From Edaphobacter sp. (GTDB taxonomy: Bacteria; Acidobacteriota; Terriglobia; Terriglobales; Acidobacteriaceae): a stretch of DNA of 64,000 nt. Position 1 is the stretch's first letter. Each line of letters begins with the position of its first letter. Shown one piece after another: positions 1 to 64,000 of this stretch. The notes under the pieces were generated by a model. It was not told the DNA's origin, did no database searches, and saw only the letters and a program-made list of their open reading frames with translations. The stretch covers positions 1-64,000 of the forward strand of contig JAOAPB010000060.1 of NCBI GenBank assembly GCA_025462645.1. The letters are read 5' to 3'. The translations under genes were made by a program, and so were the position numbers.

Positions 1-50
1 ATACCTGGCTGTGAAGCTGAAGCGCAGCCGATGCGATAAACTAAAAGAGT

Positions 51-127
51 CGGGGCGTAGCGCAGTCTGGTAGCGCATCTGCTTTGGGAGCAGAGGGTCG
101 GGGGTTCGAATCCCTCCGCCCCGACCA
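51..127 (+). tRNA. tRNA-Pro (anticodon UGG)
   Basis: A full cloverleaf can be folded. The acceptor stem is CGGGGCG (51-57) pairing with CGCCCCG (117-123), followed by discriminator A and an encoded CCA end (125-127). The anticodon stem is TCTGC/GCAGA (78-82 with 90-94) around the loop TTTGGGA, which puts TGG at 85-87. The T-loop reads GGTTCGAATCC. A proline tRNA with UGG reads CCN codons. A tyrosine integrase gene lies about 200 bases downstream in the same direction, the usual arrangement for an element integrated at a tRNA 3' end. No second copy of the tRNA 3' end was noticed elsewhere in the window. Confidence 0.97.
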
Positions 128-329
128 ACAATCCATCCAAGCTCATCCCATACAGTCCAAAATCTTTCATGATATCCAGTGAATAAACAGGCTTTAGTCC
201 CGTTAATTGTCCAATGTCGTCCGGCGATGTACTATGAAATCCACGCTCTACTGGGGGCCTTTATGGGGGGCCTGCTTGTCGGAGTATGAGGGCCTTTTGA
301 TTTCTGCTCCCTGAGTCGCGAGGGAAACA

Positions 330-1247
330 GTGCTGACGGATACAGCGATTAAGAGGGCCGCTGCAGGCGATCGAGATTACAAGATGGCAGACGCCGGTGG
401 CCTGTTCCTACTGGTGACAAAGGCAGGCGGCAAGCTCTGGCGCTGGAAGTACCGCTTCGAGGGCAAGGAAAAGAAGATGAGCTTCGGGCAGTACCCTGAG
501 GTGACTCTAGCCGAGGTCAGAGCGCTCCACGCTTCCGCCCGGCGGATGTTGGTCTCTGGTGTCGATCCGATGGGGCAGCGCAGCGCTGAAAAGAGAGCTA
601 TCCGGGAAAGCAATGAACTGCCTTTCCGCATGGTCGCCTTCAAGTGGCATGAGCACTGGGAGGGGGGCAACAGTCCACACTATGTGAAAGCAACATGGAG
701 CCGCTTAAAGGCGAACGTATTTCCGGCCATCGGTGATTGTCTGATTACGGAGATCCAAGCTCCCGAAATCGTGGTCATGGTTAAGGCCATTCAGGACCGT
801 GGCAAGTTGGATATTGCCAAGCGAGCCTTGGAAACCACCGGGCAGATCTTCCGCTATGCCGTGGCACATGGTCTGACACAGCGTAACCCCGCGAGCGATA
901 TCAAGCCGGGTGACATTCTCAAGTCCAGACAGAAAGAGAACCACGCTCGTGTGGATGTGAAAGAGCTTCCCGCTTTGCTGAGGGCGATTGAGATTTACCA
1001 GGGCAAACACATAACCCGACTGGCTATGAAGCTGCTGGCCATGACCTTTGTGCGTACTAGCGAGTTGATCGGGGCGCGGTGGTCCGAATTCGATCTGGAA
1101 GCTTCAAGGTGGAATATTCCCGCCGAACGCATGAAGATGAAGACGCCCCACATCGTGCCGCTCTCATGGCAAGCGCTTGATGTGCTTGCGCTGCTCAAGG
1201 GGTTGAGCGGGAACAATGAGTTGGTGTTTCCCGGAGCCCGCACGTAG
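330..1247 (+). pseudogene. Tyrosine recombinase/integrase of P4 type, C-terminally truncated
   Basis: The product starts at a GTG with the typical LTDTAIKRA opening of P4-like integrases. Residues 1-90 form the arm-binding DUF4102 domain (DAGGLFLLV, SFGQYPEVTLAEVRA). Residues about 100-200 are the core-binding SAM-like domain. The catalytic domain begins with Arg242 in TFVRTSELIGARW and a candidate Lys in MKMKTPHIVPLS. The protein stops after ELVFPG, so the His-x-x-Arg box and the nucleophilic Tyr (normally 80-100 residues further on) are absent and the enzyme should be dead. The sequence past about 1238 belongs to a chrA remnant on the other strand, so a rearrangement removed the 3' end. The adjacent tRNA-Pro is the probable former attachment site. 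Confidence 0.92.
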
Positions 1248-1420
1248 CCAAGATACATCGCGAGTTGCGCGGCTAGCGGACCGGGAGCGAGTTGTGCAAA
1301 CGCAAGACCTTCAAGATAATCCGCCCGTTCAGTCCAGCCTCGCTCCTGCACTAACTCCGACTCCATCCGGCTGGCTAACGTGATAGGCCGCCAAACCCGA
1401 CTGTGCCCAGGCGCAAAAAA
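1236..1420 (-). pseudogene. chrA: chrA chromate transporter, N-terminal remnant
   Basis: Reading the minus strand from about 1420 down to 1236 gives MESELVQERGW followed by DYLEGLAFAQLAPGP and LAMYLGYV. This matches the first conserved block of ChrA (CHR family) transporters, which export chromate. The frame runs open upstream of the Met at 1366 (ending ITLASR), so the original start lay further upstream. At about 1236-1243 the similarity ends and the sequence becomes the antisense of the integrase. Only about 45-60 residues of a normally 380-450 residue protein remain. It lies downstream of the co-directional chrB, as expected for a chrBA arrangement. Confidence 0.75.
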
Positions 1421-1488
1421 TAGAGTAGAAATGGCCAGAGGGGCGCTTTCTGCTCTACTGCGGGCTGGGGGCGAGCGCTCATGGACTC

Positions 1489-2403
1489 CTACTTGGATTG
1501 CGGCTTTTGTGAATTGGTTTCGCTCAGTGCTGCGTGGAGCCCCTGTGCCAACTTGACAGCATCATCATTGGCCCAGAAATGCATAAAGTAGAGGTGCGGT
1601 TGGTCGAAGAGCATGTGGTTGTGCATCGCCTCAACCTCGATGCCGTGCGTCCGCAGGGCGCGAAGTACAGGATTCACTTCCGCGGCAAGCATCACAAAAT
1701 CACCGGAGATGGCGGCTTTGCCTCCGCCTGTCGGCTGAAAGTTGATGGCCGTGGCCGTGCCCATTGCTGGAGGAACCTCCATGCCGTTGTCAAGAATCTT
1801 TTCTGCACGAGGAATGCTGAACTGCAGGATGCCGCCATTGATCTTGCCGGTATAGCCAAGGGCTTGCTCTACCTCTGTCGTCTTTAGATCGATGGCTGGT
1901 TGCGCGACTGCGGGGGTTGGAGTGGCTGGGGGAAAGGGCGTTTTGGTCAAAGCGAGCGCGGGGGCAAGCGATTGCGCCAATACGACAGGGTCGCCGTGGC
2001 CGGAGATATGCATGTAGATCACGCGAGGAACCTCTCCGAGGAGATGGTTGTGGATGGATGTTTGCTCGATGCCCCCTTGCTGAAGCTTCAGCATGACGGG
2101 TTCGATCTCCTCCTCGGTCAAAACGAGGTCGCCCATGACCATCGCCTCATCGCCCATCTTCTTGAAGGCAAGCCATGAGCCCAGCGCGAGCCCGGGGGCC
2201 ACGGTTACGCCATCCCTGACCACTTTCATGTCTCTGCGCGGAAGGGAAAACTTGTAGACTTCGCCCGGCTGCATCTGACCGGTCCGGCCGAGTGCTGCTT
2301 CCACAGGCTTCCAGGCTGCATTCGGATCATTCTGGGCCCGCGCAGAAGCAAACGAACAGGTGAGCAAACAGAATGCAACGGTACATGTGACTCGTCTTCT
2401 CAT
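1489..2403 (-). CDS. Secreted protein with two DUF1259 domains
   Basis: The 304-residue product begins with a signal peptide (MRRRVTCTVAFCLLTCSFASARAQ). It holds two copies of a DUF1259-type domain. Each carries an EAALGRTGQ/EQALGYTGK opening, a FSLPR/FSIPR strand and a closing SIHNHLL..PRVIYMHISG or AMHNHML..PHLYFMHFWA block. The paired His-Asn-His motifs suggest metal or small-molecule binding, but no reaction is established for the family. It follows chrB with a 9-base gap and precedes the chrA remnant. DUF1259 proteins are often found beside chromate or metal resistance genes; here that is context only. It should act in the periplasm. Confidence 0.85.
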   Translation of the reverse strand: MRRRVTCTVAFCLLTCSFASARAQNDPNAAWKPVEAALGRTGQMQPGEVYKFSLPRRDMKVVRDGVTVAPGLALGSWLAFKKMGDEAMVMGDLVLTEEEIEPVMLKLQQGGIEQTSIHNHLLGEVPRVIYMHISGHGDPVVLAQSLAPALALTKTPFPPATPTPAVAQPAIDLKTTEVEQALGYTGKINGGILQFSIPRAEKILDNGMEVPPAMGTATAINFQPTGGGKAAISGDFVMLAAEVNPVLRALRTHGIEVEAMHNHMLFDQPHLYFMHFWANDDAVKLAQGLHAALSETNSQKPQSK

Positions 2404-2412
2404 GGCTGTCTC

Positions 2413-3348
2413 CTATTTCGAAGCAATCGAGTGATAGAGACCTTCGATAAGCTCTATCCCTCGACGCAGTAGTTCGTCGTCCGGAATGCCCTGCCTGGCC
2501 CATCCCTTCAGAACGTGGTTGATGGTGATACCTTCTGTTCGGCCGAACTTGAGATCATCGAAGTCGGCATCGTGGATAGCGTGGCCAATGCGATGGATGA
2601 TCTTGTCGCTAATACCGAAGCGAAGACATAGGGTTTCGAAGGTGCAGTTTTCGCCTTCGTGGCCGAAGCCGCCGCCCTGATACATATCGAACGGCACAGC
2701 TTTCGGATGACTTAAAGGTTCATTTCCGAAGATGAACGTAGCCTTGGGATCGATGAACCGCTGAATGAGCCATGCAGAGGAAACACGGTCAATGCCGGGT
2801 CGAGGCCTCGTAATCCAGGCCTGCTTCTGATAGGCCGCCTTTGAAAGCCTTCCTTTCGGAACCTTCACCTGTGTTGCTGCCGGATGTTCCGCCTTATAAA
2901 GGACCTCTTCGGCTTTGGCTCTCAGTGAGGAATTAAAGAAGTCGATCTCGCTGATTTCATCGAACCGCCGTTTCATCTTTGCAAGTTGATTGGGAAAGCC
3001 TTGAGCCGACGAGTCAAGTTCTTGCACCTCCTGGATCAAAGCCGTGTAGTCGGGTTTCCGCTCCTCTCGAAACAGATCATGAAGCCTCTCAATCGGAGGA
3101 TCGTCAACGCTTTGGACTTGCAGAACCGAGACCTCTCCCTTCGAAGCGCGAATCGACGTTGCGAGCCATGCGAAACGTTCCTGATTCGTCGGCGTATTGG
3201 GCAACAGATAGCCAGAGTTGCGCAGTGCGAGCGTCCCGTATCGTTGCAGTTTCCTCCAGATCCCTACTCTGGCACTTGCTTTATTGCCGGGCAAGGTGAA
3301 GATCAACAGGAGCCACGGTGCCGAATTTGCGTCATTGTTTTTGCTCAT
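2413..3348 (-). CDS. chrB: Chromate resistance protein ChrB
   Basis: The N-terminal part has the ChrB signature WLLLIFTLPGNKASARVGIWRKL, present here from about residue 12 (cited as the ChrB_N type), and the C-terminal part (ITRPRPGIDRVSSAWLI, FIDPKATFIF, HDADFDD) is the ChrB_C domain. ChrB acts in chromate resistance, partly as a chromate-responsive regulator and partly through this C-terminal domain. An upstream ATG at 3435 is possible, but it would overlap the preceding gene by 32 bases and add 29 residues unlike the family. The ATG at 3348 starts MSKNNDANSAPW and was chosen; neither start has a good ribosome site. The gene sits between an RND efflux operon and a DUF1259 gene. Its usual partner chrA is broken, so chromate export from this locus is doubtful. 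Confidence 0.88.
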   Translation of the reverse strand: MSKNNDANSAPWLLLIFTLPGNKASARVGIWRKLQRYGTLALRNSGYLLPNTPTNQERFAWLATSIRASKGEVSVLQVQSVDDPPIERLHDLFREERKPDYTALIQEVQELDSSAQGFPNQLAKMKRRFDEISEIDFFNSSLRAKAEEVLYKAEHPAATQVKVPKGRLSKAAYQKQAWITRPRPGIDRVSSAWLIQRFIDPKATFIFGNEPLSHPKAVPFDMYQGGGFGHEGENCTFETLCLRFGISDKIIHRIGHAIHDADFDDLKFGRTEGITINHVLKGWARQGIPDDELLRRGIELIEGLYHSIASK

Positions 3349-3403
3349 GAGATTCAATAGCTGCCATTGCGTCGTGCAACTCGCATCGTGCAGCGCCGGA
3401 CGG

Positions 3404-4489
3404 CTAGGGGAGGGACGCCCCCTCACGCAGCTCATCCGATGCGCGTTTTACAACCTTATCCCCCTGCTTGATGGCGCCTCGTATGGCTACCTGGTCTCCA
3501 AATGCTGCGCCCTTACGTACGTTTACCCAGTGGGCGTGTCCATGCAGCGAGGTGATAATAAATGTTCGCTCGGTGGTCGAGACAACGCTGGTTGCGGGAA
3601 CGAGCAGGAGGGGCTCCGCCGAACTGACCGGCCACTCCACGGACGGATACATACCGGGTGCAAGGCTTCCGTCCTTGTTGTAGGCGTCAAGCTCGACCAT
3701 CATTGTTCTGGTCTGAGCCTCGAGAGCGTTGGAGACTCTTGCGATCTTGGCCGAATACGTCTTGCCGGGCTGTGACGAAACGTGGAAGTTCACCGGTGTG
3801 CCGGAGACAACGTGGCCGACATAACTTTCGGGAACGGGGACGGTCAAGCGAAGATGCCTGATCTGTTGGAGCTTCAGCAGGGGTGTGTGACTGCCTCCCT
3901 GTACCAATATGCCCGGATGCACAAAACGGTCAGTGATTGTGCCGTCGAAGGGCGCCGTCACGCGGAGATAACTGTCCATCTCTTTCGCAGCGCGCAAACG
4001 CTCAGCTGCTGCCTGAGTAGCGGCCTTCCTGCTGCTCACGAGGGATTGTGCTGCATCCCGCTCTTTTTGCGATTGAATCAGTTCGTTCTCTGCGATAGCC
4101 CCTGCCGTCTTCGAAGCTTCCTGCAAGCGAGCGAACGTGCTCTCGATGCCTGCTGCCTGAGCTTCCGCCTGACTTTGGTCGGCTTCGGCCTGGTGAAAAT
4201 TCGCTTCCGCAGCGGCGGTCTGGGCCTTCATCTCCGGAGCGGATAGTTCTACCAGAACCTGTCCGCGTCGTACGTGACTGCCGCGATCTACAAGTACCTG
4301 TTCAATGTAGCCGGGAACCCGCGCTTCAATGTCAGCCTGCAAATATGGTGCCAACTCCGCGGGCAACGCAATCGTTCGTGTAGGGTTGCGGCTTTCCACC
4401 GCCACAAGTTCCACACGCGTTGGCGACTGAGCGATCGCCCGCCCACAGATGGCAAGAGCAATGAAAAGGATTTTCTTATGATTGTGCAT
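3404..4489 (-). CDS. RND efflux periplasmic adaptor (membrane fusion protein)
   Basis: The 361-residue product has a signal sequence (MHNHKKILFIALAICGRAIAQ). The first lipoyl half follows (ARVPGYIEQVLVDRGSHVRRGQVLVEL). Residues about 90-170 form an Ala/Glu/Gln-rich coiled-coil hairpin, then come the second lipoyl half (VTAPFDGTITDRFVHPG) and the beta-barrel and membrane-proximal domains. It bridges the inner-membrane RND pump to the TolC channel. Its start overlaps the end of the RND gene by 14 bases, so the two are translationally coupled. The protein lacks the His-rich or Met-rich stretches typical of copper or silver adaptors, so the substrate is open. Confidence 0.93.
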   Translation of the reverse strand: MHNHKKILFIALAICGRAIAQSPTRVELVAVESRNPTRTIALPAELAPYLQADIEARVPGYIEQVLVDRGSHVRRGQVLVELSAPEMKAQTAAAEANFHQAEADQSQAEAQAAGIESTFARLQEASKTAGAIAENELIQSQKERDAAQSLVSSRKAATQAAAERLRAAKEMDSYLRVTAPFDGTITDRFVHPGILVQGGSHTPLLKLQQIRHLRLTVPVPESYVGHVVSGTPVNFHVSSQPGKTYSAKIARVSNALEAQTRTMMVELDAYNKDGSLAPGMYPSVEWPVSSAEPLLLVPATSVVSTTERTFIITSLHGHAHWVNVRKGAAFGDQVAIRGAIKQGDKVVKRASDELREGASLP

Positions 4490-7400
4490 AGTATCGGCTC
4501 GCGGGGTCTTCGGGATTCAATGAATTTGAAGTAATGGAAGCGCGACGTTGCAGGAGTCCGTAGATGGCTGGCAGCACGGCCAATGTGGCAAACGTCGAAA
4601 AGAGAAGGCCGCCGATCACGGCGCGGCCCAAAGGGGCGGATTGTGCGCCGCCCTCTCCGAATCCGATGGCCATTGGGATCATGCCGGAGATCATTGCCGT
4701 GGCAGTCATGAGAATTGCACGGAGGCGACCGACGGCTCCTGTGTGCGCCGCTACCTCCGCGCCTTCCTGCTGGCGGGCTTGCTCGGCAAAGGTCACCAGG
4801 AGAATTGCGTTGGCGACCGAGATCCCTACCGCCATAATCGCTCCCATGAAGGACTGGATATTGAGGGTTGTTCGGGTAACGAGCAGCATGAGCACCACAC
4901 CGCAGAGCACTCCCGGAATTGTGCTCAAGACGGCCAGAGGCAACCGCAGGGATTGGAAGTACGCCATCAGGAGGAGGAAGATGGTTGCAATCGCAAGCAA
5001 GAGTCCTACGCGCAAGCCCGAAATGGTCTGCTCCAGCGCTGGAACCTCGCCCCGAACTGTCACGATGGAACCCTTCGGCGGCGCCGCCATCTTGCCGAGC
5101 GCTGCCTTGATCTTCTGTTGGGCTTCTCCAAGGGTAACACCGTGAAGGTTAGCGGTTAGGCTTACAACACGCTGTCCGCTGAGCCTCTCAATCATCTCCG
5201 GCATGGTGCCGTACTGCAGGTTCGCGACCTGATCGAGTTGAGGCTGTGAGAGTCCATCTCGCATCAGCGGCAGAGATGACAAAGCAGGCAAACCCTGAGC
5301 GCGACTCGGAGGAATCTGTACCTGTATCTGGAAAGCATTTCCGGTGTTCGGGTCACGCCAATAATTCGGTGAAGTAAATCGTGACGATCCGGTTGCAGCA
5401 ACCATGGAGTTGGTGACGTCGGCCATGGTCAGGCCGAATTGTCCGGCATACTGTCGGTCGATGTTGACCTCGACGGTGGGATACTTCTGCGGCTGCACGA
5501 TGGATATGTCGCGGAGAAAGCTCAACTTGTGAAGCTCCGCCTCTATCTTTGCAACTTGGGCGTAGTTCTGATCAAGGTTCACTCCCTGTACGTCGATCTG
5601 GACAGGAGTGGGCGAACCAAAGCTCATGACCTGGGAGACTATGTCTCCTGCCTCAAAAGACAGATGGAGCGAAGGCATCTCTTTACTGAAAGCAGAGCGA
5701 AGGTCTTCCCGCAGACGTTCGTCGTCAGGATGTCCGGGCCGCAACTGGACTTGAACCATCGCTTCCTCGGGACCGCTGGTGAAAAGATGCACCAGGTTGA
5801 TTGGATAGCTGGAAGGTTGCACGCCGACGTAATCGGATGTAATCTCCACGTTCTCCTTTCCGATGGTCTTGCGAATGAGATCGAGCGCATGGAGAATCAT
5901 CGGCTCGGTCTCCTCAATACGTGTGCCGACAGGAGCCTTCAAACGCATTCGCAGGACAGGACCATTGACGTCCGGAAAGATCTCGGTTCCGAGGTGTGGT
6001 GTGACAAGCACCAGAACAACTATCGACACTCCGAAGTAGGTGAGGATGACCGGCCACCTGAACTTGAGAACGGTGTCGAGAAATTTTTCATATCGCGCCC
6101 GGAGTCGCCCGAAGATTCCTTCCGACTCTTCCCGTCGATGCGCCTCTTTCATCATCCACGTCCCAAATACCGGGACAAGACTGCTGGAAAGCAGGTAGGA
6201 GGCGATCATGGCGAAGCCAACCGCGAGAGACAGAGGAACGAAGAGTTGCCGCCCGACACCCTTCATGAAGAAGGACGGAACGAAGACTGCCAGAACACAC
6301 AGCATGGAAAGCAATCGTGCGATCACGGTGCGTTTGCATGCCTCCAGAACCGCTCTTGCGCGGGAGACGCCCGGCAAAAGTTGCGTATGGATGTTTTCGA
6401 TCTCTACGGTGGCTTCGTCTACAAGAACGCCCACGGCGAGCGCCAGGCCGCCAAGGGTCATGATGTTGATGGTTTGCCCGGTAGCCCAAAGCAGGAGCAC
6501 CGCCGTGAAGAGTGCAAACGGTATATTCGCGACTACGATCAACGCACCACGCCAGTCCCGGAGGAAGAGCAAGACAACGATCCCTGTGAGCACGGCACCC
6601 AGGATGGCTTCGCGTATGAGTCCGTTGATCGCGTGGGAGACATACCCCGATTGATCGAACGCCAATTGAACGTCCACGTCATCAGGGATCGCCTTCTTGA
6701 ATACCGGGATGGCTGCCTTGACCGCGCTGATGACAGCAAGGGTCGAGGCGTCGGAACGCTTCGTTACCGGAATATAGACCGTTCGCCGTCCATCCACGTG
6801 AGCGTATGCCGTCACAATGTCGGTTCCGTTGTCGACCGCTCCGATATCGCGGAGATAGACGCTTGTGCCTGATCCGGGGTGGATCGGCGTGTTCATCAGC
6901 TCACCCAGTTCCGGCCCGAGGGTGGCATTGTTGCGTACGATGCGGTTTAGCGTGCCGTCATAAAGATTTCCAGATGGAGATACCACCGTCCCGCTGCTTA
7001 CTGCGGAGATCGCTTGTTCAGGAGAGATATGGTATTGCTTCAGTTTGTCCGGGTCGAGCGTGACGACGATCGTCCGTTGATTGCCACCAAAGGGCGGCGG
7101 CGCAGAGACGCCGGGAAGTGTCGCAAACAAAGGCCGCACCTGATTGAGTGCGATGTTCTGTAGTTCGCCTTGCGTGTGGTTGGAACTCGTGAAGAGCAAC
7201 AAACCGACGGCCACGCTGCCTGGATCGAAGCGAGTAATGAAGGGGGGGACGGTGCCGGGGGGCATGAAAGCACGGGCTCGCGTGACGTAGCCTACCGTCT
7301 CGGCCATCGCCTGCTGCATGTTCGTCCCTTCACGGAAGCTTAGCTTCATCAGCGCCGCGCCCTGGATGCTCTTGCTGTCGACCGATTCGATACCCGTGAT

Positions 7401-7619
7401 GTAGAGGAAGTGGTACTCGTAGTAATAGGTAAGGAAGCCTTCCATCTGGGCGGGGGTCATCCCGCCAAACGGCTGAGCAACATAGATGACTGGATTGCCG
7501 ACTTCAGGGAAGATGTCGGTCCGCATTTGGCCCAACGAAAGGACAAAGCCGGCCAGGATCGCGATCAACGCGACGATCACAGCAAGAGGACGGGATAAGG
7601 CTGCCAAAACAAGACGCAT
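4476..7619 (-). CDS. RND family efflux transporter permease
   Basis: The length of 1047 residues is normal for an RND pump. A first membrane helix near the N terminus (PLAVIVALIAILAGFVLSL) is followed by two large periplasmic loops and two blocks of membrane helices (about residues 330-540 and 860-1030). In helix 4 the proton-relay motif reads GVLVDEATVEIENI, so the second Asp of AcrB (D408) is Glu. In helix 10 the motif reads GISVANAILLVTF, lacking the Lys of AcrB. This pattern is seen in a subgroup of HAE-1-like pumps. The gene lies 17 bases downstream of tolC and overlaps the adaptor gene. The transported compound cannot be told from sequence; the neighbours suggest metal or toxic-compound export. 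Confidence 0.95.
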   Translation of the reverse strand: MRLVLAALSRPLAVIVALIAILAGFVLSLGQMRTDIFPEVGNPVIYVAQPFGGMTPAQMEGFLTYYYEYHFLYITGIESVDSKSIQGAALMKLSFREGTNMQQAMAETVGYVTRARAFMPPGTVPPFITRFDPGSVAVGLLLFTSSNHTQGELQNIALNQVRPLFATLPGVSAPPPFGGNQRTIVVTLDPDKLKQYHISPEQAISAVSSGTVVSPSGNLYDGTLNRIVRNNATLGPELGELMNTPIHPGSGTSVYLRDIGAVDNGTDIVTAYAHVDGRRTVYIPVTKRSDASTLAVISAVKAAIPVFKKAIPDDVDVQLAFDQSGYVSHAINGLIREAILGAVLTGIVVLLFLRDWRGALIVVANIPFALFTAVLLLWATGQTINIMTLGGLALAVGVLVDEATVEIENIHTQLLPGVSRARAVLEACKRTVIARLLSMLCVLAVFVPSFFMKGVGRQLFVPLSLAVGFAMIASYLLSSSLVPVFGTWMMKEAHRREESEGIFGRLRARYEKFLDTVLKFRWPVILTYFGVSIVVLVLVTPHLGTEIFPDVNGPVLRMRLKAPVGTRIEETEPMILHALDLIRKTIGKENVEITSDYVGVQPSSYPINLVHLFTSGPEEAMVQVQLRPGHPDDERLREDLRSAFSKEMPSLHLSFEAGDIVSQVMSFGSPTPVQIDVQGVNLDQNYAQVAKIEAELHKLSFLRDISIVQPQKYPTVEVNIDRQYAGQFGLTMADVTNSMVAATGSSRFTSPNYWRDPNTGNAFQIQVQIPPSRAQGLPALSSLPLMRDGLSQPQLDQVANLQYGTMPEMIERLSGQRVVSLTANLHGVTLGEAQQKIKAALGKMAAPPKGSIVTVRGEVPALEQTISGLRVGLLLAIATIFLLLMAYFQSLRLPLAVLSTIPGVLCGVVLMLLVTRTTLNIQSFMGAIMAVGISVANAILLVTFAEQARQQEGAEVAAHTGAVGRLRAILMTATAMISGMIPMAIGFGEGGAQSAPLGRAVIGGLLFSTFATLAVLPAIYGLLQRRASITSNSLNPEDPASRYYAQS

Positions 7620-7636
7620 CGTTTCCTACCTGGAAC

Positions 7637-9082
7637 TCACTTGCTGACTGCTTGCACGAAGGGTTGAATATCTCCGCGCGAGGCTTGCAATTGAAGAAGA
7701 GCCCGCCAGACATTCAGGCGTGCAATGGAATCGTCGATCTCAGCCTGAACTACGAGTCGTTGCGCCTGCGCCACATCGTCGATAGGGCCAAGTCCTGCCT
7801 TGTAGCGAGCCTGGGCTTGGTCGAAAGCCGTGTGGGCAGCGTTCACTTCGACCGGTGTGTTTGCTGCAACCTCACGCGCTGTGCGCACCGCTGCCCGGGC
7901 GATGGCAAACCGCTCCTGAAGGGTTCTATCCGCCAACTGCTCGTTGCTCTTATTGGCTCGGACCGCTGCGGCTTGTGCGGCTTCGCGGGCATGGATGCTG
8001 GCAAAATCCATGAAGGCGAAGGTGACGGTCACTCCAACGGCGTAATTCGCTGTCGTTGGGCTAAGACCATTGGTGCCGCCAAGCCGCCTTCCGTCCGACT
8101 CAGTCCCCGTTCCGCGAGCGAAGGCTGCACCCTCTAGATTGAATTGCGGAACCCAACTGCGTTCGGTCGCGTGCAACTGCGCTTCCGATTGCGCGGTGAC
8201 AGCTTTCTGCTGCACCAGGACGGGATGCTCGCCCGCCTGGAACGGCACGCCCTCTTCGGCCAACTGAGGCGACTCTGTCAACAGACGAGCAGTAGCGAAC
8301 ATGATTCCACCGTCGTCCGCATGCGGCATGAACTTTACAAGGGTGGCCCGGCTTATCTGTTCGGCTTGCTTCGCGTAAGCGAGTTGCGTCTCCGCCAAGG
8401 CACGCTCAGCTTCGACCCGGGACTCGTCCGCGCCCGGCCGGAGTTGAGCCGAGGTCAACGCATGGATGCTACGCAACAAGACATCCCAGTTGTCCACCGC
8501 AGCAGCCGCCGACCGTTCAGTCTGCTGAGCTGCAATCAACGTTAGAAAGGCATCGGCCGCCGCGGTCCCGACGTCGAGTTGAGTGCGCTGAACGACTGCG
8601 CTAGCCGCATCCCGCGCCGCGCGTGACGCCGTCACGTTGGCATGGCGAACACCAAAGTCGAACGGCTGCCAGTTGACGAGCAATCCAGTTGCGCTGCCCC
8701 AGACCGAACCGCCGTTATTCGTGCCAAGTACAGGTCCCGTCATAGAAGGCACAATGTTTTGCGGCAGCAGCGCGCCAAAGACGTTGTTCCGAGTGGCGCG
8801 GTTGAATTGGGCTAGACCATCGACTCTAGGAAGATACGACGTTCGCGCCAGTTCAATATTGGCAGCCGACGCGTTCAGTTCTTCCTGCGTGACATGGACC
8901 AGAGGGTAATCACGCACTGCGGACTGAACCACCTCGGAGAGGGTAAGCACAGGAGGAGGTGGAGGAGGAGCTTGTGCGTGTGCGATCGAACCTCCGGGAG
9001 CCGCAACCGCGCCCAACAGCGCACACGAAGCAATAAGCGTTCCTATATGACCGAACCCGGGTGTTTGCATGCGCCGGTTCAT
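7637..9082 (-). CDS. TolC-family outer-membrane efflux protein
   Basis: The start at 9082 gives MNRRMQTPGFGHIG, a signal peptide ending in SIAHAQ and a proline run. It is preceded by AGAGG seven bases upstream; two Met codons further upstream have no such site. The body holds two repeated outer-membrane efflux domains with the usual heptad-rich helices (for example ARTSYLPRVDGLAQFN and ARYKAGLGPIDDVAQAQRL). It forms the trimeric exit duct for the RND pump encoded directly downstream. This is the first gene of the apparent operon tolC - RND - MFP - chrB - DUF1259. The 185-base gap upstream should carry the promoter. An inverted TGTTAT...ATAACA lies in it near 9125-9156, but the support is weak. 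Confidence 0.93.
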   Translation of the reverse strand: MNRRMQTPGFGHIGTLIASCALLGAVAAPGGSIAHAQAPPPPPPVLTLSEVVQSAVRDYPLVHVTQEELNASAANIELARTSYLPRVDGLAQFNRATRNNVFGALLPQNIVPSMTGPVLGTNNGGSVWGSATGLLVNWQPFDFGVRHANVTASRAARDAASAVVQRTQLDVGTAAADAFLTLIAAQQTERSAAAAVDNWDVLLRSIHALTSAQLRPGADESRVEAERALAETQLAYAKQAEQISRATLVKFMPHADDGGIMFATARLLTESPQLAEEGVPFQAGEHPVLVQQKAVTAQSEAQLHATERSWVPQFNLEGAAFARGTGTESDGRRLGGTNGLSPTTANYAVGVTVTFAFMDFASIHAREAAQAAAVRANKSNEQLADRTLQERFAIARAAVRTAREVAANTPVEVNAAHTAFDQAQARYKAGLGPIDDVAQAQRLVVQAEIDDSIARLNVWRALLQLQASRGDIQPFVQAVSK

Positions 9083-9268
9083 CGGCGCCCTCTGCGACCA
9101 AACAGTACCATTATTTTTTGCTGTTATGCTCATAACTAGTATACGAAATAACAGTAGCACATTTCCCGATGGGCAGCTTCGCTCCGGGAGATGTCTAAAA
9201 TTATTTCTTGGATTTTTACAAAAGTCTTGAGCCGGAAGAGCTTTCCTTCACGGCTTTGGAGTTCACCT

Positions 9269-10267
9269 CTACCGGACCGGTTCGTACACGAGAATCTCAG
9301 CGGATTGCGATCCTTGCTTTCGCACCGCAACGTACAACTTATCGAGTTCCGCCGAGAACAACCCCGTTCGCGCACCGCTTACTGTCTTAACTCGGGCGAT
9401 CTCCTCATAGTGGTCGGGGTCCCGCCGTTGGAACACAGCGATTCCGCCTTCTCCTCCGATCGCATAGATGCGGTGACGATGGGCGTCGTAGAACACATCG
9501 TCGCAATCGCCGATTGCGGACAGACTCGCAACTCGCTTGCCGTTCACCGTGTCGAGCACAATGAGGCGCGCCGGAAAGCGGGTGATCACGAATAACCGAT
9601 AGGTGCCTTCGTCCAGGGCCATCGGATAGTTGGCTAGCGGACCTCCCGTACTCCACGATGCCAATATCGATCGAGCCTCGCGATCCACGACCGCGATCTT
9701 GCGGGCTCCAGGCAGATTGACAAAGATCCTCGGTCCATTCTTTTCGAGTTGAAAGGATTCGGGATGAGCGTCAAGTCTGATCTCTCCCAGCTTCGCTCCA
9801 TCCTGGTCAAATTCACTCAGAGCGCCCCCTCCGTAGCCCACCCAGATGTGGCCGCTGTCTGGATCGAAGCGGAGGTTATCGGCATCATCGCCATAGGCTA
9901 TCGATTTGAGCATCTTCCAGGACGCCGCATCGAACTCACGGACCGAGCCGTCTTTGCCATTTGCTACGAAGAGACGATTGGATGAAGGAATGTAAGCGAT
10001 GCCCTGAGGCTCCGCCAATCCGCTTATGGAATGGATCCGCTTGTTCTCTTTCAAGTCGATGATTTCGAGCGAGTTGTTTCCGAGGGCCGCGACAAAGAGG
10101 CGCTGGCCTTTCAGATCGATGGAAAGATGGTCGATGCGACCCAGAACGTCGGGCAAAGGGATCGTGGCAACCAACTTAAGAGGCTCGGCGTTTGCAGACT
10201 GCGCGGAAGAAACAGTTGGCCAACCGCAGAGCGACAATAAAAGAATAATCAAGATAGTTTTGCGCAT
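9269..10267 (-). CDS. Secreted YncE-like beta-propeller protein
   Basis: The ATG at 10267 is preceded by GGGGAG at seven bases and gives a clear signal peptide (MRKTILIILLLSLCGWPTVSSAQ). The rest is made of repeated blades of about 40 residues: GRIDHLSIDLKGQRLFVAAL, GIAYIPSSNRLFVANG, RFDPDSGHIWVGYGG, DEGTYRLFVITR. This is typical of seven-bladed YncE/NHL-like propellers in the periplasm. Function is probably binding or scaffolding; no catalytic motif was seen. It follows another propeller gene with a 14-base gap. Similar propellers sit next to Oar-type receptors here and at 34402-35874. Confidence 0.85.
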   Translation of the reverse strand: MRKTILIILLLSLCGWPTVSSAQSANAEPLKLVATIPLPDVLGRIDHLSIDLKGQRLFVAALGNNSLEIIDLKENKRIHSISGLAEPQGIAYIPSSNRLFVANGKDGSVREFDAASWKMLKSIAYGDDADNLRFDPDSGHIWVGYGGGALSEFDQDGAKLGEIRLDAHPESFQLEKNGPRIFVNLPGARKIAVVDREARSILASWSTGGPLANYPMALDEGTYRLFVITRFPARLIVLDTVNGKRVASLSAIGDCDDVFYDAHRHRIYAIGGEGGIAVFQRRDPDHYEEIARVKTVSGARTGLFSAELDKLYVAVRKQGSQSAEILVYEPVR

Positions 10268-10281
10268 TTCGCTGCTCCCCT

Positions 10282-11151
10282 TCACTGGTTACCAGCCTCG
10301 TAGACAACGATCGGAGCGACGGGCTTGCCGTCTTCCTCCTGCTCCGGGGCGTACACCCGGTGCGTGGCTTGATCAACGGCGAGACTGTGGACCGATTGGG
10401 CTACCGGAACATCTCCCAACTTGTGAAAATGGTCTCGGTCCTCTTCCTGAACTATTGAGATGGAATCGCTGGAACAGGCGGCATAGACTCGGCCGTTGCC
10501 GGAGTCGTATTTCACCACATCCGCCCCAGCGGGTATTGGGAAATGAGCGATCGCCTTGTGGCTGTCAAGCGCAAAGACTGTGAGGTTCTGGCTTCTCCCG
10601 CAGAGCAGGAATGCGCGATGGTGTTCCGAGTCGATCGCCATGCCATGATCGAAGACACAGCCATCGACCGGATATTTGCCCACAATCCGATCGGTCGCGG
10701 GATCGATCTTCGCCACTTCGTTGGTCGAACGTAGACTGACATACATCCGCCTGGCGAACGAGTCGTAGCCTGGGGTTCCGGTCTCACTGTCGAATCGCAG
10801 GATCTTCACAATCTCATCCTTTTCAACATCGATGACGCTGACGGCCTTGGCCAGCGTATTGACGGCGTATGCCTTCCCGAACTCTTGGGCATAGGAGATG
10901 CCGTTGGGCTTCGACTCCGTAGGCAGACGTTTGACCACTGCCATGGTCTTGAGGTCGACCACACCGATCTTCCCTTCGTCCCAATCCGAGGTATAAGCCT
11001 TGTGCTTACCCGAAATGTACTCCACCCCAGTGATTCCAGGGACGCCCGGGATGGCCTTGATCAACGTATTCTTGCGCAGGTCGACGACATACAAGATGCC
11101 CGGGCCCAGGTGCGCTGACAGAAGGTAGTGGTCCTCTGGGTCGATGGTGAG
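10282..11151 (-). CDS. Beta-propeller domain, separated from the upstream phosphatase-like domain by a frameshift
   Basis: The minus-strand frame opens at about 11151 with LTIDPEDHYLLSAHLG and continues through YVVDLRKNTLIKAIPG to the end at 10282. It forms a YncE-like propeller with blades such as YTSDWDEGKIGVVDL, AYAVNTLAKAVSVIDV and RMYVSLRSTNEVAKI. An internal Met at 11094 opens this frame but lies inside the first blade. The natural beginning of that blade (KTAVIEVSGPKGQRFDY) is encoded in the frame of the preceding gene. The product is therefore either the C-terminal part of one fused protein or a broken gene. The stop lies directly before the next propeller gene. Confidence 0.75.
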   Translation of the reverse strand, partial: LTIDPEDHYLLSAHLGPGILYVVDLRKNTLIKAIPGVPGITGVEYISGKHKAYTSDWDEGKIGVVDLKTMAVVKRLPTESKPNGISYAQEFGKAYAVNTLAKAVSVIDVEKDEIVKILRFDSETGTPGYDSFARRMYVSLRSTNEVAKIDPATDRIVGKYPVDGCVFDHGMAIDSEHHRAFLLCGRSQNLTVFALDSHKAIAHFPIPAGADVVKYDSGNGRVYAACSSDSISIVQEEDRDHFHKLGDVPVAQSVHSLAVDQATHRVYAPEQEEDGKPVAPIVVYEAGNQ

Positions 11152-11705
11152 TAGTCGAAGCGCTGCCCTTTCGGACCGGACACCTCGATGACCGCCGTCT
11201 TCGTAAGCAGGGTCGTCGCTTCGAGAGATGCGACTAAGCTGTCGACATGCCTCTTGATCGCTGCACGCGCTGCGCTGTAGTCATCGCTCGCGGCTGGCAC
11301 GTCGCTCCACCGCTCCATCTTCGCCTGAGCTGCTGCCTGTGCGTCCTCCGGCAGCGTCGTTCCAATCGTGATCACGTGTTGGGATGCAGATACGTCGGAA
11401 ACCTTGACCGCCGACGGATGAAATAAACTCACGTCGAAGCCGTCGCCGCCCAAGCCTTGAATGATTGCGAGCGGCACGGTGGTTGAGTTCGGAGCAGTGC
11501 CCCGAGCTATCGCTCGGTAAGGCAGCCCGCGCTCCTGAGCCAGTTGGTTGAAGTAAGACGCCGCCATAAGGCTCTTCACATTGCCGTGTTCACAAACAAA
11601 GAGCACCTCAGAATCGTGAGTTTGTGCGGGACTTTTGGATACGGTGCAAGCGAGCGCCATTACGAAACCAGTGATCGCCGTGAATTTGATCAGAGAAAGA
11701 ATCAT
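11061..11705 (-). CDS. Exported low-molecular-weight phosphatase/arsenate-reductase-like domain, C-terminus frameshifted
   Basis: A signal peptide (MILSLIKFTAITGFVMALACTVSKSPAQ) is followed by a low-molecular-weight tyrosine phosphatase/ArsC fold. The P-loop is VLFVCEHGNVKS. Here C-x5-Lys-Ser replaces the classical C-x5-Arg-Ser, and the position of the general-acid Asp is not obvious, so activity is uncertain. The domain ends near DSLVASLEA. The same frame then continues as KTAVIEVSGPKGQRFDY, the first strand of a beta-propeller blade, before a one-base slip near 11151 sends it into about 25 unrelated residues ending at 11061. Cytoplasmic ArsC enzymes have no signal peptide, so an exported version joined to a propeller is unusual. 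Confidence 0.72.
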   Translation of the reverse strand: MILSLIKFTAITGFVMALACTVSKSPAQTHDSEVLFVCEHGNVKSLMAASYFNQLAQERGLPYRAIARGTAPNSTTVPLAIIQGLGGDGFDVSLFHPSAVKVSDVSASQHVITIGTTLPEDAQAAAQAKMERWSDVPAASDDYSAARAAIKRHVDSLVASLEATTLLTKTAVIEVSGPKGQRFDYSPSTQRTTTFCQRTWARASCMSSTCARIR

Positions 11706-11871
11706 GGGTTAGTCTCCACGCGCTTCTGGTTATTCTTCTCTTCGATTGAGAAGGACGCCAGGACAAAACTTCTTTTGGGATGGGAGCGAATATGCATACG
11801 ATGGATCCCCCGACTGTTTTCGTTCGTTACGATCAGACCGGACTTGATAGCCGCAAGCTAGGTATAGTCGC

Positions 11872-14271
11872 TCAATACTGTTGATACCGTACGAGGTTGC
11901 GAGCAACAGAACCAACGTAACCCATCGTCACCGTCTGTTTGCTGCCCAAAGCCTGTTCCACGGAGACATTCCACTGAATGGCAGAAGGAGGAACGATATC
12001 GTTCAACGGATAGAATTGCAGAGTGTATGGAGCTTTCGGTGCCGTGACCGGGACCAGGATTTGGCTGGCCTGGAGCGGGAATGCTGTCTTACCCGTACTA
12101 GTCGCCGCCGTTCCCAGGCCAGTGCCGGAGCCAAAGAATCCGTTGATCGCAATAAGGTCGTAGAACAAGCCCGCTCCAGTACGCAATACGAGTTCATGAC
12201 CAGGTTGGTTGTGGATCGTGAGCGCCATGCCGAACCTCGGCGCGAAGTTGGAGTATGTTGTCTTGTAGATCGCACCACCCGGCTGCGAGGAAATCGCCAG
12301 AGTCGACGGATTATTAATGTCTCCGGTATACGTGTATGCTTGAGTCCCTGAAACGGACGGCGGAGGGTTCAAGTCCCATCGCAGGCCGAGAGACAAACTC
12401 AGTCGCGGGAGCATCCGCCACTCGTCCTGCGCGAAGATTCCAAGATTCTTGCTCGTAGGATCGACTCGGAGCTGGTTTTGCGCAGTAAACGACGCGGTGT
12501 TCAACAGAATGGCCGACGCGCTCGTATAACCATACGCTACATAAGGGCTGCGGGAGATCTTCTCATTGTTGTAGTAGGCAGTGGTTTGGCGATAGTCCGC
12601 GCCGAACTTGAACAGATGTCGTCCATGGGTCCATGTAAGCGCATCCGTCGCGTTTGACTGAAACTGCTGGGACCCGAAGTTGACCTGGTAAATGTGGGAG
12701 GTTGTCGGAAGAGAAATATGAATAACGCTTTCCCCTCCGGTGGAAGGAAGTCCTTCCAGTCCCTGCAAGTCGACCTTTGCTCCGCCACCGACCTGAATCG
12801 GGCGGTTTACAGCTACGAAGACAACCGATGAGTACTGCAGCCTCAACTCGTTCGCAATCCTGGAACTGACCACACCGTCCGCGCCGACAAGATAGACTCT
12901 GTTGCGACCTGACAACTCTTGGGTGAATGGACCTGAAGTGCTGAGCCCATGCGTAGCACTTGGTGTATTTGCATAGCGGGCGAATAGGCGCAATGCGGGA
13001 ATCAATTGGAAATCGACGCGAGCATTTATTGAGTTCAGTCGTCCAGTAGAGGTCGGGGTTTGAAGATAAGGCGAACTACCTTGACCATAGTCCACGCACT
13101 ACGGATTGATCGCTGTGGAGCAATTGGGCAGCGGATAGGCGTTCAGCACTGGCTGAAGGGCGGCAGGAGCATACTGTCGAAGGTTCTTATAGCGGGGATC
13201 AGAATATGTCGCCGTATTGTAAGTTCCGTTCGAGGGCACATAGTAAATGCTGGCTGGCTGAGGCTGCGTCAGCCTTAGGCCCTCGTACCCGAAAAAGAGG
13301 AAAGCCCGATTTTGGCCAGAGAACAAGTGGGGCACAGAGATCGGCCCTCCGAGGGTACCGCCGAAATCGTTCTGGCGCTCTGCGGGTTTCGGAAGTGGAT
13401 TCGTCGTGTAGGTATTGAACCAATTGTTGGCATCAAACGCAGAGTTGCGAAGATACTCGTACACGGTTCCGTGGTAGTCATTTGTTCCTGATCGGGATCT
13501 GAAGGTAATCTGCGCGCCCGGCTGCCGTCCGTACTCCGCTGAATATGTCGAAGTTGACATTCGGAACTCCTCCATGGAATCCACCTGAAGCATCGCCTGC
13601 GTCGTTCCGAGCATGGTGGCACTCCCTATCATGCCCGAGGAGCCTGCGGCGCTAGTATAGGTAGGCGAATTGCTTGCGCTCGCGCCGTCAACCTTGAAAT
13701 TGTTCGCGTCGCTGCGCATTCCATTCACGCTATACTCGCCTTGATCATTCGATGGCGGCGTACCAGCACTGACTTGTGGAGTATTAGTTATCGTTCCAGG
13801 CGAGAGCAGAACCAGCGTCTGAAAACTTCTGCCGTTCATAGGGATGTTCTCTACAAACTGGCGATCGATCACAGTGCCGACGGCGGCGTCGGTGGTGTTA
13901 ATATTGTTTGAATCACCAATAACTGTAACCGTCTCGGATGTCGAACCTACTGCCATCTGAAAATTGATCTGCAGTACGTCCTGCGTGTGAAGGAACACCC
14001 CCTCCTTCAAAAGGGTCCGGAAGCCGACCTTCTCGATCTGTAAACGGTACGGACCCACAGGCAAGGATGAGATGTTGTAGCTTCCATCCTTATTCGTGCT
14101 TGTTTCAAACTGCTGATTTGTGTCCGTGTTCACGGCAAGCACGCGAACGCCAGGAACGAAGGCCTTGGAAGAGTCCTGAATGAAACCCGTGAGGCTGGCA
14201 TTCCCGGCCTGGGCAAGCAATCGACCTGTAAGAAATAAGACAAAAAATGGCGCAACAGCTATGCGACGCAT
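11872..14271 (-). pseudogene. Oar-like TonB-dependent receptor, interrupted by a stop codon and truncated
   Basis: The N-terminal half (14271 down to 13099) has a signal peptide (MRRIAVAPFFVLFLTGRLLAQ), a carboxypeptidase-regulatory-like domain (ASLTGFIQDSSKAFVPGVRV, SYNISSLPVGPYRLQIEKVGF) and a plug domain (IPMNGRSFQTLVLLSPG). At 13096-13098 an in-frame TAG follows CSTAINP. The same frame then continues with CVDYGQGSSPYLQTPTSTGRL and barrel strands to 11872. The barrel ends at YVGSVARNLVRYQQY, about 250-300 residues short of complete relatives. With both a nonsense codon and a missing C-terminal barrel the receptor should not assemble. It stands downstream of an ECF sigma/anti-sigma pair, a common arrangement for TonB receptors. 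Confidence 0.88.
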
Positions 14272-14550
14272 GGAAAGGTGTGTCTCCTCGGATGGCGTTG
14301 AATATCGGGATTCCACCTTCTAGTACGGCTGCATCGCTTGGTCTGTACCGCAACGTTTCATAAGTAACTAGATTTTCACAATGGAAGGAGGGGAACTAAC
14401 TCGCTAATGCGCAAGATGATCCGAAACAATTCAAGACATCACAAAACTGACCACGCTTCGTTCTCTGCGCTCTCCAAACTCACACCATTAAGAAACAAAA
14501 CCATTCCGCTCTTCATCACCAACGATGAGCCAACGGCACTTAACGCAAGT
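14272..14550 (-). promoter_or_regulatory. Intergenic stretch upstream of the TonB receptor with a GAAACGTTGCG motif
   Basis: This gap holds no gene. On the minus strand the motif GAAACGTTGCG lies at 14359-14349, about 80 bases upstream of the receptor start. An almost identical GAAACGTCGCG lies upstream of the sigma-factor gene. It may be part of an ECF-type promoter recognised by the adjacent sigma factor, which is inference from position and similarity. GAGGAG lies 12 bases before the receptor ATG. Confidence 0.35.
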
Positions 14551-15822
14551 CTAAGGATGATTTGGCTCGCGCCGCAGTGACGCGTAGAGGAACGGCTTTC
14601 CCGTTGGCTTGTCGGTCCGCTCGTGCTCAATGGTGACGAAGACAGCATCTAGCCGCGCGAGCTGTTCAGGATTATCAACGCGAAGTGTCCATCGCCTGTT
14701 CGTCTCGCTGTCCATGTAAAGGACACCAAGGTTAAGCGGCTTCCGATCAGCTGGCCCCGTGCGACCCCAGACTTGGAAAGTGCTTGCATTCTTGACTCCT
14801 GGTTGTCTGTCAAGATCGTAAGCATAGAAGATCAGCGACTTTGTTTTAGTGTAGAAGACACGTCCAAAAGGTTTCCTTGACGAGCCGTCCTCGCGGACAT
14901 CCATGATATCTGCGATATATAGGTTTCGCGCTCCGATCAAATCTCGTATGTCTTTGTCAGACGCAAGGTATTGCTCGTCATCCTTTACGCGAGTGTTTTT
15001 CTCGTTCAGGGCAACAGTGAGACCACCAACCTGATTTTCGAGCGAGGCGATACGCACAAGGTCTTGTTTGCGCTGTGACCGCAAGGTGTTGAGTTCTTCC
15101 TGTACGGTTTGGTATAGCCGTTCCGCATCTTGCAGGCGGTTTATCGCTGCATCTCGTTGTTCGGTGAGAGCCCTAACCTGTGCTGCAGTATCTGATTTCG
15201 AAGCGCTCATTGTGGATGTGAGATTGACCAAACGCTCTTGCGCTATCTTCAGGTCTGCCCGCAACTTCTCCACCTCCATGCCGCGAGTGGTAGCAAGTGC
15301 TTGCATCTCCGTTTCGCTCTGCTGGGTTTCCCGGAGAGCCACTTTAAGCTTCTGGCGGTCACCACTGACGTTCGGCTCTATAGGAACACTTGTTTTGGAC
15401 GTCGTCGCAGAGGATGCGCGCTGATGCTCGCCAAACTTGTATGAAGCAAGTGCCACCCCTCCGATGAGCGATGCTGCTATTAGTCCACGCCTTAAATAGA
15501 AGTACGGCGTAAACCTTGAAGGCGAAGTCTCGGTGCTTGCTTTATCCGGAATAGAATTTGTTGCGCTTCTCAATAAGCGTGACAGTGAATTCGTCTGATC
15601 GAATGCGACCGGTTCGAGGGGCGATCGATAAAGATCGACCAATAATGGCATCCCTTCGCTCGTCAGACTTTGATACTCCGCGAACACCTTACTGCACTCA
15701 GCACACTCATCCAAGTGTGCGAACAACGCTTGCGATTCCGCTGATTTTAATACACCAGCCGTCGCAAGAGCACAAAGCTCTTCATATCGAAGATGTTCGA
15801 GTTTAGAAAGAAGGTCGCTCAT
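14551..15822 (-). CDS. Membrane anti-sigma factor with coiled coil and RskA-like C-terminal domain
   Basis: The 423-residue product starts with a zinc-finger-like anti-sigma segment: His-x3-Cys-x2-Cys as HLDECAECSKVF near residues 36-47. A membrane helix follows (LIAASLIGGVALASY, about residue 115). Residues about 150-270 are a long charged coiled coil. The C-terminal region (IFYAYDLDRQPG, TFQVWGR, LGVLYMD, VTIEHE) resembles the periplasmic anti-sigma-K domain. It should bind the ECF sigma factor in the cytoplasm and release it on an envelope signal. Its ATG overlaps the sigma-factor stop (ATGA at 15819-15822). The inserted coiled coil makes it longer than typical 230-280 residue RskA proteins. 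Confidence 0.87.
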   Translation of the reverse strand: MSDLLSKLEHLRYEELCALATAGVLKSAESQALFAHLDECAECSKVFAEYQSLTSEGMPLLVDLYRSPLEPVAFDQTNSLSRLLRSATNSIPDKASTETSPSRFTPYFYLRRGLIAASLIGGVALASYKFGEHQRASSATTSKTSVPIEPNVSGDRQKLKVALRETQQSETEMQALATTRGMEVEKLRADLKIAQERLVNLTSTMSASKSDTAAQVRALTEQRDAAINRLQDAERLYQTVQEELNTLRSQRKQDLVRIASLENQVGGLTVALNEKNTRVKDDEQYLASDKDIRDLIGARNLYIADIMDVREDGSSRKPFGRVFYTKTKSLIFYAYDLDRQPGVKNASTFQVWGRTGPADRKPLNLGVLYMDSETNRRWTLRVDNPEQLARLDAVFVTIEHERTDKPTGKPFLYASLRREPNHP

Positions 15823-16469
15823 TCTGTATCTTTACCCTTCAGAGTCTGCACGATGCCGCTCTTCCTCAGCTTCTGTAGGCCACGATAATAGTAATGTCTG
15901 ACATTCTCAGGAGACTCTCCGAGCTGCGTCGCTATCTCTTTCAGCTCTAGCCCCTCAAAGAAGAACAATTCCAAAGTACGGCGATGCTTTTCCGGTAGAT
16001 CGCCAAGTGCAATTTGCAGTTGAGCTAAGTTCCACTTCGACATAACGTACCGTTCAACATTATTGACTCCTGTCAATGTGTCCGCGAGATCGGCTGCTTC
16101 TGCACCAACATAAAAGTGCCGGCGCTGCAGAAAATTCCTGCGGTCGATCGATCTCGAGGATGTAACCTGCGCGATCCATGCTTTTGCGCTCCCTTTTGAC
16201 TGATCGAATTGGCTGGCTTTTTGAAAGAGGTAGAAGAAAACGTCCTGTACGATCTCTTCTGCTTCTCCCCCATCTTGGAGGATACGGAATCCAATACTAA
16301 ACACAAGCCTCGAGTGTCGACGAAAAAGCTCAGCTAGAGCGTCATGGTCTCGCTCCTTGAGGAGCGACATCAAAACTTCATCGCTAGGAGCGCTCGTCTT
16401 TCCATTGATAGGAATGACGGGTGCTACAACATCGCGCTTCTCCTTAGCCCAGAGAAGGGACACATTCAT
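15819..16469 (-). CDS. ECF RNA polymerase sigma factor
   Basis: The product has sigma region 2 (ALAELFRRHSRLVFSIGFRIL, GGEAEEIVQDVFFYLFQKA, GSAKAWIAQVTSSRSIDRRNF) and region 4 (ALGDLPEKHRRTLELFFFEG, LKEIATQLGESPENVRHYYYRGLQKLR) without region 3, so it is a group 4 (ECF) factor. The Met at 16469 (MNVSLLWAKEKRD) is preferred; a GTG at 16511 in the same frame would add 14 residues. It is coupled to the anti-sigma gene by a 4-base overlap. The likely target is the TonB receptor region downstream. Confidence 0.9.
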   Translation of the reverse strand: MNVSLLWAKEKRDVVAPVIPINGKTSAPSDEVLMSLLKERDHDALAELFRRHSRLVFSIGFRILQDGGEAEEIVQDVFFYLFQKASQFDQSKGSAKAWIAQVTSSRSIDRRNFLQRRHFYVGAEAADLADTLTGVNNVERYVMSKWNLAQLQIALGDLPEKHRRTLELFFFEGLELKEIATQLGESPENVRHYYYRGLQKLRKSGIVQTLKGKDTE

Positions 16470-16598
16470 CACACGCTCTGGAGGGCTGCTCAGTGACACA
16501 GATAATCTCACGAGAAAACGGCAGGAGGCTCGCCGCTGCAGATTTCAAAATACACCTCCGACTCGACTTTCAGAATGAATTCCCACGACATTAATTTT

Positions 16599-16609
16599 CG
16601 CGACGTTTC
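16599..16609 (-). promoter_or_regulatory. Possible ECF promoter element GAAACGTCGCG
   Basis: On the minus strand this 11-mer lies about 130 bases upstream of the sigma-factor start and matches 10 of 11 positions with GAAACGTTGCG upstream of the TonB receptor. ECF promoters often carry GAAC/GAAAC-type -35 boxes, and self-regulation by ECF factors is common. No clear -10 box is recognised. Confidence 0.3.
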
Positions 16610-17103
16610 TGGTACAAAACGACTGCTCGCCTCGTATTGATAAAAAATCAAGCAAGGAAACGTGCTGCGCGCATCGTCTTGATGCTACCTTCCTGCACCC
16701 CGGTACAAACGCGTTCATCGATTCGTACGTTCTATCAAGATGTCGTCGGTGCTGTTCGGGATTTCGGAATAGGAGAGACCAGCGTGTCTACGATTGTGGA
16801 TTCAACCGCCTCGTAGCGATCACTTTTCAACCGATGGAGACTTTCTTTGATGTGCACACCATTGTTCAGCTCAACCTCATATCAGAGAGCTACCGTCAGT
16901 TCCTCTCCGGCGTGAATGGTCATTTCGAAATCAGTGTGCTCGTCAAAGCTACCAATGACTTCCTCCGCATTGGCATTCGCGATATTCCTTCGATCGCATG
17001 GGAGTTGTAGAGTTCCCTTCCTCCGTAGCAGAACTGCCACCGCTGCATCCAGCATCACCTTCCTCACAAGGCGGCGAATCTGACAGGGATTCGTGGCGCC
17101 TAT
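16610..17103. other. Non-coding or decayed stretch
   Basis: No intact gene is seen on either strand. The minus-strand frame around 16886-17000 (ANAEEVIGSFDEHTDFEMTI) looks protein-like but cannot be assigned. The end of this stretch runs into the PAP2 remnant on the plus strand. The region begins a series of broken genes up to 18115. Confidence 0.5.
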
Positions 17104-17612
17104 GTGGCACGAGCCCATTATCTCAATCGTAGCGAGTTCACGAACTACTCTCCGGAACTCGCCGGCCTCATTGCGTACGCGCATGCGACAACGAGCTTGA
17201 CCGCAAACTCCGCCAAGTTTTTCTTTGGCAATGAAACGAACGACGGGAAGGCTTCAGTCTCATTTGCCGCGAAGAAAATTCTCAAGGACGCCAATGGATC
17301 CACTGACATATATGGTGGTGCCTATGGTCTTAAAGGGGGAGCCCGGGCGCCGATGCCTTCGGCAACTCAAAGCCGTTTCAGACAGAACCTGAAATCCTGC
17401 GGATCATAGGTATGGATTATTTCAATATTCCTGCGGACAACATCGTCTACAACCGCGGGCCAATCATGAATCTGATCGATAGCCCTTCTTACCCGAGCGG
17501 TCACGCGGTCTTCGCGTTATACAGCGGCTGTGATGCTCGCCGTTCTCGTGCCAGATAGATACCGGCAGATGATTGTGCGTGGCGCTGAATATGGGAACCT
17601 GCCGATCGTTTA
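17104..17612 (+). pseudogene. PAP2 / acid phosphatase family pseudogene
   Basis: Three reading frames together give a PAP2-type phosphatase. The first frame covers YSPELAGLIAYAHATTSL and KFFFGNETNDGKASVSFAAK. The next covers DAFGNSKPFQTEPEIL, GMDYFNIPADNIVYNRGP and the motif SPSYPSGH, which matches the PSGH phosphatase signature. The last covers LAVLVPDRYRQMIVRGAEYGN. Frame changes occur near 17345 and near 17520, and the C-terminal His-containing motif is missing because the sequence switches to a TetR remnant after about 17612. The family dephosphorylates lipids or small phosphate esters in the periplasm; this copy is dead. Confidence 0.8.
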
Positions 17613-17639
17613 TCCGGAGAATGCACACAAACTGGGTCT

Positions 17640-18115
17640 GCCAGAGAGGTATCAGCGAAACCGTGCTCCCAGAACCTTGAAACAGCAACCGGGATCAACA
17701 GATCTGGACTTTATACGGAGTTTCGCAACAAAGAGGACCTGTTCTTGGCGAGTCTCGGACACTACATCGAAACCAGCGGCCTTACGGACCTGCTAGCCAC
17801 AGAACCGTTGGGATGGACCAATGGAGAAATATCTCAAGCTCGGTTTGGCATGCTGGACCGGTCAAAAAGGCTGCTTCTCAGTAAGCGCGATGCGGGAACT
17901 GGGCATCCCTTCCCCAGCAGGCGCGTCTCATTGTCGAGAAGAGCATGAAGCCTATTCGGCGTCTTCTTATCTCAAACATCGAGACGGAGAAGACCACGAT
18001 GAATGCCTCCGGTCTCGCCGACATGGCAATGACGTTTTTCTCCGGGCTCAGCATCGAACAGAATCTAGCCACCAATAGTCAGTCTGGATTTAAGCGGATC
18101 GAGGTATTCATGTAG
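17640..18115 (+). pseudogene. TetR-family regulator pseudogene with an inverted N-terminal segment
   Basis: On the plus strand from 17692 the frames give INRSGLYTEFRNKEDLFLA, GHYIETSG, EPLGW, GCFSVSAMRELGI, MAMTFFSGLSIEQNLA and KRIEVFM. These align along their length with the intact TetR at 22872-23426. The preceding helix-turn-helix piece is found on the opposite strand: the minus strand at about 17690-17640 reads SRFWEHGFADTSL. The segment was therefore inverted, and several frameshifts followed. No function can remain. The relation to the intact regulator suggests an ancient paralogue at the other end of the same oxidoreductase cluster. Confidence 0.72.
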
Positions 18116-18234
18116 GTCATGAGAACTCTCTGATGTAGAAAACTCTTCAATCGCGTCAGAGCATCTCGGATGCATATGACATGAAGATGGTCAAATCGCC
18201 GTTCACCTTCGAATAATGTCCCGAAAGCGTGTCT

Positions 18235-19320
18235 CTACGGGATTACCCGGAGTTCTCGAAGCTTCGTGAGTTGCCGTCTGAAACTTTCATGCGTATCGAT
18301 ACAGTCCGCGAAGCCGGCCTTGCGGATCTTGATTGTGCTTAGGATTGTCTCCTCGCCGAAGTTGAGCATCCAGTCCACAAAGGACCAGTTCGTAATCTGT
18401 TCGTATGGCGTTGCATGTAGTCCATAGCGAACCACTATCGAATCCCACAGCGGGCCTTTCTCACTCATCTCCGAAACAGTCGACATCGCCAAAGGCTCGG
18501 CCACGGGAAGATCATAGAAAGCAGCCAATTCGTTCCAAAGCTGCCGCCAGCGATAGACATCCCCGTTCGACACGTTGAAGATCTCGTTGCGCGCCTTATC
18601 CTCGCCGAGCGCCCACAGTGTGGCACGCCCAAATAATTCTGCATCGGTGGTTTCCTGAAGTGTGTTCCATCCTTCGCGGCGACCTGGAAACCGCAACGGA
18701 AGCCCGAGTTCGCGGCTCATCGCGGCGTATGCAGCAAGGCTCGTCACAAGATTCATCGGCGAATTCAAGCTCGGCCCCATTACGAGATGCGGACGCAAGA
18801 CCGTCCAACTCGCTCCGTTCTTGTTTGACCAATCGGCGAGAATGTCTTCCTGTTGGTGATAGTGGATCGGCGCGATGAGGCGGGGTTCTGTTTCCTTCGC
18901 CGGAGCGTTGAACGCACCTAAGCTAAATCCATAGGACTTGGCTCCGCCTGCCAGGACGATGCGTCTGAGAGGGACATTCCGCGCCGCGAGGGCCTCAAGT
19001 GTGTTTGCCAGCATCCTGGCATTGGGTTCTACGGTTTCGGCCATCGTCGGCTTCTCAACGTAGGCGGCATAAACCAGGTCGGTCACAGTATCCAGATTCG
19101 AGAAAGCCCTGATCGTGCCCTCGCGATCCATGAGGTCGACACTAATGTGGCGGGGCGGAGTTTGGGTGCGATATGTCGGCGCGGGCCGGCGCGCTGCTGT
19201 TGTGACGCGCCAGGCCGGGTTAGCGGCCACAGCGTCGATCACTCCTGTGCCAAGCACGCCATATGGACCGACGAGCAGGATCTCACGCTTCGAAGCATTC
19301 TCTTTAGGAGTTGCGGTCAT
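18235..19320 (-). CDS. PRISE-like SDR (progesterone 5-beta-reductase/iridoid synthase-like) oxidoreductase
   Basis: The 361-residue product starts with a Rossmann motif (ILLVGPYGVLGTGVI) and continues as an atypical SDR. The segments DLVYAAYVEKPT, SYGFSLGAFNAPAKETEPR and WTVLRPHLVMG, and the C-terminal block FVDWMLNFGEETILSTIKIRKAGF, are characteristic of the PRISE group. That group reduces activated C=C bonds of enones with NADPH. A Tyr in HYHQQED lies where the family catalytic Tyr is expected. It is the last gene of a minus-strand oxidoreductase cluster that begins beside a TetR regulator. The natural substrate is unknown; a small unsaturated carbonyl compound is the best guess. Confidence 0.85.
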   Translation of the reverse strand: MTATPKENASKREILLVGPYGVLGTGVIDAVAANPAWRVTTAARRPAPTYRTQTPPRHISVDLMDREGTIRAFSNLDTVTDLVYAAYVEKPTMAETVEPNARMLANTLEALAARNVPLRRIVLAGGAKSYGFSLGAFNAPAKETEPRLIAPIHYHQQEDILADWSNKNGASWTVLRPHLVMGPSLNSPMNLVTSLAAYAAMSRELGLPLRFPGRREGWNTLQETTDAELFGRATLWALGEDKARNEIFNVSNGDVYRWRQLWNELAAFYDLPVAEPLAMSTVSEMSEKGPLWDSIVVRYGLHATPYEQITNWSFVDWMLNFGEETILSTIKIRKAGFADCIDTHESFRRQLTKLRELRVIP

Positions 19321-19546
19321 AGATGTTTCCTTTCCATTTCGTGGTGAGTACTCATAGGTGACGCTTTATCTGGTATGCCACTCCAGCCAAGGGATGTGTT
19401 GCTGGCCCATGTCGTAACGGAGGAACCTCTTTCGCGCGAGATCCTGAAGACGGTGGTAGAGCGTCTGAAGAATCCGCCTCAGAGCAACCGGATCGAAGGT
19501 GATCAAATCGTCGGTATCGCTAAGGCAAATGATTGAGTCACCGAAA

Positions 19547-19707
19547 CTAGTTGAATTCGATCTCATGGATATCGATCGCGACGAGCACAGGTTCCGCTAC
19601 CTTTCGCTTTTCGTTGTCGTAGGCAAATACTCGGCGCTTATGCGGCACCATGAGTCCGTTGGTGGCTCGGTAGTCGGCGGCGTAATTAAGTCCCGGAGCA
19701 TTGCCAA
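19547..19707 (-). pseudogene. C-terminal fragment of an unrecognised protein
   Basis: The minus strand from about 19707 to the TAG at 19547 encodes ILGNAPGLNYAADYRATNG, then LMVPHKRRVFAYDNEKRKV and EPVLVAIDIHEIEFN. This composition looks like the genuine end of a coding sequence, not chance, but no start or upstream part exists: the next sequence is the end of an SDR gene. The family could not be named. It fits the general decay of this region. Confidence 0.45.
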
Positions 19708-19729
19708 GAATTGAAGCAGCTGCTCCCGA

Positions 19730-20467
19730 TCAGACTTGTCCTCTGCCGCCATCAACGAACAGCTCGATGCCTGTGACGAAACTGGAGTCATTCGACGCCA
19801 GGAACAACGCCGCTTTGGCAATTTCGTCGGGATCACCCATCCGTCCCATTGGGATGGTGGACACAATTCGTGCAATGGCGTCTGCAGGTTGTCCATCGAT
19901 AACCGGCGTATCGGTCGGCCCCGGACTAATGACGTTTGAACGAATATGACGGTCCTTGAGATCCGAGGTCCAGCTTCGAACGAAGGAGCGGAGAGCGGCC
20001 TTGGTCGCACCATAGACGCCGAAAGCGGGCGTACCTTTCACGCTCGCGACCGAGCCGTTGAGGATAATCGAGCCGCCATCGTTCAGCAGCGGTAAGGCTT
20101 TCTGCACAGTAAACAGCGTTCCCTTGACGTTGATGTCGAAGAGCCTGTCAAAATGCTCCTCAGTGATTGAGCCGAAGGAAGCAAATTCAGCGACGCCGGC
20201 ATTGGCGAAGACGACATCGATTCTCCCCTTGGTCGCGACGGCCTCGTAGAGACGATCGAGGTCGGGGAATTTGGCAATGTCTCCCTGAACCCCAGTAACA
20301 TTGCTGCCAATTGCTTTTACGGCCTCGTCGAGCTCTTTTTGACGACGGCCCGTGATGAAGACGTAGGCGCCCTCTTTTGCGAAGAGCTTTGCGGCAGCCA
20401 ATCCTATCCCGGTCGTGCCACCAGTAATCACTGCTACTTTCCCTTGCAACTTCTTCGTTTCGGTCAT
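19730..20467 (-). CDS. SDR family NAD(P)-dependent oxidoreductase
   Basis: This is a classical SDR of 245 residues. It has the cofactor motif [10 protein letters not shown] near residue 16, NAG (FANAGVAEF) near residue 88, a catalytic Ser ([11 protein letters not shown]) near 140, YGATKAAL with Tyr and Lys near 152-156, and the C-terminal [14 protein letters not shown]. An Arg after TGR in the second strand suggests NADP preference. It lies between a SnoaL-like gene and a gene fragment, in the direction of the other oxidoreductases, and probably shares the TetR-controlled region. Confidence 0.93.
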
Positions 20468-20525
20468 CGGTAATCGTCTTTATCTCCCTTGCTCTCAATC
20501 GGCCTCAAAATGGGGATGTCGAAGC

Positions 20526-20927
20526 TCATGAAGGGAAACTCTTGCCAAACATGGGAAGGCCGCTGACAGATTCCGCTTTGCTCGCCTCGTCCTGCAAGAC
20601 GTCCCAATGCTCTGCGAGAAGACCGTCTTCGAACCGGACAATGTCGGCGGCGATCCAGGCGGCCGGCCTTCCAATCCCACTGAAGCGACCGTGCGCTATG
20701 ACGTAATCGCCTTCTGCAACGGTGAGCTGGTTCTCATAGTGCATCGTTTCTGGCACTGAACGAACCAGAGCGAACAGTCCTTCGCGTCCCGGCGCGATAT
20801 GGGCGCTATGCTGGATGTACTTTGGCGACCAGAATCGTTCTGCTGCCGCGTAGTCGCGTTTGTTGAAGAGAGTGTCGAAGGCTTCGAGAACGATCGCCTT
20901 GTTCTGTTCGGGCGTTGTCTTTGGCAT
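20526..20927 (-). CDS. SnoaL-like / NTF2-fold protein
   Basis: The start at 20927 (MPKTTPEQNKAIVLEAFDTLF) is preceded by AGGAG at a good distance; a longer frame from 21014 is not supported. The 133-residue product has the SnoaL-like pattern: an N-terminal helix, NKRDYAAAERFWSPKYIQHSAHIAPG, and a beta-sheet ending ADIVRFEDGLLAEHWDVLQDE. Such proteins are small cone-shaped enzymes or binding proteins. Relatives in reductase clusters are annotated as predicted ester cyclases or hydroxylases of unknown substrate. A remnant of an Old Yellow Enzyme lies directly upstream. Confidence 0.85.
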   Translation of the reverse strand: MPKTTPEQNKAIVLEAFDTLFNKRDYAAAERFWSPKYIQHSAHIAPGREGLFALVRSVPETMHYENQLTVAEGDYVIAHGRFSGIGRPAAWIAADIVRFEDGLLAEHWDVLQDEASKAESVSGLPMFGKSFPS

Positions 20928-20929
20928 AT

Positions 20930-21113
20930 TCAGCTCCTGGGGTTGTGTTCGGATAATTGGTACGTTGGGTAATCGGAATAGCCATGTGGCCCCGAGGCAT
21001 ACACGGTTTCCCAATCAACCTCGGCAAGAGGAGCATTCTCAGCAAACCTATGGACCAGGTCGGGATTTGCAATGTAAGGTCGGCCGAACGCCACCAGATC
21101 TGCTAGGTCCACA
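20930..21113 (-). pseudogene. Old Yellow Enzyme (alkene reductase) C-terminal remnant
   Basis: The frame gives DLADLVAFGRPYIANPDLVH followed by RFAENAPLAEVDWETVYASG and GYSDYPTY, the last 60 residues of NADH:flavin oxidoreductases of the NemA/OYE type. Upstream of about 21113 the sequence becomes part of a truncated DUF427 gene, so about 300 residues carrying the FMN site are lost. The remnant ends at 20930, three bases before the SnoaL start codon. Confidence 0.85.
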
Positions 21114-21408
21114 CGGCATTCTCCGATCGGGAATCTCCGATGGGAATGCTGTAGTAGCTGCAATCGCCCTTGTACGGACAATAGGTGTAATGCGTTGTCC
21201 GAACGAGCAGCGACATGTCCGCATCGTTGCGCGGTAAGTAGTAAACGGGCGGATATCCTTTCTCCTCCAGCCGAAGTGCCTGCGTCGATTCAGCGACTAT
21301 CTTCCCTGCGACAATTGCACGTACCTTGCCCTTAACCGAAGAAATCGTGATGGGATGATCAGGGCCAGGAATCTTGATCTCTTTACCTTTGCTCAAAGTG
21401 TTATTCAT
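21103..21408 (-). pseudogene. DUF427 protein, C-terminally truncated
   Basis: From the ATG at 21408 the product reads MNNTLSKGKEIKIPGPDHPI, VRAIVAGKIVAESTQALRL, PPVYYLPRNDADMSLL, TYCPYKGDCSYYSI and ENAVWT. These are the conserved blocks of DUF427 proteins (function unknown). The stop comes just where family members continue with a Y-x-x-P segment of about 25 residues; instead the sequence joins the OYE remnant. The short loss might leave a partly folded protein, but it is best treated as a deletion scar. Confidence 0.75.
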
Positions 21409-21424
21409 TGCTTTCCTCACGTTG

Positions 21425-21820
21425 TCAGTTAAAGCTTCGAACCGCCATCGACGGGAATACTGGTGCAGTGATCCAGCGCGCCGCATCGGACGCCACAAAG
21501 CAACTACATCGGCGACGTCGTCGGGTTTGCCGAGTTGCTTCAATGTCTGCATTCCCAGCGCGACCTCGCGTCCCGTTTCGGTCTTTGTGAAATTCGACAT
21601 ATCCGTGTCGCCATCCGGAGTTCCTAGGTCCGCCGAGATTGCATCTGCGCGGCCGCCCTTCGTTTTGATTTCGGCCACGAGAGATTTCAGCTTCCTGCGC
21701 AAAGCGGTCGTAGTGGACCACGACGTGTGCCCCTGCCCGGGCAAGCGCAAGTGCGGTTGCTCGGCCAATACCTCTCGATGCTCCCGTCACGAGCGCCGTT
21801 TTGTTCGGGAGTGTAGTCAT
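21425..21820 (-). pseudogene. SDR oxidoreductase pseudogene
   Basis: The start (MTTLPNKTALVTGASRGIG, RATALALARAGAHVVVHYDR) is intact. The frame then slips near 21690-21700 and continues elsewhere as LVAEIKTKGGRADAISADLG. About 110 residues with the catalytic Ser-Tyr-Lys are absent between DLGTPDG and FTKTETGREVALGM. The C-terminal end (LKQLGKPDDVADVV, then FVASDAARWIT in another frame) is again shifted. Multiple frameshifts and an internal deletion make it non-functional. Confidence 0.85.
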
Positions 21821-21965
21821 TGTCCTCTCTCTTGCTAGTCAGCGAGCGGATAAGACGCGCGGCGCCTGGGTCGAAGGAGAGCCGACTCCTCCAGGTCGTC
21901 GGCTCTCAACCAGATCAGCACGAATACATCTGTCTAAAGGCCCATTGACTGGAGTGCGCGTTGGC

Positions 21966-22706
21966 TCAAGCGTTCATCCCGCCATCAACAGTTAGATTTG
22001 CCCCGGTGATGTACGAAGATTCAGGACCTGCGACGAATGACACCATTGCGGCGATCTCATCTACATTCCCATAGCGGTTGAGCGCTGTGGCGGCCTTCTG
22101 CGGTACTGCCCAATCACCCGAGGCGGGATTCAGATCCGTGTCGATCGGACCCGGCTGGACGTTGTTGACCGTGATGCCCCGGCTCCCGACCTCTCTGGAC
22201 AATGCCTGAGTAAACATCTTGATGGCACCCTTCGTGGCCGCGTAGGGCACAAGCCCGGGCGCAACGGCACGCTCGCCCACTGCCGAACCGACCATGATGA
22301 TGCGACCACCATCCTTCATGTGCTTCAGCGCCGCCTGCGTGGTGGCGAGCACCCCGCGGACGTTGATGTCGATCACGCGATCCATCTCCTCCAGTGTCGT
22401 CTCCTCGAACGGTTTCGGGATCGCCGTGCCGGCATTGTTCACAAGCACATCCAGACGTCCGAAAGTGGCAACGGCCTTCTCGACCGCGCCCTTGACTGCT
22501 TCGACGTTGATCGCGTCCGCCTGGATCGCGATGGCCTTTCCGCCGCCGAGTTCAATCGCTTTGACTACGGCCGAGGCTGCGCCGGCGTCCTTCGCGTACG
22601 TGATGGCTACGCTTGCTCCATCGGCGGCCAGACGCTTCGCGATCGCTGCGCCGATGCCCCGGGAACCGCCGGTAACGAGTGCCACTTTCTCCGCTAACTT
22701 AGACAT
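21966..22706 (-). CDS. SDR family NAD(P)-dependent oxidoreductase
   Basis: The ATG at 22706 follows AAGGAG closely and starts MSKLAEKVALVTGGSRGIG. The product has 246 residues: the TGGSRGIG cofactor loop, NNAGTAIPKP, the catalytic Ser in MVGSAVGERA, YAATKGAI with Tyr and Lys, VNNVQPGPIDTDLNP and SSYITGANLTVDGG. It resembles 3-oxoacyl reductase/glucose dehydrogenase-like SDRs. It is transcribed away from a TetR gene. The 165-base gap between the two holds two operator-like palindromes, so this gene and those downstream are the probable TetR targets. Confidence 0.94.
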   Translation of the reverse strand: MSKLAEKVALVTGGSRGIGAAIAKRLAADGASVAITYAKDAGAASAVVKAIELGGGKAIAIQADAINVEAVKGAVEKAVATFGRLDVLVNNAGTAIPKPFEETTLEEMDRVIDINVRGVLATTQAALKHMKDGGRIIMVGSAVGERAVAPGLVPYAATKGAIKMFTQALSREVGSRGITVNNVQPGPIDTDLNPASGDWAVPQKAATALNRYGNVDEIAAMVSFVAGPESSYITGANLTVDGGMNA

Positions 22707-22784
22707 AGATCTCCTTGTGATTTCTCGGAACAATTCACGAAGCCGATTCGGTAGTGATCTTGCCCGATCGTGCCTGACGGTTCT

Positions 22785-22798
22785 GAACCATTCAGTTC
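22785..22798. promoter_or_regulatory. TetR operator candidate, GAACCATTCAGTTC
   Basis: This inverted repeat has GAAC/GTTC arms and an ATT core. It lies in the divergent gap, 79 bases from the SDR start and 74 bases from the TetR start. It shares GAAC-y-ATT-y-AGTTC with the second site at 22839. Confidence 0.7.
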
Positions 22799-22838
22799 TA
22801 TACGATGGATGAAGATGTGGCGAGGATGCAGAAATATT

Positions 22839-22852
22839 GAACTATTTAGTTC
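22839..22852. promoter_or_regulatory. TetR operator candidate, GAACTATTTAGTTC
   Basis: The arms GAACTA and TAGTTC are perfect inverted repeats around TT. The site is 20 bases before the TetR start codon, so occupancy would block tetR transcription or initiation. It differs at only two positions from the first site. Confidence 0.75.
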
Positions 22853-22871
22853 TTTATCGGATAATATCTCT

Positions 22872-23426
22872 ATGGGACGCCCCAAGAACTTTAGCCGGGA
22901 GGAAGTGCTGGAGAAGGCGATGCCCGTCTTCTGGAAGCACGGGTTCGCGGACACGAGCCTCCAGGAACTGGAACGAGCCACAGGCGTAAACAAGTCAGGG
23001 CTGTACACCGAGTTCCGAGACAAGGAAGACCTCTTTGTAGCGTGCCTGCGCCACTACCTCGAGAGCCAGGAGAAGAGAGGATTTCTTATCAGAGAGCCTC
23101 TTGGCTGGAAGAACGTCGAGACATTTCTTAAGAATGGTCCTCTTAACAAAGGGGAACTGCAGGGGTGTTTTTCCGTCAATTCTATGCGGGAGTTCGCGAT
23201 CCTTCCAGATGAGGCTTATGGGATCGTGGCGGAGAATCGAGCACTATTGCAGCGCCTTCTCGCCATGAACATCGAAGCCGAAAAGCCCAAGATGGCTCCT
23301 TCCGCAATTGCGGAGATGGTGCTGTCGTTCTTCTCCGGGGTGTGCATTGAGCGCAACCTGAAATCCGGCAGAGTCTCGTCGACTCGGAAGATCGAGAACT
23401 TTATGACGGCGCTTCGCAGTCTCTAA
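22872..23426 (+). CDS. TetR/AcrR family transcriptional regulator
   Basis: The ATG at 22872 starts MGRPKNFSREEVLEKAMPVF; the frame is open further upstream, but the family begins at MGRPK. Residues 1-55 hold the helix-turn-helix (FADTSLQELERATGVNKSGLYTEF is the conserved region). The C-terminal ligand domain contains GCFSVNSMREF and EMVLSFFSGVCIERNL. The 185-residue length is normal. It is divergent from an SDR operon and flanked by operator-like repeats, so it is probably an autoregulated repressor responding to a reactive electrophile or enone. A decayed paralogue lies at 17640-18115. Confidence 0.94.
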   Translation: MGRPKNFSREEVLEKAMPVFWKHGFADTSLQELERATGVNKSGLYTEFRDKEDLFVACLRHYLESQEKRGFLIREPLGWKNVETFLKNGPLNKGELQGCFSVNSMREFAILPDEAYGIVAENRALLQRLLAMNIEAEKPKMAPSAIAEMVLSFFSGVCIERNLKSGRVSSTRKIENFMTALRSL

Positions 23427-23427
23427 T

Positions 23428-23442
23428 GGAACGATTAGTTCC
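23428..23442. promoter_or_regulatory. Operator-like repeat after tetR, GGAACGATTAGTTCC
   Basis: A third copy of the GAAC...GTTC motif directly follows the tetR stop codon. Its spacer is one base shorter than in the two upstream sites, so binding by the same regulator is less certain. The next 250 bases contain no recognised gene. Confidence 0.35.
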
Positions 23443-23700
23443 CTGAAGGCGGCCTATTGGAAAGGCGATGTATCGGCCCAGGACGAATACCCGTTGAAGC
23501 TGAGCAAAGTCGATTCAGTCTATGGGCCGCTTTCGTTCCTTGTCCCACTACTTCGCATTTCGAATCTCGTGCTTCCCATTGTTGCGTCGATTGAGCCCTA
23601 GAGGCTGTAAATTTGCGAACTGGCCTGCGCCTCAACCATTGAGCCTTTGCTGTTGACGGCAGTTGTTGTCCTCTGCCCCTGAGCCTCGCTCCCTTTTTTC
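23443..23700. other. Intergenic stretch without recognised gene
   Basis: A plus-strand frame from 23443 to about 23600 (AYWKGDVSAQDEYPLKL, then GPLSFLVPLLRISNLVLP) has no start codon and no recognised relatives. Nothing else is supported before the repeat element that begins at 23701. Confidence 0.4.
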
Positions 23701-24013
23701 CCTGTCAAGCCCCTGGAGCCGAAACTAAGACGCAGCTCCGGACGCAAATCAAACAAAAACAAAGCCTTAGGCTCCGAAAATAGTCTTCCGCAAAGTGGCA
23801 TAGTAGTTTTACTCAATCGGCTATAGTTAATACAGAGTCAGAGAAAGCCCCGGCCAATCACCGGGGCTTCTCTCTTTAAAACCAATTAACCTTTTAGAAA
23901 GACGACTTTAGCCGTAACCCATTTAGAATGACGAATTTGCAGCGATAGATTCGTTTAAGTCGATGAATTCAGATGACTTGCAGCCAAAGTACCCCCCGGG
24001 GGGGGAGGGGGTC
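23701..24013 (+). repeat. Composite intergenic element, copy A
   Basis: The first of three related copies. In order it has CCTGTCAAGCCCC at 23701 and a conserved box, GTGGCATAGTAGTTTTACTC, near 23798. Next come CAATCGGCTATAGTTAATACA with a -10-like TATAGT and a GC-rich hairpin at 23841-23872. Two imperfect repeats follow (TTTAGAAAGACGACTTT at 23894 and TTTAGAATGACGAATTT at 23922). The end is a C/G tract (CCCCCC then GGGGGGGGAGGGGG at 23992-24011). Copy C matches the conserved box at nearly every position. No protein is encoded. Confidence 0.8.
23841..23876 (+). terminator. Hairpin inside repeat copy A
   Basis: GAGA-A-AGCCCCGG pairs with CCGGGGCT-TCTC around the 7-base loop CCAATCA and is followed by TCTCTTT. 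It could end transcription from the -10-like box 30 bases upstream. The stem sequence differs from those of copies B and C, but the position and pairing are the same. Confidence 0.65.
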
Positions 24014-24382
24014 CTACGCAAGCAGTGATCGTAGTTCATAACAGACTCTGGGGCGCCAGTTCACACACACGCGAACCAAGAGGTGTGAGGCTGAGGGTTC
24101 CCTTGTCTGAATGATGAGACCAAAGAGCTTGGCAGTAACCAAGCGCAGATTGAACCTCCGCCACTGACAGCCACGGTTCGTCTCTTGTCCTCAAGAACCA
24201 GAGGGACTATCGGACAAACTCTAGCGAGGTCAGTGTTCGAAGAATATGACTACACCACGAGAAAGCGCAAAGACTCCTTTGATGTAAGAGACAAGAACAT
24301 AATTTCCCGTTCATCGATGCTGTGGGAGGATGATCACTGGAAGTTTCAGCAGGTCAGGAATATCTCCGGATGCCGGTAGCAA
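24014..24382. other. Intergenic stretch without recognised gene
   Basis: No supported gene is seen. The plus-strand frame at 24185-24379 (MSSRTRGTIGQTLARSVFEE) has no recognised relatives and no ribosome site. The LysR gene ends at 24383 on the minus strand. Confidence 0.4.
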
Positions 24383-25315
24383 CTAGGAGGCATTTGTTCT
24401 GGCTATCCTTTTTGGCGTCATTTCCATTGCCTGCGAGAGCAAGAATGTCCGGAAGATACCGACAATACCTGTTGGCTCTGGACCGGCAGGATATGCCATC
24501 GAGAATTGCCTCGACAGCTTCAACCCCTGCACTCTGGCGATCTTTAGCGTTCCAAGAGAGAGCTGACTTCGGACTGCCCACCTCGAGACGAAGGTGACTC
24601 CTAGGCCGGCTTCCACCGCACTCAGCAGACCTTCGGTCGAGTCGAGTTCCATGCTGATCGTCAGATCCTTCGTCTTCACTCCGGTCTTCGAAAGCGCTTG
24701 CTCCACCACCCTTCTTGAGCCGGAGCCAAATTCGCGCATGAGCAAAGGTTCGCTCTTCAGATCCTCTACCTTAATATCGTGATTGGCCCATCCATGAGTC
24801 GCGGGAACAACCAGTACCATGTGATCCTCCATGAACGGTTCTATATGGAGGTCTTTCCGCTGTTCCGGACCTTCGATAAGCGCCAGCTGAATCTCTCGCG
24901 CCAGCAGGGCTTCGAGCATCTCATCTGTATTCCCGCTGCGAGCCGTGACTCTGACCTTAGGGTTTGTCCGCCGAAATCCAGCTACGAACGTTGGCAGGAG
25001 GTATTGACCGATGGTCTGGGAGGCTCCCAGAGCGAGTTCACCTGCATGTTGTCCAAATGCCTCCGCCACCGCGGCAAAGGCTTCGTCGGAGAGTTCCTTC
25101 ATTCTCTCTGCAAAGGGCAGCAGCGCCTTTCCCCCGGCTGTCAGGGCGATATGTCCACCGCCGCGATCGAATAGAGGTACGCCGAACTCATCTTCAAGCG
25201 CCTTGATCTGCTGGGTGATTGCGGGTTGCGTGAGCAACAATTCTTCTGCGGCCCGGCTGAAGTTCAGATGCTCTGCGACCGCCCTGAATACTCGAATGCG
25301 GAAGTTCTCTATCAT
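24383..25315 (-). CDS. LysR-family transcriptional regulator
   Basis: From the ATG at 25315 the protein reads MIENFRIRVFRAVAEHLNFS followed by the winged helix-turn-helix (LLLTQPAITQQIKALEDEFG, LFDRGGGHIALTAGG). A substrate-binding domain follows (ELALGASQTIGQYLLPTFVAGF, ALIEGPEQRKDLHIEPF, GLGVTFVSRWAV). The 310-residue length fits the family. It is the third gene of a minus-strand group with a chloride channel and an FAD enzyme. The C-terminal domain resembles regulators of the CbbR/CysL type. The ligand is unknown. Confidence 0.93.
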   Translation of the reverse strand: MIENFRIRVFRAVAEHLNFSRAAEELLLTQPAITQQIKALEDEFGVPLFDRGGGHIALTAGGKALLPFAERMKELSDEAFAAVAEAFGQHAGELALGASQTIGQYLLPTFVAGFRRTNPKVRVTARSGNTDEMLEALLAREIQLALIEGPEQRKDLHIEPFMEDHMVLVVPATHGWANHDIKVEDLKSEPLLMREFGSGSRRVVEQALSKTGVKTKDLTISMELDSTEGLLSAVEAGLGVTFVSRWAVRSQLSLGTLKIARVQGLKLSRQFSMAYPAGPEPTGIVGIFRTFLLSQAMEMTPKRIARTNAS

Positions 25316-25400
25316 GACCCTATCCGTCTCCTGTCTCCCTTGAAAGTCCAAAGTTAGACGCCTTTTGATGATCACAGTCTTGTATGTCGAAATCTATCTT

Positions 25401-26669
25401 TCATTGCGCTGGCTCCGGACTGGCAATGGCGTATAGGGACTCACGCGAGATTGTACGAGCAATCAACGAGGCGAGCAGATTGCATGGCAGAATGATCGGC
25501 AGAAGATGCCATTGCCCGGTAAGCTCTACTGCCATCAGAGCCGCCATTAAAGGAGCGTGCGTCACAGCAGCCATCAGTAGTCCCATGCCGCAGATGGCCA
25601 GGATTGACGGCTCCGGATTGTGCAGTAAGTGACCGGCCGCGAGACCGAGGGCAGCACCAACGAAGAGTGTAGGGGTGAAGACTCCTCCCACGGTGCCTGT
25701 TCCTACGCAGAAGGTTGTAGCGACCAGGCGGTAGGCAAGCACGCTAAGGATACCCAAGAGCATCGGTTTATTCTGCAGGACTCCGAGGAGAGCGGCATCA
25801 CCGTTTCCCCAGACCTTAGGCTCGATCAGAGCGAGAACACCCACTGCGAGGCCACTCCACAGCACTGCGAAGGGCAGACGCTTCGCTGCTCCGGAGAAAT
25901 GAAGAAGCTTCTGATAGGCTGGGCCGGCTGTGCCTAAAACAAGAGCCAGTGGGAGAACCCAAAGCAGATCGTGCGTAATCAGCAATGATCCCCTTACTGG
26001 GAAGAGAGGGCCAGCACCCAGCAAAAGGCGGCTAATGAGCCAACCAGTGCTTGAGGCCAAGAGCAGTTGGGGAATGTCGCTCCAGGCCCACTCACCCAGG
26101 ACGATCTCCGTGACGAAGAATATTCCGGCGATCGGTGCTTGATAAGCTGCCGCGACCGCGGCTGCAGCGCCATAGGCTACCTGCCGCGACAACGACAGAT
26201 TCCGTAGGGGAGATCGCTCTCCCACCCATGAGGAGATTGCAGCAGCGAATTGGATCATCGATCCTTCCCGCCCGATCGCCGCGCCGGTGGCTATGGAAAA
26301 GGCAGAAGAAGCAGTCCGCCAAACCGTCGAAAGAAGAGGAATTCGGCCATTTCTGAGACGAACGGCTTCCACATATTCTTCAAACTGCAGATCCGGTGCC
26401 GACCTCCGCATCATCCAGACCACAAGGGTCGCTAACGCAGCTCCGATGATGGGAGTCAGGATACGTCGCGCGGGCGGCAACGTTGCTGCCGCGATGGGTA
26501 ACATTCCCGTCTGCTGAACAAAGACCCACTGAAGAAGGCGAAAGAAGAGCCTTATTGCGACACAGGCCGAGCCACTGGCTGCTCCGAGAACAATAGCCCA
26601 ACCAGTGGATGCCAGCCACGATGTCACCCGCTCAGTGCCTCTGACGTTGGTGACCGTTGCGGTGGTCAT
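25401..26669 (-). CDS. ClC-family chloride channel/transporter
   Basis: The 422-residue product has about ten to twelve hydrophobic helices. The ClC gating region is GAAIGREGSMIQFAAA, which keeps the Glu of GREGP but has Ser for Pro. Other signatures are YQAPIAGIFFVTEIV and TVGGVFTPTLFVGAALG. The canonical GSGIP selectivity motif is replaced by a NGRIPLL segment, as in some divergent ClcB-like proteins, so chloride selectivity is not assured. Its ATG overlaps the stop of the upstream FAD enzyme by four bases. It may support acid resistance or anion homeostasis. Confidence 0.9.
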   Translation of the reverse strand: MTTATVTNVRGTERVTSWLASTGWAIVLGAASGSACVAIRLFFRLLQWVFVQQTGMLPIAAATLPPARRILTPIIGAALATLVVWMMRRSAPDLQFEEYVEAVRLRNGRIPLLSTVWRTASSAFSIATGAAIGREGSMIQFAAAISSWVGERSPLRNLSLSRQVAYGAAAAVAAAYQAPIAGIFFVTEIVLGEWAWSDIPQLLLASSTGWLISRLLLGAGPLFPVRGSLLITHDLLWVLPLALVLGTAGPAYQKLLHFSGAAKRLPFAVLWSGLAVGVLALIEPKVWGNGDAALLGVLQNKPMLLGILSVLAYRLVATTFCVGTGTVGGVFTPTLFVGAALGLAAGHLLHNPEPSILAICGMGLLMAAVTHAPLMAALMAVELTGQWHLLPIILPCNLLASLIARTISRESLYAIASPEPAQ

Positions 26670-28087
26670 ACTGTTACCAACTCTCCGGTTAACTCCGGTG
26701 TTGCAGATCCTGTCACCGTCTTTTCAGGGAGTACGTATTGCGACCTCATGCGATCAGCGAGTGTCGAAGCAAGATCAACGGCCTGCTGACGGATTTCAGG
26801 AATCGCAATGGACTCAATAAGTTCGCCGAGGCGGCCCGGGCCAAGGTTGAAGATGATTTCTGAAGCGCGACCACCGGCGTCGATTACGGCTCCATCCTGC
26901 GAGCAATGGAATCCAGTACCTAAAGGACCGGAGGTTACGAGTCCTCTGTTGAACATGTTTTGGAGAAGAGTTGAAGGGATGCGGCGGTAGTTCATGCTCG
27001 GTCCAGTGCAGTTGATGACTCGATCTGCATAGAAGCTCTCACTGTCATCATGTGCGCGAAGAGTTATGTGCGCGCCTGCAGGAGAGGCATCGACGGTCTT
27101 CAAATGGCCTTCGCGGATCTCCAGGGTGCCGTTCCGAAGCTCGGATTCGATGACGTCGGCGATCGGCGGCGCCATGCGATGGCGTACCACATCCCACCTG
27201 CGCTGCAGGTGGCGGCGAAAGCGCTTCTTCTCCTCGATCGGCAAACGGAGCCACAATTCGTTGGTCGTCTCACGGAGGCTATCGATAGCGGCCCTCCACT
27301 CCGCACCTCCACGAATTGCAGCGCGCAGAGCGTGAAGATATGCGACACAGGTAGCCGGCGTATCCGATGGAATCGCAGCTGAACGCAATGGCGTGTAATC
27401 GTCATGCCGATTCGGGAAGATGCCGTGACGAGACACGGCAATGATCCGTCCACGGTGTCCGAGTTCACGCAGTCTCAGCACGACATCGACCCCGGTCAGA
27501 CCTGTTCCGATGAGAGCAACAGGCGCGTCGGGATGCAATCCCTCGTAGGTTTCCGTCGCCCATGCATTGTGGTGATACAAACCCGAATCGGAGGCGGCCT
27601 TCGTGATTCCCGGAAGAGGAGCTGGATCGAAGTTTCCGGTTGCCAGAACGATCAGGTCGGCCCGTAGCTCGCATCCGTTATCCAACGTAAGCACGGCCCC
27701 GGAGTCTTGCTGACGGACATCAACGACTGTTGCGATCTCCTGTTCGAGCTGGCTCGTCGATTTCAGAAGAGATTGGATGTACCGTCCAAATACCGCTCGT
27801 GGAGCGAAGGTTTTCTCCATTACAGTCGGATCATGATTCTCACGAAGCCAATTGAGGAAGTGATCTGGTTGATCGGGCAGTGCGCTGATCTTCCCCGCGG
27901 GAACATTCAACAGGTGACGGAGGCTCGGAGTTGAATACGCCAGGCCAAGCCCGAAATCAGGTCGCTGGTCGATGAGAATCACACGCGCCGGCGTTCCCCG
28001 CCGAACCAGGTGAAACGCCGTGAGGGTTCCACTTACCCCTCCACCGATAATTGCGATTGTCGTGATTGGTTCTTTCCGTGTAGTCAT
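26666..28087 (-). CDS. FAD/NAD(P)-binding oxidoreductase (NAD_binding_9 type)
   Basis: The 473-residue product has a dinucleotide-binding fold (IAIIGGGVSGTLTAFHLVRRG), GLAYSTPSLRHLLNVPAGKIS and FAPRAVFGRYIQSLL. A second Rossmann motif is PVALIGTGLTGVDVVL, and the later motif is VINCTGPSMNYR. This is the family of COG4529-like uncharacterised FAD proteins. The electron acceptor and substrate are not known. It begins the operon that continues with the ClC channel and LysR. Its start codon lies inside a 9-base-arm inverted repeat, and a larger one lies 50 bases upstream. Confidence 0.88.
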   Translation of the reverse strand: MTTRKEPITTIAIIGGGVSGTLTAFHLVRRGTPARVILIDQRPDFGLGLAYSTPSLRHLLNVPAGKISALPDQPDHFLNWLRENHDPTVMEKTFAPRAVFGRYIQSLLKSTSQLEQEIATVVDVRQQDSGAVLTLDNGCELRADLIVLATGNFDPAPLPGITKAASDSGLYHHNAWATETYEGLHPDAPVALIGTGLTGVDVVLRLRELGHRGRIIAVSRHGIFPNRHDDYTPLRSAAIPSDTPATCVAYLHALRAAIRGGAEWRAAIDSLRETTNELWLRLPIEEKKRFRRHLQRRWDVVRHRMAPPIADVIESELRNGTLEIREGHLKTVDASPAGAHITLRAHDDSESFYADRVINCTGPSMNYRRIPSTLLQNMFNRGLVTSGPLGTGFHCSQDGAVIDAGGRASEIIFNLGPGRLGELIESIAIPEIRQQAVDLASTLADRMRSQYVLPEKTVTGSATPELTGELVTV

Positions 28088-28111
28088 GTTTCGACATTAG
28101 GACGAAACATG
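28085..28111. promoter_or_regulatory. Inverted repeat CATGTTTCG-N9-CGAAACATG
   Basis: Perfect 9-base arms (28085-28093 and 28103-28111) surround a 9-base spacer. The left arm includes the start codon of the FAD oxidoreductase. It could be an operator or an mRNA hairpin that occludes the start. Confidence 0.55.
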
Positions 28112-28135
28112 CGCCAACGGAATTCGCAAATTGTT

Positions 28136-28192
28136 ATGCCGTATAAGCAGGACCCTCATATCGATTCGACGAGTTCCTCGCTTATACGGCAT
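28136..28192. promoter_or_regulatory. Long inverted repeat ATGCCGTATAAGC ... GCTTATACGGCAT
   Basis: Two perfect 13-base arms (28136-28148 and 28180-28192) flank 31 bases in the divergent gap between the FAD/ClC/LysR operon and the secreted protein at 28259. Each arm contains an internal TATAAG-like core. The geometry suits two half-sites bound by a dimer or tetramer, for example the LysR product of this operon. Confidence 0.65.
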
Positions 28193-28258
28193 CACTTTTA
28201 CTATTTGGACATGACGGCCTCTGAGGATCGAAACTGAATTTCGAAAAGGAGAAACACC

Positions 28259-28960
28259 ATGAACAACACCATCAAATCCACACTCGCAGTTGGCTTAGTT
28301 GTCGCAACAGCAGTCCTAACATCAACATCAGAGGCAGAGATCCACTCGAGGTCGAAGGAATTGGTAGTCATGGAGGCCCGTGATCTTCCGGAGCAGGCGC
28401 AGGCACCGGGCAACTCACTCTTTCTTCACTCCGACAATGCAGGAAGCACGTATCTTTATGTCGAGCAGCAGCAAGGTGCTCGCCTATCAGTCTTCGATGT
28501 TACGGATCCGGCTTGCATCAAGCTGGTAGTGAGCACGCATTTGGCAGCAGAGGGCGCTTTTGATTTTGTTCGTCCTCTCGGCAACAATGCTGAACTCGTG
28601 TATTTTCGTGACGGTCAGAAGGAAGCCGTGCTCGATCTACGCAAGACCAACAGGCCTGTGCTTAGGGTTATCTCGACGGTGACAGATCTCGGCCCGGCTG
28701 AGACCTTGGGAGAGAGCGGTTTTCTCGTCACGAGCCAAGCCTACAAGTACGTCTCTGCAGTTGGGCGTGACTACCAGGTGATCGATATCGCCGCTTCAGC
28801 TCCGACTCAACTCGCCACAGTCAAGGACGTGAGACATCGGGTGACTAACAATGAAACAGGCACCACCTTTCTACTTAGCCCCAAAGGGCTTACGGTTCTG
28901 AGACGCCTCAATATCGAGAACGACTACAAGGTGCATCAGATGCAGATGCTGGGAAACTAA
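28259..28960 (+). CDS. Secreted protein of unknown function
   Basis: The 233-residue product has a signal peptide (MNNTIKSTLAVGLVVATAVL ending near SEAE) and a soluble domain with repeated strand-like segments (STYLYVEQQQGARLSVFDV, ELVYFRDGQKEAVLDLRK, GTTFLLSPKGLTVLRRL). The pattern recalls a partial beta-propeller or LVIVD-like repeat protein, but no family could be named. A ribosome site (AAAGGAGA) precedes the ATG at 28259. It is divergent from the FAD/ClC/LysR operon across the inverted repeats, so it may be co-regulated with it. Confidence 0.7.
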   Translation: MNNTIKSTLAVGLVVATAVLTSTSEAEIHSRSKELVVMEARDLPEQAQAPGNSLFLHSDNAGSTYLYVEQQQGARLSVFDVTDPACIKLVVSTHLAAEGAFDFVRPLGNNAELVYFRDGQKEAVLDLRKTNRPVLRVISTVTDLGPAETLGESGFLVTSQAYKYVSAVGRDYQVIDIAASAPTQLATVKDVRHRVTNNETGTTFLLSPKGLTVLRRLNIENDYKVHQMQMLGN

Positions 28961-29382
28961 GTCTGTCGGGTTAGACGAAATACTCCAATTAGGCGCAAAG
29001 ACCGTACTGCCAATCGTGGCGTGCGGCCTTCGACATTTACTTGCACTCTGCCAAGAGACTCTGTGGCTCGGAATCTTGAGGCTACCCGTTGTAATCTCCG
29101 GTTGTCGCCTCAGACGCCAGATCTTCAAAAAGGCCGAAGAAGACGGCTCTTGCGATGCTGCCGCAGCGGAGCAGATCGCCTGTTTGCTGCGGCACGCAAT
29201 GGTGAACTCATGGGGCTCTATCTTCGTCTTCGCCAGACACTGCATCGCACCACAACCTGCCTAGTGCGAAAAGATGGGGTGATACTAGTGATACCGCTTT
29301 TTGTGAAAATTGGTAATGGTAAACAATCATTCAGCAAATATTCAGGTGATCTAATTAGTCTTAATGGTTAGGGTTCATCCTC
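28961..29382. other. Intergenic stretch without recognised gene
   Basis: No supported gene is seen on either strand. Frames on the plus strand at 29016-29371 are open but have no recognised similarity or ribosome site. AT-rich sequence directly before 29383 probably carries the promoter of the two-component genes. Confidence 0.4.
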
Positions 29383-30063
29383 ATGCGAATTCTAATTGTG
29401 GAAGACGATCAAAAGATGGCCTTGCTTCTCCGGGACGCTCTCGAGAAGCAAGCGCATCGTATTGTTCTTGCACTCACGGGTACGGATGGTCTAGATATTG
29501 CTCGCAGCCACCCCTTTGAAGCTATCATCCTGGATGCGATGCTTCCTGAAATGGACGGATTTTCGGTAGCACGATGCTTGCGCGAGGCGAAAGTTACTAC
29601 TCCTATACTGATGCTGACCGCGCTCGATGCAACAAAAGACATTGTTCGCGGGCTAGACAATGGCGTCGATGACTACCTTACGAAACCTTTTGCCTTCGCC
29701 GAGTTGTTTGCGAGATTGCGAGCGCTTAGCCGCCGTACGCCGACGGCAACTTATCTTTTATACCAACTCGAAGACCTTCAACTCGATCCACTGACCCACA
29801 ATGCTTCCCGGTCAGGAAAATCCATCGCTCTCACTAGGACCGAATTTCTTCTTTTGGAATTTATGATGAAAAACCCGCATACTGTGCTACGGCGCGAAGC
29901 GATCATCAACGCAGTCTGGGGATACGAAGAGACGGTTGAAAACAACACACTGGATGTGTTCATGAAGCAACTGCGAGGCAAGATCGACGGAGCGTTTGAC
30001 AAGAAGCTGATTCATACGGTTCGGGGATTCGGATATCGCCTGACGTCGGTGAGACGTCCATGA
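29383..30063 (+). CDS. OmpR-family two-component response regulator
   Basis: The 226-residue product has a receiver domain with the acidic pair in IVEDDQKM, phospho-acceptor Asp51 (ILDAMLPEMDG), Thr79 (LMLTALDAT) and Lys101 (YLTKPFAFAEL). It continues with an OmpR-type winged helix (ALTRTEFLLLEFMMKNPHTV, VWGYEETVENNTLDVFMKQL, VRGFGYRL). It is translationally coupled to the sensor kinase by an ATGA overlap. The two precede a TonB receptor / beta-propeller / TonB receptor series, the likely regulon. Confidence 0.96.
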   Translation: MRILIVEDDQKMALLLRDALEKQAHRIVLALTGTDGLDIARSHPFEAIILDAMLPEMDGFSVARCLREAKVTTPILMLTALDATKDIVRGLDNGVDDYLTKPFAFAELFARLRALSRRTPTATYLLYQLEDLQLDPLTHNASRSGKSIALTRTEFLLLEFMMKNPHTVLRREAIINAVWGYEETVENNTLDVFMKQLRGKIDGAFDKKLIHTVRGFGYRLTSVRRP

Positions 30064-31490
30064 CCTTTTCGATTCGAGTTCGCCTAACCTTATGGTATGC
30101 GGTTGTAGTCTTTCTCATCGTGATCCTTATGGGTATGGGAGTCTTCTTCGGTGCGTCCTGGGATCTTCGGAGAGCCGCGGACATGGAACTTACTTCCGGG
30201 ATCGACGGCGTCGCGACTTTCCTCAGACATAAGCTTGATATCCATGAGATGAACAATCTAAATGAGGAACTGCGAGAACATTCGGCTCTTCTGCCACGCG
30301 GCAAGATGTTCCGCGTAAGCCATGCGGATGGGTCCGTGGTATATCAGCCTGACGCGATGTCCATTGTGACACCTTCGCAGCCGTCGTCCAATCAAACACT
30401 TTGGCAAAACATTCGTGTTGGGCATCGGTCCTTTCGTTCGATCAGTCGATGGGCGACGGTTGGCTCATACATTTTCTTGATCCAGGTCGCTGTCGATCAG
30501 ACCGAATATGCGGAACTCACAAAGCACTTAGCATGGTTACTCCTCTTCACTATTCCGGCTACCACGCTCCTTGCCGGCTTTGGCGGTTACTGGATGAGCG
30601 GACGTGCCCTCGCTCCCATCCATCAAATTACAAAAACTACTAACTCGATCGATGCGGAAAACCTCACGCGCCGCTTGCCACTCCTGGGAACCAACGACGA
30701 ACTGGATCGGCTCTCGAAAACGATCAACCTAATGCTTGATCGTATAGCCGCTGCGTATGAACGAATCGCACAGTTCACGGCAGATGCTTCGCATGAATTA
30801 CGAACGCCAGTCGCGCTCATTCGCTCAAACGCCGAGCTGTTGCTTATGGATTTATCTGATAAGCAGCGAACGAGGCAAGGACTTGCCGATATTCTTGGAG
30901 AGAGCGAATACATGGCACGCCTCATAGGCGATCTCCTAACCTTGGCAAGGCTGGGACAGGGCGATGGATCGTTCAACATGGAGTTATTTGAATTGGCGGA
31001 ATCGATCGATACCATCCTTCCGCGGGCACAATCTCTGGCGGCGACAAAAAACATTGCATTCGAATATATTTCCGACAACCATGTTCTTCCCGTCTTTGGA
31101 AACAGAGCTGCGCTGGAGCGTATCCTCATGATTTTTGTCGATAATGCCGTGCGATATACCCATGTTGGGGGACAAATCTCATTAATCAGTTGGGTCGGGG
31201 ATGCGCATTGCGGATTTACCATCCGGGATAACGGTATTGGGATTTCCCCCAATGATCAAGAACACCTCTTTGAACGATTTTTTCGTGTAGACATAGCGCG
31301 CACCCCGCGCGATGGTGGGTCGGGCCTGGGGTTGTCTATCGCGAAGAGTCTGGTTGACCTTCACGCTGGGACGATCAAAATCGACAGTGATATTGGTCGC
31401 GGAACTTCCTTCGAGATTGCCCTCCCCCGGGGTGATATGGCCTCACAATCCTTAAAAGATGAACGACTAGCGGCCATCGCGCATACATGA
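30060..31490 (+). CDS. Two-component sensor histidine kinase
   Basis: The 476-residue protein has a first membrane helix (LWYAVVVFLIVILMGMGVFF, about 11-30), a periplasmic sensor of about 125 residues and a second helix (about 157-178). A HAMP domain follows (GRALAPIHQITKTTNSI). Then come the phosphoacceptor His245 (FTADASHELRTPVALI) and a HATPase domain with N, G1 and G2 boxes (IFVDNAVRYT, IRDNGIGIS, GGSGLGLSIAKSLV). It phosphorylates the regulator encoded upstream. The signal cannot be deduced. Confidence 0.95.
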   Translation: MTFSIRVRLTLWYAVVVFLIVILMGMGVFFGASWDLRRAADMELTSGIDGVATFLRHKLDIHEMNNLNEELREHSALLPRGKMFRVSHADGSVVYQPDAMSIVTPSQPSSNQTLWQNIRVGHRSFRSISRWATVGSYIFLIQVAVDQTEYAELTKHLAWLLLFTIPATTLLAGFGGYWMSGRALAPIHQITKTTNSIDAENLTRRLPLLGTNDELDRLSKTINLMLDRIAAAYERIAQFTADASHELRTPVALIRSNAELLLMDLSDKQRTRQGLADILGESEYMARLIGDLLTLARLGQGDGSFNMELFELAESIDTILPRAQSLAATKNIAFEYISDNHVLPVFGNRAALERILMIFVDNAVRYTHVGGQISLISWVGDAHCGFTIRDNGIGISPNDQEHLFERFFRVDIARTPRDGGSGLGLSIAKSLVDLHAGTIKIDSDIGRGTSFEIALPRGDMASQSLKDERLAAIAHT

Positions 31491-31554
31491 GGGACGGGAA
31501 ACCCGTTCTCTTCTCTTCATGAGAAATTCAGCTACTCTGCGCTAGTGTCGGGAT

Positions 31555-34122
31555 ATGTTGCCCCATCTAGAAAAATTGTCTCGATTTTGTGCGGTTCTTC
31601 TGTTCATTGTTGGTTGCAAGCTGGCTGCGGGGCAGTCAGCCTTGAACGGAAGTGTTGTCGATCCGGACGGCGTCGCTGTCTCAGGGGTGGATGTTCAGTT
31701 GCGGACCCCAAAGGGCGCAATTATCCGACATTCGGTCTCCGATGCTCAAGGTAATTTCCATTGGCAACCAGTCTCTCCCGACCAATACGTGCTAGAGGTA
31801 GCAGCCAAGTATGGATTCGAGGCGTATAGCGCCCCGATACACCTCATTCGGTTGTCGGAACCATTCTTAAAGATTCAATTGGCACTGCCATCTGTACAGG
31901 CACAAGTCACGGTGGAATCTGCCCAATCCAGTGTCACAACGGATCCAACTGAGAACCGCGATCAAATTGCTGTAAGTTCACAGATGCTGGAAAAGGTTCC
32001 AGTCTTCGATCAGAACTATATCGCAGCCCTCACCCCCTTTCTTGATCCATCGGGTGTTGGTACGAATGGGGTCAGCATAATCGTCGACGGCGTCGAGATG
32101 AAAGGTACCGGTGTTTCTGCCTCCGCCATTGCCGAAGCCCATATTAATAATGATCCCTATAGCGCTGAGACCAATCGCCCTGGGAAAGGGCGAATCGAGA
32201 TCATCACTAAGCCGGGTACTCCACAAGTACACGGAAGTTTTACCTTCACCTTCCGCGATTCGGTCTTCGACGCGAAGAACTATTTCGCCCTCACCAAGCC
32301 GTTCGAGCAGAAGCGAATCTATGAAGGCTCCATCACCGGACCATTAGGCCGTGATCACAAGACAACGTTCCTCGTCTCGGGTAGTCGGCAGGAAGATAAC
32401 CTACAGGCAATCGTTCACGCACAGACTCCCACAGGTCTCATATCGACTAATGTGCCGACGCCTATTCATGATACTGAGGTAGCCTTTCGTGTATCTCATG
32501 AGTTCTCTGCGAAGCATCGGGTCTCACTGCAATACAACGTCACGGACACCATCACGAGGAATCAGGGCGCTGGCGGCCTCGTTCTCGCTCAAGCGGCGGT
32601 CGACGCTCAAGCTCGTGAAGACGACGTAATTTTTAACGATCGTTTGATCCTGTCACCGACCCTCCTCAACCAGTTGCAACTCTTTTTTGAAAAAGACTAT
32701 GACCCAACGCGCAGTGTTTCATCTATGAAGAAGATCGTCGTAGATGGTGCATTTACAGACGGTGGTGCCCAGGCCGATCTTCTGGCAACGGAAAATAACC
32801 TGAAGATCAATGACATAGTCAGTTGGAGCAAGGGGCGACATTACCTCAAATTTGGCGTCAACATTCCAAATCTGAGCAGACGCGCTTGGGAGGACCAGTC
32901 GAATCGGCAGGGAACGTTCAACTTTTCAAGCCTTTCGGACTATGTGGCAAATCGACCATACTCATTTACACAGCAAGCTGGAGCAGGAAGATCTGTATTT
33001 TGGATGAATGAGATTGGTACATTCATCCAGGATCAGATTCAAGTTCGACCGAATCTTCAGGTCTCGTTTGGCCTTCGCTACGACTGGCAGACTTATTTCA
33101 AGTCGATCCATGATTTCGCCCCTCGAGTATCATTTGCCTATTCCACAAAGGACCATAAAACCGTGCTTCGTGGCGGCAGTGGTCTGTTCTATGACCGAAC
33201 AGGAGCTACGCCGATGGCGGATCTGAAGCGGTACAACGGTGTCGTCCTCCGCTCCTACACCATCCTCAATCCTGGTTACCCGAACCCTTTGCCTCCTGAC
33301 ATTCCTCCTTCGAGCCTACCCACCAATCTGGTCCAGCTTGCACCTAACACACACATCCCTTATACCGTTCACTACAGCTTCGGTATTGAACGCCAGCTTA
33401 GTAAAGCGCTCACTGTTGCCGCAACGTATCGTGGCTTGCTTGGGATCGCGCTCTTTCGTTCGAGAGATATCAATGCTCCTCTCCCTCCAGTCTATGCATC
33501 AAGACCCAACGCCAATCTTGGTGTTGTGCGTCAAATTGAGTCAGAAGGAAGACAGGTGGGCAATGCGCTGGACCTGACGCTGGAGGGAAAAACCGGAAGA
33601 TGGTTTTCGGGGCTTGCTCAATATACATTCAGTCGAACGAATAACAACACGGGAGGGATTGGGTGGTTCCCCGCGAATCAATATGACCTAACGGGAGAGT
33701 ACAGCCGCGCGGATTTTGATCAGCGTCATCGATTCAATCTTCTGGGTACGTTGAACGAAGACCATTGGTTGAATCTCGGTATCGGGACGAAACTCTATTC
33801 GGGAATGCCGTACACCGAGACTTTGGGGGTTGATGTGTTCAATACTGGCATCTTGAATGCACGTCCCGTCGGTATAAAGAGAAATAGTCTGGAAACAGGT
33901 GGTAATGTTGAGCTTGACTTACGATGGAGCCATGACATACATCTGACAAGTAAGAAAAGGGAGGGAGCGCCTCTTATGTCTTTTGCAATCGATGGGTTCA
34001 ACGTGACAAACCGCACCAACTATAGCTCCTACGTTGGTAACATTCAGTCGACTTTCTTTGGGCAACCGACAACTGCATTGCCCGCACGAAGACTACAATT
34101 TAGTGCCCATATCAAATTCTGA
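31555..34122 (+). CDS. Oar-like TonB-dependent receptor
   Basis: The 855-residue product starts with a signal peptide (MLPHLEKLSRFCAVLLFIVG, ending near AAGQ), then a carboxypeptidase-regulatory-like domain (ALNGSVVDPDGVAVSGVDVQL, shown in part; NFHWQPVSPDQYVLEVAA). A plug with GVSIIVDGVEMKGTG and GKGRIEIITKPGTPQVHGSF follows, then a barrel (RVSLQYNVTD, GLRYDWQTYF, HRFNLLGTL) ending AARRLQFSAHIKF-like with a terminal Phe. Such receptors import large nutrients across the outer membrane with TonB energy. It lies 64 bases after the kinase gene and is shorter than the 1000-1100 residues typical of the family. Confidence 0.9.
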   Translation: MLPHLEKLSRFCAVLLFIVGCKLAAGQSALNGSVVDPDGVAVSGVDVQLRTPKGAIIRHSVSDAQGNFHWQPVSPDQYVLEVAAKYGFEAYSAPIHLIRLSEPFLKIQLALPSVQAQVTVESAQSSVTTDPTENRDQIAVSSQMLEKVPVFDQNYIAALTPFLDPSGVGTNGVSIIVDGVEMKGTGVSASAIAEAHINNDPYSAETNRPGKGRIEIITKPGTPQVHGSFTFTFRDSVFDAKNYFALTKPFEQKRIYEGSITGPLGRDHKTTFLVSGSRQEDNLQAIVHAQTPTGLISTNVPTPIHDTEVAFRVSHEFSAKHRVSLQYNVTDTITRNQGAGGLVLAQAAVDAQAREDDVIFNDRLILSPTLLNQLQLFFEKDYDPTRSVSSMKKIVVDGAFTDGGAQADLLATENNLKINDIVSWSKGRHYLKFGVNIPNLSRRAWEDQSNRQGTFNFSSLSDYVANRPYSFTQQAGAGRSVFWMNEIGTFIQDQIQVRPNLQVSFGLRYDWQTYFKSIHDFAPRVSFAYSTKDHKTVLRGGSGLFYDRTGATPMADLKRYNGVVLRSYTILNPGYPNPLPPDIPPSSLPTNLVQLAPNTHIPYTVHYSFGIERQLSKALTVAATYRGLLGIALFRSRDINAPLPPVYASRPNANLGVVRQIESEGRQVGNALDLTLEGKTGRWFSGLAQYTFSRTNNNTGGIGWFPANQYDLTGEYSRADFDQRHRFNLLGTLNEDHWLNLGIGTKLYSGMPYTETLGVDVFNTGILNARPVGIKRNSLETGGNVELDLRWSHDIHLTSKKREGAPLMSFAIDGFNVTNRTNYSSYVGNIQSTFFGQPTTALPARRLQFSAHIKF

Positions 34123-34401
34123 TCGCGGAACACTGACACGCCCAGCATTGCCCATCGACTTAGACTCACGCGAAGGCGTGCCGGATGAATTAAACACGTG
34201 TCCATGCAATAGATATGCAGTCGATCCATTTAAAATTACTCGTCGCTTAGATTACTGTCGTTGCTATTCCAACCTGAGTATTAACTGAATAGGGTTTATC
34301 TCCAAATTGATTGCATCGTTACTGTCTTGACCACTTCGCGAGCTAAAGTCTATGCATAACTGCCATAGATTTAGATATCGAGAGTGATCAGGACCTTTTA
34401 C
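34123..34401 (+). promoter_or_regulatory. Intergenic region with a possible promoter
   Basis: There is no gene here. A TTGACC box at 34327-34332 and TATGCA at 34351-34356 are 18 bases apart, 45 bases before the next ATG. The match to the consensus is modest, so the assignment is tentative. Confidence 0.3.
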
Positions 34402-35874
34402 ATGCATCGAATTATATCGGCAATACTTTGCGCTTCCTTTTCTCCCATCGCCATCGCCCAAACGGGGACGTTGATTTCAACGGCCTCTACTACAAGCGAG
34501 CCACTCCGGATAGTGCAGACTCTTCAGTTGCCCAGTGCTGTGCAAGGCAACTTCGATCACTTTGGAATTGATTTAAAGCGTAACCATCTCTTTGCTACTC
34601 CTGAGGATTTTAAGGCAGTCCTTGTGTTCGATCTCAGTACAGGCAAGATCGTTCATCAGATTGACGGCATCGCGAGGCCACATGCGGTCTTCTATCGTCC
34701 AGATCTGGACCAGATCTATGTCTCTGATGGAGGAGATGGATCGCTTAAGATCTATGACGGCGAAACCTACCGTTTGATCGCTCGTATTGCATTATTGAAA
34801 GATGCTGATTCGATTGGCTACGACATCTCCAGGAAATACCTTTACATTGACAATGGAGGCGGTGACGTTGGCCAGACCTATTCGATGTTGTCAGTTGTTG
34901 ACACGACCGAGCATAAGAAAATTGCGGACGTAAAAATCGATGGGGACACACTTGAGGCAATGGCGCTCGATAACTATCGTCCCCGCATCTATGTGAATGA
35001 CAAGGCGAAGAATCAGGTCGTCGTTGTCGACAGATTGAATAACAGGGTTGTGGCCACTTGGCCGCTCACCATGGGTAAGGTGAATGTCGCTATGGCATTG
35101 GATGAACAGCGCCAGCGCTTGTTCGTCGGCTGCAGAAGTGGACAGATTGTTGTCCTCGACACGAACACAGGAAAAGAACTGCAGGCGTTGCCAATCTCAA
35201 AGGGAGTCGACGACCTGATCTTCGACCCTGCGACAAGGCGCATTTATGCCGCTGGTGACGGAGCCGTGGACGTGCTTGATCAGACCGATCTTGACCACTA
35301 CATCGTTCGGGGTACTGTACCATCCGGCTCCAAAGGAAAGACCGCACGGCTCGTGCCTGAACTCAATCGTCTATTTGTTGCGGTACCTGGTGAAGCCGGA
35401 AAGAATGCGCGGATCATGATCTTCGAACCACTCAACATGCAGCCGGCCAAGAGTGTTGCCTTTGAATCTAAGGCTCCGGTCGATTCACCGACCTCCGAAA
35501 AAATTGTACTGACCACGCTATCGACTCATCCGTTTCTTAGAAAGCTCGGGCTTCACGTTATTCCTCCCGGCCAACAACATATGGTGATTGTTGCGAACGG
35601 TAACGCAACCAGGATCGGAGTACGGACCACTGAAGGTGATTTCGCAGCCGTCAAAGATGGCAAGACCTATTGCGCGAAGATCGACGACGGGGCTTTTTAC
35701 AACATAAAGATGCAGATGTTCGATGCTCAAAAACACCGCATCGGGATCCTTGTCATGGAGATTCCGTATACGTCAGCTGCTGATGTGCCCGATGCGATCC
35801 ATAAGGCTGAAAGCATCCGCGAGGAAATCGAACACAAGATACCGAATCTGGAAGCACTCTTCCATCACGCGTAA
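34402..35874 (+). CDS. Secreted YncE-like beta-propeller with an extra C-terminal domain
   Basis: The ATG at 34402 gives MHRIISAILCASFSPIAIAQ, a good signal peptide; a GTG 18 bases earlier is less likely. Residues about 40-330 are propeller blades (GNFDHFGIDLKRNHLFATPE, AVFYRPDLDQIYVSDGG, ALDEQRQRLFVGCRSG, IFDPATRRIYAAGDG). Residues about 370-490 are a separate domain (LHVIPPGQQHMVIVANGN, TYCAKIDDGAFYNIKMQMFD, ending in a helix) that was not recognised. The gene lies between two Oar-like receptors on the same strand, suggesting a periplasmic or surface partner for substrate capture. Confidence 0.82.
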   Translation: MHRIISAILCASFSPIAIAQTGTLISTASTTSEPLRIVQTLQLPSAVQGNFDHFGIDLKRNHLFATPEDFKAVLVFDLSTGKIVHQIDGIARPHAVFYRPDLDQIYVSDGGDGSLKIYDGETYRLIARIALLKDADSIGYDISRKYLYIDNGGGDVGQTYSMLSVVDTTEHKKIADVKIDGDTLEAMALDNYRPRIYVNDKAKNQVVVVDRLNNRVVATWPLTMGKVNVAMALDEQRQRLFVGCRSGQIVVLDTNTGKELQALPISKGVDDLIFDPATRRIYAAGDGAVDVLDQTDLDHYIVRGTVPSGSKGKTARLVPELNRLFVAVPGEAGKNARIMIFEPLNMQPAKSVAFESKAPVDSPTSEKIVLTTLSTHPFLRKLGLHVIPPGQQHMVIVANGNATRIGVRTTEGDFAAVKDGKTYCAKIDDGAFYNIKMQMFDAQKHRIGILVMEIPYTSAADVPDAIHKAESIREEIEHKIPNLEALFHHA

Positions 35875-35986
35875 CCAAACCATTTGTTACCAACAAAATA
35901 TTTGCCGATAACTGGGTGAGAACATCCGGTCCCGCAGGTGTCGGCCCCTTTACTGACCATTGATCATGCACTAAACGAGGCCACAA

Positions 35987-38986
35987 ATGAAAAGATTGGT
36001 ACAGTATGCCGCATTGGCTGTCGTGACCCTCCTCCCTACCTTCTCCAGAGCTCAGGTGGACAGCACACAATTGAACGGAACCGTGAACGACCAGTCCGGC
36101 TTACCAATACGTGAGGTTCGGGTGAGTGTTGTTCTTGAAAATTCTCAGGTAAGTCGCACCACAACGACGGGCGAGCACGGCAACTACACAATTCCAGCTC
36201 TGCCAATCGGGTTGTATGCTATCTCATTCGAGAAGACGGGCTTTGCTACTACCCGTATCGAACACGTACAGCAAACCGCAGGAAACGTCAGGACTCTCGA
36301 CATCACCTTGCATGTGCAGTCCGTTTCGCAGACGGTGGAAGTAATTGACACCGTCGCCGATCTCGATAAGACGACAGCGACCTTTGGTGGAACTGTTAGT
36401 GGTGAACAGGTCAGAAACATCCCTTTGAACGGTCGCAATTGGGCAACACTCGAGACGCTTGCACCGGGAGCTATCGATTCCGGGTCGGGTTTACAGTCGT
36501 CGATCCGATTTGCCGGCAATGGAATTGACGACAACAACTATCGCCTAGATGGCGTTGATGCTTCGGGTGTCATGAAACAGGCCTTGAAATCGGCACTACG
36601 CCTTCAAATATCCTCCGACGCAATCGCTGAATTCAAAGTCGATTCTGCCGTCTATACAGCTGAAAACGGAGGCTCTGCCGGCGGACAGGTAAGTGTTGTA
36701 TCGAAGAGTGGATCAAATCAGTTCCACGGCAAGGTGTTTGATTTTCTTAGGAACGATGTCTTCGATGCGCGCTCTCCATTCAATCCCACCACCTCGAAAA
36801 AGCCTGCATTTCACCTCAACCAATATGGGGTGGATCTAGGCGGTGCGGCTATTCAGGACCGGACATTCTTTTTTGTGTCGTATGAAGGATTTCGACAGGT
36901 ATTGGGCGGAGTGCCACAAGTTGGCCTAGTGCCCAGCACACTGTTCAGGCAGAAGGTAGCGTCCTTATCGCCTGCACTACAGGCCGTCATTGCCGCTTAC
37001 CCTAGGGGCCAAAGTCCTTCGGGTGATAAGGAAGGCTATGCCGACAACTACACCAGCTATGCCGCGAGTCCCGTAAAAGAAGATTCAGGACTTGGACGGA
37101 TTGATCATCATTTCAACGACAAAAACAGCATCTATATTCGCTACAACACAGACCAAGGTTCCAACACCAGCCCGCTCAACGCAATAGGGCAGAGCGTTGA
37201 AGTGGATGCCAACGTACATAACGCTGTCCTTGATTATCTTCATGTGTTCACACCACGATTGATTGATGAAGCCAAGTTCGGACTTAACCGGAACACATAT
37301 CATCAGAATCAAGTAACGGGTCTACCTATTAATTTTTCCTTCGGTAGTGGGTTTACATCACTCGGCGAGACCATCTATAAACAGCAGGTATCGACAACGT
37401 TCTCCTATCTCGACACGGTTGTCTGGACACTTAATCGGCACACGTTGAAGTTTGGCGTGGATGTGCGCAGAGTACAGTTCAATGAAGGAAATACCGCAGA
37501 TGGCACTGCTAGTTGGAGTAGCCTTGATAACTTCCTGTTGAATAGCCTTAACACTTTTCAGGCCACCGCACCTCTACCGGATCGTGGTCTGCGCAAGACG
37601 CAGATCGCTGCATACGCTCAGGACGAATGGAAGTTGAACTCAAACGTGACCGTCAATGCTGGTATACGTTATGGTTTCTTCCAACCCTTTAGCCTTGCGC
37701 ACGGTCTCTCGAATCCATTCGACATCCAGGTTTGTGGGGGTTATTGCCGCCCAGGTTCGCCATTTGCCTACTCCAACTACCTGAACTTCGATCCACGCCT
37801 GGCCGTGACCTGGTCGCCGTCCGACAGCCAAGGCAACATGGTGTTCAGAGCTGGATACGGGATGTATCACGGTGAGTCGGAACTTGCGGACCAAGACAGT
37901 CCTGCCGTCAACGACGAACCGTCGATTACCTTTCAGAGTTCGGGCACACAGACCTATGCTTATCCGATCGATCCCAACCTGATTCCGACAACAGGACTAG
38001 CTGTGACACCGCGATCCATGTCTCTTCATCATCCGGACTCCTATGTCCAGAACTGGACAGCATCCATGCAAAACCAGTGGCCTGGCAAGGTCGTTAGTAC
38101 GATCTCCTACCTTGGCGCCAAAGGCACACATCTATTCCGCCGCACATATGGAAATGTCTTTGACCCAGCGCTTGGCAAGAACCCCCTCGCACCCGTGTTT
38201 CCAAGTCCGGTAGATACGAAGACTCAGGAAGGTGCTTCCAGTTTCAATGCGCTCCAAGTGAACGTAAAAAGAGAGGTCCACAATGGGATGTTTCTGGCAG
38301 GAAACTATATGTGGTCGCACGCGATCAATGATGGATCGGTGGGTGCAGGTGAATCCAACGCTGCTCAAAATGTAGCCTGCTTCCGATGCGAACGCGGACC
38401 TAGCGACTTTGATGTCCGAAACTCCGGAAACATAAGCTTGCTCTATGAATTGCCTTTTGGTCGTGGACGAAGATTTCTGAACCAAAATCGGCTCGCAAAT
38501 GTCCTTATTGGTGGCTGGGAGTTCACCGATCTACTGAACTATCGTTCGGGACTTCCGGTAAATATTGTGATAAGCCGCTCAAATACAGCGTTACCCGATC
38601 ACAACAATGTGAACCAACGGCCAAATCTCGTTTCAGGACAGCAACTTTATCTCAGCAATCGGTCCATCAAACAGTGGTTCAATCCCAGTGCGTTTGCCGT
38701 TCCAGCGAATGGGGCATGGGGAAACGCGCCACGGGACTATGGACGCGGACCGATCCTCTGGCAAGATGATCTAGCTCTGGACAAGAACTTCAACCTTATT
38801 GAACGCTGCGTGTTGAACTTCAGGGCTGAAGCCTTCAACGTATTTAATCGGGCACAGTACGGAAATCCGAACGCGACCTTTGGCGCAGGAAACTTCGGCA
38901 CCATTACCACAACAGCGAATGCCACCGGGCTTATAGGGACGGGCACTCCACGCGTCATGCAGTTCGCAGCGAGCATTTCATTCTGA
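35987..38986 (+). CDS. Oar-like TonB-dependent receptor
   Basis: The 999-residue product has a signal peptide (MKRLVQYAALAVVTLLPTFS ending near RAQ), a carboxypeptidase-regulatory-like domain (QLNGTVNDQSGLPIREVRV, NYTIPALPIGLYAISFEKTGF) and a plug (IPLNGRNWATLETLAPGAID, YRLDGVDASGV, GGQVSVVSKSGSNQFHGKVF). The full barrel ends in ...GTPRVMQFAASISF with a terminal Phe. Length and order match complete family members. It is probably part of the same nutrient-uptake group as the receptor at 31555 and the propeller between them. Confidence 0.93.
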   Translation: MKRLVQYAALAVVTLLPTFSRAQVDSTQLNGTVNDQSGLPIREVRVSVVLENSQVSRTTTTGEHGNYTIPALPIGLYAISFEKTGFATTRIEHVQQTAGNVRTLDITLHVQSVSQTVEVIDTVADLDKTTATFGGTVSGEQVRNIPLNGRNWATLETLAPGAIDSGSGLQSSIRFAGNGIDDNNYRLDGVDASGVMKQALKSALRLQISSDAIAEFKVDSAVYTAENGGSAGGQVSVVSKSGSNQFHGKVFDFLRNDVFDARSPFNPTTSKKPAFHLNQYGVDLGGAAIQDRTFFFVSYEGFRQVLGGVPQVGLVPSTLFRQKVASLSPALQAVIAAYPRGQSPSGDKEGYADNYTSYAASPVKEDSGLGRIDHHFNDKNSIYIRYNTDQGSNTSPLNAIGQSVEVDANVHNAVLDYLHVFTPRLIDEAKFGLNRNTYHQNQVTGLPINFSFGSGFTSLGETIYKQQVSTTFSYLDTVVWTLNRHTLKFGVDVRRVQFNEGNTADGTASWSSLDNFLLNSLNTFQATAPLPDRGLRKTQIAAYAQDEWKLNSNVTVNAGIRYGFFQPFSLAHGLSNPFDIQVCGGYCRPGSPFAYSNYLNFDPRLAVTWSPSDSQGNMVFRAGYGMYHGESELADQDSPAVNDEPSITFQSSGTQTYAYPIDPNLIPTTGLAVTPRSMSLHHPDSYVQNWTASMQNQWPGKVVSTISYLGAKGTHLFRRTYGNVFDPALGKNPLAPVFPSPVDTKTQEGASSFNALQVNVKREVHNGMFLAGNYMWSHAINDGSVGAGESNAAQNVACFRCERGPSDFDVRNSGNISLLYELPFGRGRRFLNQNRLANVLIGGWEFTDLLNYRSGLPVNIVISRSNTALPDHNNVNQRPNLVSGQQLYLSNRSIKQWFNPSAFAVPANGAWGNAPRDYGRGPILWQDDLALDKNFNLIERCVLNFRAEAFNVFNRAQYGNPNATFGAGNFGTITTTANATGLIGTGTPRVMQFAASISF

Positions 38987-39459
38987 ATCCTCGCATCAAT
39001 AAAGACCAACTAATTTATTTATAGGATTCCTGAAATTCAATCGGAGCGCGCTTAGCGCTTAGGCGTGAATAGCAAGAGATAGACGGTACCCATCATTTCG
39101 GCTTTTCCTAAACGAGCTATCTTCTCCATCCTGGGAGTTGTTCTGGCTGCGAGGTATGCTGAACCGCGGTCCCTTCTTATCACTGAGTACCCCCTGTCTG
39201 GGAATGGAAGCCTCCCCCCTCTGATAAGGAATTGACCGCGAGTTCAGAAGACTAGTAGCAATGCCTAAGTGTGTTTCACGTTAACCACCTCACACCCATT
39301 GCTCTTTCCGTCCAAACACGCCTATGCTACACTTCGCCCCAAAAGGCGATAGAGTGAGCTTCCGAAAGCTGGCTCTATCTCACCTTCAGTTCCTGAGCGT
39401 CGGGCCACGTACAGAAATCATCCTCAAGGCACAATAGCCATGCGGGGAGGTCGATTAAG
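38987..39459. other. Intergenic region with a 5' hairpin at 39348-39379
   Basis: No gene is seen. At 39348-39379 the sequence folds as GATAGAG-TG-AGCTT / CCGA / AAGCT-GG-CTCTATC, a 12-pair stem with a 2x2 internal loop and a 4-base loop. It is not followed by a T run, so it is more likely a 5' leader structure of the gene starting at 39460 than a terminator. Confidence 0.45.
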
Positions 39460-42400
39460 ATGTACAAAGGACTGGGTGCTACCACCTTGAGCGCCGTCCT
39501 GTTGGCTGGATTCCTGTTCCAGGCGCCCGGCAGCAGGTCGTCTTCTAAGCTGAAGAGCTCCGCATTCACACAGTCCGACACCAAGCCAGTAACCGGCGAA
39601 GGCCCTTGGCTCGCCTCCTGCAAATACTGGTCCGCAGCACAATCTACCGAAATTTCGGGTGGAGATATATCGTCTAATGTGGACATCACCCTGCACCTGT
39701 CCGGCAGGGATGTTGACTCGCATATCAAGTCAGTCCCAGTTCGCGAGTCAACCTGCGGGTCGGGCGACGGCTGGGGAATCCCGAGTGCCAGCAGCCCCGA
39801 AATCAGTGCCATCATCGCTACTATCCCCGATCCCATCCATAGCCATTTCGCTCTCGACTTTGACCGCTCGGTCGATGCGATCCTCCTCGCCGCTGCTGAC
39901 AATGGCTATCTCAGCAGCTACTCTTGGCTCCCTTGGCGCAATCATGCTCCCGCTCTCTCTACCATTGAGTCTGCCTCCAACTCCACTCCGAAGGATGAGG
40001 ACAACACACGCGAACGGCAGCCTGGTTTAATCATCCTGCGGTACGCTCCCGATCCAAACGCCTGGTCCCAGTCCGCGGAGAGCGACGAATCGCATCCGCA
40101 GAGGCATTCGTTCTCGCGGTCTGCGTACCATCGCGTGATCTATCTCTTTCTAGTTGGTGAGACCCCCACTCTCGGAGTTAATGGCAACCAACTACAAAAC
40201 GCCTTTCGCTACGAAAAGATCCTGAAAAAAGACCATGGGGCCTGGCTATCCGTGCGTCCTCCACCACTGCCCGATACGGATCAACGTGAGCCTCGGAATC
40301 AAATTAGCGCGCAACAAGGCACTGTCATCCCGCTGGATCCAGCAATTCCGGTCAGGACAACGCTGTCCGTCATTGGCCCATTCTTCTCCGGTTCCGCTGC
40401 TTCGCTGCACCAGGGAATCGAGACCGCCATGCGAGATATTAACAGCATCCCAGGAGAATCCGTTCAGCCCTTCATCAGCGGCGTTACCAGCACTCTCATC
40501 GCTGTCCGGGAACTCGATCCGCAGAACAAAAACATCTATCGCTCATTCGGCGAGAATGCCAGCTTTGAGCAAGAACGCTTTCTCCAGTCGCTCGCCGCCA
40601 CAGGCTACGACCTGAGTCGCATCGCCGTTCTGTCCGAAGCCGGGACCGTCTTCGGCTCTGCCACAAAAGTCACGGAACATTCCTGCCCATCCGGTGCCAA
40701 AGACCCGTGTAACGATCCTGACCCTATGCATCCAGATCCCAACTCCGACAGGGATATCTCCAGAAAGGGCACAATTCTGAATCTTCGCTTCCCGCGCGAA
40801 CTGTCCCTCCTTCGCAATGCACAATCGAGCCAGTCCACCACGTCCGACGCATCCTCTGTTCCCACCCCCTATCTCAACCTTTCCCTCAAGGACTATTCCA
40901 CCGACGACACCGTTCCCCGCTTCTCCAATGGCCAAACTCCGCTCTCCCTGGAAGCGCAACTGATGGCCATCGCCCACCAGCTACAGCGTGCCCGCATCCA
41001 GTTCATCCTTCTTTCGGCCTCCAATATTCTCGATGACATCTTCCTTGCTCAGTTCCTCCATCGTGCCTGTCCCGATGCCCGCCTCGTTCTCTTCGCTGGC
41101 GGAGATCTTCTCTTCGAACGGGACGTCGACAACCATCCCTACATCGGATCCATCTCTATATCTCCCTACCTTCTTACTTCGCTAGACTTTGGCAACAAGG
41201 TCCAGTGGCTCCACTCTGACTACCAGGCTGAGGCCATCTATAATGCCACCAGCTTCACCTTCTGGAACCACGCCAACGGCACCTGGCCTAAGCTCGCCGG
41301 ATATCGTCGCTATCCCTTACCTGATCCTGACCCTCACACAAACCTCCCTCCTCCGGTCACTCAATTCCTCCAGATTCCACTGTGGGTCACTGCCATCGGC
41401 GCCGACGGCTACTATCCTCTCGCGATCCTAGATTGGTGCGGCAGCAATGAGCTTGCGATTCTACCGACTATCCAGTCCACTGTTGACCATGTGGCGGAAA
41501 GAAAATGCGATGAGAGGCAGTCTTCACTTCTCAACAAAACTACTCTCCCTCCCCAGCATGTCTGGGACTATGTTCCTGAATCCATCAATCACAACTCTGG
41601 TATCTCACCATCCTTAGTCTGGATGGTGCTCGACATCTTCATTCTCATCCTCTGTCTGCTGCATATAGTTCTGCTCTGGAGCGCCCAATTCTGGTCCCCT
41701 GCTACCCGAGATCTAGCTGTAGATCAAAACGATCAGCCCCATCGCCGCTCGATCTATTTGAACATCGGGACCTCCGTGCTCACCGCCATGGCCTTTGTCA
41801 CGGCGTATCCCCTTATCCTCGTCGGCAATTACTACCACCTAGCATCTCCTGGCCATCTGTTCGCGTGGCTCACTCTCATCGCCGCCTGTCTTGCATGCAT
41901 CGCTACTATCCTCAAGACCTGGCCTTATCGCTTTCACAAGCAATGCGTAGAGTATTGCTTCTTCAATATCGTTGCTGTTCTCGCCCTGCTCTTCACGGTA
42001 ACCCTATGGGTTGCCATCTGCCGAAGCGACAACTTCGGCAGCGAACACCACAGTTACGCAGGGCTTTACTTCAGCTACCGTTGCCTCCAGCCGATAAGCG
42101 GAGTCTGCCCCCTCCTCCCCGTACTTCTGTTGCTCTTGGCCTGGTACCTCTGGTCTATCTGTCAGACCGCTCGTCTTCGCTTCTCGGAGGTACACAGGCC
42201 ACGTCTCGCTCGCATTGCCTCTCCTTCTCCCCCCTACGATCCCGCCAACGTCCCCTACCCTCTCTTCGTTCCCGACGAAGCCTTAGAGAACTGCGCCCGA
42301 CCCATTGATAGCTGCCTCTACAAGAACATGACCTGCCTGCTCATCACCCGCGAGGTCATTTTGAGGTTTTGTGCAAATCTGACGCAGAGTTCGCAGAAGG

Positions 42401-43716
42401 CCATTCGCTCCCTTGCTGGCCAAGTGAAGGCTGCTATTAATCCCTTTCTAGCGGGCATCTATCTCACGCTCTTCGCTCTCTGTATCTTTGCCAGCCATAT
42501 CCACAGCGTCGACCGCTTCCTCTTCACTCCTATCCTCGCCCCCGTCACCTCTAGCATGCACTACGGTCCCACACCTTACGAGTTCCTCGTTACTGCTCTT
42601 TTCTTTCCGCTCATCATGGTCGCTCTCTCGGGCTGGTTCAGGACCATCCTTATATGGGGTGCTCTCAGCAGGGGTTTATTGGAGCCTCTGGAACGACAAC
42701 CCATCCGGTTTGCCTTCACTCGGATCAAGGGTGGCAGTTGGGTGAGCATGCTCAACCAGAGCGGTCTCAATATCCGTTGGCGCGACATGAGCCGTTCCAC
42801 CGAATCCATTCGCCAGCTGGTTCACCATCCGTATGTAAAGGCACATCCTTCTCTTGAAGCAGAGCTGTCGCAGCATTACAAAACCATCAATGCCCATATT
42901 AGAAAACTGATGGTGAGCATCCAGTACGCTGGCGCATTCTCGCCCGCTCCATCTATCGCAACCGCACAGCAATCCAACGCCCCTCAAGCTGAACCCCAAC
43001 AACCAGGCCCAGCTTCCGAAGGAGTGAGTAATCAACCCGCTGTCTCATGTCTCGTTGGTGCTTGGGACCGCCCCAAGCCTCCTGCCGACGATGACCTTTG
43101 CTGCATTTATTCCATCGAAGAGGAATACGCTAACTTTTGCACCGTCCTCCTCAACTCCGTGCTCGCCCAATATTGGGACCGGGTACGAACCGGCTTCGTC
43201 GAAGAATGCAACGTTCCGCTAAAGGACGAAAAGGAAGGGGAAGTCGAAAAGACGCAGAAAGCCGCGGACACCGAAGCTTCGGGGAACCTTGACAAATGCA
43301 AAGCTGCATTCATTCACCTTGCAGAGGAGCTTATCGTAATTCGATACATCGCTCTGATCCGCGCGGTCCTCGTCAACATGCGTTACCTTATGCTCTTTGT
43401 CTCCGCAGCCTTCGTACTCGCCATGGCCGCCTGGAACTCCTATCCCTTCCAGCCCCATCGGCTCGTCGACTGGTGCTTCACTTTCATGCTCGTGTTCATC
43501 GGTATCGGCATCGTCTGGGTCTTCGCGCAGATGCACCGCAACCCTCTCCTCAGTCGCATCACCGATACAACCCCTAACAAGCTCGGCGTCGACTTCTTCA
43601 TCAGGATAGTTACCTTCGGCGCGGTCCCTGTTCTCACTTGGCTCGCCTACCAGTTCCCGGAGATAGGAGGAAGTCTCTTCAAAATCTTCCAACCTGGTCT
43701 TCAGGTTTTGAAGTAG
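39460..43716 (+). CDS. Large membrane protein with exported ligand-binding-like domain and about ten membrane helices
   Basis: The ATG at 39460 follows GGGGAGG. The 1418-residue product has an N-terminal hydrophobic segment (residues 6-22). A large exported region contains a stretch resembling type-1 periplasmic binding proteins (about 285-700: TLSVIGPFFSGSAASLHQGI, AVRELDPQNKNIYRSFGEN, RIAVLSEAGTVFGSA, QFILLSASNILDDIFLAQF, LVLFAGGDLLFERD). Membrane helices are predicted by eye near 718-745, 765-790, 798-820, 832-854, 881-902, 994-1016 and 1040-1062. A soluble region (1065-1295) follows, then helices near 1299-1325, 1338-1358 and 1380-1402. No kinase, cyclase, ATPase or transporter motif was seen. 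It stands alone with a C-rich coding strand. A sensor or transporter is possible; the family is not recognised. Confidence 0.7.
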   Translation: MYKGLGATTLSAVLLAGFLFQAPGSRSSSKLKSSAFTQSDTKPVTGEGPWLASCKYWSAAQSTEISGGDISSNVDITLHLSGRDVDSHIKSVPVRESTCGSGDGWGIPSASSPEISAIIATIPDPIHSHFALDFDRSVDAILLAAADNGYLSSYSWLPWRNHAPALSTIESASNSTPKDEDNTRERQPGLIILRYAPDPNAWSQSAESDESHPQRHSFSRSAYHRVIYLFLVGETPTLGVNGNQLQNAFRYEKILKKDHGAWLSVRPPPLPDTDQREPRNQISAQQGTVIPLDPAIPVRTTLSVIGPFFSGSAASLHQGIETAMRDINSIPGESVQPFISGVTSTLIAVRELDPQNKNIYRSFGENASFEQERFLQSLAATGYDLSRIAVLSEAGTVFGSATKVTEHSCPSGAKDPCNDPDPMHPDPNSDRDISRKGTILNLRFPRELSLLRNAQSSQSTTSDASSVPTPYLNLSLKDYSTDDTVPRFSNGQTPLSLEAQLMAIAHQLQRARIQFILLSASNILDDIFLAQFLHRACPDARLVLFAGGDLLFERDVDNHPYIGSISISPYLLTSLDFGNKVQWLHSDYQAEAIYNATSFTFWNHANGTWPKLAGYRRYPLPDPDPHTNLPPPVTQFLQIPLWVTAIGADGYYPLAILDWCGSNELAILPTIQSTVDHVAERKCDERQSSLLNKTTLPPQHVWDYVPESINHNSGISPSLVWMVLDIFILILCLLHIVLLWSAQFWSPATRDLAVDQNDQPHRRSIYLNIGTSVLTAMAFVTAYPLILVGNYYHLASPGHLFAWLTLIAACLACIATILKTWPYRFHKQCVEYCFFNIVAVLALLFTVTLWVAICRSDNFGSEHHSYAGLYFSYRCLQPISGVCPLLPVLLLLLAWYLWSICQTARLRFSEVHRPRLARIASPSPPYDPANVPYPLFVPDEALENCARPIDSCLYKNMTCLLITREVILRFCANLTQSSQKAIRSLAGQVKAAINPFLAGIYLTLFALCIFASHIHSVDRFLFTPILAPVTSSMHYGPTPYEFLVTALFFPLIMVALSGWFRTILIWGALSRGLLEPLERQPIRFAFTRIKGGSWVSMLNQSGLNIRWRDMSRSTESIRQLVHHPYVKAHPSLEAELSQHYKTINAHIRKLMVSIQYAGAFSPAPSIATAQQSNAPQAEPQQPGPASEGVSNQPAVSCLVGAWDRPKPPADDDLCCIYSIEEEYANFCTVLLNSVLAQYWDRVRTGFVEECNVPLKDEKEGEVEKTQKAADTEASGNLDKCKAAFIHLAEELIVIRYIALIRAVLVNMRYLMLFVSAAFVLAMAAWNSYPFQPHRLVDWCFTFMLVFIGIGIVWVFAQMHRNPLLSRITDTTPNKLGVDFFIRIVTFGAVPVLTWLAYQFPEIGGSLFKIFQPGLQVLK

Positions 43717-43822
43717 TTAAAGGGGCTTGCGTGCATTGCGTGTACGCAGGCAACAAATCCGATACGCCTCCTGGTCAATTGAAACGGAACAGCATTAACT
43801 TCGTCTATTCAGACTATGCTCA

Positions 43823-44650
43823 TCAGGCAACCACATTAACAAGGGTGCCGATTGAATCAATCACAATACGGATGTGGTCGCCGCTCAGCAGAGTGAAATC
43901 ATCGGGTGGCACAACACCAGTCCCAGTCATGAGAAAACATCCCATCGGGAAGCTGTTATCGCGAAAGAGATAGCTTGCAAGCGTTGCGGAATCGCGCTTT
44001 AGTTCCGCCAGTTGGACTGCGCCGGTGAAGTGCAGCTGGCCGGCGCGGACAATTTCGATTTCTATGCGTGTCTGGAGAGGAAGTGGGTCCGAAGAGACCA
44101 GGACGCAAGGGCCGAGTGAGCAACTGCAGTCGTAGATCTTTGCCTGTGGCAGATAGAGGGGATTCTCGCCTTCGATGTCTCGCGAGCTCATGTCATTTCC
44201 GATGGTGTAGCCTACGATGGTTCCTTTGGGATTGATGAGCAGCGTCATCTCCGGTTCGGGAACGGACCACTTCGCATCGCTACGAATCCGCACCTTGTCC
44301 CCATGACCTACAACGCGGCGGCCTGTTGCCTTGAAGAAGATCTCTGGACGTTCGGCGTGGTACACGCGGTCATAGAAGTCCCCTCCTCCCGTACCTTTCG
44401 ACTCTTCGATTCGTGCGCTGCGACTGCGAAAGTATGTGACGCCCGCAGCCCAAACCTCCTGGCTCTGAATCGGTGGCAGAATGTCGGCATCGGCAGGGGG
44501 AGAAGAAGATGATGAGCTTGCGATGATGGAATGGCAAAAGCCAAGCAAGTCGTCCTGTAGGACGAGATCATCCCAAGTGACATCTGGAATGAGGAAATAG
44601 GCCCCGTTTTGCTCGATATAGCATCCAGTTCGCGTTCGGTAGATTCTCAC
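43823..44650 (-). CDS. Fumarylacetoacetate-hydrolase-family protein, probable 2-keto-3-deoxy-sugar-acid dehydratase
   Basis: The 275-residue product starts at GTG ([19 protein letters not shown]). It has the FAH core: [36 protein letters not shown], then the metal-binding [11 protein letters not shown] and [20 protein letters not shown], and finally [18 protein letters not shown]. This variant with the YFRSRSAR and FKATGRR segments matches 2-keto-3-deoxy-arabinonate/xylonate dehydratases. Those convert the keto-deoxy acid to alpha-ketoglutarate semialdehyde. Directly upstream is a YjhG-type xylonate dehydratase, which makes exactly that substrate; that link is inference from context. Confidence 0.85.
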
Positions 44651-44717
44651 TTGATTCCTTTATAAGTTCGAGCCGATGTCTTCCATTATTTCTTTATTGA
44701 TAGGTAAAAGTTGCAAC

Positions 44718-46646
44718 TCAATTTTGCGGCGACGTGGTTGGCTCGTTTGCATGCAGGCGATCAACGATCATATTGGTATCGTAAACGCATCCCCCCCACA
44801 CTCCGCCGCTGGCCTGAACGAGAGCTGCCCACAGTCTTGTGTCGGAGGGGAGGGAAGGGTGAGGTGCGAGATCAGTGCGCGGTGACCTGGCCGCCAGCCG
44901 CTCGCGACCGGCCTCGGGGGTGAACCGTTCCTCCCCCTCTCCGATGAGGTCCACGGAGCCAACCAATGTCTGACGATCGATCCTGATCTCGATCGTGTCT
45001 CCATCCCAGACGCGGCCGATGGGACCTCCGCACAGCGCCTCCGGCGAAATATGACCCAGACAGGCTCCCGTAGAGACTCCACTAAAGCGTGCATCTGTGA
45101 GAACCGCAACGTGCTTGCAGTGGGGGAGTTGCTTGAGCGCAGAGGTGACTTGATAGATCTCCTGCATCCCTGCTCCAGAAGGGCCTCCACAGATGAGGAC
45201 GATGACATCGCCTTCCCCGACGGCTCCACTCTTGATGGCCTGGATAGCGGCAGTTTCGGTAACGAAGACCTTTGCGGGGCCGCGGTGCAGATAGACACCA
45301 TTCGTGTCGATGAGGGATGGATCGATGGCGGTGCTCTTAATCACACAACCCTCTGGAGCAAGATTTCCGACAGGGAAGCAGATCGTAGGTGTGAGACCAT
45401 GATCACGCGCGAGATCTGCATTCATGATCACGTGTTCGGCGACAATACCATCCTGCTTGAGTAAATGCTGCTTCATCTGTTGACGCCGAGCACTTCCTTT
45501 CCACCAGTTGAGAGACTCATCGAGCGTCTCGCCGGTGACAGTCTTTACCGTTGTATCGAGAAGTCCCATCGATCGGAGATGCAGCATGACCTCGGGTACT
45601 CCCCCTGCCAGGAAGACCTGGACTGTCGCGTAGTTGCCGGGGCCGTTGGGCAGCGCATCGACCAGGCGGGGTGTCTGACGGTTGACTTCAGCCCAGTCCG
45701 CTGCATTCGGCCGACGCAGGCCGGCGGCGTGCGCGATGGCGGGAACATGGAGCAGTAAATTAGTAGACCCGCCGAATGCAGCGTGGACCACCATGGCGTT
45801 GCGCACGGCTGCATCTGTAAGTATGTCGGAGGTGCCAATTCCCATCTGATGGAGACGTAGGATGGCGCGAGCCGATCGACATGCGGCGTCGACCCATACC
45901 GGATCACCCGAAGGGCCGAGAGCTGCGTGGGGGAGAGAGAGACCCAGCGCTTCAGCCACCACCTGCGAGGTTGCCGCGGTGCCCAGAAACTGACAGCCAC
46001 CCCCCGGCGTTGCACACGCGCGACAACCCACGTCGGCGGCGTACTCCAGGGTGATCTGATTCTGGGCGAAACGGGCGCCGATGGTTTGCACTTTTCCGGC
46101 GTCTTCGCCTTGCTCCGGAAGAAGCGTGACACCACCGGGTACAAGAATGCTCGGCATGTTGCCGGAGGAGGCGAGCGCCATCATCATTGCAGGCAGACCT
46201 TTGTCGCAGGTTGCGACACCAAGAACGCCTTTGCGTGTGGGCAGCGAGCGCATGAGCCTGCGAAGCACAATAGCTGCATCGTTGCGGAACGGCAGTGAAT
46301 CGAGCATCCCGTCGGTGCCCTGAGTGCGACCATCGCACGGATCGGTACAGGCGCCGGCGAACGGCGTGCAGCGATTCGCACGGAGTTCGCGTGCTGCCTC
46401 GGCTACCAGAAGCCCCACCTCCCAGTGCCCAGTGTGGAAGCCGAGAGCAATGGGAGTGCCGTCCTCGGCCCGCATGCCTCCGTGTGTGCTGAGGATGAGG
46501 AACTCTGGGTCTAGCAGACGCGTTGGCTCCCAACCCATACCGGCATTCTGGGTCAAACCGAAGAGATTGCCGGAAGGCTGCGAGAGAAGCATCTCAGCTG
46601 TAATCGGGAGACTGCCCTGTGGACCCAGGGCATGCGTCCGCACCAC
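44718..46646 (-). CDS. YjhG/YagF-type sugar-acid (D-xylonate) dehydratase
   Basis: The 642-residue product follows E. coli YjhG from near its N terminus to its C terminus. Conserved parts include [21 protein letters not shown], the Fe-S ligand regions [29 protein letters not shown] and [33 protein letters not shown] and [20 protein letters not shown]. Enzymes of this group dehydrate D-xylonate to 2-keto-3-deoxy-xylonate with an iron-sulfur cluster. The start is a GTG at 46646 or the next codon; relatives have about 15 more N-terminal residues. A 57-base gap separates it from the MFS gene and 67 bases from the FAH gene, consistent with an operon. Confidence 0.92.
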
Positions 46647-46703
46647 TCCAGAATCAATCCCTGGACTCTCGACGACGGAGGTAAATGGAATGGTCGAGAT
46701 AAG

Positions 46704-48053
46704 TTACTCCGGTAAAGCTGATTGCGGAATGGATAGATTAGGGTTGGCGAATGCGACTCTATGCCGTGTATATCGGAGAGTGAACATCAGCAGGCCAGAA
46801 ATTATCAATGAGGCTGCCATGAGAAGATATCCAGCGCGAGAGCCTCCAGTGCGGGCCTGCAGGAGGCCAACCAGCCAAGAGCCAGCGAAGCCTCCGAGCG
46901 CACCACAGCTATTCACCAAAGCAAGCACCTCAGCAGTTACATTCTTGGGAACGATCTCCGGAATGATGGCGAAGAAGGGACCGTAAGGGGCATACATGGC
47001 TCCTCCGGCAAGGATAAGCGTTATGTAGGCCAGCCAGAAGCTTTGATTAGCTGTGACAAACGAAGCGAGCAGAGATACTCCCGCTAGCACTAGGAACGGC
47101 CACACTAGAGATTCCCGCTCGAGGAACCGGTCGGAGATGTAACTGACGAGGAGCATGAGAAGCACGGCGAGAAGATATGGGACAGCTGTCAGAAGGCCGG
47201 TCATCTCGATCCCTACAGCGGAGCCTTGCTGAATTATAGTTGGAAGCCACAGCACGAAGCCGTAGATTCCCAGGCTCCAAAAGAAGTAGAGCGTCGAGAG
47301 AAGTAGTACGTCAGCGCGAATGAGGGCTAGACGAGCACTACCGATCCGCGGAAGACCAAGCTGCTCCCGCTCGAGTTGTTGTTCGAGCGCCGCACTTGCC
47401 TCTGAGGGCATCCATGAGGCATCGCGCGGTCTGTCCCGGACCAGTCCGAGCCACGCAAACGCCCAGAGAACAGACGGTATCCCCTCGACGATAAACGTCA
47501 TCTGCCAGCCGAGTTTGTGGATAAGGAATCCAGTGATCGCGGACATCCACAAGACGGTTGTGGGGTTCCCGAGGATCAACAAGGTATTCGCTCTAGAACG
47601 CTCAGTTCTGGTAAACCAGTGTGTTAGTAAGACGAGCATCGCAGGAAAGATGGCACTCTCCGCTACTCCTAGAAGAAACCGATCCAGCACTAACAGCCAA
47701 TATTGTCGTATAACTCCAGTAAGTGCTGCGAGGGTTCCCCAAACGAGCAGGGCACCAAAGATGAGATGGCGTGCGCTGTGACGCCTGGCATAGGCTGCGC
47801 CTGGGAGCTGAAATCCAAAATAACCAAGGAAGAAAACTGCGCCGAGTAGTGCGGACTGGGACCCCGTAATATGCAGTGTACCCGCGAGTCCAGCTGCTGC
47901 TCCAAAACCATAGTTGGCGCGATCTAAGTACGCGAGGCTGTACGTCACGAAAACGGCAGGAAGGAGATACATCCAGCGCTTGCGCAAGGAAGCTCCACTT
48001 GCAGGCGGCAATGGTGGGATCATGGAAACGGGCTCGGCAGATCTTTTATTCAT
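46704..48053 (-). CDS. MFS transporter of the anion:cation symporter (ACS) type
   Basis: The 449-residue product has twelve predicted helices. N-terminal ACS motifs are YSLAYLDRANYGFGAAAGLAG and LGAVFFLGYFGFQLPGA, and the loop WFTRTERSRAN lies between helices 4 and 5. This family imports sugar acids, tartrate, glucarate or phthalate with protons. It is the first gene of the sugar-acid operon with the dehydratase and FAH gene, so xylonate or arabinonate is a reasonable guess. A short palindrome, TTGACTATGTCAA, lies 80 bases upstream. Confidence 0.92.
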   Translation of the reverse strand: MNKRSAEPVSMIPPLPPASGASLRKRWMYLLPAVFVTYSLAYLDRANYGFGAAAGLAGTLHITGSQSALLGAVFFLGYFGFQLPGAAYARRHSARHLIFGALLVWGTLAALTGVIRQYWLLVLDRFLLGVAESAIFPAMLVLLTHWFTRTERSRANTLLILGNPTTVLWMSAITGFLIHKLGWQMTFIVEGIPSVLWAFAWLGLVRDRPRDASWMPSEASAALEQQLEREQLGLPRIGSARLALIRADVLLLSTLYFFWSLGIYGFVLWLPTIIQQGSAVGIEMTGLLTAVPYLLAVLLMLLVSYISDRFLERESLVWPFLVLAGVSLLASFVTANQSFWLAYITLILAGGAMYAPYGPFFAIIPEIVPKNVTAEVLALVNSCGALGGFAGSWLVGLLQARTGGSRAGYLLMAASLIISGLLMFTLRYTRHRVAFANPNLSIPQSALPE

Positions 48054-48132
48054 AGGTCAAGACAGCCCGATCTGCGTGCCTGGCAAAGTCTGGCATCTCC
48101 CACACGTTTGGCCCTAATGTTGCCTTGATATT

Positions 48133-48145
48133 TTGACTATGTCAA
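48133..48145. promoter_or_regulatory. Short palindrome TTGACTATGTCAA upstream of the MFS gene
   Basis: TTGAC/GTCAA arms surround TAT, 80 bases upstream of the MFS start. It could be an operator of a GntR-type or LysR-type regulator. The only regulator nearby is a broken LysR gene on the plus strand at 48195-48458. Confidence 0.4.
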
Positions 48146-48194
48146 TGAGCGTTTGGGCTTGGCAAGTAACAGCCAATCGTAGCTGAAGGATTGC

Positions 48195-48458
48195 CGCTTC
48201 CATCAGCCGTTCCTCCATAGCCTGTTGGCGCCATTTGGGATCACGCCGCGAATCGTGGAGTCGCCGCAGTCCTGCTCGGTGCAGTTTGCCTACGCCGCCG
48301 CAGGCGAGGGTGTGGCCATCGCCTCCGCATCGATGGCGATCTGCTCCTTCCCCGATGTCGTAGCACTGCCCTTCGCGGACCCCTTGCCCGCTCTGCAGCT
48401 AGGCTTGGCGGCAATGGAGACAAACGATTCCATGGCCATGACCATCTTCCGAAAGTAG
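48195..48458 (+). pseudogene. LysR-family regulator, C-terminal remnant
   Basis: The plus-strand frame reads FGITPRIVESPQSCSVQFAY, AAGEGVAIASASMAI, FPDVVALPFADPLPALQLGL and NDSMAMTIFRK before TAG. This is the end of a LysR substrate-binding domain. About 220 residues with the DNA-binding domain are missing; only about 140 bases separate the remnant from the divergent MFS gene. The lost regulator was probably the local activator of the sugar-acid operon. Confidence 0.75.
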
Positions 48459-48605
48459 TCATGGAGTGGGCCAGAGTCGACGCTCGAGCGACGTACGACT
48501 ACAGGCCTCTTCCAATGCACATGCCACAGACCGTAACAGCCTTTCCAGCCCAGCGTGAGGCCAGCTGAAGTGAGTATCTTATTCTGTCCCGCAAAAGAAC
48601 CAGTC

Positions 48606-49973
48606 TTAACAATGAACAATCAACCGCTCCAATAGCGCCTTCGATGGCTCCCACTCTCCGATAGCTGGATAGAGCAGCATCGCCTTTCGAGCCATCAGCA
48701 CAGACCCCGACAGCGCGGCATCAATGGCTGCTCGCTCGTAGGCCTTTACTGCGAGAACCAGGCCGCGAACATCCTCGGGCAACGCTCCGCAAGGCTCAGG
48801 CGTAATCGCGTCCTCGCTGATCTGGCAGGAGACCTCGACGATGTCGTTCGACTCCACCTCCGCAATGCTCCCCAGATTCTGTGTGTTGACGACGATGCGG
48901 CTAGGCCGTGCTCCGCAAAGCGCGTTCATTACGTCGAGCGCGATGCGATGGTATCCGCTCGCCGCGCGAAACGGGTCTTCGTTGCTGAGTTCTCCGGTGT
49001 TGAGCGCCGAATTACCCTCACCCTCAAGTTTCATGTATGAGCCGGAACGCGTATTCAAGTAGTCGACGTAGGTGGAGATTGCAGCGGCCTGGTCCCCTTG
49101 TTTTAAGAGTTGGGCAAGGCTGACGAGCAGCTTATGGTTGAGTTGCTCCACCTCAGCGCCACGCGTGCTTCCTTGCCTGCGCTGATTTTCGAGCGCTCTG
49201 CGACGTGAGTAGTAGAAGAAGAGATACTCGGTCGGGATAAGCCTTAGGGCCCGGATGAGGTCATGCTCGAAGAGAGGCACCGAGTAGAGTTGACTGAGAA
49301 ACGTATCGTCCCCGAGCAGGCGATCCGTAACATCTTCGCCGCGAAGGCGAATGCGGCGGATCCAGCCAAGATGGTTCAGCCCGACATACTCGCAGCGAAC
49401 CTCGTCCGGCCGCGCTCCAAGGGTCGTGTTGATGCGGTGTAGCATCTCCGTCGGTGTATCGCAGATGCCGACAACCTTTGCGTCCGTGTTGTGCTTGATA
49501 GCCTGCGTGATGAGGCCGGCAGGATTGGTAAAGTTGATGAGCCACGCCTGCGGGCTGAGCCGCTCAACCAGCTTTGCCTGCTCCACCGCAGTCGACACGG
49601 TACGCAACGCCATGGCGACACCACCCGGGCCAGTTGTCTCTTGACCAGGGTAGCCGTGCTCAATCGAAGTCCGCTCATCCTGCGTTCGCGCCTGAATACC
49701 ACCGACGCGAATGCTGTTGAGCACGAAACTCGAACCTTCGATGGCGTCCTCAATCGAGGAAGCCCGTCGCACACGAAGAGAGCCGCCCTCGCGAGCCACA
49801 ATAGCCTGCCCAAGCGCGACCATGATGCCGACGCGCTCCTGATCGGGATCGAAGAGGACAAGCTCTTCAGCGCCCAGCGCCTCCGCCGCTTCGTTGATGC
49901 CGAAGACGACGAGCGGCGTGCGGACCCCGCCTCCACCGATAAATGCGATCTTACGACGTGTAGGTTTGTTCAT
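48606..49973 (-). CDS. Glycoside hydrolase family 4 (probable 6-phospho-beta-glucosidase)
   Basis: The start at 49973 gives MNKPTRRKIAFIGGGGVRTP, with the NAD-binding GGGG motif. The rest shows LFDPDQERVG, SIRVGGIQARTQDE, GYPGQETTGPGGVAMALR and WLINFTNPAGLITQA. The metal/catalytic motif ICDTPTEMLHRI and YVGLNHLGWIRRI complete the GH4 pattern. GH4 enzymes use NAD+ and Mn2+ and cleave through redox elimination, often on 6-phosphorylated glycosides. No PTS genes are nearby. The adjacent PfkB kinase, overlapping by 23 bases, could supply a phosphorylated substrate, which is inference. Confidence 0.9.
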   Translation of the reverse strand: MNKPTRRKIAFIGGGGVRTPLVVFGINEAAEALGAEELVLFDPDQERVGIMVALGQAIVAREGGSLRVRRASSIEDAIEGSSFVLNSIRVGGIQARTQDERTSIEHGYPGQETTGPGGVAMALRTVSTAVEQAKLVERLSPQAWLINFTNPAGLITQAIKHNTDAKVVGICDTPTEMLHRINTTLGARPDEVRCEYVGLNHLGWIRRIRLRGEDVTDRLLGDDTFLSQLYSVPLFEHDLIRALRLIPTEYLFFYYSRRRALENQRRQGSTRGAEVEQLNHKLLVSLAQLLKQGDQAAAISTYVDYLNTRSGSYMKLEGEGNSALNTGELSNEDPFRAASGYHRIALDVMNALCGARPSRIVVNTQNLGSIAEVESNDIVEVSCQISEDAITPEPCGALPEDVRGLVLAVKAYERAAIDAALSGSVLMARKAMLLYPAIGEWEPSKALLERLIVHC

Positions 49974-50877
49974 AGATACTCTCAAGTTCTGCGCGAAGTG
50001 GAAGCGCGGTCAGTGCTCCTGCGGATCGTGTCGACAGGGCTCCGCAGATGCAGGCGCGGCGGAGACAATCGTCGGCAGAGGCAGAGTCGAGGAGTGCGTC
50101 AATAAAGCCTGCATCGAACGCATCTCCAGCACCTGTTGTGTCCATTACATGGACGGAGGGAGAGAAGACGGTATAGTTGCGTCTGTTCGCGAACATTGCG
50201 GCTCCGCGTGAGCCGAGCTTAACAACAGCCTGGGGAAAGCCAATGTCCTGAGCGAAGGAGAGGTAGTTTGATGAGTCGCTGTTACAGAGGAGGGAGGCTT
50301 CACGTTCGTTGGGAAGCAGATAGTCGATGGATCGACAGGTGTCGAGGTTGGCAACGTCGCGGAGCCAGTCGGGACGGAAGCCGACATCGAGCGATGTTGT
50401 ACAGCCGGAGGCCCGCAGTGCAGGCAGCAGATGCATGGCAAGCTCCCGGCCAAGCGGCATGGCGAAGTGAACGTGCCGTGCACGCCGCAAAGAGGCGAGT
50501 ACGGCCTCCAACCAAAGTCTGGGCACGAGTCTGTCGTTCTCGCCGACATAACTGAAGAAGGAGCGGTCATCCAGCATCGATACGCTCACAGTAACGCCCG
50601 TATTGCCCCCCGTCTCTTCCAGGCCGTCGCTGGAGACGCCAAACTCGCGCAGACGGTCTTCGAACCATCCGGCATCCGAAGTGCCGATGACGCCAACGAG
50701 AGATACCGTTCTGCCAAGTCGGGCGAGCGCGCAAGCCGTGTTTGTAGCGCCTCCACCGATCTCGCGCTTGTATTGCCGGGTAAACACCTCTTCGCCTGGC
50801 TGCGGCCACGTCGCGAAGCCAGTGAAGATGTGGTCGATATAGATCTCGCCAACGACTGCTACGTCATAGTTCATCAT
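49951..50877 (-). CDS. PfkB-family carbohydrate kinase
   Basis: The start is one of two tandem ATGs (50877, 50874) giving MNYDVAVVGEIYIDHIF. Signatures are EIGGGATNTACALARLGRTV and the C-terminal VMDTTGAGDAFDAGF, with the catalytic Asp in GAGDAF. Such enzymes phosphorylate sugars, nucleosides or keto-deoxy acids with ATP in the cytoplasm. The gene overlaps the permease gene by 14 bases and the GH4 gene by 23 bases, so the three are co-translated. The substrate is unknown. Confidence 0.93.
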   Translation of the reverse strand: MMNYDVAVVGEIYIDHIFTGFATWPQPGEEVFTRQYKREIGGGATNTACALARLGRTVSLVGVIGTSDAGWFEDRLREFGVSSDGLEETGGNTGVTVSVSMLDDRSFFSYVGENDRLVPRLWLEAVLASLRRARHVHFAMPLGRELAMHLLPALRASGCTTSLDVGFRPDWLRDVANLDTCRSIDYLLPNEREASLLCNSDSSNYLSFAQDIGFPQAVVKLGSRGAAMFANRRNYTVFSPSVHVMDTTGAGDAFDAGFIDALLDSASADDCLRRACICGALSTRSAGALTALPLRAELESIYEQTYTS

Positions 50878-52249
50878 GCTGATGGAAAGGCCACTCCAAT
50901 TTCTTTTTAGCTTGCAGAAGATAGATTGTCGTCCCAATCAAGGCCATGCCAAAACCGATCGCAATGTGACTGGGCTTGCTGCTGATAACGATGTAAGACC
51001 ATCCGGCCAGCGCGACAAGTGCGGGTAGAGGATAGAAGGGCATGCGGAAGGCCCCCGCAGAGGCAGCCGTCTTACGACGTAGAAGGATCACGGCAACGCA
51101 CTGCGCAGCGAACTGGAACATCGTTTGGACGACGATCAGAACGGAGATGAGATCGGCCAGCGAGAAGAGACACGCCACCGCGGAGAGGCCGCCCATGACC
51201 AGAAGCGAGGTAGATGGAAAGCGCTCTGTGGGGTGAAGACGCGCGAACGGTTTGAAGAAATGGCCGTCGACCGCAGCAGTGTATGGCACACGCGAGAAGC
51301 CAAGAAGGATCGCGAAGACAGAGCCCCAACCTGCGATGAGGACAAACCCTGAGACGAGCACGCCTCCCCAGTGCCCATAGAGCATCTCCATGTAGTCCGC
51401 GACAATAGCTTTGGAGTATTGACCTTGCTGCCACGGAACCGTGCCGAGAATGGACAGATTCATGGCTAGATACAGGATCGCCACCAGCACGATGGAAAAG
51501 ATGACGGCGCGGGGAATTGTCTTACGTGGCTCTTGCACCTCTTCCCCAATCAGGCAGACGTTGTTATAGCCACCATAGTCGTAGACGGCGATCAGCGTCG
51601 CCGAGCCGAGCCCGAACCAGAAGGCACGTGAAGGATGAAAGGCATGCGCCGGAAAACTGAAGGCGATTGCAGTGTTGAAGTGGGTTGCGCCACTGATGAT
51701 GATCCAGGCGCATGTGCCGACAACAGCGGTCATAATCACGATGGAGACGATGCTGATCGAGCGGATATTGCGGTAGAGCAAAGCCGTATTGAGAAGACAA
51801 AGTGCCATTGCGATCAGAACTAGGTGGCCATGACGAAGATGCGGTGCGAGGAAGCTTGCGTATTCGCCGAAGCCGACAGCACCAGAGGCAATAGAGAGAG
51901 GTCCTATGAGGAGAGACTGCCAGAGGAAGAGGAAGCTGATCAGTCGCCCCCAGCCCTTTGGGCCGAAGGCCTGCAGGAGGTAGTGATAGGGACCTCCAGA
52001 ACGGGGCAGTGCCGAACCAAGCTCCGCCCACACCATTCCATCGCAGAGACACAGGACGGCTCCAAGAATCCACCCAAGCATAGCCTGCGGCCCTCCCATG
52101 GCCGCAAGCGCCAGAGGAATGGTAAGGAATGGGCCGACCCCAACCATGTTGAGGATGTTGGTAGATACGGCTCCTGCGAGACTCATACCTCGATCGAGTT
52201 GTTGTCCACTGCCGGTTGTCTGATTCTGCATGGAGCCCACGGTGGTCAT
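50864..52249 (-). CDS. APC-superfamily permease
   Basis: The 461-residue product has about twelve helices and the APC start pattern (SLAGAVSTNILNMVGVGPFL, LCDGMVWAELGSALPRSGG, PYHYLLQAFG). Later segments such as VYDYGGYNNVCLIGEEVQEP and GFSRVPYTAAVDGHFF also fit amino-acid/polyamine permeases. AGGA lies 7 bases before the ATG. Embedded between the PIG-L deacetylase and the sugar kinase, it might carry an amino sugar or a peptide-like product; sequence alone only supports an organocation permease. Confidence 0.9.
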   Translation of the reverse strand: MTTVGSMQNQTTGSGQQLDRGMSLAGAVSTNILNMVGVGPFLTIPLALAAMGGPQAMLGWILGAVLCLCDGMVWAELGSALPRSGGPYHYLLQAFGPKGWGRLISFLFLWQSLLIGPLSIASGAVGFGEYASFLAPHLRHGHLVLIAMALCLLNTALLYRNIRSISIVSIVIMTAVVGTCAWIIISGATHFNTAIAFSFPAHAFHPSRAFWFGLGSATLIAVYDYGGYNNVCLIGEEVQEPRKTIPRAVIFSIVLVAILYLAMNLSILGTVPWQQGQYSKAIVADYMEMLYGHWGGVLVSGFVLIAGWGSVFAILLGFSRVPYTAAVDGHFFKPFARLHPTERFPSTSLLVMGGLSAVACLFSLADLISVLIVVQTMFQFAAQCVAVILLRRKTAASAGAFRMPFYPLPALVALAGWSYIVISSKPSHIAIGFGMALIGTTIYLLQAKKKLEWPFHQHDEL

Positions 52250-52341
52250 AGAGCAATCCTGGTGAGTCCAATATCGCAGAAGGGGATTAGCGTTTCTGCG
52301 ATGAGAGTGTGTGCCGGATCTATTGTGTCCAAGAGCAGAGA

Positions 52342-55149
52342 CTATCTCCCCGAGAGAAACTGTGGATTCTTCGGCAGGCTGAGCATGTTAGCGAAGATCC
52401 GGTATGCCCCAGGCACGCCGAGTGGAAGTTGACGATAGAAGGCGTATGCGTTGTAGATGTAAACCCCCTTGCCGTATCGGGCATAGACGAGACCACCCTT
52501 CTGCGGGGGTTGTCCCTCATCGTGGGTCTCAAGGAGAGGCTCATACTTTGCATCCCAGGAAGATAGAAACTTCGATCCGCGCTCTTCGATCCATCCGTCG
52601 AAATCCTTCGACGTGATCGTATTGGGCCACGTGAAGAGAGGATTTTGAGAATCGAGAATCGTTACGACGGATCGCTCGTCGGTGACCTCTTCAGGATCGC
52701 TCGTCATCACATAGGGGTATGGGCCAAAGTTATGGTCGTACTCCGGAGTGTTGTATTGCACCATCACGACCCCGCCGTTCTCGACGTACTTCAAAAGCCG
52801 GTTGTTGTTCGTGATCAAGTCAGGCCGTACGGCATACGCGCGCACGCCAACCAGAATGGAGTCGTACTTGCTGAGATCGGCGCTCGCGAGATCCTGTGGC
52901 GAGAGGAACGATACGTGGACACCGAGAGCCTCAAGCGCAGCAGGCACATCATCTCCGCTGCCTTCGATATAGGCGATGTTCTGCGACGGCGCCATCTTCA
53001 CGTTCGCGCCGGTAGTCTTGTAGACCGCTGGACTATAGAGGAAGTAGGGCCGCAATCCCGTGTAGCCAACGGAAACATATCCCTCTTTATAAGACTTGCC
53101 GTCATAGTCCGCGACCGCCGTGATCTGATACGGCTTCTCTGCGATCGACTTTGGATAGATGGTGAAGGCTACAGCCTGCTCCTCTCCCGACTGGGTAAAG
53201 TTCACCGGGATTGACTTTGGATCGGAGGTCCAGCCTTCGGGAAGTTCCAGGTGAACGCTCTCCTTTGCCTGACCCACATTGTTATGGAGACGGACGCTTA
53301 CCGGGAACGACCTCTGCCCCAATGGGACAATACCCGCGCTCGGACTGAGAGCCAACGAGACGGGCGGGCCGACGGGCATGGGATAGCGCAGTGTTCCAGG
53401 ACCGCTGACCTTGCTGATGACCTGTACGACATGAGCCGTCTCCAGCGTCAACCCATCAAAATGAACCCGCACCGTCGCCGCAAGAGGATAGGATGCAAGC
53501 GCCATATTGCGAAAAGAGTTATTTGCAATGTCGTAGTACGACTGCTCCATTCCCGGACGCGTGAAGTACGGCCGAGTGTAGGGTTCATCTACCGGAACAG
53601 TCGCAGTGAAGCGAATATCCGATGCCTTGCCAGGCTCGATCTGCTTAGGCGCTATGGCTTCAGGCTTTGCATTCCATGACTCGCCGGAGGACGCAGTCAA
53701 TTCGATTGCCTCTATCTCGACGGGGAACTGACCGCCATTGAATAGATGAACTCCGACAGTGATTTTTTTCGCAGGCGTAGCCATCTGGAACGTCTGCTGC
53801 GCACCGCGAAACTCTGGCGGCAGGCCGTCCTGTCTCGCGGGAGGCACAACATTCGCCTCGACCGAAATACCAAGCGACGAAAGCAGAGCCGAATTGAACT
53901 GCTTCTGCTTCACATTGAGTTCATGAAGAACATTGTATTTTTCTTCCGCCCCCAGTGAGCTCTTGGAGACCTCCGTAACGAGAGCATCGGTCTCCTTCAA
54001 ACCCTTTGCGAGTGTTCCAGCGATGGCCGATGGGTCCTGGGCCGAGAAGCTGGCAATTGCGCTTTCGACGGATCCATTGATCCCCTTCAAACCACTCGTG
54101 AGGAAGGCAGGCGGCGTGGCTCCAACAAGATTGGCGATTCCAACCAGCGAGACATCGATGCCGTCAAAGAAGCTTGACTCTTTATCCTGCGCGGGAATAT
54201 GTGAGCCAAAGCGATGATAGTTGCCTGATTGCGGCGCCGGGGAAGGAACATCGGAGCCGCCGTTCTGCGACCTCTGGAAGCCCAGGCCTTCGCGCGAGAT
54301 CTGAGGATAAGTAAGACCGAGCAAGCTATCGTAGCTGCCGGCAGGAATAGCGACAGTGGTCGAGACAGGCCCGGGCTCCCATTTATTCATGATGTGATTC
54401 TGTACGCCAAGCGGTCCCCAGCTGTGGTTCGCGTAGTCGTACGATCCCTTCCCCGATGTGCGAAAGAAAGGAGTCCGCGCATACTCCTTCACAGGAGTCC
54501 ACGGAAGAAGACCTTCTTTGATCTGCTCAGGAAACATCTTTGGATCACCGGCAGCTTTAAAGGCCTCCTGCGCCATCAAGCCAGCAGTGGCGTGATTCCC
54601 ATGGCCATCCGAGGGACCGCCGACGAAGACAGAGCAAACGATGAGCGGACGAACAGTGCGGACGACGCGAACAGCTTCAGACAAAACTCGTTCGTGCCCC
54701 CACTGATCGAGCGCCTCTTTCAGGGACTTCGAAAAACCATAGTCCGCCACGCTTGAGAAATACTGCCCATCAAGCCCATAGTAACGGCCCGCCTGCAAAA
54801 GTTCTTCGGTCCGAACCAGGCCGAGGGCGTCCCAGAGATCGGACGACATAACATTGGCCCCGCCTTCACCGCGATTCAGAGTCATCAGATCTGTGCGAAC
54901 CCCTAGTCCTCTACTCTCATACGCAAGCGTCGCCCCATCCTCGTCGTCAGGATGAGCGACGATCATCAGCAAGCTTGCGCGGGTATGCAGCTTCTTCAAG
55001 AGCTGCCACGTCTCCGCCGCACCGCGATCGACGGCGATGGGCCGTGCATCCACTACCGGCTTTGAGGCGGCAGAGCCGTTGATGGCAATACCAGGCAGAA
55101 GCATCAAAGCAAACGCTGCGCTAAAAGAGCTCTTCGAACGAAAGAACAT
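52342..55149 (-). CDS. Secreted PIG-L (LmbE-like) deacetylase with C-terminal glutamine-amidotransferase-like domain
   Basis: The 935-residue product has a signal peptide (MFFRSKSSFSAAFALMLLPG, ending near NGSA). The PIG-L domain has the zinc motif MIVAHPDDEDGATLAYESRG (His66, Asp69 region) and GGPSDGHGNHATAG near residue 190. A middle region (about 450-690) contains beta-sandwich NEW3-like segments (GQFPVEIEAIELTASSGESW, LHNNVGQAKESVHLELPEG). The C-terminal part (about 730-930: NIAYIEGSGDDVPAALEALG, YDSILVGVRAYAVRPDL, YGKGVYIYNAYAFYRQLPLG) is amidotransferase-like without an obvious catalytic Cys. PIG-L enzymes remove N-acetyl groups from GlcNAc-containing compounds. Location should be periplasmic or extracellular, 62 bases after a TonB receptor gene. 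Confidence 0.9.
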   Translation of the reverse strand: MFFRSKSSFSAAFALMLLPGIAINGSAASKPVVDARPIAVDRGAAETWQLLKKLHTRASLLMIVAHPDDEDGATLAYESRGLGVRTDLMTLNRGEGGANVMSSDLWDALGLVRTEELLQAGRYYGLDGQYFSSVADYGFSKSLKEALDQWGHERVLSEAVRVVRTVRPLIVCSVFVGGPSDGHGNHATAGLMAQEAFKAAGDPKMFPEQIKEGLLPWTPVKEYARTPFFRTSGKGSYDYANHSWGPLGVQNHIMNKWEPGPVSTTVAIPAGSYDSLLGLTYPQISREGLGFQRSQNGGSDVPSPAPQSGNYHRFGSHIPAQDKESSFFDGIDVSLVGIANLVGATPPAFLTSGLKGINGSVESAIASFSAQDPSAIAGTLAKGLKETDALVTEVSKSSLGAEEKYNVLHELNVKQKQFNSALLSSLGISVEANVVPPARQDGLPPEFRGAQQTFQMATPAKKITVGVHLFNGGQFPVEIEAIELTASSGESWNAKPEAIAPKQIEPGKASDIRFTATVPVDEPYTRPYFTRPGMEQSYYDIANNSFRNMALASYPLAATVRVHFDGLTLETAHVVQVISKVSGPGTLRYPMPVGPPVSLALSPSAGIVPLGQRSFPVSVRLHNNVGQAKESVHLELPEGWTSDPKSIPVNFTQSGEEQAVAFTIYPKSIAEKPYQITAVADYDGKSYKEGYVSVGYTGLRPYFLYSPAVYKTTGANVKMAPSQNIAYIEGSGDDVPAALEALGVHVSFLSPQDLASADLSKYDSILVGVRAYAVRPDLITNNNRLLKYVENGGVVMVQYNTPEYDHNFGPYPYVMTSDPEEVTDERSVVTILDSQNPLFTWPNTITSKDFDGWIEERGSKFLSSWDAKYEPLLETHDEGQPPQKGGLVYARYGKGVYIYNAYAFYRQLPLGVPGAYRIFANMLSLPKNPQFLSGR

Positions 55150-55165
55150 GGTTATCCATTCTCCA

Positions 55166-55197
55166 GCCGGATGCCGCGCTCGAGCGCGGCATTCGGC
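55166..55197 (-). terminator. Strong hairpin between TonB receptor and PIG-L genes
   Basis: A perfect 22-base palindrome (55171-55192, core CGCGCTCGAGCGCG) is extended by AGCCG/CGGCT arms with one mismatch. It fills the 62-base gap between the two minus-strand genes. It is not followed by a T run on either strand, so partial termination, mRNA stabilisation of the upstream receptor message or processing is more likely than full termination. Confidence 0.6.
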
Positions 55198-55211
55198 TTG
55201 TCAGACTGCGC

Positions 55212-58200
55212 TTAGAAGTAGAACTTGCCTGCAAGCTGGATCTGGCGTGCATCGTTCACAACGGTGGTGATCTTGCCGAAGGTAGCCGCATTGGCCACGG
55301 TGGCAGAGGGATTGCCGAAGTTTGCATGATTGAATGCGTTGAAGGCCTCAAACCGCAACTCGATCTTTCTGACATCGCCAAGGGAAAACTGTTTGAAGAC
55401 GCTCAGGTCTACGTTCCGTCCACCTGGACCGTGGAACAAGCGAGGTCTGCAGCTGCCAAACCTGCCCGTTGTCGGCTGCGAAAATCCACTGACGCTGATG
55501 AAGCGGGCAGTGGAGTTCGGATTAGCGACCTGTCCACGATCGCTTGTCGCCCCGGCAAATGGATCTCCAACGCAGTTCGCATAGGACGCATGGCTGCCGC
55601 CGGTCTGACTATTATCGGCTGCCGTTGCATTGAACGGCGTTCCAGTCTGCAAGGTCACAATCGCATTAAGCTGCCAGCCGCCAATCAGGCTTGCCGCCCT
55701 CGAGTTTCTGTTCAGAACCCACCCTCCCTTGCCTATCGGCAACAGCCACTGTCCGCTGGCGACAAAGCGATGTCTCTGGTCAAACGGAGAGTTGCTCCTC
55801 TCGTGCGCATAGTCATACGCATTCTGCGGAGTCGATCCGCCAGTCAGGTTGTCGGTAAAGTCGGCGAAACCATGCGACCATGTATAGCTGATCTGGTATG
55901 CAAGTCGATTCGACATCTGTCGGCGCAGGCTGGCCTCAAGCGCGTTGTAGCTTGTATTGCCATCGTTCGTCGCCAACTCCAGGAAGCTGTGCTGCCCCGC
56001 CCCCGCAACCGTCGACGTGGCCGTGTTCAGGTTCGCATACGGAAACTGAACCAGAGCGCCACCCGATGGCGCAAATCCAGTCACCACGCCTTGGTTCGCA
56101 TTGCGAAGGCGGTTCATCTTATGACCCCAGTTGCCGACCCAATCCAGCTCAAAGACAGTCGAGTTGGTCATCTGGACCTGCGGTCCGAAGCTAGCCTGCT
56201 GGATGTAGCTCGTACGCTGGTTCGGGTCCTGCCAATTACTCTTCTGCAGATACAGCGGCACAACAGACGCTGCATAGGCGGCTCCAGGAAATCCGTTCTT
56301 CAGAAAGAAGACCGGGTCTACGCTCCCACTCGACTGCACCGTGAATACCTGCTTTAGGAAAGGCTGATTCAGAGCAAGCATCGACTCCGATCCAATGCGG
56401 TTTATGAATTGATAGAACACACCGTACCCACCGCGGAAGACCACTCTCTCAGAAGACTGATAGCTGAATCCAACGCGCGGCGCGATGTTGTTTTTATCTG
56501 GATTGATCAGAGACCGCTCAGCCCAGCTCTTTGCAGAGGGGGTTGAAGGAACCAGCGTACCGCCATTGGCCGGAGAGAAGTTCGAGACAGAGTTCGTACG
56601 ATTCATGACCGGAGCAAACAGCTCATAGCGCGCACCGTAGGTGATCGTGAAACTCTTGGCCAACCGCCATGTGTCCTGAGCGTAGAACGAGTGCCCCGGA
56701 AGAAAGTTATGCACTGCAAGCGGAGTGTTGTAGATCGTCGAAGCAACATCGCCGAGCAAAAAGTCCGCGAATCCGAAGCCCGACTTGTTCGTGTAGATTC
56801 CCGTGGACTGGATGTAGCCCTGAGGCGCCTGCAGATCCAGGAAGTTGTCTGTGTTCCGGTGATACTCATAGCCGAACATCAAGCTGTGGTTGCCCTGCAG
56901 CTTGGTGAAGGTATCGAGAAACTGAAACACCTGTGCCACCTGGAACTGTGGGCGGAAGCGATCCACGCCAAGTGTCACAAGGCCCGAGATGTAGATCGGT
57001 GGAATGCCGGCGGTATAGGGAGACGCCGGTATCCCCGTCAATCCATAGTCCGCGGCATTGGATGTACCCAGTGTCAGCCCGATCGGCCCGCTCACCGCGT
57101 TATCGCGCGAGAAGCCATACCTCGCCTGATTCACTGCAGAGGGAGAGAAGACATGTGTCCATCCCAGTGCCAGTCCCTGATTGCGGATGTTGTAGTCCGT
57201 TGCGAACCCACCGTTGCCCGCAATCGGATTCGACGTCCACGGAGGATCCTGTCGATGCTGCTTCAGATAGCTATAGCGGCCGAAGATCGTATCTCTCTCG
57301 CCGATCTTATGGTCGATCCGGAGATCGGCGGAGTTGACCTGAGTAGGCGACTTGTACACAAAAGCGTAGTTGGGATTGCCCGTCCACACCGCTGTCTGGC
57401 CGGGGATATTCGGATCTGGGAACAGAGCCCCAAGCTTCAATCCAACCGGATCAATGCAGCTTGGAGCAATCATTCGAGTTGTGGCATTGAGGCAGCCGCT
57501 CTGCCCCGTCGCTATGCTGCGAAAAGGATAAGCCACAGGATCAAGCTCGCTGAAATCACCCGTCTTCATCCTGGCCGAGGGTACAACCGACGACTTCGTC
57601 ACCTGCTGGCTACTTCTCAAGCCCTGATAGTCGACGAAGAAGAAGGTGTGATCGCGATAGATCGGTCCGCCCACAGTGCCGCCAAACTGATTCTGGCTGA
57701 AGTCTCCCTTTGGGATATTTCTCTGGTGATTCAGATACGTATTCGAATCGAAGACGCTGTTGCGGGCATACTCCCAGGCATTTCCATGAAACTTGTTCGT
57801 CCCGCTCTTGACCGAGGCGTTGACGATGGCGCCAGCCGACGTTCCAAACTCCGTTGTGTACGTTCTGGTCTGAAGGCGGAACTCCTGAATGGCGTCCGGA
57901 GGAGGCTGCACATTTTGCACGGAGCCCTCTTGCAGATTGGTGGAGCCGGAGTTGTTGTCCACGCCATCGAGGGCAAAGTAGTTTTGCGTCTCGGAGTTTC
58001 CATTTGAGCTGAATCGGTCTGGCGCGGGATTGGCAACCGCAGGGTTCTTGAAGATGCCGGGAGACAACAACGCCAGATCGGCATAGCGGCGGCTGTTCAA
58101 AGGAAGATCGTTGATCTGGGACGTACCGATGACTACCCCGACATCTGCCGACTGCGTCTGCAACTGGATGCCGCTCGCGCTCACTTCGATCTGCTCCTGT

Positions 58201-58580
58201 GTGGAGCCGACCTTCAACGTGAAGTCCACCTGCGCACGCGTCTTGACGTGAACGTCAACCGAAGGATTCTTGGCAGGCCCAAATCCCTGTGCCGTTGCTT
58301 CGACGGAGTACGTGCCGGGAATCAAGCCCAGCACCTGGTAGGTCCCATCGTCGTTTGTCTTGGTCGAAGTAACAACGCCCGTAGCCACATTGCCGATAGC
58401 GACCGAAGCGCCTGTGATCACCGCACCCTGCTCATCGTGCAGCACTCCGGTAATCGTTCCGGTATCGAACTGTGCCCATGCTGCCGAACTGACGAGAAGG
58501 AGCCCGAAAAGAAATATGCTGCCGATCAACCGGCTCTTCTTCCGCATTGCGAGATTGCTTCCAGCTCTAATCAGATCCAT
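55212..58580 (-). CDS. Oar-like TonB-dependent receptor
   Basis: The ATG at 58580 (MDLIRAGSNLAMRKKSR) is preceded by AAGGAGG at eight bases; a GTG at 58589 overlaps that site and is unlikely. The 1122-residue product has a signal peptide ending near SAAWAQ, a carboxypeptidase-regulatory-like domain (GTITGVLHDEQGAVITGASV, YQVLGLIPGTYSVEATAQGF) and a plug (INDLPLNSRRYADLALLSPG, FALDGVDNNSGSTN, SAGAIVNASVKSGTNKFHGN). The complete barrel ends in RQIQLAGKFYF with a terminal Phe. The gene heads the PIG-L, permease, kinase, GH4 series and is a probable importer of the cognate glycan. Confidence 0.95.
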   Translation of the reverse strand: MDLIRAGSNLAMRKKSRLIGSIFLFGLLLVSSAAWAQFDTGTITGVLHDEQGAVITGASVAIGNVATGVVTSTKTNDDGTYQVLGLIPGTYSVEATAQGFGPAKNPSVDVHVKTRAQVDFTLKVGSTQEQIEVSASGIQLQTQSADVGVVIGTSQINDLPLNSRRYADLALLSPGIFKNPAVANPAPDRFSSNGNSETQNYFALDGVDNNSGSTNLQEGSVQNVQPPPDAIQEFRLQTRTYTTEFGTSAGAIVNASVKSGTNKFHGNAWEYARNSVFDSNTYLNHQRNIPKGDFSQNQFGGTVGGPIYRDHTFFFVDYQGLRSSQQVTKSSVVPSARMKTGDFSELDPVAYPFRSIATGQSGCLNATTRMIAPSCIDPVGLKLGALFPDPNIPGQTAVWTGNPNYAFVYKSPTQVNSADLRIDHKIGERDTIFGRYSYLKQHRQDPPWTSNPIAGNGGFATDYNIRNQGLALGWTHVFSPSAVNQARYGFSRDNAVSGPIGLTLGTSNAADYGLTGIPASPYTAGIPPIYISGLVTLGVDRFRPQFQVAQVFQFLDTFTKLQGNHSLMFGYEYHRNTDNFLDLQAPQGYIQSTGIYTNKSGFGFADFLLGDVASTIYNTPLAVHNFLPGHSFYAQDTWRLAKSFTITYGARYELFAPVMNRTNSVSNFSPANGGTLVPSTPSAKSWAERSLINPDKNNIAPRVGFSYQSSERVVFRGGYGVFYQFINRIGSESMLALNQPFLKQVFTVQSSGSVDPVFFLKNGFPGAAYAASVVPLYLQKSNWQDPNQRTSYIQQASFGPQVQMTNSTVFELDWVGNWGHKMNRLRNANQGVVTGFAPSGGALVQFPYANLNTATSTVAGAGQHSFLELATNDGNTSYNALEASLRRQMSNRLAYQISYTWSHGFADFTDNLTGGSTPQNAYDYAHERSNSPFDQRHRFVASGQWLLPIGKGGWVLNRNSRAASLIGGWQLNAIVTLQTGTPFNATAADNSQTGGSHASYANCVGDPFAGATSDRGQVANPNSTARFISVSGFSQPTTGRFGSCRPRLFHGPGGRNVDLSVFKQFSLGDVRKIELRFEAFNAFNHANFGNPSATVANAATFGKITTVVNDARQIQLAGKFYF

Positions 58581-58718
58581 GCGACTCACCTCCTTGCGTG
58601 TGCGTTAGTAGCGGAGGACCAATACGAAACGCGTACTGCGAGAATGAAATCGAGCCAGAAAGCGGTTAGGCTTCGCTCCTTCGCTCCTTGCTCCGCAATT
58701 TGCGCTCGCCGGTCATTT

Positions 58719-58733
58719 CCGTTATCGGTAACG
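58719..58733 (+). promoter_or_regulatory. LacI-type operator candidate CCGTTATCGGTAACG
   Basis: CGTTATCGGTAACG (58720-58733) is a 14-base palindrome with one mismatch and a central CG, as bound by many LacI-family repressors. It lies between the TonB-receptor promoter and its start codon. A related site (CCGATATCGTTACCC on the minus strand, 11 of 15 identical) overlaps the promoter of the second PfkB gene. The LacI gene is 1.6 kb away. Confidence 0.55.
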
Positions 58734-58750
58734 TAACTAGCGTTTCTAAG

Positions 58751-58779
58751 GAGATACCAGCCAGTCATGGACCTGTCAA
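58751..58779 (-). promoter_or_regulatory. Probable sigma-70 promoter of the TonB receptor gene
   Basis: On the minus strand a perfect TTGACA (58779-58774) and TATCTC (58756-58751) are 17 bases apart. They lie about 170 bases upstream of the receptor start. The LacI-like palindrome sits downstream of it, in a roadblock position. Confidence 0.55.
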
Positions 58780-58862
58780 GAAAATTGTTTCAATATACTC
58801 AGGAATGTCATACTCAATCAATCTTGCTATGCATCCATGGTCGGATAAGAATACCTTCGATT

Positions 58863-59163
58863 CCTGTCAAGCCCCGACAGCGCAATTGAAGAGCTGTTGT
58901 CAGCGGCAAACCACACAAATAGAGATACTTACGGTCAATAAAAAATTTTTGGAAATCTGCCGATGAGTTATCTCCAATCAGTTAAAATAGAAATAGTGAA
59001 CAAAAGGGATAAGGCCCAGTGACAACGCTGGGCCTTATCCCTTTTAGATTGACGAATTTACCCGTAAGGCGAATGAATGCACGACTTTACAGAGGTCTAT
59101 TTTTTTATCTATATGAAAACATGATACTTGTCGACCACACCCCCCCGGGGGGTACCCCCTTGG
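58863..59163 (+). repeat. Composite intergenic element, copy B
   Basis: Starts with CCTGTCAAGCCCC (58863). A box related to the one in copies A and C follows (CTGCCGATGAGTTATCTCC, then CAATCAGTTAAAATAG with -10-like TAAAAT). Next come a perfect 18-base-arm hairpin (59002-59045), AGATTGACGAATTTACCCG and GCACGACTTTAC segments and the C/G tract CCCCCCCGGGGGGTACCCCC near 59140-59159. The tract orientation is reversed relative to copies A and C. It ends three bases before the stop of the PfkB gene on the other strand. Confidence 0.75.
59002..59045 (+). terminator. Perfect 18-pair hairpin inside repeat copy B
   Basis: AAAAGGGATAAGGCCCAG (59002-59019) pairs perfectly with 59028-59045 around the 8-base loop TGACAACG. 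Its flanks are A-rich and T-rich, so it works as an intrinsic terminator on either strand. It separates the TonB-receptor promoter from the PfkB gene end. Confidence 0.75.
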
Positions 59164-59166
59164 GCT

Positions 59167-60123
59167 TTATGTCTTCGCCCTCATCTTGCGCATATATCTG
59201 GCGAACTCCGGGTGAGTTGGCAGCCCCTGTGAACCACCAGGCTCCTGTGCCGCGAGACTCCCGCAGATATTCCCTGCGCGCAGACAGTTATCCCACTGGG
59301 AGCCACGCAGAAACTCATGTAAAAAGCCCCCGTTGAACGCATCCCCGGCTCCAGTGGCATCGACGATAACGCCCGGCAGCGCAGGCTGCTTGTACACCTT
59401 ACCCTCGGACATCAGCATCGAGCCCTTTGCGCCAAGCTTGATGATCGGTACGCGAACCCACTCGCTCAATTTTTCAAGCGCCCGCATCGCGCTCTTCGTT
59501 CCTGTGATGGCACAAGCCTCATGCTCATTCGGAAAGACGAACTCACAATGCCGAATGATCGACAGGAGCTGATTGATTGAGATATCGGGATTCCATCCAA
59601 AGTCGGCCGAGATGGTAATTCCCTCGTCCCGAAGAGCCTTCAGCATTGGAATCCACTTCTGCGGACGGTGGAGAGCGCAAGCCAGATGCACATGGCGAGC
59701 TCTCTTAAGCTTCCGCTGGACGATGTCCTTATCGAGCAGGTCCTCGAGATTTCGATTGATGGGCTCATGCGTCACCATCATGCGATCGGCTTTATACGCG
59801 ATGCAGACTGTCAAAGCTGTCGCGGCATCCTTGCGGATCTCGCATGCGCTGACGTCCAGGCCTTGATTCAAAATGGCAGACCATGTCGGCAACGTTGGTG
59901 CGTCCGCACCAACTCTCGTCACGATTCCAGTGGAGGTCCCGAGTTTGCTGGCGGCGAGGGCGGTCGTTGCCAATCCACCGCCGGGCGCGATCAGGAAGTG
60001 GTCGGTCTTGAGCTCTTCGCCCAATCGTGGCCGGTCCGGAAGCCGATAGAAGACGAGATCGGAGAAGAACTCTCCAAAGACGACGAGATCGAAGGACTTC
60101 GCAGGGTTTCGCTTTGAAAGCAT
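59167..60123 (-). CDS. PfkB-family carbohydrate kinase (second copy)
   Basis: The 318-residue product starts MLSKRNPAKSFDLVVFGEFF. It has the N-terminal Gly-rich motif APGGGLATTALAASKLG, FVFPNEHEACAITG and the C-terminal VIVDATGAGDAFNGGFLHEF with the catalytic Asp. It is only distantly similar to the kinase at 49951-50877. Downstream in transcription is repeat copy B; upstream is the LacI gene. A -35/-10 promoter with an operator-like sequence lies 75-100 bases before it. Confidence 0.93.
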   Translation of the reverse strand: MLSKRNPAKSFDLVVFGEFFSDLVFYRLPDRPRLGEELKTDHFLIAPGGGLATTALAASKLGTSTGIVTRVGADAPTLPTWSAILNQGLDVSACEIRKDAATALTVCIAYKADRMMVTHEPINRNLEDLLDKDIVQRKLKRARHVHLACALHRPQKWIPMLKALRDEGITISADFGWNPDISINQLLSIIRHCEFVFPNEHEACAITGTKSAMRALEKLSEWVRVPIIKLGAKGSMLMSEGKVYKQPALPGVIVDATGAGDAFNGGFLHEFLRGSQWDNCLRAGNICGSLAAQEPGGSQGLPTHPEFARYMRKMRAKT

Positions 60124-60191
60124 TGCAGCCTAGCCTGGGTCACGAGCGCGAACAGCTCCACTGCGTCGTCCCAGAGATTGCCGTTGGAATT

Positions 60192-60225
60192 GGGTAACGA
60201 TATCGGCAAGCTCGTCCGGTGTCAA
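60192..60225 (-). promoter_or_regulatory. Promoter and LacI-like site of the second PfkB gene
   Basis: On the minus strand TTGACA (60225-60220) and TATCGT (60202-60197) are 17 bases apart. The -10 box overlaps CCGATATCGTTACCC (60206-60192), which agrees at 11 of 15 positions with the palindrome before the TonB receptor. This suggests repression of both by the adjacent LacI protein, an inference. Confidence 0.5.
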
Positions 60226-60234
60226 GAACAGCCC

Positions 60235-61245
60235 TCAGCTCTGACTCGAACGTCGCACGATCATTTTAGGAGAGAGCATCAGGTCTCGACTGGGAGCAAC
60301 TCCGTCTGCGGACAGGGCACGGAGTACCAGCTTCGCCGTCCTCTGTCCGACTTCCAAGCCTGAGAGGTCAACGCTTGAGAGAGGTACTCTCATCTCGCGG
60401 GTCGACGGCAGGTTGCCGCAGCCGACGACGGCAATGTCCTCCGGTACTCTCAGGTTCTTCTCGAGTGCAGCATCGATTACTCCAAGTGCTATGAGGTCGG
60501 TGTAGCACATCACTCCGTCCGGACGGATTCTTCCGGCTTGTAGCCGGTTCATCGCATCATAGCCTCGCCGGTATTCGTTCCGATCCATCTCAGTCGCTTC
60601 GACGACGAGGGCGGGGCGGAAGAGGATGTTGAACTCGTGCAGGGCGGCCCTGTAGCCCGAGTATCGGAGGTCGGCGGCGGCGGTTCGCGGACCTCGTAGA
60701 TAGGCGGGCTTGCTACAACCTGCCTTGATCAGGTGGACGGCGGCGATGTATCCGATCTCCTGGTCGCGCACGCCGATGAAGGGAGCCGCAAACGAGGGGA
60801 GTTTGCGGTCGATGAGGATGATCGGAGCCTTCTGGGCTCCGAGAGCGGTGAAGAACTCCGGCGACTCCTGTACCGAGGCCACGAGGAGGGCGTCGACCTG
60901 TCGGGATAGCTGCAGCTCGATCTCACGGCGCTCGATCTCCGGGTCCTCTTCGGCGGAGGAGATGAGGAGGCTGTAGCCCTTTGCTCGTATCGTCTGGACC
61001 AGACCCCTGGCGATCTCGGTGAAGAAGGGATCTTCGAGCGAGGGAATGACGAGGCCGATGCTGAAGGTGTTCCCGGTGCGCAGGCTGCTGGCGGCGATGT
61101 TTGGCCGGTAGTTCAGCTCCTTCATGCGCTGCAGGACTCGGGCCTTGGTCGCTGCGCTGATGTCGGTCTGACCGCGCAGAACTTTGGAGATCGTCATCTT
61201 CGAGAGGTTCAGATCGCTTGCGATGTCTTTCAGGCGGACTGTCAT
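60235..61245 (-). CDS. LacI-family transcriptional regulator
   Basis: The 336-residue product has an N-terminal LacI helix-turn-helix with hinge (VRLKDIASDLNLSKMTISKV, RVLQRMKELNYRPNIAASSL) and a sugar-binding core (FSIGLVIPSLEDPFFTEIAR, DALLVASVQESPEFF, DGVMCYTDLIALGVIDAAL). The hinge ANSLAR-like helix reads ASSLRTG, slightly altered. It lies between a kinase and a secreted glycosidase on the same strand, so it probably controls this sugar cluster and responds to a breakdown product. Confidence 0.95.
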   Translation of the reverse strand: MTVRLKDIASDLNLSKMTISKVLRGQTDISAATKARVLQRMKELNYRPNIAASSLRTGNTFSIGLVIPSLEDPFFTEIARGLVQTIRAKGYSLLISSAEEDPEIERREIELQLSRQVDALLVASVQESPEFFTALGAQKAPIILIDRKLPSFAAPFIGVRDQEIGYIAAVHLIKAGCSKPAYLRGPRTAAADLRYSGYRAALHEFNILFRPALVVEATEMDRNEYRRGYDAMNRLQAGRIRPDGVMCYTDLIALGVIDAALEKNLRVPEDIAVVGCGNLPSTREMRVPLSSVDLSGLEVGQRTAKLVLRALSADGVAPSRDLMLSPKMIVRRSSQS

Positions 61246-61313
61246 TGCCTGGGCGATCTCCTCTGTGGCTTCAGTCGATGCTCATCTTACACGTCTTGTT
61301 TCAATCGTCTGGT

Positions 61314-61603
61314 CCCACACCCCCCTCCCCCCCGGGGGTACTTGGGCGTAACTCTATTATTTACAGAAACCTACAGGCATGGTCTACCTAAAGTCGTACA
61401 AACAAACAACTTATAGGCAAAGTCGTCTTTATAAAGGGGTTAGATCTCCTTGAAGACAAAAGAAAGCTCCGATTGCTTGATCGGAGCTTTTCTTTTTGAT
61501 CTATTTTGATCTATGTATTGATTATAGCTGGTTGAGCAAAACTCCTATGCCACGTCGATCCTATTTGTTTTCATAGGGTTATGCTATTCAGAGGCTTGAC
61601 AAG
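61314..61603 (-). repeat. Composite intergenic element, copy C
   Basis: On the minus strand it starts CTTGTCAAGCC at 61603, four bases after the stop of the glycosidase gene. It continues with GTGGCATAGGAGTTTTGCTC and CAACCAGCTATAATCAATACA (-10-like TATAAT), and a hairpin at 61490-61463. Then come AACCCCTTTATAAAGACGAC with TTTGCC, a second CGACTTTAGG and the C/G tract CCCCCGGGGGGGAGGGGGG ending near 61317. It agrees with copy A at about nine in ten positions across the conserved box. Confidence 0.8.
61463..61490 (-). terminator. Hairpin inside repeat copy C
   Basis: AAAGCTCCGAT (61463-61473) pairs with ATCGGAGCTTT (61480-61490) around a 6-base loop. The A-rich and T-rich flanks make it a bidirectional intrinsic terminator. 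It follows the glycosidase gene and also stands downstream of the -10-like box of copy C. Confidence 0.75.
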
Positions 61604-61606
61604 TTT

Positions 61607-62743
61607 TTAGTGCTGTTGATTCGCGGCCGAAGTTGCGGATCCGCGGCCTGTCAGGGTTTTCATCAGGTCAACCTCACGCTGACGGTAGGGAGTCCAGTCC
61701 TGGCGGAAGACCTCGTGGAACCAGACGGTGGGTTGGGAGAGAACGTACGGTTTTTGCCAGGAGTCCCAGGGGAGGTAGGTCTGGGTCTTGCCGGCTACGA
61801 AGCCCCAGTTGATGGCTCCCACGTTGTACTGCTTCGCAAGTGGGAGGATGGTGTCGAAGGTGCTTCCGTTGCCGCGCGCCATGTACTCGGTGCAGATGAT
61901 GGGGCGGTGCAGGGGTTGGAGGGACTTTACCCTGGCCTCGAACTCTTCGGGCCAGCCGTAGTTGTGGAAGGTGATGATGTCGGACTCGGTCAACTGAATT
62001 TTGGTGACGGGGCCCTCTTTGGCGGGGTCTGTCCAGTTTCCTTCCCATAGACCGCTGGTGAGAGGTTGAATGGGATGGGCGGAGCGAGCCCAGGCAAAGG
62101 CCTTGGGGAGAAGATTGGCGACCAGCTCCGGTTTGTTCTTCGGCTCGGTGAATCTGTGGTCGTTGGTGTTGTTGGGCTCGTTCCAGATGTCCCAGCCGAG
62201 GATGCGCTCGTCTTTGGCGAAGGCGCCCACAACTCCCTCGACGTAGGACTTGAGCTTAGGTTCGTAGGAGGGATCGGTGAGTTCGGCGGCTCCGGGGCTC
62301 TGGACCCAGCCGGAGTTGTGGATTCCGGGGATGGGCGGGTGCTGGGGGCCGAGGTGCGGGTTGGACTCCCAGCAGGAGTCGAAGAGGACCAGCAAGGGCC
62401 GGATGTGATGCTTTGCGGCGATGGCCAGGAAGGCGTCGAGGCGTTTGGCGAAGCCCTTGGGATCCTGCTCCCAGAGCTGATCCTGAAGGAAGACGCGCAT
62501 GGTGTTCATGCCGATGGATTCGGCGAGGGCCAGCTCCTTCTCGTTGAGCTGGGGGTTGAAGGTCGCCGCCTGGAACATCTCCAACTGATTGATCGCGTCG
62601 GAGGGGACGAAGTTCGAGCCTACGAGCCAGGGCTGTTTTGCGTACCAGGCGTTGGACGCTTCCTCCGTCCATCGATTGGGCTCCTGTGCGGAGGCGGAGA
62701 GGAGGGCGAGGGACAATACCAGAAAGAGCCTGTATAGCTGCAT
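61607..62743 (-). CDS. Secreted GH5-like (cellulase-fold) glycoside hydrolase
   Basis: The ATG at 62743 gives MQLYRLFLVLSLALLSASAQ, a clear signal peptide; a frame extending to 62809 lacks one. The 378-residue protein has a TIM-barrel pattern: MNTMRVFLQDQLWEQDP, HHIRPLLVLFDSCWESN, WDIWNEPNNTNDHRF with the acid/base Glu, ITFHNYGWPEEF and IICTEYMARGNG with the nucleophile Glu. This is the layout of clan GH-A enzymes such as GH5. The substrate cannot be assigned. It is the gene just downstream of repeat region 62811-63165 and probably part of the LacI-controlled set. Confidence 0.85.
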   Translation of the reverse strand: MQLYRLFLVLSLALLSASAQEPNRWTEEASNAWYAKQPWLVGSNFVPSDAINQLEMFQAATFNPQLNEKELALAESIGMNTMRVFLQDQLWEQDPKGFAKRLDAFLAIAAKHHIRPLLVLFDSCWESNPHLGPQHPPIPGIHNSGWVQSPGAAELTDPSYEPKLKSYVEGVVGAFAKDERILGWDIWNEPNNTNDHRFTEPKNKPELVANLLPKAFAWARSAHPIQPLTSGLWEGNWTDPAKEGPVTKIQLTESDIITFHNYGWPEEFEARVKSLQPLHRPIICTEYMARGNGSTFDTILPLAKQYNVGAINWGFVAGKTQTYLPWDSWQKPYVLSQPTVWFHEVFRQDWTPYRQREVDLMKTLTGRGSATSAANQQH

Positions 62744-62810
62744 GAGGCGAAATGATATCCGAATCTGCGGTTGTGGGGAATGACGACAGCGAAGCAAGAC
62801 AAATGACACC

Positions 62811-62968
62811 GCAGATCCTTCGAATCGCTGCGTTCAGAATGACAACATATCGATAGGGTTGGATGAGATGAAATAGATGTTGTAGCAGAGAAGAGAAGGC
62901 ACTCGGGTCGCTGCGCTCCCCTCGGAAAAACAAATACGGGGGTTCTTCGCTGCGCTCAGAATGACAGC
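62811..62968. repeat. Three imperfect copies of a TCGCTGCGCTCAGAATGACA motif
   Basis: Copies lie near 62811-62846 (CGAATCGCTGCGTTCAGAAT), 62900-62927 (GGGTCGCTGCGCTCCCCTCG) and 62941-62968 (TTCTTCGCTGCGCTCAGAAT). The motif is a short dispersed intergenic sequence. No coding function is seen. Confidence 0.55.
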
Positions 62969-63165
62969 ATCAAACACCGACACGTCACTGACAGCGTCAA
63001 ACACTGACACGTCAACACTGACACGTCAAACACTGACAGCGTAACGGCGTAAAACACTGACGGCGTAAAACAACGACAGTAACAATAAAGACAAAAGCAG
63101 CGACAATGTCATAAGGAAAGACAAAAGCAGCGACGATGTCACAAGGAAACAACAGTAACAACAGC
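62969..63165. repeat. Low-complexity repeat tract (CACTGACA/GTCAAA units and a 30-base tandem)
   Basis: The first part (about 62969-63080) is a run of CACTGACACGTCAA-like units with variations. The second part holds a tandem of two 30-base units (63087-63116 and 63117-63146, each AAAGACAAAAGCAGCGACRA then TGTCAYAAGG) differing at two bases. Unit lengths vary and there are no unique spacers, so this is slippage-type repetition, not CRISPR. Confidence 0.65.
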
Positions 63166-63227
63166 CTGAGCTTGAAGCTCGTTTTTAGAGAACGGTATAC
63201 CCTTGTTGCGCGAGGATTTTGCCTGTG

Positions 63228-64000
63228 ATGATGAAGGCTTTGCTTCTTTCTGAGTACAAACACCTGGAAGTTACAGATGTGGATGCGCCTGTGCCTGGAC
63301 CACAGGACATTCTGGTGCAGGTTGCGGCTTGCGGGATCTGCGGGAGCGATGTGCATGGGTATGACGGCTCGTCGGGCCGGCGCATTCCTCCCGTCGTGAT
63401 GGGACATGAGGCTGCGGGCATCGTCGCAGCGGTGGGCTCTGAGGTGGCGGAGTTCGCTGCCGGTGATCGCATTACATTCGATTCCACGGTCTATTGCGGG
63501 GTTTGCGAGTTCTGCCAGAGGGGCGAGGTGAACCTCTGCAACAACCGGCAGGTGGTGGGGGTTTCGTGCGGGGAGTTCAAACGGGCGGGTGCGTTTGCGG
63601 AGTATGTTGCCGTGCCGGCACGGATTGCCTATCGGCTCCCCGATGGCCTGGGGTTTGCCGAGGCGGCGATGCTGGAGGCGGTCTCGGTGGCTCTGCATGC
63701 GGTACGGGTCGCAGAGCTGGAGGGTGAAGAGACGGCGCTGGTGATTGGCGCGGGCATGATCGGATTGCTGGTGCTGCAGGCGGCGCGCGTTGGGGGCTGC
63801 TCAAGGGTGCTTGTCGCAGATATCGACGCCACGCGATTGAGGCTGGCCCTGGAGATGGGGGCCGATGAAGCAATCGAGGCCTCGGATGCGGAGCTGGTGC
63901 GCGAGGTGATGCGGCTGACGGAGGGGCGAGGCGTGGATGTTGTGTTCGAGGCGGTGGGACGCGGTGAGACGGTAGCTAGCGCGATCGACTGCGTGCGCAA
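63228..64000 (+). CDS. Zinc-dependent medium-chain alcohol/polyol dehydrogenase (partial, runs off the window)
   Basis: From the ATG at 63228 the frame is open to the window end (MMKALLLSEYKHLEVTDVDA). Signatures are CGICGSDVHGYDG with the catalytic zinc Cys, GHEAAGIVAAVGSEV, the structural zinc cysteines in YCGVCEFCQRGEVNLC, and the NAD-binding ALVIGAGMIGLLVLQAARVG. This is the pattern of sorbitol, galactitol-1-phosphate or threonine-type dehydrogenases. A weak GAGGA precedes the start. It likely oxidises a polyol or sugar alcohol in the same catabolic cluster; the last 85 or so residues are outside the window. Confidence 0.9.
   Translation, partial: MMKALLLSEYKHLEVTDVDAPVPGPQDILVQVAACGICGSDVHGYDGSSGRRIPPVVMGHEAAGIVAAVGSEVAEFAAGDRITFDSTVYCGVCEFCQRGEVNLCNNRQVVGVSCGEFKRAGAFAEYVAVPARIAYRLPDGLGFAEAAMLEAVSVALHAVRVAELEGEETALVIGAGMIGLLVLQAARVGGCSRVLVADIDATRLRLALEMGADEAIEASDAELVREVMRLTEGRGVDVVFEAVGRGETVASAIDCVR

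Follow-up and report, generated by a model that had tools for sequence, protein, structure and literature searches.

A dispersed intergenic repeat with a covarying hairpin, found in one acidobacterial family and upstream of a family of zinc-finger-like genes

Dispersed intergenic repeats are common and rarely tied to a gene that explains them, RAYT/REP being the model case. Is the intergenic unit that recurs in the window, a 64,000-nucleotide stretch of Edaphobacter sp. DNA (contig C45 of a 5.96-Mb host genome in 136 contigs), another repeat of this kind, and can a gene be tied to it? The preliminary description had reported three copies, A, B and C, with a common order of features; all three are present in the window and the order holds in each. 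The element is intergenic, measures ~270–310 bp and runs from a TGTCAAG end, which is the start of copy A, through a conserved box, a -10-like hexamer, a covarying terminator-like hairpin and ~30-bp direct repeats to a C/G palindrome. The features of the window are given below, where R1 denotes a covariance model built from 23 copies (120 positions, 9 pairs) and z the comparison of a fold with dinucleotide shuffles.

23598..24051, + strand: 454-bp element with inverted ends (TIRs), a MITE, carrying copy A (from the flanks of A-like copies; right TIR 24030-24049)
23701..24013, + strand: copy A, core element (40 scored genomic places at 89-100% identity; R1 match 23791-23911, E 1.9e-23)
23795..23816, + strand: conserved box of A, GTGGCATAGTAGTTTTACTCAA (72 genomic matches, control 0)
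23822..23827, + strand: -10-like hexamer TATAGT of A (read in the sequence)
23840..23875, + strand: terminator-like hairpin of A (z -5.5; terminator-like match 23845-23869)
23887..23985, + strand: ~30-bp direct repeats of A, TAACCnTTTAGAAAGACGACTTT type, third copy degenerate
23987..24010, + strand: C/G palindrome AAGTACCCCCCGGGGGG... at the 3' end of the A core (58 genome matches, control 0)
58865..59159, + strand: copy B, core, long type, TGTCAAG ~90 bp before the box (71% identity to a copy on contig C48)
58983..58988, + strand: -10-like hexamer TAAAAT of B
59002..59045, + strand: hairpin of B, 20 pairs (z -8.6; not listed as terminator-like)
59138..59159, + strand: C/G palindrome of B
61319..61601, - strand: copy C, core, short type (R1 61417-61557, E 4.2e-14)
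61532..61553, - strand: conserved box of C (0 mismatches)
61521..61526, - strand: -10-like hexamer TATAAT of C
about 61463..61492, - strand: terminator-like hairpin of C (terminator-like on both strands; z -4.8)

The repeats of A read AAAGACGACTTT, and the element around it ends in a diverged left TIR, CTAGAGGCTGTAAATTTGCG, and a right TIR, ...CGTAGTTCATAACAGACTCTGG. Copies A and C have the exact box in common, and that of B has diverged to CTGCCGATGAGTTATCTCCAA. Copy B is not listed by R1 at E ≤ 10 in the search of the host genome; it is counted as a member, more weakly than A and C, because the order of features is common to all three copies and because it shares 71% identity over 176 bases with the copy G000:C48:71204. 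Copy C begins a few bases past a stop codon, and its hairpin is followed by direct repeats and a C/G end near 61319. Across 23 aligned copies, the TA and the final T of the -10-like hexamer are invariant. The three hairpins fold better than their dinucleotide shuffles, with 0/200 shuffles as good each time, and the C/G ends fold no better than theirs (z +1.0 for A, +1.1 for B and -0.7 for C). Close to copy B, a palindrome, CGTTATCGGTAACG, lies at ~58720-58735 of the window before a large ORF, and the related genomes G023, G010 and G021 have comparable palindromes in the corresponding position; we take it to resemble a LacI-type operator.

The description of a three-copy element did not survive a search for further copies. 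In the host genome, R1 gives 147 rows at E ≤ 10, of which the 141 at E ≤ 0.015 are counted as copies; adding B by hand makes a working set of 142. The 72 host-genome matches to the box were obtained at ≤3 mismatches against a reversed control, and the 58 to the C/G motif at ≤1 mismatch. A consensus was drawn from 93 copies, the first set of copies unlike A, with six A-like copies still inside. Its 5' part reads CAAAAAyC-TGTCAAGCCCC, a TAAC... repeat, GTGGCATAnTAGTTTnnnTCAA, a -10-like TAnAnT and ATACAGAGTCA; the hairpin reads GAAAGCCCCGG...CCGGGGCTTTC; and the 3' part consists of two direct repeats, TAACCCnTTTAGAAnGACGAnTTTagcCG, ~30 bp apart, a degenerate third and then CTTACGCCCAAAGTACCCCCCGGGGGGTACCCCC. 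Within the 93 copies the repeat type tracks the 3' end, CTTT-type repeats occurring with AAGTA (32 vs 3) and TTTT-type repeats with AAATA (8 vs 0; Fisher p 1e-6), in a test whose motifs were picked post hoc, which ignores kinship and which leaves 50/93 copies unclassed. Another dispersed repeat, of type GTCATCCTGAGCGNAGCGAAGGA, often precedes the element (e.g., at loci L112, L116 and L117).

Two layers make up the working set, 55 A-like copies and a remainder of 87 that includes B and C. The A-like copies are a MITE of ~455 bp between the inverted ends CTAGAGGCTGTAATGAAC.../...GTTCATAACAGGCTCTAG, and copy A, which had been taken for a full unit, is the middle of such a larger element. Allowing ≤4 mismatches, at least one end is present in 48 of the 55 copies, both in 27 and neither in 7 (some at contig ends); genome-wide there are 72 TIR matches at ≤2 mismatches against 1 for a control, and 21 paired TIRs span 405-461 bp. 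A CTAG-like sequence stands at both ends of the A-like element and could belong to the TIR rather than to a target-site duplication. We presume that this MITE belongs with IS5-like transposons, which it resembles in its length, inverted ends and CTAG-like termini and in the high identity of its scored places; it differs in that no TIR pair of transposon length was seen in the 136-contig assembly (list read by eye), and in that 86/87 other copies carry neither end of the A-type TIR, the last having a single weak match.

No other inverted ends were seen by eye in the 87 non-A copies, and 76 of them yielded no target-site duplication, the mean longest shared flank word being 4.03 as against 3.97 (sd 0.09) for re-paired flanks. 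Their best mutual homology begins between -60 and -41 in 46/81 and breaks off between +210 and +234 in 39/81, the rest stopping inside or extending beyond. In 56/87 of these copies TGTCAAG is placed exactly 44 bp ahead of the R1 start, in 11 it is 87-89 bp ahead and in 6 at other distances; none was found in 14. Given these homology ends and a median nearest-neighbor identity of 77%, the non-A copies look like older, discrete units. At locus B, the element is missing from G023, G010 and G021 (3/3), all of which keep the neighboring genes in synteny. The earlier idea of a MITE-like mobile unit thus stands for A, given the TIRs around it, and is plausible for the others from their unit-like homology ends and the empty site at B, without the support of a target-site duplication. 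By a longest-ORF heuristic, the ORF upstream of the non-A copies is on the same strand in 65 cases and on the opposite strand in 22 (p 4e-6), and with co-directional neighbors only the same heuristic gives 33 vs 14 (p 0.008); the element thus sits mainly after gene 3' ends.

Selection on structure, proposed from the three hairpins of the window, is borne out by the alignment of 23 copies, in which 7/9 hairpin pairs show compensatory changes and 95.1% of cells pair; all five measures beat 500 shuffles, none of which (0/500) reaches any of them. In the 93-copy set, a stem of at least 8 pairs is found in 75/93 copies as opposed to 5.4% of base shuffles, and there are 86 distinct stems. The hairpin sequences had also been called unrelated, which is right for B and C and wrong for the family, where the copies inspected are mostly GCCCCGG/CCGGGGC variants. 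RNAalifold returned no structure (energy 0) over the whole 282-column alignment of the 93 copies, and covariation is therefore claimed for the hairpin alone. A sigma-70 consensus scan (-35 and -10 at 16-18 nt) listed no promoter within A, B or C, leaving the -10-like hexamer only. Terminator-like matches (GC stem, T-rich tail) number 5 around A as against 0.8 in shuffles, and in the stretch with B and C they are not above shuffles (4 vs 2.6, sd 1.6); the hairpins of A and C are among them, C on both strands, and that of B is absent. A tiny RNA ending at its own terminator, as first suggested, is a predicted product that fits this anatomy. A sigma-54 reading of the box was rejected, the spacing being two bases too long against the consensus.

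Acido-1 (RF01686) and Acido-Lenti-1 (RF01687), which PMC2864571 reports as non-coding elements from acidobacteria, had been put forward as alternative identities; they drop out, as neither is hit when the window is searched at gathering score and eight element loci at E ≤ 5. The window has only a tRNA at Rfam gathering score, and at E ≤ 5 there are eight matches, all well below the cut-offs; the element matches no Rfam family. A search of the open-licence literature found no description of the element or of the gene family described below.

Among 299 genomes of the class, the element is present in 25 (E ≤ 1e-4, stricter filters), all from one family: 21 of the host genus, three of genus g16 and one of genus g27. 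A search of named genomes by one exact pattern gave 35 stretches, and the two acidobacterial ones were checked; Granulicella sp. palsa_287 (L200) carries a real element (E 3.9e-7), the other stretch (L193) does not, and the protein motif introduced below is absent from both. The sister species G097 and G134 have 38 matches each, most at syntenic places (coordinates read by eye). Of 15 G097 loci, 13 have a G134 partner with more than 1 kb aligned, 10 of these 13 being continuous over most of the 3-kb stretch, and the other two have a flank in common with G134 in wider stretches, so that 15/15 share at least one flank, which argues for little recent movement in that pair. Over longer periods, then, the element does move, and in G097/G134 it does so slowly. 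A Y1/RAYT mobilizer was considered and rejected, Y1 transposase counts not tracking element counts in 16 genomes of the genus (rho -0.36, p 0.17): G002 and G014 have 50 and 55 elements and 0 Y1 genes, and G010 has 0 elements and 8 Y1 genes. No transposase could be tied to the non-A copies in this comparison, which covered the Y1 type.

Several element copies directly precede genes of a family whose products share the motif CxH...C...CxxH, more fully CRHIKTNGxxC...CxFH...ALEDRESVQ...RAxxLLYGLQLAS; the window itself holds no member. At 23/30 gene loci, some of them partial or with stop codons, including some of the 23, an R1 match (E ≤ 0.05) lies just upstream on the same strand, 17 to ~370 bases from the gene match, and the other seven include three with a weaker match at that position (E 0.13-1.5) and one truncated where its contig stops. 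From genome counts, an upstream element is expected by chance at ≤0.5% per gene, or 0.7% for the host with its 141 copies, and we have little doubt that the leader link between element and gene family is real. Read by eye, most gene loci show TGTCAA, box, -10, hairpin, repeats, C/G, RBS and ATG in this order; a rough automated tally of the 26 loci that have the motif and sufficient upstream sequence found TGTCAA/TTGACA in 22, a stem of at least 8 pairs in 22 and the C/G end in 18. The repeat variant tracks the protein subfamily (7/10 vs 0/16, p 2e-4), in a test with motifs chosen post hoc and phylogeny not accounted for. The gene family (alignment A4) occurs in 21/25 genus genomes and 0/16 outside, and the element in 20/25 and 0/16; element and gene numbers are correlated over the 25 genomes (rho 0.58, p 0.0025), with element counts that include the leaders and the host entered as at least 88.

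The proteins are 33-55% identical to the first of five aligned and have no significant match in Pfam, NCBIfam, PHROGs or PDB; a weak, sub-threshold similarity points to primase/Mcm10-type zinc fingers (E 0.03-0.4). No family member was found in the plasmids searched (E ≤ 0.1) or in the viral contigs searched. Among the non-A copies, 4/87 have a gene of this family downstream and 83/87 have no remnant of it on either side (E ≤ 0.01), the search reaching up to ~820-870 bases per side, or a shorter distance at locus ends. One pair of gene-bearing copies shows 97.5% identity over 720 bp; at the gene end, a pair of contigs shows 98.5% identity for 133 bp, beyond which the two sequences differ. We read the near-identical copies as a probable recent duplication of the gene-linked form or as assembly trouble, the latter being possible because all four contigs end inside the gene. 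The GTCATCCTGAGCGNAGCGAAGGA-type repeat is also part of the duplicated gene-bearing block.

Since it directly precedes the zinc-finger-like genes, the element looks like a gene control region that has spread on its own. We give an even chance to the reading that it is the leader/operator unit of a gene, dispersed as a gene-less repeat. The box and the -10 would then form a promoter region, with transcription starting at the -10-like site, and the terminator-like hairpin would be an attenuator that stops most transcripts; the ~30-bp direct repeats would be protein-binding sites, and the C/G palindrome would close the unit. The zinc-finger-like protein would bind the repeats in its own leader and thereby set read-through past the hairpin, an autoregulation. 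Binding is suggested because the repeats vary with the protein subfamily, and it is something we infer, as the protein has no significant database match. The gene-less units would be leader copies spread as DNA, now mainly after gene 3' ends, each of which could fire a terminated RNA of ~45-60 nt and/or provide an additional site of termination or protein binding. In the lineage of copy A, the unit would have ended up within a TIR-bearing MITE and multiplied along with it.

The competing reading to be taken most seriously, possible though not the one we favor, holds that the element is an ordinary non-autonomous mobile element of the MITE/REP kind, moved by an unrelated transposase and linked to the genes through chance promoter use in one family. 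The A-like copies in their TIR-bearing element with CTAG-like ends, the dispersal of the units and the empty site at B in relatives are what it predicts well; it does not readily explain a link in 23/30 gene loci, with proteins at 33-55% identity to the first of the five aligned, nor the 86/87 non-A copies without a TIR, the missing target-site duplication and Y1 transposases that do not follow copy number. Rather unlikely in our estimate is a gene-repeat partnership without a recognizable transposase, in which the CxH-CxxH zinc-binding protein would bind the repeats of its own leader and maintain or mobilize genome-wide binding and termination sites, in the manner of RAYT/REP on a different protein. 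If the copies were instead genes for small regulatory RNAs, each would give a trans-acting RNA of ~45-60 nt ending at the covarying hairpin. The fixed order of -10-like hexamer and terminator-like hairpin, as well as the covariation, would suit such a family, but only ~20 bases separate the -10 from the stem, which leaves little sequence for trans action, the conserved repeats lie past the hairpin and Rfam holds no match; we consider it improbable.

Still more improbable is the view that the gene-less copies are leaders remaining after loss of the downstream gene. The same leader does precede the genes of the family, and the gene-linked copy on C111 has an extra ORF within the unit; yet 83/87 non-A copies lack a gene remnant within the distance searched, homology between copies often ends at the C/G end, and B is absent where relatives retain the neighboring genes. 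The least probable of all the readings takes the element for an attC-like site at which recombination occurs or exchangeable blocks of genes meet, with gene content changing exactly at the element ends. Its orientation after gene 3' ends would be in keeping with such a role, as would 2/15 sister-species loci at which homology ends at the TGTCAAG end and differing genes follow, a count from five loci examined in detail that were chosen for breaks or differences; against it stand the fewness of such cases and the continuity of 10/13 aligned pairs. At the loci concerned, L375/L376 and L381/L382, homology between the sister species ends near 9680/9705 and 9300/9657, respectively.

The dispersed leader/operator unit that we favor can be set beside known systems. 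In REP/RAYT, many short dispersed intergenic units are accompanied by a low-copy gene beside the unit. REPINs (PMC8049555) and their RAYT (TnpA-REP) partners are matched here by numerous short units between genes and by a low-copy gene family that has the same unit next to it at 23/30 gene loci. The present gene differs in encoding a CxH-CxxH protein and not a Y1/HUH transposase, and the present unit in having a promoter region, a terminator-like hairpin and a repeat array, with Y1 counts that do not follow it. The leader attenuators of autoregulated genes share with it a promoter region, a terminator-like hairpin and a gene start with binding-site-like repeats; unlike them, the leader described here also exists as ~83 gene-less non-MITE copies, and to our knowledge ordinary attenuators do not occur as dispersed gene-less copies. 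A repeat with the anatomy of promoter, hairpin and binding sites thus marks unnamed zinc-finger-like genes and, within a single acidobacterial family, as many as ~140 loci in a genome. Binding of the repeats by the protein, if it occurs, would make this either a regulator whose network of sites has spread by itself or a new class of gene-repeat partnership; at minimum, recurrent intergenic DNA of a soil lineage is annotated, with a covarying motif that is absent from Rfam 15.

Several copies carry additional sequence inside the unit. Between the hairpin and the repeats, the gene-linked copy on C111 (L269 1133-1339) has a second small ORF, MFDHTGKPIGNPHQ..., with an RBS-like sequence of its own, and a segment containing AGGAGG-like motifs is added at this place in the gene-less copies at L118, L262 and L261. 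Two elements of G097 each hold an insert of ~2 kb within their 3' repeats (L377 9740-11899 and L379 7424-9457), where the sister genome G134 is uninterrupted, with overlaps of 8-10 bases; the ORF in each insert presumably encodes a transposase of the IS1595/ISXO2 type, which it resembles.
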